DNA from: Puniceicoccales bacterium
GTDB lineage: Bacteria > Verrucomicrobiota > Verrucomicrobiia > Opitutales > JAIRLM01
Assembly (NCBI GenBank): GCA_031290195.1
Contig: JAITOA010000017.1
Span: forward strand, 1 to 35,564
Direction of reading: 5' to 3'
Length of the DNA stretch: 35,564 bases
The notes beneath the pieces are model-generated. The model searched no databases and was not told where the DNA came from. It saw only the letters and a program-made list of their open reading frames with translations. Made by a program: the position numbers and the translations under genes. Below, piece by piece: positions 1 through 35,564 of the stretch. Numbering within the stretch: the stretch's first letter is position 1; every line of letters begins with the position of its first letter.

Positions 1-165
1 CCGGCCATTTCCATTCCCTGCGGCTTCACCGCTTCCCGACTACCCATCGGACTTCAAATCATCGCAAAGCCATTTGCTGAGAGGGAAATACTCGCCATGG
101 CAAACTCCTTTCAACTGGCACACGACTTCCATTGTCGCGATCCATTGCCCGTAGGAAGAAAATAA
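1..165 (+). CDS. gatA: Glutamyl-tRNA(Gln) amidotransferase subunit A, C-terminal end (5' partial)
   Basis: The frame is open from base 1 to a TAA at 163-165 and encodes the last 54 residues of the protein. The peptide begins PAISIPCGFTASRLPIGLQI and continues IAKPFAEREIL. This matches the conserved C-terminal end of GatA (typically PAISVPCGF, then LPVGLQIIGKPFDE) in the amidase-signature family. GatA is the amidase subunit of GatCAB, which converts Glu-tRNA(Gln) or Asp-tRNA(Asn) to the amidated forms using ammonia released from glutamine. The catalytic Ser-Ser-Lys triad lies upstream and cannot be checked. The last dozen residues are not conserved in the family. The gene converges on the minus-strand gene that ends at 286. 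The identification rests on a short but characteristic stretch. Confidence 0.85.
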   Translation, partial: PAISIPCGFTASRLPIGLQIIAKPFAEREILAMANSFQLAHDFHCRDPLPVGRK

Positions 166-177
166 AACAAACATTAG

Positions 178-205
178 GGGGTGAAAAAATTTCTTTTTCC
201 ACCCC
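178..205. terminator. Hairpin between convergent genes
   Basis: GGGGTG (178-183) pairs with CACCCC (200-205). Five further A-T pairs (184-188 with 194-198) follow across a one-base bulge, leaving a 5-base loop. It lies 12 bases past the gatA stop, in the gap between convergent genes. No clear U-tract follows it on the plus strand. A T-rich stretch on the minus strand (about 262-285) directly follows the stop of the gene ending at 286. A terminator role is inferred from position. Confidence 0.35.
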
Positions 206-285
206 ACGGTAACGCCGCCCCCGGGTACCCAACGGACTATCGCCCAAACAGCCCCGGAGGCAAAAAAATTAAAAAAAAACTACTA

Positions 286-615
286 CTATGCGCCCCATTT
301 GGCCACATTTGCTTTACAGGCAAATCCTTTTATGAACCAACTCAGCAGAGCAGCTCCAATGACACCACCGCCAATGTAGGGGAAGAACGCCACAAAGGGG
401 AGGGTTAACAGAACAGCAGGAACCATGCCAGCCAGGGAAAAACCAAGGGTACAACCACCCAAAGCACCCAAAGCGACATTCACTATGTGCCAAATGACCT
501 TGGCCGCCGACACCTCACGAGTGTCACTCTCACTTTCCGCTTCTACGCGAGGACCTACCCTACAATCAATAATTCCATAGAGGAAATTTTTTAAGCCATC
601 CATGGTGCTTCGCAT
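286..615 (-). CDS. Small hydrophobic protein, paired membrane segments
   Basis: This encodes 109 residues from the ATG at 615. That start has AGGAAA seven bases upstream, better than the further-upstream alternative at 639. Residues 1-40 are polar and include an acidic, serine-rich patch (EAESESDTRE). Residues about 43-95 form two long hydrophobic segments rich in Gly and Ala, separated by a short turn with prolines, followed by a basic tail (WFIKGFACKANVAKW). No family was recognised. Two closely spaced hydrophobic segments with no N-terminal signal peptide are what one sees in bilobed inclusion-membrane-type proteins or small hairpin membrane proteins. It follows kdsA on the same strand (35 bases between them) and could be cotranscribed. 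Function unknown. Confidence 0.6.
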   Translation of the reverse strand: MRSTMDGLKNFLYGIIDCRVGPRVEAESESDTREVSAAKVIWHIVNVALGALGGCTLGFSLAGMVPAVLLTLPFVAFFPYIGGGVIGAALLSWFIKGFACKANVAKWGA

Positions 616-649
616 AGAAAACTTTCCTGTAAAAAGCAAGGAAATTTTT

Positions 650-1477
650 CTAGCTATTTCTTTTTACATAATTTTGCATTTTACAAGTATTTTGCATCTC
701 CTGCAACGTCAAGTATTTATGGATGCGACCTGCCAGCGTTTTAAGGGGTAGCTGAGTTTCTCTGTCGCAGAGGGAAATTTCCGGGTGCGGGTGCGTTTCA
801 AGGAAGAGACCGTCGATGCCGGCTCCTATGGCTGCCCGGGCAAGGGTGTCTGCAAATTCTCTGGCTCCGGCGGTGGCGGAATCTCCCCGTCCAGGCAATT
901 GGAGACTGTGGGTCAGGTCATAGATCACGGGACAACCGTTGGCCGCCATTACCTGAAATCCCCGCATGTCGACGACCAAATTTCCGTAGCCAAAGGAGGT
1001 GCCCCTCTCCATTTGAAAAATTTCCGTTGCGCCAAAAGCGCGCAGCTTTTCAACCACATGGACCATGTCCCAGGGAGAAAGAAATTGTCCCTTTTTCACG
1101 GAAACGGCGCGGCCCGTCCGCGCCGCCGCCGCCAGCATGTCCGTCTGCCGGCAAAGGAAGGCGGGAACCTGCAGCACATCGCAGACCTCCGCCGCCATTT
1201 CCGCTTGATCCGGCCCGTGGAAATCCGTGGTTACCTCAAATTTGAAGCGGTTTTTCAATTCCGCTAGGAGGACAAGGCCTTCGCGGAATCCGGGCCCCCT
1301 GTTGCCGTGGACGGAGCTGCGGTTAGCCTTATCAACGGAAGCCTTAAAAATGAGTCGAATATCGGGGTGCTCCCGGCGAATTTCTACCAGTTCCCGGGCA
1401 ACCTCTTCTCCAATTTCCCAACTTTCCAGCAGGCAGGGACCGGCGATGATGATGAACGGCTTCGGAGCCATTGTCAT
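650..1477 (-). CDS. kdsA: 3-deoxy-8-phosphooctulonate synthase (KDO-8-P synthase)
   Basis: KdsA condenses phosphoenolpyruvate with D-arabinose 5-phosphate to give Kdo-8-phosphate, the precursor of the inner-core LPS sugar (EC 2.5.1.55). The 275-residue length is normal. Visible motifs are AGPCLLES (residues 12-19), FKASVDKANRSS (about 44-55), PAFLCRQTDML, VKKGQFLSPWD, ERGTSFGYGNLVVDMRG, YDLTHSLQLPG and ETHPHPEISLCD. The Cys in GPC, the His of THSLQLPG, the Glu of ETHPHP and the Asp of CD match the four metal ligands of the metal-dependent class (Aquifex type). The E. coli enzyme has Asn at the Cys position. The start is chosen at ATG 1477, with another in-frame ATG two codons later; no strong ribosome-binding site is visible. 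The last 15 or so residues are a variable tail. Together with lpxK it shows that the organism makes Kdo-lipid A. Confidence 0.96.
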   Translation of the reverse strand: MTMAPKPFIIIAGPCLLESWEIGEEVARELVEIRREHPDIRLIFKASVDKANRSSVHGNRGPGFREGLVLLAELKNRFKFEVTTDFHGPDQAEMAAEVCDVLQVPAFLCRQTDMLAAAARTGRAVSVKKGQFLSPWDMVHVVEKLRAFGATEIFQMERGTSFGYGNLVVDMRGFQVMAANGCPVIYDLTHSLQLPGRGDSATAGAREFADTLARAAIGAGIDGLFLETHPHPEISLCDRETQLPLKTLAGRIHKYLTLQEMQNTCKMQNYVKRNS

Positions 1478-1571
1478 TCGCTAAAAAACAGTCGGCGCTG
1501 GGGCAAGTACATTTTGGCCCCCTCCGTGCGTCGATTTTCTTTCCATGGAAATTTTTTCTGGAGTAATGACC

Positions 1572-2120
1572 TCAGCGGAAACGGCCATAGCGCCCGTTTG
1601 CCCGGGTTTTTTTTAGGAAAAAATTGAGGGCTTTGTGAAATTTTTCCGGCTGGCTCCGCATCCGATCGATGGCCGCCAGGCGAATATTTTTGTAGTAATC
1701 TGGGAAGGCGCAGAAATTTTTCCAGGTGACTTCATCGCTTCGGAGGACGTCGAGGATATCCTCCGGCATCGGGAAGGCGGTCGGATTTAGGTCCGGAAGG
1801 ACGGTACTTCCCGCCGGAGTCATTTTTCCTGCGGCGATAAGCAGGCGAACATGTTGCTTGTTGACCTCGCTCCAAGAACTGCCATTTGCCCGTGGGCTAA
1901 AACGACTGGAGACATGATTTTCGTCGTAGCGTTTCACCATTCCGTCGATCCAGCCGAAGCAGAGGGCTTCCTCCAGAGCTTCCAGGTAGGTGATCCCCGC
2001 TAAATTTGAGTTTTTATGGGGAAAGAGGAGCCAAATTTCCCGTTTTGCTGCTCCGTTTTTCTCCAGCCATCGACGCCACTCTCCGGCCGAATGGGGGCAC
2101 AGATAGCCATGGGAAAGCAC
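1572..2120 (-). CDS. YdeI/OmpD-associated family protein
   Basis: The protein contains WRRWLEKNGAAKREIWLLF, then ITYLEALEEALCFGWIDGMV, RFSPRANGSSWSEVNKQHV and LIAAGKMTPAG. This series is typical of YdeI/OmdA-family proteins (bacteriocin-protection / OmpD-associated annotation). Their molecular role is poorly understood. The C-terminal part (about residues 110-180) carries the usual helical region, with TWKNFCAFPDYYKNIRLAAI. The frame is open back to 2243, but that extension is basic and unlike the family and would overlap the divergent gene. GTG at 2120 (about 182 residues, beginning VLSHGYLC) is therefore preferred, without a strong ribosome-binding site. The gene diverges from the acidic protein at 2208 across a short gap that contains a perfect palindrome. 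Confidence 0.82.
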   Translation of the reverse strand: MLSHGYLCPHSAGEWRRWLEKNGAAKREIWLLFPHKNSNLAGITYLEALEEALCFGWIDGMVKRYDENHVSSRFSPRANGSSWSEVNKQHVRLLIAAGKMTPAGSTVLPDLNPTAFPMPEDILDVLRSDEVTWKNFCAFPDYYKNIRLAAIDRMRSQPEKFHKALNFFLKKTRANGRYGRFR

Positions 2121-2182
2121 ATTTTTACAAAAAATGAGGGCGAAAAATTTAGCAATGGCTTTTTTTGATTGCACAAAATACT

Positions 2183-2198
2183 TTACCACCGGTGGTAA
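2183..2198. promoter_or_regulatory. Perfect 16-bp palindrome between divergent genes
   Basis: TTACCACCGGTGGTAA is exactly self-complementary with no central spacer. It lies between the start of the YdeI-family gene (minus) and the acidic protein gene (plus, ATG at 2208). Its position suggests an operator for a dimeric repressor controlling one or both genes. No matching regulator gene is visible nearby, so this is inference from symmetry and position. Confidence 0.45.
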
Positions 2199-2207
2199 TT
2201 GGGTTTT

Positions 2208-2864
2208 ATGCGGCCGAAAGTACCAATGGATGCGGCATTGCAAACGGAAAAAAGAGTGAAATGGTGCGTCGTAGTGCTGGACGCAAATTTCAATTGGTGG
2301 GTTGAGGAATCCAATTGGATTCCTGAATATGTGGATGAAGACGATATTAGTATCTTGGATCCGAGACAGATAGAGTACGTATTTGATCTATTGGAGCCGC
2401 TGCGGGAATTCGGGTTGCAGTGCAGTGTCGTTGAGCGGGCATTTCTGCTCTTTACCATCGATAGGGATCTGGGAGACGGTCGGATACGACTTCTTGAGGT
2501 CCAGGAAAAAATAGGAGAATCCGAAGAGAAACTTTTTGCGTTGCCCAATATTTTCAACGAGGCCTATGGCGGCTATGCGGAATTTCTTGACCATATTTCC
2601 TTCCTCCGCATCAAATATTTGAACTCCGTTCATCGCTTTACGCAGCAGTTGACCGTAGCTGAGTTGGAGGAAGAGGTGCGGGAATCCGCTGGAGTGGCCG
2701 CCGGGGAGGGGTCGATGCATCTTTTCCAGGAGGTTGCCGGGATCCTGGAATACTGTCCCGCAGGGTTTTCCGACGAAGATCCCGGAGACGAAGGCGGCGA
2801 CGACGGTAAGGAGCATGCTATGGCGAATGGTGATCCGGATGAAAAGGAAATTTGGGATTCCTGA
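2208..2864 (+). CDS. Acidic protein of unknown function, coupled to rho
   Basis: The protein has 218 residues from ATG 2208; a second ATG at 2226 is possible and neither has a clear ribosome-binding site. No family was recognised. The N-terminal third is aromatic and acidic (KRVKWCVVVLDANFNWWVEE, then SNWIPEYVDEDD). The middle (about 60-165) looks helical, with FDLLEPLREFG, LFALPNIFNEAYGGYAEF and TQQLTVAELEEEV. The last 35 residues are very acidic (FSDEDPGDEGGDDGKE). There is no signal peptide or membrane segment, so a cytoplasmic protein is likely. Its TGA (2862-2864) overlaps the rho ATG (2864-2866) by one base, which implies translational coupling and suggests a role linked to Rho, though nothing in the sequence proves this. 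Confidence 0.7.
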   Translation: MRPKVPMDAALQTEKRVKWCVVVLDANFNWWVEESNWIPEYVDEDDISILDPRQIEYVFDLLEPLREFGLQCSVVERAFLLFTIDRDLGDGRIRLLEVQEKIGESEEKLFALPNIFNEAYGGYAEFLDHISFLRIKYLNSVHRFTQQLTVAELEEEVRESAGVAAGEGSMHLFQEVAGILEYCPAGFSDEDPGDEGGDDGKEHAMANGDPDEKEIWDS

Positions 2865-4033
2865 TGGAAGTGTTTGAATTTGAACGGGCGCACTGCAGAG
2901 CCGGTGACGGAAAGATGGAAGAGACTTTTCTCGGGACTGGCCTCTTTGAGTCCAACCCCGGGGGGGCCTTCGGCCGGCTTGTTAATTTTCAGGATAGCGG
3001 CCGCTCCGCAAGTAGGTTCATCCACGTGCCCCAGTCCATTTTTCAGCGCTTCCATCTACGGGATGGCCAGGAGGTTGTTGGTTCGGTCGCTCCGGGGAGA
3101 AATGGGAAAAATCCTTTCTTGGTCCGCGTAGATAGCATCGATGGACTTTCTCCGGAGGAGAGACGGAAATGCGTATCCTTTTTTCGAGCAACGACAATTT
3201 TTCCGGCAGAGTGGTTTCGTCTGGAAACGGATGGCGGGCCCCTTGGAACCCGGATCATCGATCTTTTTGCGCCCATCGGCAAGGGGCAGCGGGGACTCAT
3301 CGTGGCGCCTCCGAAGGCCGGGAAAACGACCCTCCTTCGGGACATCGCCCACGGCATCATCGCCAACCATCCCGGCTGTCACCTAATGGTCCTCCTTGTG
3401 GATGAGCGACCCGAGGAGGTCACAGATTTCCGTCGCTCCGTTACCGCCGAAATTTTTGCCTCATCCAATGATGAACCGATGACGAGGCACCTGCAGGTGG
3501 CTCAATTTGCCTTTCAGAGGGCCCAATGTCTGGTGGAGGCGGGTCGAGACGTCGTTCTGCTTTTAGATTCTCTCACCCGACTGGCCCGCACCTTTAATGG
3601 CGCCGCAGGGAGGGGCGGGCGAACGATGAGTGGCGGACTGGATTCCAAGGCTTTGGAGAAACCGCGGCAGCTATTCTCCATGGCCCGAGCCACGGAAGAA
3701 ATTGGCACCCTAACGATCCTTGCCACGGTGTTGGTGGAGACCGGAAGCCGCATGGATGATCTCATTTTCCAGGAATTCAAGGGAACGGGCAATGCAGAAA
3801 TTGTCCTTGACCGGCGACTGGCAGAGCAACGGCTATTTCCGGCCATTAACCTTCAGTCCACCGGGACGCGTCGCGAGGAGCTGCTCTTGGATGAGAGGAC
3901 CTTGCAGGCAGCTCAATTCATGCGACGGGCGGCGGCAAGTGGTCGTCCGGAGGCGGCGTTGGAAAATCTTTTGATTCGACTAGGAAAAACAAAGAACAAT
4001 CGGGAGTTCGTCGATTTCATCGCAAAACGCTAA
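2864..4033 (+). CDS. rho: Transcription termination factor Rho, short form
   Basis: Rho is the hexameric RNA-dependent ATPase that releases RNA polymerase at factor-dependent terminators. The ATPase core is clear: Walker A in VAPPKAGKTTLL, then LLVDERPEEVTDFRR, Walker B in VVLLLDSLTRLARTFN, the Q-loop region MSGGLDSKAL and the R-loop KGTGN. The protein is 389 residues from ATG 2864, against 419 in E. coli. It starts almost directly at the cold-shock (OB) domain and lacks the N-terminal Rho_N helical domain. By eye, several primary RNA-site aromatics are replaced: GFGFLR is AFGRLV, IYVS is IHVP, and the later Tyr is Pro. A TTG at 2852 is an alternative start. The gene is coupled to the acidic protein upstream and lies 6 bases ahead of lpxK. 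It could be a divergent paralogue beside a full-length Rho elsewhere. Confidence 0.93.
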   Translation: MEVFEFERAHCRAGDGKMEETFLGTGLFESNPGGAFGRLVNFQDSGRSASRFIHVPQSIFQRFHLRDGQEVVGSVAPGRNGKNPFLVRVDSIDGLSPEERRKCVSFFRATTIFPAEWFRLETDGGPLGTRIIDLFAPIGKGQRGLIVAPPKAGKTTLLRDIAHGIIANHPGCHLMVLLVDERPEEVTDFRRSVTAEIFASSNDEPMTRHLQVAQFAFQRAQCLVEAGRDVVLLLDSLTRLARTFNGAAGRGGRTMSGGLDSKALEKPRQLFSMARATEEIGTLTILATVLVETGSRMDDLIFQEFKGTGNAEIVLDRRLAEQRLFPAINLQSTGTRREELLLDERTLQAAQFMRRAAASGRPEAALENLLIRLGKTKNNREFVDFIAKR

Positions 4034-4039
4034 AAGATT

Positions 4040-5266
4040 ATGCGCTGGCTCCGCTATTGGCGACTGAAATTTCGCCGGCGTGTTCTACGTCCTCTGCGCC
4101 ACTGGGATAGCATACTAGAGCGTTTCGTCACCGACATTCTCTACGACCGCCGCCGCTCCATTGTCATTTTTTTCTGTGGTTTTCTTTTGTTCCTTCTCTC
4201 CATTCCCTTCCGCTGGATGTCTGCCCTGCGCCGATTCGCCTATGCTAAAAATATTTTTCATTCCCACTGCCTCGGTTGTCTCGTCATTGCCGTCGGAAAT
4301 CTTACCGTTGGCGGGACCGGAAAGACGCCCGTCGTAGAAATGCTGGCCCGGGAACTCCTGCGGCGCGGAAGAAAAGTTGCCATTTTGAGTCGCGGCTATC
4401 GAAGCCGTTCTGACTCCTTCCTGGGCCATCGACTGCAAAAGTTTTTTCGGAAAAAAAGTCCACCTCCGCGGGTTGTTTCCGACGGAAAATCCGTTCTATT
4501 GGATTCCGCAGAGGCGGGGGATGAGCCTTTCATGTTGGCCACAAATCTTCCCGGCGTTGCCGTCCTCGTGGGCCGTAACCGTGTCTTTTCGGGCCAATGG
4601 GCCATCCGAAAGTTCGGCTGCGATACACTCATCCTCGACGATGGTTTCCAGCATCTGCGCCTGAAAAGTCACCTGAATCTTCTTCTCATCGACAAAGGTA
4701 ATCCCTTTGGGAATGGACACCTTCTTCCCCGTGGCATTCTCCGCGAGCCGCCCGTGGAGCTGCGCCGCGCTTCCCATGTTCTACTCACAAAGTCCGATGG
4801 CAATGCCGACGAAGCCCTAGAATGTATTCTCCGCCGTCACCTAGGGAAAGGAAGACCCGTCTTGGAATGTCGCCATGCTTCCCGGCATCTCTGCGGAATC
4901 CACTCCGGCGAAAAAATTTCCGTTGGAGCATTACAAGGGAAACGCATTGCGGTTTTTAGCGGTATCGCAGCTCCGGAAAGCTTCGAGGCATTTTTTGAAA
5001 ACTGCGGCGCGACCCTCGTCCACCGCCGGCGTTTCCCTGACCACTACCGTTTCACAGAAAACGACCTGGTTTATATTTTTGAACGGGCACAGACTCTTGG
5101 TGCGGAATGGGTTGTGACTACAGAAAAAGATGCTGCTCGCCTGACACCCGGCTGGTTCTATCCCCTTCCCATCTATTTTTTACGCATCGAAATTGAAATC
5201 CTCCGCGGCATGGAAGATTTCCAGCGACTCATCGACCGCATCTGTTCTCCGGGAACCGGGGTTTAA
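4040..5266 (+). CDS. lpxK: Tetraacyldisaccharide 4'-kinase (lipid A biosynthesis)
   Basis: LpxK phosphorylates the 4' position of the tetraacyldisaccharide 1-phosphate to form lipid IVA, at the cytoplasmic face of the inner membrane (EC 2.7.1.130). Visible features are a membrane segment (about residues 40-60), the P-loop [15 protein letters not shown] (about 83-97), [11 protein letters not shown], a GDEPFML segment, the signature [12 protein letters not shown] (about 196-207), and late TEKDAARL. At 408 residues it is longer than E. coli LpxK (328). The extra length is an N-terminal basic extension and an insertion after the SRGYRS motif. It starts at ATG 4040, six bases after rho, so the acidic protein, rho and lpxK probably form one transcript. 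Substrate use is assumed from the family. Confidence 0.94.
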
Positions 5267-5305
5267 AAATAATTTGCTTGAACAAAAAATAAATTTCGCC
5301 TATGC

Positions 5306-5309
5306 GGAG
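5306..5309 (+). promoter_or_regulatory. Ribosome-binding site for the proline-rich protein
   Basis: GGAG at 5306-5309 lies five bases before ATG 5315. It supports that start and argues that this unrecognised gene is translated. Confidence 0.5.
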
Positions 5310-5314
5310 CACCA

Positions 5315-6115
5315 ATGAAACTGACCATTGCGGATTCTATCCTGAAACCTCCCGGAGAAATTTACCGAGAAATCGGCTGCGCCATTAGGGGAAATGCTTC
5401 GAATCGGACTGTTTTCCCGAATACTACGGGTGCGCACTTTCTGGGCGAGGGACACTCTAACTGCCGTCCCAATAGGTCATTTCTTATTTTATGTGGGGCT
5501 GTCGCGTCTATTTCTGCGGTCCTGAAAGGCGTCTGCTTCTGTGTCTCCGGTGCGGTCAGTGTTGCTTGGCTCCCGTTCGCGTTTTTTGCCTGTTGGGTGA
5601 AAGCCCGTCGTGGGGAAAGTGAAATGAGGAAATCGGCTGCCGGAATTTTGGAAAAAATTGCGACCTGGCCCACGGTTCCCTATGGCTATTTTCTCGAGTC
5701 TCTATTTACAAAGGGTGGAAGTGGCTATGGTGCATGTAAAATGCTAGACGGCTGCTACGACGGAATTAGAAAAAAACTTGCCAACGTTGAAGATGGAAGC
5801 GATGCGAATTTATCGAGCGTGGGCGTGGATGCAAGCTATGGTGGGTCCTATGATCCAGGGTCTCCACTCTACCCTCCGCCACCCGATGATCAGGACAGTC
5901 AGCAGCCTTGCCAGTACGATTTATATGCTCCATTGTATCCTCCTCCGCCAAATGGTTCAGGTCGTGAAAGTGGTCAACCTCACCCATTCGATCCATACTG
6001 TGGTCTCTTTGGATTCTATCCCGGATGCGGAACTTTCATTCCGACGGATTGCGCGTCCCCGTATGATAGTGTAACCGGGAGCGGGTCCCGCGTCTATGGG
6101 GAAAATTATTTCTGA
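5315..6115 (+). CDS. Proline/tyrosine-rich protein with paired hydrophobic segments
   Basis: This 266-residue protein was not recognised. Residues 1-55 are polar with no signal peptide. Residues about 56-98 hold two adjacent hydrophobic stretches rich in Ser, Ala, Val and Cys, ending in a basic flank (WVKARRGE). Residues about 105-155 look globular (ILEKIATWPTVPYGYFLESL). The C-terminal 110 residues are Gly/Pro/Tyr/Asp-rich and contain a twice-repeated block SPLYPPPPDD and APLYPPPPNG about 27 residues apart, followed by Tyr- and Cys-bearing repeats. Such a tail is probably disordered and could bind SH3- or WW-type domains, as in host-directed proteins, but that is speculation. The start at ATG 5315 has a good ribosome-binding site. 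The gene follows lpxK by 48 bases. Confidence 0.65.
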   Translation: MKLTIADSILKPPGEIYREIGCAIRGNASNRTVFPNTTGAHFLGEGHSNCRPNRSFLILCGAVASISAVLKGVCFCVSGAVSVAWLPFAFFACWVKARRGESEMRKSAAGILEKIATWPTVPYGYFLESLFTKGGSGYGACKMLDGCYDGIRKKLANVEDGSDANLSSVGVDASYGGSYDPGSPLYPPPPDDQDSQQPCQYDLYAPLYPPPPNGSGRESGQPHPFDPYCGLFGFYPGCGTFIPTDCASPYDSVTGSGSRVYGENYF

Positions 6116-6118
6116 AGG

Positions 6119-6156
6119 ACGCGAATCGTGAAATTAAACGCGAATCGCAAAATTAA
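6119..6156 (+). repeat. Two tandem 19-bp direct repeats
   Basis: ACGCGAATCGTGAAATTAA (6119-6137) is followed directly by ACGCGAATCGCAAAATTAA (6138-6156), with two mismatches. The pair begins a few bases after the stop of the proline-rich protein gene, in the gap of nearly 300 bases (6116-6410) before the aminopeptidase. The rest of that gap shows no convincing gene. A binding-site or slippage origin cannot be decided. Confidence 0.6.
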
Positions 6157-6410
6157 CTCGCCAAGTTAACCGCCAGAATTCCCTTGCAAGCCCCCGAGCA
6201 TTTGTCTGTTTGCGTTCCATGGATTCGATGTCCATCGCAATCGAGAGATTTTCTGCTCTGGGGGCAATTCCTAGTATACCATGATTTTGCTCCATTTCGA
6301 AGGCCCCGGGGGCAACCGTTGGATCCGCGGGGAGCATTCCATCGGTTGGATGGAAAATTTCAGCGAAAAATGCTTTACGGATTCCAACCGCACCCTAGGT
6401 TGTTCATCCG

Positions 6411-7532
6411 ATGGATTTGCGCCATGAAAAATTGGCCGAGGTGCTGGTGGGCTTTTCCATGGCCGTCCAGAGGGACGACCGGGTGTTGGTGGATGTGGCC
6501 GCCGTGCCCGAGGAAATGGTAGTTGCCCTTCTACGCTCCATCAGAGCCCACGGTGGCAGACCCTTCGTGCAGTTTTCCCGGAGTCGCACCCAGCGGGAGC
6601 TCCTTTCCAATGGCAGCGAGGAAGATTTTGCGCTGCTCTGCTCCTGGGAGTTGGAAAAAATTCGTTCCATGCAGTGCTATGTGGCCATCCGTGGATCCGA
6701 CAATGTCTTCGAACTGGGTGACGTGGCCGCTTCCCAGCAAAATTTGTACCGTGAAAAAATGAAGCCCGCCCATGACCACCGCATTGGCAAAACCCGCTGG
6801 ACTGTTCTCCGCTGGCCCAATCCATCCATGGCCCAGGCGGCAAAGATGTCCACGGAGGCCTTTGAGGATTTTTTTTTCCGCGTCTGCACCATGGACTATG
6901 GCCGCATGGAACCGGGCATGGCGGCGCTGAAATCCCGCATGGACAGGGCGGACCGCGTCCACATCCTTGGCCCGGGGACGGATTTACGATTTTCCGTCCG
7001 AGGCATCGGAGCTATTCCCTGTGGCGGTCGGCGTAACATCCCCGACGGAGAGGTTTTCACGGCACCGGTTCGGGACAGCGTCGAGGGTGTCATCGCCTAC
7101 AATACCCCCAGCGTCTACAGCGGACAATGCTTTGAAAACGTTCGTCTTAGTTTCAAAGGCGGTCGCATTGTCGAAGCCACTGCCGCCCATAAAACAGACG
7201 CACTGAATGCCATTCTCGATTCCGATGACGGCGCCCGCCACGTGGGAGAATTTGCTCTTGGTTTCCATCCACATATCCTAACTCCCCTCTGCGACATTCT
7301 CTTCGATGAAAAAATCGCCGGCTCTCTCCACTTTACTCCAGGCCAGGCCTACGAGAACGAGGCAGACAACGGCAATCGCTCCCAAATTCACTGGGATCTC
7401 GTGCTCATCCAGCGCCCAGAATTCGGCGGAGGGGAAATTTACTTCGACGATGAACTCATTCGCCGGGATGGGCTATTCGTTCCCGATGATCTGCTTCCTT
7501 TAAATCCAGACAGCCTCCTCCGTAGCCTCTAA
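6411..7532 (+). CDS. M29-family metallo-aminopeptidase (thermophilic aminopeptidase / AmpS type)
   Basis: The protein is 373 residues and belongs to peptidase family M29 (Thermus aminopeptidase T, staphylococcal AmpS). These are dimeric cytoplasmic enzymes that remove N-terminal amino acids using two metal ions. The family's metal ligands can be followed: Glu in RNIPDGEVFTAPV (about residue 212), Glu in HVGEFALGF (about 283), His in SLHFTPGQAYENE (about 310) with its nearby Tyr, and His and Asp in SQIHWDLVL (about 332-334). The N-terminal half carries the usual substrate-selector domain, including AHGGRPFV. Length is slightly short of the usual 400-415. The start at ATG 6411 has only a weak ribosome-binding site. 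The gene stands alone between two gaps. Confidence 0.9.
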   Translation: MDLRHEKLAEVLVGFSMAVQRDDRVLVDVAAVPEEMVVALLRSIRAHGGRPFVQFSRSRTQRELLSNGSEEDFALLCSWELEKIRSMQCYVAIRGSDNVFELGDVAASQQNLYREKMKPAHDHRIGKTRWTVLRWPNPSMAQAAKMSTEAFEDFFFRVCTMDYGRMEPGMAALKSRMDRADRVHILGPGTDLRFSVRGIGAIPCGGRRNIPDGEVFTAPVRDSVEGVIAYNTPSVYSGQCFENVRLSFKGGRIVEATAAHKTDALNAILDSDDGARHVGEFALGFHPHILTPLCDILFDEKIAGSLHFTPGQAYENEADNGNRSQIHWDLVLIQRPEFGGGEIYFDDELIRRDGLFVPDDLLPLNPDSLLRSL

Positions 7533-7653
7533 ATGTCACCGAAGGCCACAAATAGCAAAAAAGCATTGCCGAGGACGGCTAAATCACCACACTTCGTCCT
7601 AGAAGTTGCCGAACCACCGGGATCGGTCCCGGCGGTTCCAACGGGGGTCTCCC

Positions 7654-8472
7654 ATGAACATCCTTTTCCGCATCGTCATGAAACCGATTAATTGGGTTTG
7701 CAGTTTTATCTTTGGAATCGTCGCAACGATCATCCTTCTCTTCGCCGCCATCGCATTGACATTCAACGTCTGGATTCCCCACGTAGCCCCCCGCCTGCTG
7801 CGGGGCCACGATGGCTTCGATCTCACCATGGGCCGGTCGGATTCCAATATCTTCGCAATGAATTTTAATTTCTACGATGTCGCCATCGAAAATGGAGATA
7901 AATTCCCAATCCCCAATTTCATCCAGATAGACCGCTTCAGCGTGGACACTCTCCTTTTTTCCCTACTTTCAAAGAAAGTCGTGGTGGAAAATCTCGTCCT
8001 GAACGTGCCCCAGGTGACCTACGTCAAATGCATTGACGGCCGCAATAACCTGACGGAATTCCTAACCCAACTGAGCGGCGGGTCCTCTCCGGAAAGCGAC
8101 GAGCAAACCGTGAAAAAAGAGCGGAAAAAAAAGGAATACTCCTTCAAGCACGTGGAACTTTCCATTGGGAAAGTGGTTTTCATGGATTTTACCGTTCAGC
8201 CAACACGAATGCGGGAAATTATTCTGAACTACTCGTTTGACGCCGATGACATCGATTTGGATGAGCTCCTTAGAAAGATCACCTCCGATTTCAAAGCCCG
8301 CGGGGTGCTCTTTCTCCTTCAGGCCGTATTGGAGCCACTTGGGAAGTTCCCTGGATTTTTCGCAATTGCAAAACCAATTCAGGCGGTTAACGACGTAGCC
8401 GTCGAAGTCCTCGACAAGGGAATCGACACGGGAAGAAATTTACTGAAAAAGGTCAGGGGACAGGGGGAGTAG
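7654..8472 (+). CDS. Membrane-anchored AsmA-like protein
   Basis: This is a 272-residue protein from ATG 7654; the longer upstream reading (from 7606) is polar and unsupported. A single N-terminal membrane segment (about residues 12-40, FIFGIVATIILLFAAIALTF) is followed by a domain expected in the periplasm. The stretch IQIDRFSVDTLLFSLLSKKV, VVENLVLNVPQVTYVK and GRNNLTEFL resembles the repeating pattern of AsmA/DUF748-type proteins, where each beta strand pair describes a bridge-like lipid-contacting groove. A Lys-rich linker (about 150-165) precedes ELSIGKVVFMDFTV, another strand of that pattern. The C-terminus is helical with a basic end. AsmA-like proteins are linked to phospholipid transport and outer-membrane assembly. 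Membership is judged from pattern only. Confidence 0.6.
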   Translation: MNILFRIVMKPINWVCSFIFGIVATIILLFAAIALTFNVWIPHVAPRLLRGHDGFDLTMGRSDSNIFAMNFNFYDVAIENGDKFPIPNFIQIDRFSVDTLLFSLLSKKVVVENLVLNVPQVTYVKCIDGRNNLTEFLTQLSGGSSPESDEQTVKKERKKKEYSFKHVELSIGKVVFMDFTVQPTRMREIILNYSFDADDIDLDELLRKITSDFKARGVLFLLQAVLEPLGKFPGFFAIAKPIQAVNDVAVEVLDKGIDTGRNLLKKVRGQGE

Positions 8473-8660
8473 CGGTACCTTAAAGGTTTTTCAATTTCTT
8501 TTCCTGTCCCTTTGCCATGCCGAGCGAGGTCGACGTTGGGTAGGTGGAATTGAAGCTGATATTCATATTCGAATCTGAGATGATTTTTTTTTGTAAATTA
8601 GCCAATAAATGCTGAAACTTCGCAAGTTTGATATACCCACGGCTGCGCCTGGGAAGATAT

Positions 8661-9176
8661 ATGGAGTTGGCTGTTTTGGATGCTGTTGGTTATGGAAAAT
8701 TATTAGAAAAAGATCGAACGCCCGAAAAAATATTTGCGTTTGTAGTGAGTGAGTATTACGGGATACGAAAGTCCCCAACAGGTTGTGAATTGGAGAATGT
8801 TATTACTACTATCACGCAAAATGTTCCGTCTAGCAGGCGGTTGGAGTGGATAGGATTTTTGTTGTATGCGATGCGCAGTGACGTGGTCAGCGATGCAGAA
8901 GTAAGGGGCATGATAAAGGAGTTGTTTGAAGATGCTAGCCGTGTCGCGAAAAGAAAGGATGATACTAAACAAAAGCAGTGTGAACTTGTGACCGCGCAGG
9001 CGAAAGCTGCGGCGAGAAGCCCGCTTGGTGTTGTTGCTTTAGCGGGAGGTGGAGCTGCCCTTTGTGCAGGGATTGCTAAGGGAGCTGCCATAGGCGGGGT
9101 TTCTGGTGGTCCCATCGGCGCTCTGGTTGGCGGTGGCCTAGGTGGCATAGTTGGTGCGTTAGTTTTTTTACGGTAG
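8661..9176 (+). CDS. Protein with glycine-zipper hydrophobic C-terminus
   Basis: This 171-residue protein of unrecognised family starts at ATG 8661, with GGGAAG four bases upstream. A TTG at 8628 is possible but less likely. Residues 1-115 are helical and charged, with a basic patch (VAKRKDDTKQKQ). The last 50 residues alternate Gly and small hydrophobic residues (GGVSGGPIGALVGGGLGG), ending VGALVFLR. This is a glycine-zipper-like membrane region that could form a hairpin or oligomer. There is no signal peptide. The next gene, one or a few bases downstream, has the same layout, so the two may be a paralogous pair. Membrane-active protein is the only inference offered. Confidence 0.6.
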   Translation: MELAVLDAVGYGKLLEKDRTPEKIFAFVVSEYYGIRKSPTGCELENVITTITQNVPSSRRLEWIGFLLYAMRSDVVSDAEVRGMIKELFEDASRVAKRKDDTKQKQCELVTAQAKAAARSPLGVVALAGGGAALCAGIAKGAAIGGVSGGPIGALVGGGLGGIVGALVFLR

Positions 9177-9177
9177 A

Positions 9178-9750
9178 GTGAAAGGGAGGGTTGAAAATGG
9201 ATACGAATGCAGTTCGAATAGTGGGTGGGGGTCTCAGATATGTAATTGCCGATGCAGTGGGTGGTCGCGAGGTTACGTGCTTCCGACAGATGTTGCTCTA
9301 GCTGCGCGGGACTATGGGCGTGATTTCACGACAAACGGAGACGAGGAGAACGTGGCTAAAATGAAGCTCGTTCTTTTGATGATTCAGTATCCGGAATGCG
9401 ATCTATTTATAAGGAGTATGTTTTGGAAGTTGATTGATGAGGGTAAAAATATTGCAACTGCCAGCAGATTGGTCGTTCTTGAAATGCAGAATAGGCGTAG
9501 TGAAATAATTGTAGCCCGTGAAATCCCACAGCAGCAAAAATTGGACAACCTTACGGAGCAGGTTGCCAGGCTGGAGGCGGAGAATGCTCACTGGGACCGT
9601 GTGAGAAATTGTATCCTTCTTGGTGTTCCGACTGCCGGGTTGGCGGCAATCGGGGGTTGGGCCATGGGGATTGCAGGCGCCGTCGGAGGGGGAGTTGCAG
9701 GTTTTTTTTTGCCATCGTCCTTGCGGCGTTTTTTTGGAGGGGAAGGATAA
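9178..9750 (+). CDS. Protein with coiled coil and glycine-rich hydrophobic C-terminus; probable frameshift
   Basis: The reading frame from GTG 9178 gives 190 residues, but its first 35 or so are Cys/Gly/Ser-rich and look unnatural. A better start is ATG 9197, with GGGAGG (9184-9189) eight bases upstream. It lies in another frame, which reads MDTNAVRIVGGGLRYVIADA and continues VGGREV before TAG at 9299-9301. Shifting back one base near 9263-9290 would join it to the long frame at DVALAARDYGRDF. From there the protein has helices, a heptad stretch (LDNLTEQVARLEAENAHW) and a C-terminal Gly/Ala-rich hydrophobic pair (about 145-175) with a basic end. Its layout mirrors the gene just upstream. An internal start at ATG 9361 is also possible. 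Function unknown; the frameshift could be mutation or assembly error. Confidence 0.5.
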   Translation: MKGRVENGYECSSNSGWGSQICNCRCSGWSRGYVLPTDVALAARDYGRDFTTNGDEENVAKMKLVLLMIQYPECDLFIRSMFWKLIDEGKNIATASRLVVLEMQNRRSEIIVAREIPQQQKLDNLTEQVARLEAENAHWDRVRNCILLGVPTAGLAAIGGWAMGIAGAVGGGVAGFFLPSSLRRFFGGEG

Positions 9751-9981
9751 AAGAGCCAGGTAACGGCAACGCAGTACACGATTGATGTCGTTGTTTCCGG
9801 TTTCTCTTCCAGCGGAAATGGAGGGGGGGGCTATTGTCGGCTGGCTTTCCGCTTGTTGTCTTTTGGAGGCTGTGCGTGTACTCGGTGATGTTTTCTGTCG
9901 ACGGAGGTCCAGTGTGCTGTTTTGTCCCCATCACCGGCGAAGACAGGTTCGCGGTGTCGAATAGTAGAAGAGGAAAGCACG

Positions 9982-11232
9982 ATGGACAATTTACGGTTGG
10001 CGGATCCGGAGATTTTTGCGGCCATTCGAAGGGAGCGGCGCCGGCAGGAAGAACATTTGGAGCTCATTGCTTCGGAAAATTTTGCATCATCCGCAGTTCT
10101 GGAGGCTGCCGGGTCCATTCTCACCAATAAGTACGCGGAGGGTTATCCGGATCGCCGCTACTACGGTGGCTGTGAACATGTGGACGCCGTGGAACGGCTG
10201 GCAATCGGGCGGGCTAGGGAACTCTTCGGTGCGGAGCATGCCAACGTGCAGCCCCATTCAGGCACCCAGGCAAATTTATCCGTCTACGCGGCAGTCCTCC
10301 GGCCGGGAGATAAAATTCTGACCATGTCGCTGATCGAAGGGGGTCATCTCACCCACGGCCATGGTAAAAATCTCAGTGGCATGCTCTATTCCGTTGTCCA
10401 CTACGGGACGGACCCGGAAACGCGCCGCATTGACTACGCTGCCATGGCCCAGCTGGCGGAAAGGGAGCGACCTCGTCTTGTCACCGTCGGCGCATCCGCC
10501 CATCCACGGGAAATTGACTTCCACCGGGTCGCAGAAATTGCCCATGGCTGCGGTGCTCTCGTCCTTGCGGACATCGCCCACATCGCCGGATTGATTGCTG
10601 CCGGCCTCCATCCATCGCCGGTGCCCCACTGCGACTTCGTCACGACGACCACCCATAAAACCCTCCGCGGCCCCAGGGGGGGGCTCATTCTCTGCAAGGA
10701 AAAATTTGCCCGTGCCATCGACTCTGCCGTTTTTCCGGGAAATCAGGGGGGGCCGCTCATGCACATCATTGCCGCCAAGGCTGTTTGTCTCCTAGAGGCC
10801 CTCCAATCATCCTTCGGAGATTACCAGCGGCGGGTTCTCAAAAATGCCCAGGCCTTGGCACGGTCCCTACTGGAATGTGGCATGGAATTGGTTTCCGGAG
10901 GTACGGATAACCACCTGCTTCTCCTGGATTTGCGACGAACTTTTCCAGAAATGACCGGAAAACAAGCCCAAAATTTGCTCGGGAAAGTCAATGTTACTGC
11001 CAATAAAAATACGATCCCCGGCGAACGGCGCAGTCCAGTGGAAACCAGTGGATTGCGCATTGGAACCCCGGCGGTGACCACCCGAGGAATGGGGGAGATG
11101 GAGATGGAACAAATCGGTCGATGGATTAATAAAGTCTTGTCGACGCCGCAGCCGGAAGCTACCCTAGAGGAAGTGCAGGCCGCGGTGGTTGCCATGTGCC
11201 GTCGCTTCCCCCTGCCCTATCCAATGCTATGA
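9982..11232 (+). CDS. glyA: Serine hydroxymethyltransferase
   Basis: GlyA is the PLP enzyme that interconverts serine plus tetrahydrofolate with glycine plus 5,10-methylene-tetrahydrofolate (EC 2.1.2.1), the main source of one-carbon units. It is 416 residues from ATG 9982, supported by AGAGGAAAG just upstream; the frame is open further back to 9922 but unlike the family. Motifs include [60 protein letters not shown] and the cofactor lysine in [27 protein letters not shown] and [14 protein letters not shown] sit near the C-terminus. The gap 9751-9981 upstream shows no recognisable riboswitch. Its stop overlaps the start of the prepilin-like gene (ATGA at 11229-11232). Confidence 0.97.
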
Positions 11233-11918
11233 AACACAATAGTTCGAAGGGGTTTACCCTCATAGAGGTTTTGGCGGTCATCGCCATCATCGGAATTCTT
11301 GCGACGCTGCTAACGCCGTCCGTTGGCAGCATGCTGTCCCGCGCGCGAAAAACACGCGTTCTGAATAATTTACGACAAATTTCCATCGCCTATACCGCCT
11401 GCGCCAACGATGCCAGGGCCCTTGCACAGATGAAAAATGCCACCATCGTTGCCGAATGGGCCGCGGTGATCGCCAGGGAAACGGGCGTCAATGACCCATC
11501 CCTCTACATCATCCTCGAGGACTATCTAATTGTCTCTGCGGGAATGATTCCAAAAACAATCATTTCTCCTGCCGGCACAATAAACGGGGCCTTTGTCCAA
11601 TTTCCTCTCGGAATCAACGTCATTACTAACATTCCCGAGGACGCCAACCCGGCCACCACGCCGCTGGCCTTTACCCGCGGACTGGCACCGACGGCAAATT
11701 CTTGGTCCGCTCCGGAGGGAAATGATGGCGGCGTCTACGGCGCCGACGGGGGATTTATCGTATTTTTGGACGGCCATGTTTCCTACTACAAGTCCCTCGG
11801 CTTGACCGCAGCGGAGGGTGAACTCGTAAGGTACTCCGACGGGACGCCGACCAATAAAATTTCAGACACCCTTGGAGGGAGCGCGAAAATCCTCACCTGG
11901 CACGGAATTGTCCAGTGA
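11229..11918 (+). CDS. Prepilin-like protein with N-terminal methylation motif
   Basis: This 229-residue protein begins [20 protein letters not shown], a type IV prepilin/pseudopilin signal. The prepilin peptidase would cut after Gly8, leaving methylated Phe, and Glu5 of the mature form is present. A hydrophobic helix spans about residues 9-32, followed by an amphipathic helix ([20 protein letters not shown]). The C-terminal region contains [17 protein letters not shown]. This resembles the late DGHV motif of DUF1559/H-X9-DG pseudopilin-like proteins common in Planctomycetes and Verrucomicrobia. It probably works in a type II secretion or pilus-like apparatus at the inner membrane. The ATG overlaps the glyA stop as ATGA, so translation is coupled to glyA, an unexpected partner. 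No ribosome-binding site of its own is needed. Confidence 0.85.
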
Positions 11919-11972
11919 CCGGCTAACCGGCCACGAAACTCTATTCGTCCAGAAGCCGTTTGTAAAATTTCA

Positions 11973-12001
11973 TTGAATCCTATTCACATACGGTTTATTC
12001 T
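11973..12001 (+). promoter_or_regulatory. Putative sigma-70-type promoter of glgC
   Basis: TTGAAT (11973-11978), 17 bases, then TATTCT (11996-12001). Transcription would begin about six to eight bases later, almost at the glgC GTG (12010). This fits the absence of a Shine-Dalgarno sequence there and suggests a leaderless or nearly leaderless mRNA. Prediction from consensus only. Confidence 0.4.
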
Positions 12002-12009
12002 ACGCGACC

Positions 12010-13284
12010 GTGTCGCGACGAAAAGTGCAGTGCGTTATCATGGGAGGAGGCCAGGGCACACGGCTATTCCCACTCACAAAGACGCGCTGTAAACCGGCCG
12101 TCCCCATCGGGGGAAAATATCGACTGGTGGACATCGCCATAAGCAACTGTATCCATTCGGGATTCAACCAAATTTACCTTCTTACGCAATACCACACACG
12201 CTCCCTCCATCGCCACATTCGCGATACCTACAATTTTGACCACTTCGACGGTGGGTTCGTAGAGATCCTTTCCGCCGAACAGGTCTGCGGCCGCGACCAC
12301 ACTTGGTACGAAGGGACGGCCGATGCGGTCCGCAAAAATCTCACCTACCTCAACCTTGACGACGATGATTTGGTGTTAATTTTGGCCGGCGATCACCTCT
12401 ACCGCATGGACTTCGCAAAGATGGTGACCGCCCACCTGGGAAGCGGTGCAAAAATTACAGTTGCGACAAAAATCGTGGCCGCGGCGGCGGCAAAGCAACT
12501 GGGAGTGATGGCCGTCGACGGCAACCTACGCATCCGAAATTTCGTCGAAAAACCCTGCGATCCAGAAATTGTCCGCCGATTCGGTCTTCCGGAAAAAATT
12601 GCCGACCAGAGCCGCCTCAGCGGGACAGCACCCCACTGTCTTGCGTCCATGGGGAATTACATTTTCCAATTCGCTGCTCTCAGAGACGCCTTGTCGGGGA
12701 CGGAAAATGATTTCGGCAAAGAAATTCTTCCCCAAATGCTACGTCGCGACATTCCTCTTTTCGCCTATTTATTCGATGGCTACTGGGAGGACGTCGGCAC
12801 CATTCGCTCCTTTTTTAACGCCAATTTAGCCCTCACCGACATCGTACCGCCCTTTGATTTTTTTGATGCTGACCGACCTATTTTTACGGTTCCGAGGTAC
12901 TTACCCGCATCAAAAATCAATGGCAGTACCATGGAACAGGTCATCATTGCCGAAGGATGCCTCATTGACCGGGCTTTCCTGCGTCGCTGCGTCGTGGGGA
13001 CCTGCTCTGTCATTCGCCATAATTCCCTGCTGGAAAATGTGCTGGTCATGGGAAATGATTTCTTTGAGAAGCGGCACAGCGGCTCCGGCACCGTCCCCGG
13101 CGGCATTGGGAAAAATTGTCATATCCGCAACGCGATCCTCGATAAAAATGTCTGCATCGGTGACCACGTGCGAATTTCTCCGGAGGGGAAGGCAAATGGC
13201 TATGAAAATGACGGATGCATCGTCGTAGATGGCATCGCCTGCGTCCCCATTGGCACCGTTCTCCCAAATGATTTTGTTTTCTGA
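12010..13284 (+). CDS. glgC: Glucose-1-phosphate adenylyltransferase (ADP-glucose pyrophosphorylase)
   Basis: GlgC makes ADP-glucose from glucose-1-phosphate and ATP, the committed step of bacterial glycogen synthesis (EC 2.7.7.27). The 424-residue length is normal. Motifs are VIMGGGQGTRLFPLTKTRCK with PAVPIGGKYRLVDIAISNC, LTQYHTRSLHRHI, WYEGTADAVRKN, VLILAGDHLYRMD, FVEKP, SMGNYIFQF and GYWEDVGTI. A C-terminal left-handed beta-helix (about residues 300-424) follows, with NGSTMEQVIIAEGCLI and similar turns. The N-terminal RLFPLTKTRCKP region carries the basic residues used for allosteric control in this family. GTG at 12010 is the start, as the Rossmann motif begins nine residues later. With glgP downstream it indicates a glycogen reserve. 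Confidence 0.96.
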   Translation: MSRRKVQCVIMGGGQGTRLFPLTKTRCKPAVPIGGKYRLVDIAISNCIHSGFNQIYLLTQYHTRSLHRHIRDTYNFDHFDGGFVEILSAEQVCGRDHTWYEGTADAVRKNLTYLNLDDDDLVLILAGDHLYRMDFAKMVTAHLGSGAKITVATKIVAAAAAKQLGVMAVDGNLRIRNFVEKPCDPEIVRRFGLPEKIADQSRLSGTAPHCLASMGNYIFQFAALRDALSGTENDFGKEILPQMLRRDIPLFAYLFDGYWEDVGTIRSFFNANLALTDIVPPFDFFDADRPIFTVPRYLPASKINGSTMEQVIIAEGCLIDRAFLRRCVVGTCSVIRHNSLLENVLVMGNDFFEKRHSGSGTVPGGIGKNCHIRNAILDKNVCIGDHVRISPEGKANGYENDGCIVVDGIACVPIGTVLPNDFVF

Positions 13285-13418
13285 GTACCCATGCGGTCTC
13301 TAAAACCCAAATGAACGGACGTAAGATTGTGCAGCGGAAAGTCCTATCCCGCGTCAAACCCGTCGGATCTTCCGATGGGAATTGCAAATTGAGGAAAATT
13401 TTCTAGAAATTCCATCGA

Positions 13419-13967
13419 ATGGGACCGATGCAGTGGAAAAATTGTGCTCATTCTGGAGCCAGGGGGCCCTTTGACGGGATTTTTTTAGCCTGCGGTACCT
13501 GTGCCTATTCCGGTTTTTTGGGCCCAGCTCCGGGAACAATCGGCGCCGCCATTGGCACCCTGCTCTACCCATTCACCTTCCGCGGTATGGGCGTGGGAAA
13601 ATTTTTCCTTTTTTACTTCTTCTTTGTTGTCATTTCTCTGTGGATTTGCGGGCGCTGCGAACGCATTTTGGACACAGAAGACCCGGCTGCTGTCAACTTG
13701 GATGAATGTGTGGCAATGCCTCTCTGCCTTTGGCCGGCGGAGTATTTATTTGGGTTACGGGTTCTATCTCCGTGGATTCTTCTTCCCGTTGGATTTCTTT
13801 TTTTCCGATTTTTTGATATTTATAAGCCCTTTTTTATTAATTCGTTGCAACGGTTACCCGGCGGATGGGGCATCGTTCTGGATGACCTAGCCGCCGCCGC
13901 CATTGGCTGCGTTTGCCTAATCATCGGAATCGGCATTTGGACCTTCTGGATTACCGGCAACCACTAG
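13419..13967 (+). CDS. pgpA: Phosphatidylglycerophosphatase A
   Basis: PgpA removes phosphate from phosphatidylglycerol phosphate to give phosphatidylglycerol (EC 3.1.3.27) at the inner membrane. The 182-residue protein has the family pattern: SGFLGPAPGTIGAAIG (about 31-46), membrane segments, NLDECVAMPLCLWP (the DExVG active-site motif, here DECVA), FFRFFDIYKPFFI and GGWGIVLDDLAAAAIGC with its acidic pair. Three or four hydrophobic segments are visible. The N-terminal 20 residues (MGPMQWKNCAHSG) are variable; ATG 13428 is an alternative start. The Gly-to-Ala change in the DExVG motif is unusual but mild. The gap before it (13285-13418) shows no gene. Confidence 0.9.
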   Translation: MGPMQWKNCAHSGARGPFDGIFLACGTCAYSGFLGPAPGTIGAAIGTLLYPFTFRGMGVGKFFLFYFFFVVISLWICGRCERILDTEDPAAVNLDECVAMPLCLWPAEYLFGLRVLSPWILLPVGFLFFRFFDIYKPFFINSLQRLPGGWGIVLDDLAAAAIGCVCLIIGIGIWTFWITGNH

Positions 13968-14022
13968 ATTGCCTATCTATTTTCACTAAAATGTCGTTCC
14001 CCAATGGTCTACCCTTAAATGT

Positions 14023-16527
14023 CTAGGGATGCAACACCGGTTCCAATTTCCAAATACTTTTGGCGTACTCGGTGATGGTTCTGTCACTGGAAAATTTCCC
14101 CATGCGGGCCACATTGAGGATGGCCATGGAATACCAAAGTTCTGCGTTGAGGAAGTACTCGGAGACGAGGTCCTGGGCGGTTATATAGGGCCTGTAATCG
14201 GCGAAAAGGAAAAAGCGGTCGCTGCCGTTGAGGAGATTTTCGGCGATACAGCGGACGGGGTTGAAGGAACCGGGAACATCGAAGGTATCGGAAAACATCC
14301 AGTCGATGACTTCCCGCAGTTCTCCATCTTTTTCGTAAAAATCCCTCGCCCTGTAGCCATTTTGCTGCAATTGAGCCAATTGCTCCGCCGTGTGGCCGAA
14401 GATGAAAATATTATCCGGCCCAACCTCTTCAAGAATTTCCACGTTGGCTCCGTCGAGCGTCCCCACGGTGAGAGCGCCGTTGAGTGCTAATTTCATGTTG
14501 CCGGTCCCCGACGCCTCCGTTCCGGCGGTGGATATCTGCTCCGATAGGTCCGCCGCAGGAATTATTCCCATGGCAGACGAAACGTCATAGTTAGGGACAA
14601 AAACCACTTTCATCCGATCGCCAATGCGGGCATCATTATTAACTTTTTCCGCCACCACATTGATGGCATGGATAATATGCTTCGCCATGGCGTAGCCGGG
14701 AGCTGCCTTCCCCCCAAAGAGAAATAGCCGCGATTCACCGTCCTTCTCCGGATGTTCCAACAAACGCCGGTAGCTGCTAAGAATGTGAAGCAACTTCAGA
14801 TGCTGACGTTTATATTCATGAATGCGTTTAATTTGCACGTCGAACATGGCCCGTGGATTGACGGAAATACCGCATTTTTCCCTAATAAAATTGGCTAAAT
14901 CCATTTTGTTTTGGAGCTTTACTCGGGCAAAAGCATCGCGGAATTCCAGATCATTGGCAAGGGGCTCCAAATTGCGCAATTTCCCCAGGTCCGTGATCCA
15001 TTCCGGGCCAATGGTGCGATTGAAGAGCTCCGCCAGGCGCGGATTTGCTGAATTGATCCAGCGGCGGGGAGTAACTCCGTTCGTTTTATTGTTAAACTTT
15101 TTGGGAGTTAGAGCGTGAAAGTTGGGAAATAGCATGCTCTTTACCAATTCCGAATGCATGGCGGCCACGCCGTTGACGGAAAAGCTGCCAATGACGGCCA
15201 AATTTCCCATGCGGACATACCTAACGGGTCCCTCCTCTATGATGGACATTTCGGAGAGTTTTGCCCCATCGCCGGGCCATTTTTTCGCTACTTTATCCAA
15301 AAAGCGGCAATTGATCCCATAGATGATCTCCAGGTGCCGGGGAAGAACCCTCTGGAGTAGGGGAACACTCCACTTTTCCAAGGCTTCCGGCAGTAGCGTG
15401 TGGTTCGTGTAGGCAAAAGTTTTTGTAACAATACCCCAGGCCTCATCCCAGGATAGGTTGGCCTCATCCACTAGAATCCGCTGCAGTTCCACGATGCCAA
15501 TTGTCGGGTGCGTGTCATTGAGTTGGATGCAAACCCGATCGGCAAAGTTGGCCCACGAATTGCCTCCGACAAAGTGACGGCGAATAATGTCCCGGATGGA
15601 GCAACTGACAAAAAAGTATTGCTGAATGAGGCGAAGATTTTTCCCAGCATCGCTCGAATCATTGGGATAGAGCACTTTAGAGATATTTTCACTGCGTGCT
15701 TTTTCCTGGACAGCTTCGAGAAAATTCCCTCGATTGAAATCTTCCAGGTCAAAGTCGCAGGAAGCTCGCGCCTCCCAGAGACGCAGAAAATTCACCGTTT
15801 CCGCCCCATAGCCAACGACGGGAATGTCCCAGGGCACCCCGCGCAGAACTTCTCCTCCGACCCATCGGGATCGTCCGCCACCGGCGCCACATTGGGTCTC
15901 CACGTGACCGTAGATGCGGACAGACTGGACATTTTCCGCCCGAAGAATCTGCCAGGGGTTCCCGTAGGAAAGCCAATTATCTGCCAGTTCCACCTGCTGA
16001 CCGTCGCGAATTTCCTGGCGAAACATGCCGAATTCATAGTGCATGCCGTAGCCCACCGCCGGATAGTTAAGGGTGGCCAAGGAGTCCATGAAGCAGGCGG
16101 CCAACCGACCCAGGCCCCCATTGCCCAGGCCCATGTCCTCTTCCTGCTGTTCCAATTGATCGAAACGAATCTGCAGCTGCTGCAGGGCTTCTTTATTGAG
16201 GTCAAAGAGACCACAATTGTTCAAATTATCCCGCAATAGCCGGCCCATGAGATATTCCATGGAAAAATAATAGATGCGACGGCAGTCACTTTCATGGTGG
16301 GTTTTTTGCGTAGCAATGTACCTCTCCAAAATTTTATCCCGCAGCGCGTAGACATCTGCCTGCCACCAATCTCTCGGCTCCGCGCTGCTCGGTTCCCTGG
16401 CCAACATGCGCTCCAGATGCTTCACTATGCGGTCGCGCATCTGGTCCACTTGCCAGGACATCCTTCCAGCAGCCAGAGGATTGGCGCACTTGGCCGTACG
16501 AATTTCATTTAATTTTTCCGTGTTCAT
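14023..16527 (-). CDS. glgP: Glycogen/starch phosphorylase
   Basis: GlgP phosphorolytically releases glucose-1-phosphate from alpha-1,4-glucan (EC 2.4.1.1), using PLP as an acid-base cofactor. The 834-residue length matches the family. Motifs include RIYYFSMEYLMGRLLRDNL near residue 85, LGNGGLGRLAACFMDSLATL, VGYGMHYEFGMFRQ, VCIQLNDTHPTI, FAYTNHTLLPEALEKW and FNNKTNGVTPRRWI. IKRIHEYKRQHLK and the PLP-lysine site EASGTGNMKLALNGALTVGT follow towards the C-terminus. The start at ATG 16527 has GGGAAAG immediately upstream. It converges with pgpA. A small repeat protein lies 36 bases upstream on the same strand and may share its transcript. The enzyme supplies glucose-1-phosphate, the substrate GlgC consumes in the opposite direction. 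Confidence 0.97.
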   Translation of the reverse strand: MNTEKLNEIRTAKCANPLAAGRMSWQVDQMRDRIVKHLERMLAREPSSAEPRDWWQADVYALRDKILERYIATQKTHHESDCRRIYYFSMEYLMGRLLRDNLNNCGLFDLNKEALQQLQIRFDQLEQQEEDMGLGNGGLGRLAACFMDSLATLNYPAVGYGMHYEFGMFRQEIRDGQQVELADNWLSYGNPWQILRAENVQSVRIYGHVETQCGAGGGRSRWVGGEVLRGVPWDIPVVGYGAETVNFLRLWEARASCDFDLEDFNRGNFLEAVQEKARSENISKVLYPNDSSDAGKNLRLIQQYFFVSCSIRDIIRRHFVGGNSWANFADRVCIQLNDTHPTIGIVELQRILVDEANLSWDEAWGIVTKTFAYTNHTLLPEALEKWSVPLLQRVLPRHLEIIYGINCRFLDKVAKKWPGDGAKLSEMSIIEEGPVRYVRMGNLAVIGSFSVNGVAAMHSELVKSMLFPNFHALTPKKFNNKTNGVTPRRWINSANPRLAELFNRTIGPEWITDLGKLRNLEPLANDLEFRDAFARVKLQNKMDLANFIREKCGISVNPRAMFDVQIKRIHEYKRQHLKLLHILSSYRRLLEHPEKDGESRLFLFGGKAAPGYAMAKHIIHAINVVAEKVNNDARIGDRMKVVFVPNYDVSSAMGIIPAADLSEQISTAGTEASGTGNMKLALNGALTVGTLDGANVEILEEVGPDNIFIFGHTAEQLAQLQQNGYRARDFYEKDGELREVIDWMFSDTFDVPGSFNPVRCIAENLLNGSDRFFLFADYRPYITAQDLVSEYFLNAELWYSMAILNVARMGKFSSDRTITEYAKSIWKLEPVLHP

Positions 16528-16563
16528 ACTTTCCCATCCATTTTCGTTTCACTGCGGGTTATT

Positions 16564-16911
16564 TCAAGGTTTATACACCGCCAAACCCTTATCGATAAGC
16601 TCAGCCACTTCCTGCGGTACCCCGGAAGCGCTGCTGATTGTCCCCTTGAGCTCACCGACTTCCACCAAATTCGCTGAACCTTCCGCTGCTTCTTTGCTTT
16701 CCGGCGCAGGGATATCCGCAGCGGCGGCATCCGGCGCAGCGGCATCCGGCGCAGCGGCATCCGGGGAGGGCGCAGCCGGCTCGCCTGGCTCCTCTGAACC
16801 TGTGTCCCTTTCCGTGAACACACTTTTCTTGCCCTCCAAGGACGCACCTGCATTTATTTCAGGAGAGCCATGTTGAACGGATGAACTCGACCCCACACCC
16901 CCCATAGACAT
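16564..16911 (-). CDS. Small low-complexity protein with PDAAA repeats
   Basis: This encodes 115 residues with no recognised family. The start is MSMGGVGSSSSVQHGSPE, rich in Ser and Gly. The middle (about residues 45-72) is a tandem APDAA-type repeat, carried on a repeated 15-base unit near 16726-16764. The C-terminus (about 80-115) looks ordered (NLVEVGELKGTISSASGVPQ, then EVAELIDKGLAVYKP). There is no membrane segment. The Ser/Gly-rich opening resembles the start of the 850-residue protein ending at 18459 (MSVGGPGGFSLTPGS). Both could carry an unfolded N-terminal export signal of the type used by type III secretion, which is a guess. An opposite-character frame of similar length overlaps it; this one is preferred for its acidic composition and ordered C-terminus. 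Confidence 0.5.
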   Translation of the reverse strand: MSMGGVGSSSSVQHGSPEINAGASLEGKKSVFTERDTGSEEPGEPAAPSPDAAAPDAAAPDAAAADIPAPESKEAAEGSANLVEVGELKGTISSASGVPQEVAELIDKGLAVYKP

Positions 16912-17006
16912 GGGAGTATTTTGCCGGCTGGAGAATCAATGGTCAAGGGAAATTAAAAGAAGAATTTGAAGATTGCGCGGTTGCATCCCTTATTTTTTCT
17001 AGCGGC

Positions 17007-17864
17007 GTGGGGAAGGTTGTGCTCGTTTTGGCGGCAGGGATTGCTTCGCGCTATGGGGCTCCCAAACAGCTGGAACGCTTCGGGCCCAACCGGTGGACTC
17101 TTGCGGAATACGCCCTCCGGGAGGCCCTGAGGCAGGGCTTCACGGAAGCCATCTGTGTCATTCGTCGGGAGTGTCGCCGTGCCATGGATGACCTACTGGG
17201 ACCGCTGCGCAAAAAAATGACCATCGATTTTGCTTACCAAGAATTAGACGATACGCCACCGGGGGTAAAAATTCCACCGGAACGGAAAAAACCCTGGGGG
17301 ACGACCCACGCCGTCTACGCGGCAAGAAAATTGCTCACGGAACCATTTGCGACCGTCAACGCAGACGATTTCTACGGCGAAGAAGCCTGGGCCACCCTGG
17401 GCCGAGCAATGGAGCATTGGGAAGAAAAAGCATCCCATATTGTAACCTACAAACTTGGTAATACTCTCTCCATCAACGGCCCAGTATCCCGCGGCATCTG
17501 CTCCTTCAAAGGAGATCACCTGCAATCCATCGAAGAGTTTCACGGGCTGCAAGCGGAACCCGGAGGCGGTGCCGTGGATGGCTTCACTGGAAAAATTTTC
17601 TCCAGGGCCACCCCCGTTTCCATGAATTTTTTCTTTTTTCAGCCATCTTTTTTAGATCGTCTGGGCGAGGAGGCAGAACTTTTCTTTTCATCACCCGCGG
17701 AAGTTCTTAAAACCGCCGAATGGACACTTCCAATGACGGTCAATCGATTGCTGCGCGCAGGAAAACTTTCTCTCTTCGGCATAGCGACGAACTGCCCCTG
17801 GCACGGACTTACCCATCCAAAGGACCGGAAAACATTGGCTGATGCCCTCTGCGAAGGAGCCTAA
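17007..17864 (+). CDS. Nucleotidyltransferase family protein (NTP-transferase fold)
   Basis: A 285-residue sugar-nucleotide-type transferase of unknown exact substrate. The N-terminal VLVLAAGIASRYGAPKQLER (residues about 4-23) is the nucleotide-binding signature of the NTP-transferase fold. Further family marks are FTEAICVIRRE, KKPWGTTHAVYAARKLL, PFATVNADDFYGEEAW (acidic metal-binding DD), and YKLGNTLSINGPVSRGIC. This set matches a poorly studied group of about 300-residue bacterial nucleotidyltransferases. GTG 17007 is chosen because the signature begins at once. It lies divergent from the PDAAA-repeat protein with a gap of about 95 bases. Its proximity to glgC and glgP might suggest sugar phosphate activation, but the substrate is not known. 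Confidence 0.85.
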   Translation: MGKVVLVLAAGIASRYGAPKQLERFGPNRWTLAEYALREALRQGFTEAICVIRRECRRAMDDLLGPLRKKMTIDFAYQELDDTPPGVKIPPERKKPWGTTHAVYAARKLLTEPFATVNADDFYGEEAWATLGRAMEHWEEKASHIVTYKLGNTLSINGPVSRGICSFKGDHLQSIEEFHGLQAEPGGGAVDGFTGKIFSRATPVSMNFFFFQPSFLDRLGEEAELFFSSPAEVLKTAEWTLPMTVNRLLRAGKLSLFGIATNCPWHGLTHPKDRKTLADALCEGA

Positions 17865-17890
17865 AAAATAGAATTCCCGCCCTATTTTTT
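17863..17890. terminator. A/T-rich hairpin after the nucleotidyltransferase
   Basis: AAAAAATAG (17863-17871) pairs perfectly with CTATTTTTT (17882-17890) across a 10-base loop, directly at the stop codon. The right arm and the next base make a run of seven T. It is weak in GC pairs but well placed as a terminator, perhaps for both directions. Confidence 0.4.
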
Positions 17891-17994
17891 TGATAACCAC
17901 ACATTCAATTGAAAGGCTTAACCAAACCTGAAGTAAAACTGAAATCCATTATCCTTACCAAAAAAACAGAAACTATTCGACCCCACTGATCAGT

Positions 17995-18277
17995 TTGCTT
18001 TTGAAAAGGGGCCTGACTGACCACCCGGGTTGTCCTTTCCCGTGGACGTGCGGGGTGAGTTATTCACTGGAAATGGCGCATTTTTGCATTGACTTTGCGA
18101 CGAATTTGCCGCTCTTCCACGCCCAGGAGCTACTGGACGCAAAGGATTCTCTCTTTCAAAAACTAGCACACAAAGAGTAGTGGCCGAAAAATTCTCATTT
18201 CTAAGCGTAGAGGATGTGCTATCCATCCACGAAGAAGACCTCGCCGCATGGCTCAGAGCCTGCGTAGAATTGTAGCC
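17995..18277 (+). other. Gene-poor gap with possible Doc/Fic toxin remnant
   Basis: Bases 17865-18458 contain no confident gene. Within them an open frame at 17995-18180 encodes 61 residues of unknown type. Its TAG overlaps a GTG at 18180 that opens a 32-residue frame to a TAG near 18277. That short frame reads VAEKFSFLSVEDVLSIHEED and continues LAAWLRACVEL. The phrase FLSVEDVLSIHEE strongly resembles the first 15 or so residues of Doc (death-on-curing, Fic family) toxins. What follows does not match, and the HPFxxGN active-site motif is absent in all frames read. A decayed toxin-antitoxin pair is possible; chance resemblance cannot be excluded with so short a match. Confidence 0.3.
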
Positions 18278-18458
18278 ACGGGAAAGATGGGTGGATGGGC
18301 GGCATTGGAATGAAGTACAAAATCCACACTCGAAGTTTATCATTTACCCTGAGAATTTGCTAGAAAATTTTCCGGCACTGTCGGCGTTCCACGGTCCGGA
18401 ATCAACGGTGGAAATGCCCGGAGGTCTCGGGTCCCTGTCTCGTTTGTGAACTAGACGT

Positions 18459-21011
18459 TTATAAGAGTTCGCCTGTAGTGTTTTGACTGTCATTTCCACC
18501 ATCTCCTGGTTTGCCAATATCAGTTTCTTCACTATCAACGACGCTGTTGAAGTCTGTCAGATCTTCAGACCCTACGCCGACTGAAAATTGCAGTTCCCCT
18601 TTTTCATCAGGAACGGAATCGGACGAGTCTCCATCTCCCCGCGATGATACTGCATTTGCTATGGCCATGCCTAGAGTTCCAAAACCAAAAGTAAATATTC
18701 CGAATAAAATTGGATGTGCCTCCGCAAATTTCCCGATCTTTCCTATGAGTCCAAGCGTATGAGTTTCCGTTTTTGTATCATCTAATTTTTTTGTGCTTGA
18801 ACTATTAGCATCTTCTACATTTTTAGGTTCTAAAACAGCGGTTGTCTGCGTTGCATTGGCCGTCTTTTCGTTCTCGGATTGTGATATGTTATCTTCATAG
18901 AGAGTTTTATCACCAATATCATCTCCATCGCCATCATCCTCTGCATCAGGCAGGGTTAAATATTCAATTTTAACGTTTGGACAGGGTACAAGTGAAAAAA
19001 TCAACTGAGATTTATATGAACTGTCTGTCGCTCCACCATAGTAGATAAGGGAAGTGCCAGGAGTATCTGCAAGTGTTTTTTGAATTGTTTTGGCATCCTT
19101 AGTACTATCAATATTGAGTTCAATCCATTGACCGTCTTTTAACTGATATAAATCACCACGCTTAGCGTTCGATGGAGGCGGAGGAAGTTCGCCTGTTGCA
19201 GGGGCTGGTGATTGTGCGCTCGTAGCATCACTTGCTGGTTTTCCTGGGGCAGAGGGATTTTGTCGTGGTGGTGGCATTCCAGGGTCTGGACCTGCTGGCG
19301 CATTGTTTGTTGATGGCCGAAATGCTTTGAAGCGAGTTGGATCATCATCTGGAGCTCCTTCAGGAGCCGGTGTTTGTGCCGCATCTGCATCGGCTGATGT
19401 TGGAGACTGAAAGGTGACCTTAATGTTTGCAGCTTTCGCAGCGTCTATTAATTTTGAAGCTTCAGGGTTACTGCGTACATCAGCCTCAGGACCATCATAG
19501 CATAATTCTGTTAGTCCTGAAAAAGTTTCAGGATTATTCAACATGATAGCTAATATCCGATCATTCATTTTCGTACGCGCACCATTAGATATAAGATGCA
19601 ACTTTTTGGCGTTAAAACCTGACTGAGTTTGATGCGAATTGCTTGGGGCCGTTTGCGCTTTAGGGGTTGATGATTGTGCGCTCGTAGCATCACTTGCTGG
19701 TTTTCCTGAGGCAGATGGATTTTGTCGTGGTGGTGGCATTCCAAGGTCTGAACCTGCTGACGCATTGTTTGTTGATGGCCGAAATGCTTTGAAGCGAGTT
19801 GGATCATTATCTGGAAGCGGTGCTTCTTTCCCTCCAGGAGCCGATGTTTGTGCCGCATCTGCATCGGCTGATGCCGGCGAACTGAAGGTGACATTAACGC
19901 CTGCAGTTTTCGCATCGTCTATGAATTTTGAAACTTTAGGGTTACTGCGTATATCAGCCTCAGGACCCTCATAATTGATTTCTGTCATTCCTGAAAAAGG
20001 GTTAGACCCATTCAATGCGAGCCCTAACGCCGAATCGTTCATTTGTATACGCTCACCATCGGATGTAAAATGCAACTTTGTGGCGTTAAAACCTGACTGA
20101 GTTTGCTGTGAATTCGCAGGAGTTTCTCCTTTTGCTGTCCGGGAAGATTTACCTCTTGGCGAGGAGGTACGCTGTGTTTGGAGATTCACCCTATCTGGGT
20201 TATTTTCTTGATCAACAGGGGGATCTTCCGGGAACGGTCTTACTTCTTTGTCTTCGGTTCCCTGGAAAATAGGAATACTCATTTTTTCGCCAGCCGATAG
20301 AATTTTCTCGACTTCTGGATTGGCGGATTCTCTACTGCCGCAGTAGACAAAGCCGGACAATCCATCATCGCTCTTTTGTGCATCAATATTGGTAGTTGGG
20401 TCTCTGCTGAAGTATTGTAACGCCGTACCTTTTAGCTCTTTATATTCACCGCCTTCTGTTATGTAGTAGAGGCAACCATGCTGAGCGTTCGATGGGAGCA
20501 GAGGGAGTTCGCCTGATGCAGGGGTTGATGATTGTGCGCTCGTAGCATCACTTGCTGGTTTTCCTGAGGCAGATGGATTTTGTCGTGGTGGTGGCATTCC
20601 TAAGCGTGGATTCGTTGACGGATTTCCTCCTCGTGGCACAATACATGCTCCAAAGTTCCCTGGAGTCATGTTTGACTGCATCTGAACGGGGATTGATTGT
20701 CTATTAGGAGGCTGAAGTATAGGAAGCTGATGAATAACAGTTTGCTGGCCAAGCTGTATAACTTGCTGGCCAGTCGGAGTAGACGTAGGTTTAGTATGAG
20801 TACCGAGCTGACTGTTGGGTCCACTATCCGTAGGGTCTTTAGGTTGTGATTTAGCAGCCTCTTCTGTTGGGTCGACGGCGCCTGCTGTGCCTCCATCTCC
20901 GGCAACTGCAGTTGGATTCGGTTGAGCAGCTTGATCCTTTTGGTTTGCCGCCGGAGGAGGGCATGGGGAACCTGGAGTTAGGGAAAAGCCACCAGGACCA
21001 CCAACACTCAT
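18459..21011 (-). CDS. Large modular repeat protein, Pro/Ser/Ala-rich
   Basis: This 850-residue protein has no recognised family. Residues 1-137 are Pro/Gln/Thr-rich. A linker (GMPPPRQNPSASGKPASDAT, then SAQS) occurs three times, at about residues 138-164, 424-450 and 578-604. A module of about 75 residues (SNAxxGxLY, then Y-x-G near the end) occurs at 173-246 and 613-683. A second module (QTQSGFNAxKLH, EGPEADxRSNP, VxVTF) occurs at 303-376 and 461-534. The order is linker-A-B-linker-B-linker-A. Residues about 686-750 are acidic and Asn/Thr-rich. Residues about 754-788 hold one or two hydrophobic stretches (HPILFGIFTFGFGTLGMAIA), and the tail is acidic. There is no signal peptide. The modules show beta-alpha patterning with leucine-rich-repeat-like phrasing (GLTELCYDGPEA), but no family is claimed. 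Confidence 0.8.
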   Translation of the reverse strand: MSVGGPGGFSLTPGSPCPPPAANQKDQAAQPNPTAVAGDGGTAGAVDPTEEAAKSQPKDPTDSGPNSQLGTHTKPTSTPTGQQVIQLGQQTVIHQLPILQPPNRQSIPVQMQSNMTPGNFGACIVPRGGNPSTNPRLGMPPPRQNPSASGKPASDATSAQSSTPASGELPLLPSNAQHGCLYYITEGGEYKELKGTALQYFSRDPTTNIDAQKSDDGLSGFVYCGSRESANPEVEKILSAGEKMSIPIFQGTEDKEVRPFPEDPPVDQENNPDRVNLQTQRTSSPRGKSSRTAKGETPANSQQTQSGFNATKLHFTSDGERIQMNDSALGLALNGSNPFSGMTEINYEGPEADIRSNPKVSKFIDDAKTAGVNVTFSSPASADADAAQTSAPGGKEAPLPDNDPTRFKAFRPSTNNASAGSDLGMPPPRQNPSASGKPASDATSAQSSTPKAQTAPSNSHQTQSGFNAKKLHLISNGARTKMNDRILAIMLNNPETFSGLTELCYDGPEADVRSNPEASKLIDAAKAANIKVTFQSPTSADADAAQTPAPEGAPDDDPTRFKAFRPSTNNAPAGPDPGMPPPRQNPSAPGKPASDATSAQSPAPATGELPPPPSNAKRGDLYQLKDGQWIELNIDSTKDAKTIQKTLADTPGTSLIYYGGATDSSYKSQLIFSLVPCPNVKIEYLTLPDAEDDGDGDDIGDKTLYEDNISQSENEKTANATQTTAVLEPKNVEDANSSSTKKLDDTKTETHTLGLIGKIGKFAEAHPILFGIFTFGFGTLGMAIANAVSSRGDGDSSDSVPDEKGELQFSVGVGSEDLTDFNSVVDSEETDIGKPGDGGNDSQNTTGELL
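19200..20105 (-). repeat. In-frame duplication inside the modular repeat gene
   Basis: Two adjacent blocks, about 19662-20105 and 19200-19631, each encode one copy of the QTQSGFN module followed by a DDPTRFKAFRPSTNNA segment and the GMPPPRQNP linker (about 148 and 144 residues). They are obviously homologous at nucleotide level, for example the near-identical stretch over 19200-19350 and 19662-19812. A third linker copy lies at 20520-20600. This indicates tandem duplication by recombination and a locus likely to vary in copy number. Confidence 0.85.
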
Positions 21012-21174
21012 CTTTTAATTTTGTCATTTATTCTGCGCAATCACAAGGAAATTTTTTTGAATTTTTCTCGGAGACGGTGCTCCACGGCGAAAAAGATGGC
21101 AAAAATGCCCAAAAAGTTTGGGCGATGGTCCATGCGGGCGCAACATTTTAGCTGACAAAAAGTGCCATTTGCCA

Positions 21175-23241
21175 ATGGATTGCACCATGGATTGTGGGAA
21201 TTCCTGCGAAAGTTGCGAGGCGGCGGCCCTCTGCCGTGGGAGTGGGGAGTTTTTGGATGCCGCGGAACGCAGCGTCCTCGCCGATGCAGCACGGGCGAGT
21301 CGGGGGTTTATTCTGGACATGGTGGCGGCAACGGGAACGGGCCATCTGGGCATGGCCCTCGGCTGCGGGGAGATTGGAGCCGTGCTATTTGGAAAATTTC
21401 TCCGCTGCGATGGAACCGCCCCCGGCTGGGTCGACCGGGACCGCTTCGTGCTCTCCGCCGGCCATGGAAGCGCCTTCCTATACACCTGGCTGCACCTTTC
21501 TGGCTATGCCATTAATTTGGAAGATCTTAGAAATTTTCGCTCCGGATCTACCGCCGCCAAAAGTCACCCGGAATTTTACCGTTCCCTGGGCGTCGAATGC
21601 ACCACGGGCCCCCTCGGCCAGGGAGTCGCCAACGCCGTGGGAATGGCCCTTTCCCAGCAGCTCTTTGCTGGAAAATTGGGCGCCGATGCCCGCCAGATGC
21701 ACTGCAGAACCGTCTGCCTCGCCGGGGATGGATGTTTACAGGAAGGTGTTGCGCTGGAGGCAATTGCCCTGGCGGGACTCTGGGAACTTGGAAATCTCAT
21801 TTTGGTCTACGACGACAATGGCATTACCCTGGACGGTCCCTCCTCTGCCACCAATGTCGGCCGCATGGATGCCCTTTTCCGCTCCTGCAATTGGAAGGTG
21901 CAGCGGGTTGACGGCCACGACCTGGATGAACTGGCGGAAGCCCTCCTCCGGGCAAGGGCACTCCCCGGCGGACAGCCCCAGGTAATCATTGCAAAGACCG
22001 TGGCCGGCAAGGGTGTGGCAGCCATCGAGGGATCCCCTGCCGCCCACGGGAACGGACTCAGGACGGAGGAACTGCGGAGGGTGCGGGAGGAACTCGGCCT
22101 GGGTCCAGAACCCTTTGCCGTACCAAATGCCGTCGCAGAATATTTTTCCCTCCTTTCCCGCCGGCGCCGCTGGGAAAGGGAACGCTGGCAGGAAAACTTT
22201 GCGGAAGTTTTGGAGCGGCACCCGGATGCCATGGAACTGCTTTTCCCGAAGCCCTTCGACGGCGAACGCTGGGCCGCAAGCCTGGGTCCCCTCGGCGGCG
22301 AAAAACGTCCAACCCGCTTCTTTGGCGGAACCCTTCTCAGAGAATTGGCAAAAAAACTTCCCCAACTGGTTAGCATTGGCGCCGATCTCTTTTCCTCCAC
22401 GGGAACGGCCATTGGCGATGGAAGCTACTATGCTGCGGAAAATACCGAAGGTCGGAACGTGCAGTGCGGTGCCCGGGAACATGCCATGGGAGCCATTGCC
22501 AACGGACTCGCCTACGATGGCATGTTCCGCCCCATAGTTTCCACGTTTCTCGTTTTTTCCGATTACCTGCGGCCGGCCATTCGTCTGGGAGCCATGGCGA
22601 AATTGCCCATCCTCTACGTCTTCACCCACGATTCCATCGCCGTTGGGGAGGACGGTCCCACGCATCACCCGGTGGAAATGCTTCCGTCCCTGCGGGCAAT
22701 TCCTCACCTGAATATCCTGCGACCCGCCGACGGGGAGGAAACCGCCGGCGCCCTGGCCGCCGCCCTGGATGGGAAAGAGGGTCCCGCGGCGGTGATTCTT
22801 ACCCGACAGGGGGTGCCGTCCTTGGACTCTATTCCCGTGCAGCGGCGGAGAAATGGGGTACACCGCGGCGCCTACGTGGCAAAATTGGAAACGGAGCCCC
22901 TGGAACTCATCCTCCTCGCCTCCGGGAGCGAATTGCACCGGGCACTAGCGTCGGCGGAGGGAATTCCTAGCTGTCGAGTGGTGTCCGTGCCCTGCCTGGA
23001 GGCCTTCAACCGGCAACCGCAGGCATACCGCGATGAAGTTCTCCCCCCCCACTGTCGGAAGCGCCTGGCCATCGAAGCGGCGGGACCCATGTCCTGGTGG
23101 TGCCACGTGGAGCCGGAAAATGTCATTTCAGTGGATGATTTTGGCGAGTGTCTTAGCGGTGAATTACTTTTGGAGCAGCGGGGGTTTTCCGTTGCCACCA
23201 TCCGGGAGAGGATGCGGGAACTTTCCGGGAGGTCTCTCTGA
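21175..23241 (+). CDS. tkt: Transketolase
   Basis: Transketolase moves two-carbon units between sugar phosphates in the pentose phosphate pathway using thiamine diphosphate (EC 2.2.1.1). Visible are ATGTGHLGMALGCGEIGAVL, FVLSAGHGSAFLYTWLHLSG, CTTGPLGQGVANAVGMAL and the TPP motif from CLAGDGCLQEGVALEA to VYDDNGITLDGP. Also present are RVDGHDLDEL, AGKGVAAIEG, the catalytic-Glu region QCGAREHAMGAIANG, and HDSIAVGEDGPTHHPVEML. The ATG at 21175 gives 688 residues; ATG 21187 or a TTG near 21253, with GGGGAG ahead, are alternatives. If translated, the first 20 residues hold six cysteines, which is odd for this enzyme. The stop overlaps the rsmD start by one base (TGATG), so the two genes are cotranslated. 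Confidence 0.95.
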   Translation: MDCTMDCGNSCESCEAAALCRGSGEFLDAAERSVLADAARASRGFILDMVAATGTGHLGMALGCGEIGAVLFGKFLRCDGTAPGWVDRDRFVLSAGHGSAFLYTWLHLSGYAINLEDLRNFRSGSTAAKSHPEFYRSLGVECTTGPLGQGVANAVGMALSQQLFAGKLGADARQMHCRTVCLAGDGCLQEGVALEAIALAGLWELGNLILVYDDNGITLDGPSSATNVGRMDALFRSCNWKVQRVDGHDLDELAEALLRARALPGGQPQVIIAKTVAGKGVAAIEGSPAAHGNGLRTEELRRVREELGLGPEPFAVPNAVAEYFSLLSRRRRWERERWQENFAEVLERHPDAMELLFPKPFDGERWAASLGPLGGEKRPTRFFGGTLLRELAKKLPQLVSIGADLFSSTGTAIGDGSYYAAENTEGRNVQCGAREHAMGAIANGLAYDGMFRPIVSTFLVFSDYLRPAIRLGAMAKLPILYVFTHDSIAVGEDGPTHHPVEMLPSLRAIPHLNILRPADGEETAGALAAALDGKEGPAAVILTRQGVPSLDSIPVQRRRNGVHRGAYVAKLETEPLELILLASGSELHRALASAEGIPSCRVVSVPCLEAFNRQPQAYRDEVLPPHCRKRLAIEAAGPMSWWCHVEPENVISVDDFGECLSGELLLEQRGFSVATIRERMRELSGRSL

Positions 23242-23813
23242 TGCGGATCACCGGAGGTCTTGCCCGGGGAATTCATTTGCTCTGTCCAAAAAATTTTTCC
23301 ATTCGCCCCACGACCGATGCGCTGCGTGAGTCCGTCTTCGCCATTCTCGGCCCGTCTGTCCCCGGGTGCCGCTTCATCGACCTTTTTGCCGGCGTCGGAG
23401 GCTACGGCCTGGAAGCCCTAAGCCGCGGCGCCCGTTCGGGGCTTTTCGTGGAAAAAAATCCACACCACGCGGCCGTTCTGCGGGAGAATTTGCGCCGGGT
23501 TGAAAAAAGCGCCGCCATTTCCGAGGGAAACTTTCGAATTTCCTGCGCCGACGCCTTTCTCTGCCAATTTCCAGCGGCGGACCTACTGTTCATTGATCCA
23601 CCCTACGACCTGCTACGGGAAGGCATTGCACCTTTTTTCGCTCTCCTGGAAAAATTTTTTGCCGAAAATGTCCCCGGAGCAATTGCCACCATCGAAATGC
23701 CGGTGGATTTGGAATTTCCCCTGCCGGAAGGCATTGAGTGCTGCGGGTCCCCGGGGAAACGGAAAGGCCGCCAATCCCCAAGGGCGCTGCTTCTGCGCCG
23801 GCGAAGACAATGA
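23241..23813 (+). CDS. rsmD: 16S rRNA (guanine(966)-N(2))-methyltransferase
   Basis: RsmD methylates N2 of G966 in 16S rRNA, in the assembled 30S subunit, from S-adenosylmethionine (EC 2.1.1.171). The 190-residue length is normal. The N-terminus MRITGGLARGIHLLCP and IRPTTDALRESVFAIL are diagnostic. The SAM-binding motif is FIDLFAGVGGYGLEALSRGA (about residues 45-64), followed by VEKNPHHAAVLRENLR and the catalytic LLFIDPPYD (about 114-122). The C-terminus is Arg-rich. ATG 23241 shares its A with the transketolase stop. The gene continues the tkt operon and is followed by a hairpin and the tRNA-Gly gene. Confidence 0.94.
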   Translation: MRITGGLARGIHLLCPKNFSIRPTTDALRESVFAILGPSVPGCRFIDLFAGVGGYGLEALSRGARSGLFVEKNPHHAAVLRENLRRVEKSAAISEGNFRISCADAFLCQFPAADLLFIDPPYDLLREGIAPFFALLEKFFAENVPGAIATIEMPVDLEFPLPEGIECCGSPGKRKGRQSPRALLLRRRRQ

Positions 23814-23842
23814 AAGGGAGGGGCACATTTCCTAGAGTCGGT

Positions 23843-23894
23843 TGCCCTGCCATGGCCGGCAAGTGGGGTCGTGGCCAGCGGCCGGTGGCGGGCA
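23843..23894 (+). terminator. Interrupted GC-rich hairpin after rsmD
   Basis: TGCCC (23843-23847) pairs with GGGCA (23890-23894), GCCA (23849-23852) with TGGC (23886-23889), and GGCC (23854-23857) with GGCC (23880-23883). Small bulges separate the stems. It lies about 30 bases after the rsmD stop and is followed by AAATTTAAA rather than a T-run, so terminator function is uncertain. Confidence 0.3.
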
Positions 23895-23966
23895 AAATTT
23901 AAATGGCCGGGATTAAAAAATTAAAAAAAAGTCAAAAAAGCGTTTACATGTACGCCGTCATTCCCC

Positions 23967-23996
23967 TTGACAGTGGCGGAGAGCCCCTCCATCAAT
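23967..23996 (+). promoter_or_regulatory. Putative promoter of tRNA-Gly
   Basis: A perfect -35 TTGACA (23967-23972) is followed after 18 bases by ATCAAT (23991-23996), a fair -10. The tRNA starts at 24006. Position and consensus support it; topB nine bases beyond the tRNA may use the same promoter. Confidence 0.45.
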
Positions 23997-24005
23997 GGGC
24001 AGTTT

Positions 24006-24076
24006 GCGGGTATAGTTTAATGGCAAAACCTCAGCCTTCCAAGCTGGTGATGTCGGTTCGATTCCGTCTACCCGCA
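24006..24076 (+). tRNA. tRNA-Gly (anticodon TCC)
   Basis: A 71-base cloverleaf. Acceptor GCGGGTA (24006-24012) pairs with TACCCGC (24069-24075), with discriminator A at 24076. The anticodon stem TCAGC/GCTGG encloses the loop CTTCCAA with anticodon TCC at 24038-24040, which reads GGA and GGG codons. The T-arm contains GGTTCGATTCC. CCA is not encoded: the genome reads ACCGG after the acceptor, so the end is added by nucleotidyltransferase. Confidence 0.97.
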
Positions 24077-24085
24077 CCGGAAATC

Positions 24086-26638
24086 ATGGCGAAAAAGATC
24101 ATAAAGAAGAGAACGTTGGTGATCGCGGAGAAACCCAGTGTGGCCAAGGACATTGCCGCCGTTTTGGGTGCCAGCGGAGGGGGGCGCCGGGGGGATGTCC
24201 TGGAAAATGATGATTACATTGTAACTTCTGCCCTGGGGCATTTGGTGGAACTTCCGATGCCGGAGGACATTGATCAAAACTGGCGGCCGTGGAATTTGGG
24301 CAATCTTCCCATCGTGCCGAAAAAGTTTCCGCTGAAGGCCAGTGAAAAAACAAAGGATCGCTTCGAGGTTTTGAAAAAATTTCTGAATTCCGAAGAAGTT
24401 GGTGAGGTGATCAATGCCTGCGACTCCGGTCGGGAGGGGGAGCTCATTTTTTCCTACATCTATGAGCTCAGTGGTTCGACGAAGCCCTTCCGACGGCTGT
24501 GGATGGTGTCCATGACCGGAGAGGGTATCCGAGGTGCCTTCAATGGCCTCCGGTCGGCCGAAGAAATGTGGTCCCTCCAGTGTGCCGCTCGCTGCCGTTC
24601 CGAGGCGGATTGGCTGGTGGGTATCAATGGTACGAGGGCTATCACCGCCAGCATGCTGACGGGAAGGGCGGTGTCTTCCGTTGGACGAGTGCAAACGCCA
24701 ACCCTTTCAATGATCGTCGACCGGGGTAGGAGCATCCGAGACTTCAAGCCCGTGCCTTTCTGGCGTATTCTGGGAAAATTTTCCGTTGTGGAGGGCGGCT
24801 ACGAGGGTGTCTACAGGGCTCCCGTGGGAAAGAATGGCGAAGAGACGGGAAGGGATCGTATTTTTGACGGCTCCGAAGCCCAGCGCATTTTTGAAGAGGT
24901 TTTGGGGGAGACCCGGGGAACGGTTACGGAGAAAAAAAAGCGTTCAAAGTCTTCTCCTCCACGGCTCTATGACCTTACCTCCCTGCAAAGGGATGCCAAT
25001 AATCGCTTCGGGTTTCCGGCGGCAATGACGTTAAAAATCGCCCAGGCTCTCTACGAAACGCACAAGGTCATCACCTATCCGCGCACGGATGCCAAGGCGC
25101 TGCCCGAGGACTACGGTCCCGTTTGTAAAGCAACCCTCGATGCCTTGGATGGTTCGTATAAACCATTGGCAGAGAAAATTTTAATGGAACATGGAATTCG
25201 TTCTTCGGATAGAAAAATTTTTAATAACGGAGAAATTTCAGACCATTTTGCCATCATTCCGACGCCCCAGCGTCCGAGGGAGTTGGGGGAGCCGGAGCAA
25301 AAAATCTACGACACCATCGTCCGGCGCTTTTTGGCCGTTTTCTACCCTCCCGCCGAGTACGATGTTACCACCCGCACTACGACGGTGAAGGGTCATGCAT
25401 TCCATTCGGAGGGTCGAATTCTCGTTGTCCCCGGATGGTTGGAGGTCTACGGCCGGGAACAGCAGGATAGGGCTGGCTTGTTGCCGCGGATTGGGAAAGA
25501 AGACGGAGTTCCTCCCTCCGCCGCCATTGGGAACATGAAACTGTCGGAGGAGGAAACGAAGCCGCTCCCCCACTACACGGAGGCGACGCTACTGTCGGCG
25601 ATGGAAACGGCCGGCCGGCTGGTGGAGGACGATGAGTTGGCGGAGGCCATGCGGGAAAAGGGTCTAGGGACACCGGCGACGCGGGCACAGATCATCGACA
25701 ACCTCATCAGTGCGCGCTACGTGGACCGTTCGGAGAGAGCTCTCCTCGCCACGCAGAAGGCGGAACGGCTCATGGACGTTCTCTCCGCCATGGAAATCGA
25801 TGGCCTCAAAAATCCAGCGCTGACCGGCGAGTGGGAGTTCAAGCTGCGAAAAATGGAGCAGGGAAAATTTCTCCGCGAAGAGTTCATGGAAGAAATTCAG
25901 GAACTGACCCAAAACATTGTCAAACACATCAAGGACTTCGATGAAATGGATCCCCGCCATTGCCATCCATCGAAGATCCTGTCCCCATCGGACGGACAGC
26001 CCCTGTTGGAAACCATGCGCGGCTACGTTTCGACGGATAGGTCCCTGAATATTTCGCGGGTTCTCGGGGGACGGGAATTGGCGGAGGAAGAGGTGGCGAT
26101 CCTATTGCGGGAAGGTCGCGTGGGTCCCTTCGAAGATTTTCGCTCCCGTGCGGGAAGACCATTCAAGGCGACAGTGGTCCTGGAAAAAGGTCGAGCTAAG
26201 TTGGCATTTGACGGCGACTCCCAGGAAACGGTGGAAACTGCGCGGCGGGCCTTGGAGGGCTGCGATTCGGCTCCTCTCTGCGATTGTCCGACGGATTGCG
26301 GAGGTAAGGTGTATTTCACGGAATTGGGTTACATTTGCAGCAATTTTCCGGAGAAGAAGTGTCCCCTCCGCATTGGAAAAAAAATGCTGGGTCATGACCT
26401 ATCAAATGGAGAAATTGTTACCCTACTGGAAGAGGGGCAGTCGCCTCTCATCGAGAATTTTGTTTCCAATCGCACGGGGAAAATGTTTAAGGCTCACCTG
26501 CAAATTGACAAATCGGGCAAAATTACCTTTAAGTTTCCTCAGAGGGAACCGAAAAAAGCTCCTGAATCTACCGAAGATGGAAAGAAGGGGCGAAAACCAA
26601 AGGTTACTTCGGAGAATGACATTGATGGTTCCAAATAG
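24086..26638 (+). CDS. topB: DNA topoisomerase III-type (type IA) with Toprim_Crpt repeats
   Basis: This 850-residue type IA topoisomerase relaxes or decatenates DNA by single-strand passage through a tyrosine link. The N-terminal Toprim starts LVIAEKPSVAKDIAAVLG, the TopB wording rather than the TopA LVIVESPAKAKTI. NACDSGREGELIFSYIYELS holds the acidic metal-binding cluster. GRVQTPTLSMIVDRGR follows, then the active site HKVITYPRTDAKALPEDY, whose Tyr lies before PRTD (near residue 329). After the core come two related C-terminal modules, about residues 650-720 (ISRVLGGRELAEEEVAILLR) and 770-830 (KMLGHDLSNGEIVTLLEEGQ). They match the Toprim_Crpt repeat and are separated by a four-Cys segment (CDCPTDCGGKVYFTELGYIC). 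The ATG at 24086 follows the tRNA by nine bases; the open frame further upstream runs through the tRNA and is not coding. The 3' end overlaps the HAD gene. Confidence 0.92.
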   Translation: MAKKIIKKRTLVIAEKPSVAKDIAAVLGASGGGRRGDVLENDDYIVTSALGHLVELPMPEDIDQNWRPWNLGNLPIVPKKFPLKASEKTKDRFEVLKKFLNSEEVGEVINACDSGREGELIFSYIYELSGSTKPFRRLWMVSMTGEGIRGAFNGLRSAEEMWSLQCAARCRSEADWLVGINGTRAITASMLTGRAVSSVGRVQTPTLSMIVDRGRSIRDFKPVPFWRILGKFSVVEGGYEGVYRAPVGKNGEETGRDRIFDGSEAQRIFEEVLGETRGTVTEKKKRSKSSPPRLYDLTSLQRDANNRFGFPAAMTLKIAQALYETHKVITYPRTDAKALPEDYGPVCKATLDALDGSYKPLAEKILMEHGIRSSDRKIFNNGEISDHFAIIPTPQRPRELGEPEQKIYDTIVRRFLAVFYPPAEYDVTTRTTTVKGHAFHSEGRILVVPGWLEVYGREQQDRAGLLPRIGKEDGVPPSAAIGNMKLSEEETKPLPHYTEATLLSAMETAGRLVEDDELAEAMREKGLGTPATRAQIIDNLISARYVDRSERALLATQKAERLMDVLSAMEIDGLKNPALTGEWEFKLRKMEQGKFLREEFMEEIQELTQNIVKHIKDFDEMDPRHCHPSKILSPSDGQPLLETMRGYVSTDRSLNISRVLGGRELAEEEVAILLREGRVGPFEDFRSRAGRPFKATVVLEKGRAKLAFDGDSQETVETARRALEGCDSAPLCDCPTDCGGKVYFTELGYICSNFPEKKCPLRIGKKMLGHDLSNGEIVTLLEEGQSPLIENFVSNRTGKMFKAHLQIDKSGKITFKFPQREPKKAPESTEDGKKGRKPKVTSENDIDGSK

Positions 26639-27281
26639 TTCCAAGTTGGAGTACATGCTGCAATCTTCCAAGAAGGCCTTTATCTTTGATTGCGACGGAA
26701 CCATAGGTGATACCATGGGGCTCTATTTCCGCGCGTGGAACGCGACCCTTCGCGATCTTGGGGTATCGGAGTCGCTGTCCTGGGAAGAATTTTGCGCCAA
26801 CGGGGGCCGGAGTTTCGCCGTTTCCATCGATGAATATGGAAAAAAATATGGCTTCAGCTTCGATGTGGAACGGTTTGTGAAATTGCTGGATCATTACTAT
26901 GAGGACCTTCTGCCCCATTTTTTGCCCATTGCTCCTGTGGTAGATCTCATTCGGAGGGAAAATGTTCGCCCCATGGCTGTCGGATCTTCGGGACTGCTGC
27001 GAAATGTTTCCTATGTGCTGGACCATCTGGAGCTACGGAAAAAATTTCGTGCCGTTGTCACCCAGGAGGACGTGGTACGGGATGGGGTCATCCACACTAA
27101 ACCGGAACCGGATCTTTTTTTGATCGCCGCAGAGCGCATTGGAGTGGCCCCCGCCGACTGTCTTGTCTTCGATGACAGCCCGTTGGGAGCGGCTGCGGCT
27201 CGGTCGGCCGGGATGGATTTTTTCCGCATCCCTAGTTCCTGGTGGGACCTGCGCCTGCGGGACGGAAAAATTCCAGTTTAA
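26625..27281 (+). CDS. HAD-family phosphatase/phosphomutase-like hydrolase
   Basis: A 218-residue member of the HAD superfamily, subfamily IA with a helical cap, like beta-phosphoglucomutase and phosphoglycolate phosphatase. Motif I is AFIFDCDGTIGDT (nucleophile Asp and general acid Asp), motif II is MAVGSSG, motif III is the Lys in HTKPEPDLFLIAAERIGV, and motif IV is CLVFDDSPLGAAAARSAGM. The cap lies between motif I and VVDLIRREN. Substrate cannot be assigned. The ATG 26625 overlaps the last 14 bases of topB and has GGAGAA about ten bases upstream; ATG 26655, with GGAG three bases ahead, is the alternative. The gene converges on rmuC with only 15 bases between them. Confidence 0.88.
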   Translation: MVPNSSKLEYMLQSSKKAFIFDCDGTIGDTMGLYFRAWNATLRDLGVSESLSWEEFCANGGRSFAVSIDEYGKKYGFSFDVERFVKLLDHYYEDLLPHFLPIAPVVDLIRRENVRPMAVGSSGLLRNVSYVLDHLELRKKFRAVVTQEDVVRDGVIHTKPEPDLFLIAAERIGVAPADCLVFDDSPLGAAAARSAGMDFFRIPSSWWDLRLRDGKIPV

Positions 27282-27296
27282 ATCGTTCTCCGAAGG

Positions 27297-28661
27297 TCAC
27301 CTGCCGTCCGATAAATTCATTGCCGTGGGAGTGGGGGGAAAGGTTGTCGCTTCCGTTCCTTCGTCTATTGCCGTGCGGAGGGAGCGGATGGGCTCTTCGA
27401 TGGCTTCAAGGACAGGCATTGGTTTTTGCGGCAGGGAGCGCATCCGCGTGAACGCGTGCAGGGTCGGCCGTAGCCGACTTTCAATGGAAGCAACGGTGCT
27501 ATTGTAGGCGTCCAAAGTTCGCCGCAGGTGTCGGCCGGTATCGGAAATTTTTCCAAAGACCGTCTCCATGCGCTCGAGGAGCGTTTTTCCAAGCTCTACG
27601 ATGGCCGTTGCCTCCTTTGCCGTTGCCGCCTGAGCCCAGCCGCAGGCGATCGTCTTTAGAAATGCCAACAGAGTCATCGGAGAGGCGAGGAGAACATGGC
27701 GTTCGATGGCTTCGTCGAAGAGTTCCGGCCGCGCATTTATGGCCGCTGCGTAGAGATGGTCCCCGGGCAAAAACAGAATCATGTACTCGAAGGTGCTCTC
27801 AAAAAACTTCCAATAGCCCTTACGACCCAATTCCTGTACCCGGTTAAAAACATTCTGTGCGTGCTGTTTCAGGAGGGCTTCTCTCTGCTCCGGAGTTTCC
27901 GCTTCCGCCACGGCTAGATGGACTTCCAGTACCGCCTTTGCGTCAATGATGACATTGCGACCGTCGGGAAGATGCACCACCATGTCGGCTCGAAGGGTCG
28001 CCTGATCGACGGAAACGGCCACCTGCTCCTCAAAATCTACGTGTTCCTGGAGCCCGGCCATTTCCACGAGTCGTCGCAGCTGCAATTCTCCCCAGCGTCC
28101 GCGCACGTGGGACAGTCGAAGGGCCGCATTGAGGCGCTTGGCTTCCCTGTCCAGTTCCTGGTTTGACTGAAACAGCTGGCGCATTTGCTCTTCGAAGCGG
28201 GTCGTCGATTCCATTCGCTGCCGGTCCGTCAAATTTACCCGGGCATCCAGGCGCTCCACACACTCCCGCACGGGCTTCAGGACTCCTTCCAATTGCAATC
28301 GTTCCCGTTCCCCTTCCTCGCGGGATTCCCGTTGCAGCTGCAGGAGCGCCTTCTCGGAAATTTCCGCCGCGGCAACCTTGAAAGATTTTTCCATCTCCGC
28401 CCGGGCGTTTCCAACGAAGGATAGCTTCTCCTCCAGCGCTCGGAGTCGTTCCGCCTCCCGGGCACGAAATCCCACAAATTCGCAGTCCAGGGCATGGAAT
28501 TTTTCCCGTTCTCCGTCCACGATGGCGGTTAACCGTTGTTCGTCCTCCCGGCTTTTATTTAGGTCATCGCGGAGCAGCTGATTCTCCAGTTTCTTCCTGG
28601 ATCCATGGACCAGAGAAATCCCATGGAGGAAAAGGCTAAGGAGTAGAAAAAAAATAACCAT
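27297..28661 (-). CDS. rmuC: DNA recombination protein RmuC
   Basis: RmuC is an inner-membrane-anchored protein of the PD-(D/E)XK-like group that limits recombination at inverted repeats. The 454-residue protein starts with a membrane segment (MVIFFLLLSLFLHGISLVHG), followed by a long coiled coil (about residues 25-190) of Glu/Arg-rich heptads. The RmuC domain begins with RLSHVRGRWGELQLRRLVEM, then DMVVHLPDGRNVIIDAKAVL (catalytic Asp and DAK). The later conserved segments are GRKGYWKFF, STFEYMILFLPGDHLYAAAI, HVLLASPMTLLAFLKTIACG and KISDTGRHLRRTLDAYNSTV. The C-terminus is short. It is downstream of tRNA-Pro on the same strand and may be cotranscribed with it. Confidence 0.95.
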   Translation of the reverse strand: MVIFFLLLSLFLHGISLVHGSRKKLENQLLRDDLNKSREDEQRLTAIVDGEREKFHALDCEFVGFRAREAERLRALEEKLSFVGNARAEMEKSFKVAAAEISEKALLQLQRESREEGERERLQLEGVLKPVRECVERLDARVNLTDRQRMESTTRFEEQMRQLFQSNQELDREAKRLNAALRLSHVRGRWGELQLRRLVEMAGLQEHVDFEEQVAVSVDQATLRADMVVHLPDGRNVIIDAKAVLEVHLAVAEAETPEQREALLKQHAQNVFNRVQELGRKGYWKFFESTFEYMILFLPGDHLYAAAINARPELFDEAIERHVLLASPMTLLAFLKTIACGWAQAATAKEATAIVELGKTLLERMETVFGKISDTGRHLRRTLDAYNSTVASIESRLRPTLHAFTRMRSLPQKPMPVLEAIEEPIRSLRTAIDEGTEATTFPPTPTAMNLSDGR

Positions 28662-28673
28662 TGGGGTCCTAAC

Positions 28674-28750
<77 letters not shown>

Positions 28751-28840
28751 CACCGGGACCGTTTGAATGGAAAAATGGTCGCCGATGCAAGTCGAAAATA
28801 GTGGGCAGTTCCCATGGCGGAAAAATCGATGGAAAGTGGT

Positions 28841-31800
28841 TCAATCGTCAGATGCTTCCCCATTTAATTTTTTCTTTTTGACGGAATACCAAGCAAAAAG
28901 AATGCCCCCCGTGATACCGACCAGGACTGCGGGTGCAAAGAGCATGGCAGCGATTTGCCACACGAGGAGGCCGGCCAGTGCCATGGGAATGAGGCCGCAG
29001 GCAAAGAATAGGATAGCGACAATGGCGCCGACGAGGGCAAGTGCGCCGGCAACGATCCCAACGACGACGCAGACCGTTTTTAGAGAAGAAAGATTTCCAG
29101 TAGTAGTAGATGAGTCAGTTGTTGGTGGAACGTCCTGAGTCAGAGGATTAGCGCTTTGCGGACCATCATTTGCATTCCCCTGGAGTACTTGTTCCACCAT
29201 TGGCGCTGCAATTACTTCTGCTTTCTCAAGTCCATAGGAATTGAACATAAAATCCGAGAAAGAATCGTTTACTTTAGTGGGGTTACTGCTACGTTCTTTC
29301 ACAACCAGGTCCTTCAGCCAATTTCCTCCGAACGTATCCTTGGGGAATGTATTCAGCAGTTTCTGGGAAAGCTCAGCAGTCAAATTTTCAGAGCAACCAC
29401 TGGAGCAAATGGTTCCGAATCTTTTCTGACATTGCTGCACACAAAAAGCGTTTTGCAAAACCGCATCTCCTGTGGTGGATTGAGAATTCATTAGTGAAGC
29501 AAAAACATCTTGATTAATTGTGCTAAAAAGATCTTCATTATCATCTACTAGAGAGGTAAGGATGGTCAATGGGAAGTGCTCTTGAAGATTTTCTCGAGCC
29601 GTGAAGATTTTACTCAGTATGTACTGAGGGGCTGGTGATTTTTCACAAAGTCTAGAAAGCGAATCTTCATCCAGCAGGGAATAGTCACCGTCTTGGAATT
29701 GGTTAATTTGTTGTTCAGTCAGTTTGGCGATTTCATCGACGGATCCACCTCTTAGAAAATATTTTACTGCGCCATTTGTGCAGTGTGCGTTATCGCTGAA
29801 GTGTCCGGCCGTAAGATTTCCGATGATCCTAGGTCCGACGTCTGTATCACTAAATAAATCGGAGGGAATGTCGTAAATTTGTGCGCAGTCCATTCGTTTC
29901 AGAAAAGCAGGATTATCTGCGAATGCACCGGGCTGGAGAGTAGCTGCATCAATTCTTTTGATGATTCCAACTACAACGTTGCTATCATTAAATAGTTTCG
30001 GGGAATCATTCACCATTTGCGCTAATTCTTTGGCATCCCATAGGCTCACCGCTTTTTTTTGCGCGAGCAATGCAGAGATAATCTCGTTTTTTATTCCCTT
30101 CATCGCTTGCGCTGCTTGGGTCCAATTATCGGGGAGATTACTTGCCAGCTTGAAAAAATCCACGGAGACCATTGGAATGAGAGTGCCTAAATCTTTGTGC
30201 TCCCAGAATTTTTTGATTTGTCCCTTGGTTAGAGACTTGGAAAAGTGATTTTTGAAACTATCAACTCCCATCAAAATATAAAACTCTTTTTTGTTCTTAG
30301 CTGTCGCGTTGTTCGCGTCGAGGAACTCATCCCACGCTTCCTTGGGTGTTTGTACAATCTCCCTAATCCACCGGGCGACATCGTCCTGGCATAATGATGA
30401 ACTTCTTAGGAAATCTAAAAGTCGGTCTTTAGTTATTTTAGTAATCTTTTCTTCTGGGAAAAAATTTCTCAAATTTATCAATTGCTCACCTTGACCTATG
30501 CAGTTATCAAAAATAATTTTACAAATATCTTTACCATTGGTACATGAGGCGTCCTCCAGCGCGGAGAACCAAGCGGTAAATATTTCATAGGAGATGGACT
30601 CAAAAAGTTTCTTTCTTCTGTCTGTTTTGAGTTCACCCCAAACAAGTTGTAATTGTTTCGCGCTGAAAGCTTGTTTGACCTTAACGGGAACGTTTTTTTC
30701 TTCAAGAAACCTTACCAGTAGTCTTGGCGAACCTACCAATTCTTTGAATCTATCCACACCAATTCCTGCAATGGCGTCGGATGGAAACGCATTCACTGTA
30801 GCATCAAGCAATTTGGCAATTTGGTCAACATTACCTTTCTCCAGAAATCTTTTCGGAAGACCATTATTATATTCTGATGCATCGAACTGTCCTGCACCAA
30901 GTTGCTTTAGAGACACATCTTGGAGGTCATCTACTTGTTTCGTGCTCAGACTGTGAAGTTGTTTGCAGGACAATTTCGGCAACAGGATGGCAACGGCCTC
31001 ATTGCAGAGGCCACTGACCTTGTCGTTTGAAATTTTCGATGCAAGGGTTAAAATTTTTTGCTTCAATGCTGCTCTATTGTCTTCAGTCAAACTGGTGTCG
31101 CTGGCCAGTTTTGCAAATGCATTAATGTGGCCAATAAAATACGTGCTATTATTGTCAGTTGTTTTGTCGAATAAACTAATAACCACATCCTCTTTTGCTT
31201 TTTCTTGGATGAATGCTGAAAAATCTTTAGTTCCCCATGACTCAACTGCAGAGGAAGTCACTTGTTTATCGGTTATTGATTCTAGAATATCAAAATCTGC
31301 CTGCCTCACGAAAGAATCGACGAGAATAGGATCCGTAAAACAAGGATTTCTAAATTCATCGGCCATGACTACCGCGGGGTTGGACCGAGAGATGGTTGCA
31401 TAAAATTCTTCATAGTTTTTCTCCTCAGAAGCAGCGGAATTAAGCTTAAATGTACTGTTTTTCAAAATATCACTTCCCGGCGGGCTCACAAAGTTGTAGC
31501 CAAAAACGAAATTATACCTTTTAAGAATATTGCATGTGTATTCTTTGGTTTCATCTGCAGCACCTGGCATTAGGTCACTGAACCAGTGTGCCAATTCGTC
31601 ACTTTTGTCTTGTCTTATTATTAGTCTAATGAATGTCGCAATTTTCTTATAATCTTCAGATAGATCACCTCCCAGTGACTGCTCTAAATTTTCTAAAAGC
31701 ATATTTACGACTTCGCCATTTTTTATGACCTCAAGAAGATGAATTGCGACTTCAATTTTGACTTTAAAAATATTGCCAATATTTGCTTTGCCGGCAAGCT

Positions 31801-34800
31801 TGAGTTGAATGTTTAAAAATTTGTCATTTCCAGTGAGTTTTCCGTCAAATCTATTCGCTAAATTTAGGCATCCACTGATGTATGTTCTGCGATGCTCAGG
31901 CCTAAGGAATGTGAGCGCAAGTTTTTTTACCATGGTATTACTAGCATAATCAACATTCCCATAGGAAAGTGCTAGATTTAAAAGGTTATCGTTGTGTCTA
32001 TGACCTGCTGCACTAAACGCTTTCTCGAGAATGTCTTGAGGTATTTTTTCAAAAAAATTCTTTATCCAACTTTCATCTTCATCAAGTTTTAAAGCTTTAT
32101 CGTAGGTGCTATTTGCGGCAAGTCTTTCCAGTAACTCGTATCCTTTATGGAGTGTTGGGTTGTTCAGACTATAAAAACTTTCGCTAGTTATCGCCAATGC
32201 TCGGATGAAGCGAATGGGTCCAATAATGTCACGCTCCTTATCTCCATCTACAAAGCTATCTAAAAAACACTTTCCGTTTTCTCCCAAAATACTCTTCCCT
32301 TTGTTGAGTACATCTTCTATGTAGGTAAATGCAGCGGTAATTCTTTCTAGTAAAAGGGTATTTCCTAAAAGACTATCTTTTTTTGATGGGTCGGTCATAA
32401 TGCTTTCCGCCAATTTGCCGAGTGATACGAATGGCATTAGAAGGTCAGCAAACGCAGTAATAACATCGCCGTGACAGAATTGCACCTTTACATTTTTCAG
32501 GATTTCAGTGACAACACCCTTCTCCGCTGCACTAAAATACGATCTAAAGAAATTAATATGCTCTCTTTGAGTGAATAGTAGAGCTAGCAACTTCTCCGCT
32601 GCTTTGGCTTCTTTCGGCTCCTTTCCTTTAATGTGGGCAGCGATTGATTGCATGGTATCGTCGGGCAGCAAATTTAGAGCCTCTTTCCATTTTGGGTCTC
32701 CGCGAACAAGTTCAAGAACGGATGATGGTTTCCGTTCTCCCAGTAGTGCCAGTAGTTTTTCTCCATTTTTTCCATTCGCGAGAAACGCAACGACTTTGGG
32801 ATTCAGCAGTTGTCTGTCGGTGAATTCTGCTTTCTTCAACTGTTCGACAGTGGCAAGTTCGACGAATTGTCGCAAAAGATCGGTCTTTCCTGACCACCTC
32901 GAAATATTTTCCAGGGAAAATCTTTTATCGGAGAAAATTTGAGTCAATGCCAAATTTCCATAGTACATATTGGCAAAGGCACACTCAGATAGAGTATTAG
33001 CCAGATTAATCCGCTTATTGAGAATGTCGCTGTTTTTCGCCTCATACTGGAAATCATTTAGATTCCGTGTTTCTCTTTCAAAAACAGCTCGGTAAAGAGG
33101 CGCATCCAATTGAACGTATTTTTCACTTTCCTTTAAATGTTCAATTAGTTTAGCCCCTGGAAGTGCTTCCATAAACATGTCTCTCGCAGCTTTCCAGAGA
33201 TGCTCATTCTGTGAAAATAGCAGCTCAAACGGATTGCCGTTATCAGTAAACAATGCCAACGGGTCATCATCGTTGAATTCCTCTTGAGATCTACAAAAAC
33301 TCATCAACCCGCAGCCAGCGATGGCCTTACTGAAAAAAAATTCACTCGCCGTGAGAAGATCTAAATACTTTCCATGTCTGGAATCGGAATTTTCGACATC
33401 TTCTAGGACTTTCTTGGCTTCAATGCGACATAGTGCAGATGCTAAAAGTCCCACGAAAAAGGATTTTACATTTTTTGCAACTTTCTCGGCAGAAACATAA
33501 TCACTCCATTCGTCAGTGAGTCCTTCAAGCAACGCATCTATGTTCTCATTAATGTTACAGCCTGGTTCATTTGATAGGATAGAAGCAACTGCTGCAATGA
33601 CGCCGAGGCCTTTGCTTTCTTTTCCATAGCGATCTACAATGTTTCCCATGACTACATCATCTGTTGGTCCTCTATTCCCTTGCACGTATCCGCATGCTAC
33701 GCTGAGCAAAAGTTCTTTTGTGTCTTTGTCACCTTGGATAATTTCCCAAATGTCAAAAAATTCACCTTTTATATTAGGAAAAGTTTGAAGAAATTCCGTA
33801 AAAGTTTCTTTGTTTTCGAAGCATCCGCAAAAGGTAGTAAGTTTGGCAACCATTTCTTCGGGAATCCCGCTGAAATCTTTGAGGAAATTGAGTATGGATG
33901 CGCTGGCGCTATCTACTAATGGGGGACCTGAAGCCTCGGCTGAACTTTCCGAAGCAGGTGCAGGAGTCTTCGGCTCGGGAGCAGGTGCAGGAGTCTTCGC
34001 CTCGGCTGAACTTTCCGGAGCAGGTGCAGGAGTCTTCGCCTCGACTTTTGAAACAGGTTTATCATTCGCAGTTAACTCGTTGGCAATATTTACAAACCAA
34101 GCAAATAGATTTTCCGGGTTAATTCCAAGACTCTCGCTATAAGGATCGAAGCCATCGCGTGATATTTTCGATCCGTCATTGTCGACAGTTGAAATCAATT
34201 TGTGACCTTTGAAGTAGTCGAAGGAGTTTCTAATTAAATTTTGAGCCCCTTCTCTTTTTTGCAGAGCCTTTCTGCAGGCATGAAAATCTGCTTCGCTTGT
34301 CGTCAATAAATGCCTAAATTTTTCTTTGTCGGTCTCATTTCCTTTTCGCATCATCGCGGAAAAGATTTTTCGCAGTAGCAGTGCCGGCAAATTTCGGAGC
34401 ACGTTATCCTCCAACTTGCTCAATGCCATCAATTTTGATTCGTCATACAGCGCTCCCGGGTCAAGTAATTGTTCTAGCACGTCAGAGGAAACAACTTTTC
34501 TTAATTTTTCTTTATTTTCAGGGGATAAATAGCTTCCTGTTTTGAGTATCGGATCGTCTTCGAGTTTGGCAAGCTGACGGTCCGTATCGTCCGTAGAAGC
34601 TTCCGTCCGGAGAATGCGCGCATTGAGAGCAAAGAAACGTAGAAGAACATCCGTATCGCCGCCAATTTTTTTCAGAAGATTTCGAAAGGATTCGATACAT
34701 GGCCTAGCATTGACAACCCCCTTGGCATTTCCCTGCAGCATGTTGGCGAGAAGCATCATGTCCCCGGTGTCGGTCAAAAAATCGGAAAGTTTTTCTCTCA

Positions 34801-35564
34801 AGTACTTGATCTTTTCATTAGCGTTGCGTTTTCGTGTTTGGAATTCACTCTTTTCCGCGTCAGTATCAAAATTTACTTCATATTGAAAATCATATATCTC
34901 TTGTTCGAGTCTGAGTATATTGTCTTCGACTTCCTTAACTTTTTCCGTCGATAAAATTATTTCGCCGGTTGCCACGGAGAAAAGAGCTACCGGACAATTT
35001 TCAATACTACTCGTACAGCCGGACCTACATCCATCTATACCCCCTATTATTTTGCGAATCGGATGGCTCTCATCGAATGGGTTTGAAGTAGTCGAATTCA
35101 ATATTTCACTGGCTTCCTCTTCGGAAATAAAGATAGTTATCACCCTTCGATCGTGAAAATTGTTACTGTTTTCGTCATACCTGATTGCATATCTTGGACG
35201 TTCCCTGAGGGGACTCATTGCGATTGTGTCATGGTTAAATTGTTTGGCCAATCTCCAGGACATGCGAATGTCTGGGAATTGGTTGAAAATTTCCACATAT
35301 TCTCGACATGCGGAGCATAAATTATGTGAGAGTGCACATACATTTTCATTTTCGTAGGCAGATATGCATAACTGCTGTCCTTTTACGACTATACCATCTC
35401 CAGAGTGTGCTGCTTGAAATTCCAAAAATTCTTTATTCTGTTCATCTTCAGTCAATCGTCTTATTCCCGGGGGAATTGCGGAGAGTTGCCTGGCTTCATC
35501 CTCCTTCTGCTCGTCCTGCTCGTTATCCCTGTCCTGGGCCTGATTTTGTTCGACGTCAACGGAT
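28841..35564 (-). CDS. Giant protein with helical repeats and C-terminal paired membrane segments (5' partial)
   Basis: At least 2,240 codons. The first start-like codon in view is TTG 35455, but the frame stays open for 36 more codons to the window edge, without ATG, through a Glu/Asp/Gln-rich stretch (EQNQAQDRDNEQDEQKEDEA). The true start is therefore outside. From TTG 35455 as residue 1: Cys-rich patches near 125-150 (GGIDGCRSGCTSSIENC), a coiled-coil-like stretch at about 160-215, and a repeated TPAPAPESSAEA linker at about 472-514. A long all-helical region follows to about 2040, with repeats (FLEKGNVDQIAKLL near 1529; FLRGGSVDEIAKL near 1893) and another Cys cluster (CQKRFGTICSSGC). Two hydrophobic segments at about 2128-2190 precede KKKKLNGEASDD. 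No family recognised. The gene is visibly richer in A/T than its neighbours. A secreted or membrane-tethered helical-solenoid protein is inferred. Confidence 0.8.
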   Translation of the reverse strand, partial: SVDVEQNQAQDRDNEQDEQKEDEARQLSAIPPGIRRLTEDEQNKEFLEFQAAHSGDGIVVKGQQLCISAYENENVCALSHNLCSACREYVEIFNQFPDIRMSWRLAKQFNHDTIAMSPLRERPRYAIRYDENSNNFHDRRVITIFISEEEASEILNSTTSNPFDESHPIRKIIGGIDGCRSGCTSSIENCPVALFSVATGEIILSTEKVKEVEDNILRLEQEIYDFQYEVNFDTDAEKSEFQTRKRNANEKIKYLREKLSDFLTDTGDMMLLANMLQGNAKGVVNARPCIESFRNLLKKIGGDTDVLLRFFALNARILRTEASTDDTDRQLAKLEDDPILKTGSYLSPENKEKLRKVVSSDVLEQLLDPGALYDESKLMALSKLEDNVLRNLPALLLRKIFSAMMRKGNETDKEKFRHLLTTSEADFHACRKALQKREGAQNLIRNSFDYFKGHKLISTVDNDGSKISRDGFDPYSESLGINPENLFAWFVNIANELTANDKPVSKVEAKTPAPAPESSAEAKTPAPAPEPKTPAPASESSAEASGPPLVDSASASILNFLKDFSGIPEEMVAKLTTFCGCFENKETFTEFLQTFPNIKGEFFDIWEIIQGDKDTKELLLSVACGYVQGNRGPTDDVVMGNIVDRYGKESKGLGVIAAVASILSNEPGCNINENIDALLEGLTDEWSDYVSAEKVAKNVKSFFVGLLASALCRIEAKKVLEDVENSDSRHGKYLDLLTASEFFFSKAIAGCGLMSFCRSQEEFNDDDPLALFTDNGNPFELLFSQNEHLWKAARDMFMEALPGAKLIEHLKESEKYVQLDAPLYRAVFERETRNLNDFQYEAKNSDILNKRINLANTLSECAFANMYYGNLALTQIFSDKRFSLENISRWSGKTDLLRQFVELATVEQLKKAEFTDRQLLNPKVVAFLANGKNGEKLLALLGERKPSSVLELVRGDPKWKEALNLLPDDTMQSIAAHIKGKEPKEAKAAEKLLALLFTQREHINFFRSYFSAAEKGVVTEILKNVKVQFCHGDVITAFADLLMPFVSLGKLAESIMTDPSKKDSLLGNTLLLERITAAFTYIEDVLNKGKSILGENGKCFLDSFVDGDKERDIIGPIRFIRALAITSESFYSLNNPTLHKGYELLERLAANSTYDKALKLDEDESWIKNFFEKIPQDILEKAFSAAGHRHNDNLLNLALSYGNVDYASNTMVKKLALTFLRPEHRRTYISGCLNLANRFDGKLTGNDKFLNIQLKLAGKANIGNIFKVKIEVAIHLLEVIKNGEVVNMLLENLEQSLGGDLSEDYKKIATFIRLIIRQDKSDELAHWFSDLMPGAADETKEYTCNILKRYNFVFGYNFVSPPGSDILKNSTFKLNSAASEEKNYEEFYATISRSNPAVVMADEFRNPCFTDPILVDSFVRQADFDILESITDKQVTSSAVESWGTKDFSAFIQEKAKEDVVISLFDKTTDNNSTYFIGHINAFAKLASDTSLTEDNRAALKQKILTLASKISNDKVSGLCNEAVAILLPKLSCKQLHSLSTKQVDDLQDVSLKQLGAGQFDASEYNNGLPKRFLEKGNVDQIAKLLDATVNAFPSDAIAGIGVDRFKELVGSPRLLVRFLEEKNVPVKVKQAFSAKQLQLVWGELKTDRRKKLFESISYEIFTAWFSALEDASCTNGKDICKIIFDNCIGQGEQLINLRNFFPEEKITKITKDRLLDFLRSSSLCQDDVARWIREIVQTPKEAWDEFLDANNATAKNKKEFYILMGVDSFKNHFSKSLTKGQIKKFWEHKDLGTLIPMVSVDFFKLASNLPDNWTQAAQAMKGIKNEIISALLAQKKAVSLWDAKELAQMVNDSPKLFNDSNVVVGIIKRIDAATLQPGAFADNPAFLKRMDCAQIYDIPSDLFSDTDVGPRIIGNLTAGHFSDNAHCTNGAVKYFLRGGSVDEIAKLTEQQINQFQDGDYSLLDEDSLSRLCEKSPAPQYILSKIFTARENLQEHFPLTILTSLVDDNEDLFSTINQDVFASLMNSQSTTGDAVLQNAFCVQQCQKRFGTICSSGCSENLTAELSQKLLNTFPKDTFGGNWLKDLVVKERSSNPTKVNDSFSDFMFNSYGLEKAEVIAAPMVEQVLQGNANDGPQSANPLTQDVPPTTDSSTTTGNLSSLKTVCVVVGIVAGALALVGAIVAILFFACGLIPMALAGLLVWQIAAMLFAPAVLVGITGGILFAWYSVKKKKLNGEASDD

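What the first reader, a model, noticed from the sequence alone, without database searches (positions are those of the whole stretch)
28841..35564. Giant helical-repeat protein of at least 2,240 codons running off the window
The gene is far longer than its neighbours, more A/T-rich, and not recognised. It combines a charged N-terminus, Cys-rich patches, a TPAPAPESSAEA linker, a long helical body with degenerate repeats, and a C-terminal double membrane segment with KKKK after it. The reading frame continues upstream to the edge, so the protein is larger still. Such layout fits a membrane-tethered solenoid or host-interaction protein rather than an enzyme.
Basis: partly seen in the sequence, partly recalled or inferred. 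Interest (0 to 1): 0.6.

Follow-up and report, generated by a model that had tools for sequence, protein, structure and literature searches.

The report
Giant symbiont ATPase's membrane-anchored tail
The long unrecognised gene is the tail half of a giant protein (probably about 5,000 amino acids) from a bacterium that probably lives inside termite-gut protists; in its relatives the missing front half is an ATP-driven motor of the helicase kind (DUF3638), and no paper describing this bacterial family was found.

Summary
The reading frame is real: 2,240 codons, open to the contig end, with a Pro-rich linker and a C-terminal membrane hairpin. But its "charged N-terminus" is an internal spacer. 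In relatives the same V/E/Q-rich spacer lies about 750-1,050 residues after a Walker A motif and is followed by a domain that a profile recognises in the window protein (20.9 bits; best of 300 shuffles 6.0). The missing upstream half should therefore be a DUF3638-type SF2 ATPase. A contig-edge fragment of the same genome (C28) carries SF2 motif VI, spacer, post-spacer domain and membrane hairpin in one frame.

The genome is a reduced Opitutales MAG (Verrucomicrobiota) with at least four such giants and a type III secretion export gate. DUF3638 giants occur in 14 of 373 Opitutales genomes, only in two families of 0.7-1.0 Mb genomes, and in 97 of 234 Chlamydiota, often multicopy.

Most likely this is a membrane-tethered, host-facing ATPase with a binding solenoid. 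Identity is well supported; host-directed function is inference (about 0.55).

The parts
28841..35563 (-). 3' part of the giant gene: 2,240 codons plus stop; 5' end cut off by the contig edge
35486..35560 (-). acidic V/E/Q/N/D spacer (residues 2-26) that in relatives lies about 750-1,050 residues after Walker A
34664..35311 (-). post-spacer domain (about residues 85-300), shared with Opitutales and Chlamydiota giants
33929..34042 (-). Pro/Ala-rich linker TPAPAPE (residues 508-545)
32390..33106 (-). block (residues 820-1058) homologous to the tails of the G002 and G006 giants
   Evidence: 94.5%, E 8e-8
29684..30973 (-). helical region (residues 1531-1960) with the degenerate [LIVMF][ST]xxQ[LIV]xx[LIVF] motif
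   Evidence: model of low confidence
29393..29443 (-). Cys cluster C-x3-C-x7-C-x3-C (residues 2041-2057)
28880..29095 (-). C-terminal membrane hairpin (residues 2157-2228), 39% identical over 66 residues to that of the paralogue on G000:C48
28868..28879 (-). basic KKKK stretch after the hairpin

Best explanation
This is the C-terminal part, probably a little under half, of a giant (estimated 4,500-5,300 aa) DUF3638-type SF2 ATPase, one of at least four paralogues in a genome-reduced Opitutales symbiont. Layout inferred from relatives: long N-terminal region, SF2 ATPase core (not on this contig), acidic spacer, post-spacer domain, Pro-rich linker, about 1,500-aa helical body, membrane hairpin with basic tail. 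Inferred mechanism: the hairpin fixes the protein in a membrane (bacterial, or a host membrane after secretion), the helical body binds partner macromolecules, and ATP hydrolysis by the upstream motor remodels or translocates a bound nucleic acid or protein of the protist host. Shown: the frame; the homology of spacer, post-spacer domain and hairpin; the ATPase core in relatives; the taxonomic distribution. Inferred: that this gene's own missing half is the ATPase (about 0.93), the solenoid fold (about 0.75), host-facing action (about 0.55); the substrate is unknown.
For: Profile and BLAST links to giant ATPases. Spacer at a near-constant distance after Walker A in Opitutales and Chlamydiota relatives. 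Contig-edge fragment C28 of the same genome joins SF2 motif VI, spacer, post-spacer domain and membrane hairpin in one frame. SF2-like motifs QLMMGGGKT, DExH/D, S/TGT, DQxHCTGxD, QAxxRxR in the cores; DUF3638 matched by all 13 cores at E up to 1, best 1.5e-14; best Foldseek matches of the core are SF2/SNF2 helicases, E about 1e-3. Confined in Opitutales to two families of 0.7-1.0 Mb genomes, otherwise absent from a phylum sample of 388, widespread in Chlamydiota. SctV export gate above the curated cut-off in the same genome. [quoted passage not shown]
Against: The ATPase of this gene itself was not found in the 82%-complete assembly. Residues about 1,060-2,150 have no sequence relative found. 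Models are of low confidence (pLDDT 62 and 45). Secretion is untested, and a protein of about 5,000 aa would be extraordinarily large for type III export. The G002 and G006 giants that share its body block lack the C-terminal hairpin.
Confidence: 0.65

Rival explanations
1. Same protein, but it works inside the bacterium: a membrane-associated SF2 translocase or helicase acting on the cell's own or invading nucleic acid (defence or nucleoid function).
For: SF2 ATPases mostly act on nucleic acid; the core resembles helicases; multicopy, fast-diverging paralogues are also typical of defence genes.
Against: No PADLOC model matches the fragment or three cores. Distribution follows reduced, probably host-associated lineages: absent from the rest of Opitutales and of the Verrucomicrobiota sample, rich in Chlamydiota.
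Confidence: 0.25
2. A stand-alone giant membrane-tethered solenoid without any enzyme domain; the similarity to the ATPase tails would reflect a domain that was split off.
For: No ATPase for it in the assembly; frame open at the edge, so the start is unknown.
Against: It begins inside the spacer that in relatives joins ATPase and tail; three other contigs of the genome carry the same family, one with motif VI in frame with spacer and hairpin.
Confidence: 0.06
3. Chimeric assembly: the giant gene does not belong to the Opitutales genome.
For: GC3 0.39 against about 0.6 in neighbours.
Against: All seven genomes of the family carry giants of this kind; RmuC, tRNA and metabolic genes lie on the same contig.
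Confidence: 0.03

Closest known systems
Pfam PF12340 (DUF3638) proteins
   Same: Relatives of the window protein carry the DUF3638/SF2 core; in Opitutales 10 of 14 genomes with a match pass the Pfam cut-off.
   Different: The window holds only the part after the core; its subgroup is longer (about 5,300-5,500 aa where complete) and adds a long helical body; in this genome also a membrane hairpin.
Multicopy DUF3638 giants of Chlamydiota (for example L048, G760, G748, G789)
   Same: Order core - V/E/Q spacer - post-spacer domain; some add octad repeats and a C-terminal membrane segment.
   Different: Most Chlamydiota ones end about 230-600 residues after the spacer; the window protein runs on for about 2,200.
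Chlamydial Inc proteins (PMC3048545)
   Same: Hydrophobic hairpin in a protein of an intracellular PVC bacterium with a type III system.
   Different: Inc proteins are known as type III substrates of the inclusion membrane; here secretion is untested and the protein is far larger with a motor upstream.
Giant genes of Omnitrophota (from memory)
   Same: Very large genes in the wider PVC group.
   Different: No sequence link was looked for; here the family is DUF3638/SF2.

Membership tests
DUF3638 (PF12340) giant ATPases | DUF3638 / SF2 core in the protein itself | not testable with these tools
   contig ends before the core; core not found elsewhere in the assembly
DUF3638 (PF12340) giant ATPases | acidic V/E/Q spacer behind the core | tested here: met
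   residues 2-26
DUF3638 (PF12340) giant ATPases | post-spacer domain | tested here: met
   20.9 bits against at most 6.0 in 300 shuffles, spacer excluded; hhalign
SF2 helicase-like ATPases (relatives only) | motifs I, II, III, V and VI | tested here: met
   fold consistent but model weak
Inc-like type III substrate | hydrophobic hairpin | tested here: met
   residues 2157-2228
Inc-like type III substrate | translocation by a type III system | not testable with these tools
   only the presence of SctV is shown; the N-terminus is missing
alpha-solenoid repeat proteins | regular repeated helical units | tested here: inconclusive
   no self-match; motif enrichment; all-helical model at pLDDT 45

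The most novel reading that the evidence does not exclude
Two groups of protist-associated PVC bacteria (reduced Opitutales and Chlamydiota) each expanded a family of 3,000-5,500-aa proteins that combine a putative His-before-Cys (permuted papain-like) peptidase, an SF2 motor, a binding solenoid and, in some, a membrane hairpin, and use them as ATP-powered machines on the host cell, possibly on the host nucleus.
Probability: 0.25. Interest if true: 0.85.

Novelty: new variant of a known kind. Interest (0 to 1): 0.58.

Why it matters
Genomes under 1 Mb normally shed genes, yet this one spends at least 25 kb of reading frame on four giant ATPases or their fragments. A family that in these samples is confined to probable protist symbionts of two phyla points to a shared tool for living inside protists. 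DUF3638 has no known function in Pfam, and no paper describing these bacterial giants was found in the library.

Tried and rejected
Pfam, NCBIfam, PHROGs, PADLOC and PDB sequence searches with the fragment found nothing convincing. A genome-contig scan with the fragment found no relative. Searches for the missing front half in the same assembly failed; C28 was considered as that missing half and rejected because it has its own C-terminus. Self-BLAST found no repeats. The structure model of residues 1501-2240 was too poor to fold-search. The first core alignment had no stretch conserved enough for a collection scan. The main report on Ca. Nucleococcus is not in the library.

Full report
What was checked. 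The frame 28841-35563 on the minus strand has 2,240 codons and is open at the end of the window, which is the whole contig C13 of an 855-kb, 52-contig, 82%-complete assembly. Base shuffles never gave a frame above 171 codons, and the other five frames carry 49-196 stops. GC3 is 0.39, against 0.55-0.66 in the eight recognised neighbours measured. The Pro-rich linker, Cys clusters and a C-terminal hydrophobic hairpin followed by KKKK are all there. Repeats are not visible by BLASTP, only as enrichment of a short motif (6 against 1.1 expected).

Organism. I read these as termite-gut MAGs; that is an inference from the names and the literature, not printed in the records. PMC11257099 describes two Opitutales families, LL51 and UBA9783, with small genomes in lower termites and counts them among endosymbionts of protists, including the endonuclear Ca. 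Nucleococcus. The unpublished Nucleococcus MAG is about 1 Mb (PMC8204192). That the window genome belongs to one of these families is likely, not proven.

What it is. A weak match led to a 5,449-aa frame in G002 with VMGGGKT at 1886, DEAH at 2044 and a V/E/Q-rich spacer near 2935. The window protein begins in just such a spacer. Profile comparison aligns it collinearly with the tails of the G002 and G006 giants at residues 88-372 (81%) and 820-1058 (94.5%, E 8e-8). A profile of the region after the spacer, built from 27 Opitutales and Chlamydiota proteins with the spacer cut off, scores 20.9 bits on the window protein; the best of 300 shuffles scores 6.0. Across these relatives the spacer lies about 750-1,050 residues after Walker A. 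In the window's own genome, the contig-edge fragment C28 runs from SF2 motif VI (AIMRLRQF) through spacer, post-spacer domain and linker to a membrane hairpin; C48 has the post-spacer domain and a hairpin 39% identical over 66 residues to that of the window protein. With the complete 5,258-aa frame on C33 the genome has at least four giants, all with a membrane segment at the C-terminal end.

The core. Thirteen cores share QLMMGGGKT, DExH/D, S/TGT, DQxHCTGxD and QAxxRxR motifs, and all thirteen match DUF3638 at E up to 1, the best at 1.5e-14. AlphaFold gave pLDDT 62, and the best Foldseek hits are SF2/SNF2 helicases at E about 1e-3 with low TM-scores. So SF2 membership of the relatives rests on the motifs; the fold is only consistent with it.

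Distribution. PF12340 at E up to 1e-4 is found in 14 of 373 Opitutales genomes, all in two families and all of 0.7-1.0 Mb; in a phylum sample of 388 only in the window's genome; and in 97 of 234 Chlamydiota genomes, with up to 11 scored matches in one genome. The no-match Chlamydiota that were printed are of 1.0-1.4 Mb; 117 further ones were not printed, so a link with genome size there was not tested.

How it probably works. The genome has a type III export gate, SctV, above the curated cut-off. I infer a membrane-anchored motor with a binding body that faces the host cell, because the family follows probable protist symbionts and because the hairpin recalls chlamydial Inc proteins (PMC3048545). 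Secretion, substrate and location are untested, and export of so large a protein by a type III system would be exceptional; action inside the bacterium stays open (0.25). No known defence model matches.

Verdict. It is a longer, membrane-anchored variant of a known but uncharacterised domain family.

Noticed in passing
window 18459-21011 (-): 850-aa Pro/Ser/Thr-rich protein with three near-identical blocks (MPPPRQNPSAxGKPASDATSAQS), a membrane segment near the C-terminus and GC3 0.31; no Pfam or NCBIfam match. Looks like a secreted or effector-type protein.
   Followed up: partly
N-termini of relatives: L086, L094, L096, L103, L073, L033: Invariant W...SGH...N...G....Q..GxC pattern with His before Cys: a candidate permuted papain-like cysteine peptidase without Pfam or PDB sequence match; the Cys is Ala in G002 C16.
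   Followed up: partly
G000:C22:4234-6213 (L107): SctV type III secretion export gate, well above the NCBIfam cut-off, in a sub-megabase Opitutales genome.
   Followed up: partly
L048, L097, L102, L103: Chlamydiota giants carry clear period-8 repeats of the form [LI][ST]xxQ[VIF]xx[IL] after the spacer.
   Followed up: partly
G000 contigs C13, C28, C48: Three contigs of this assembly end inside a giant gene of the family, so such genes seem to break assemblies and are probably under-counted.
   Followed up: no
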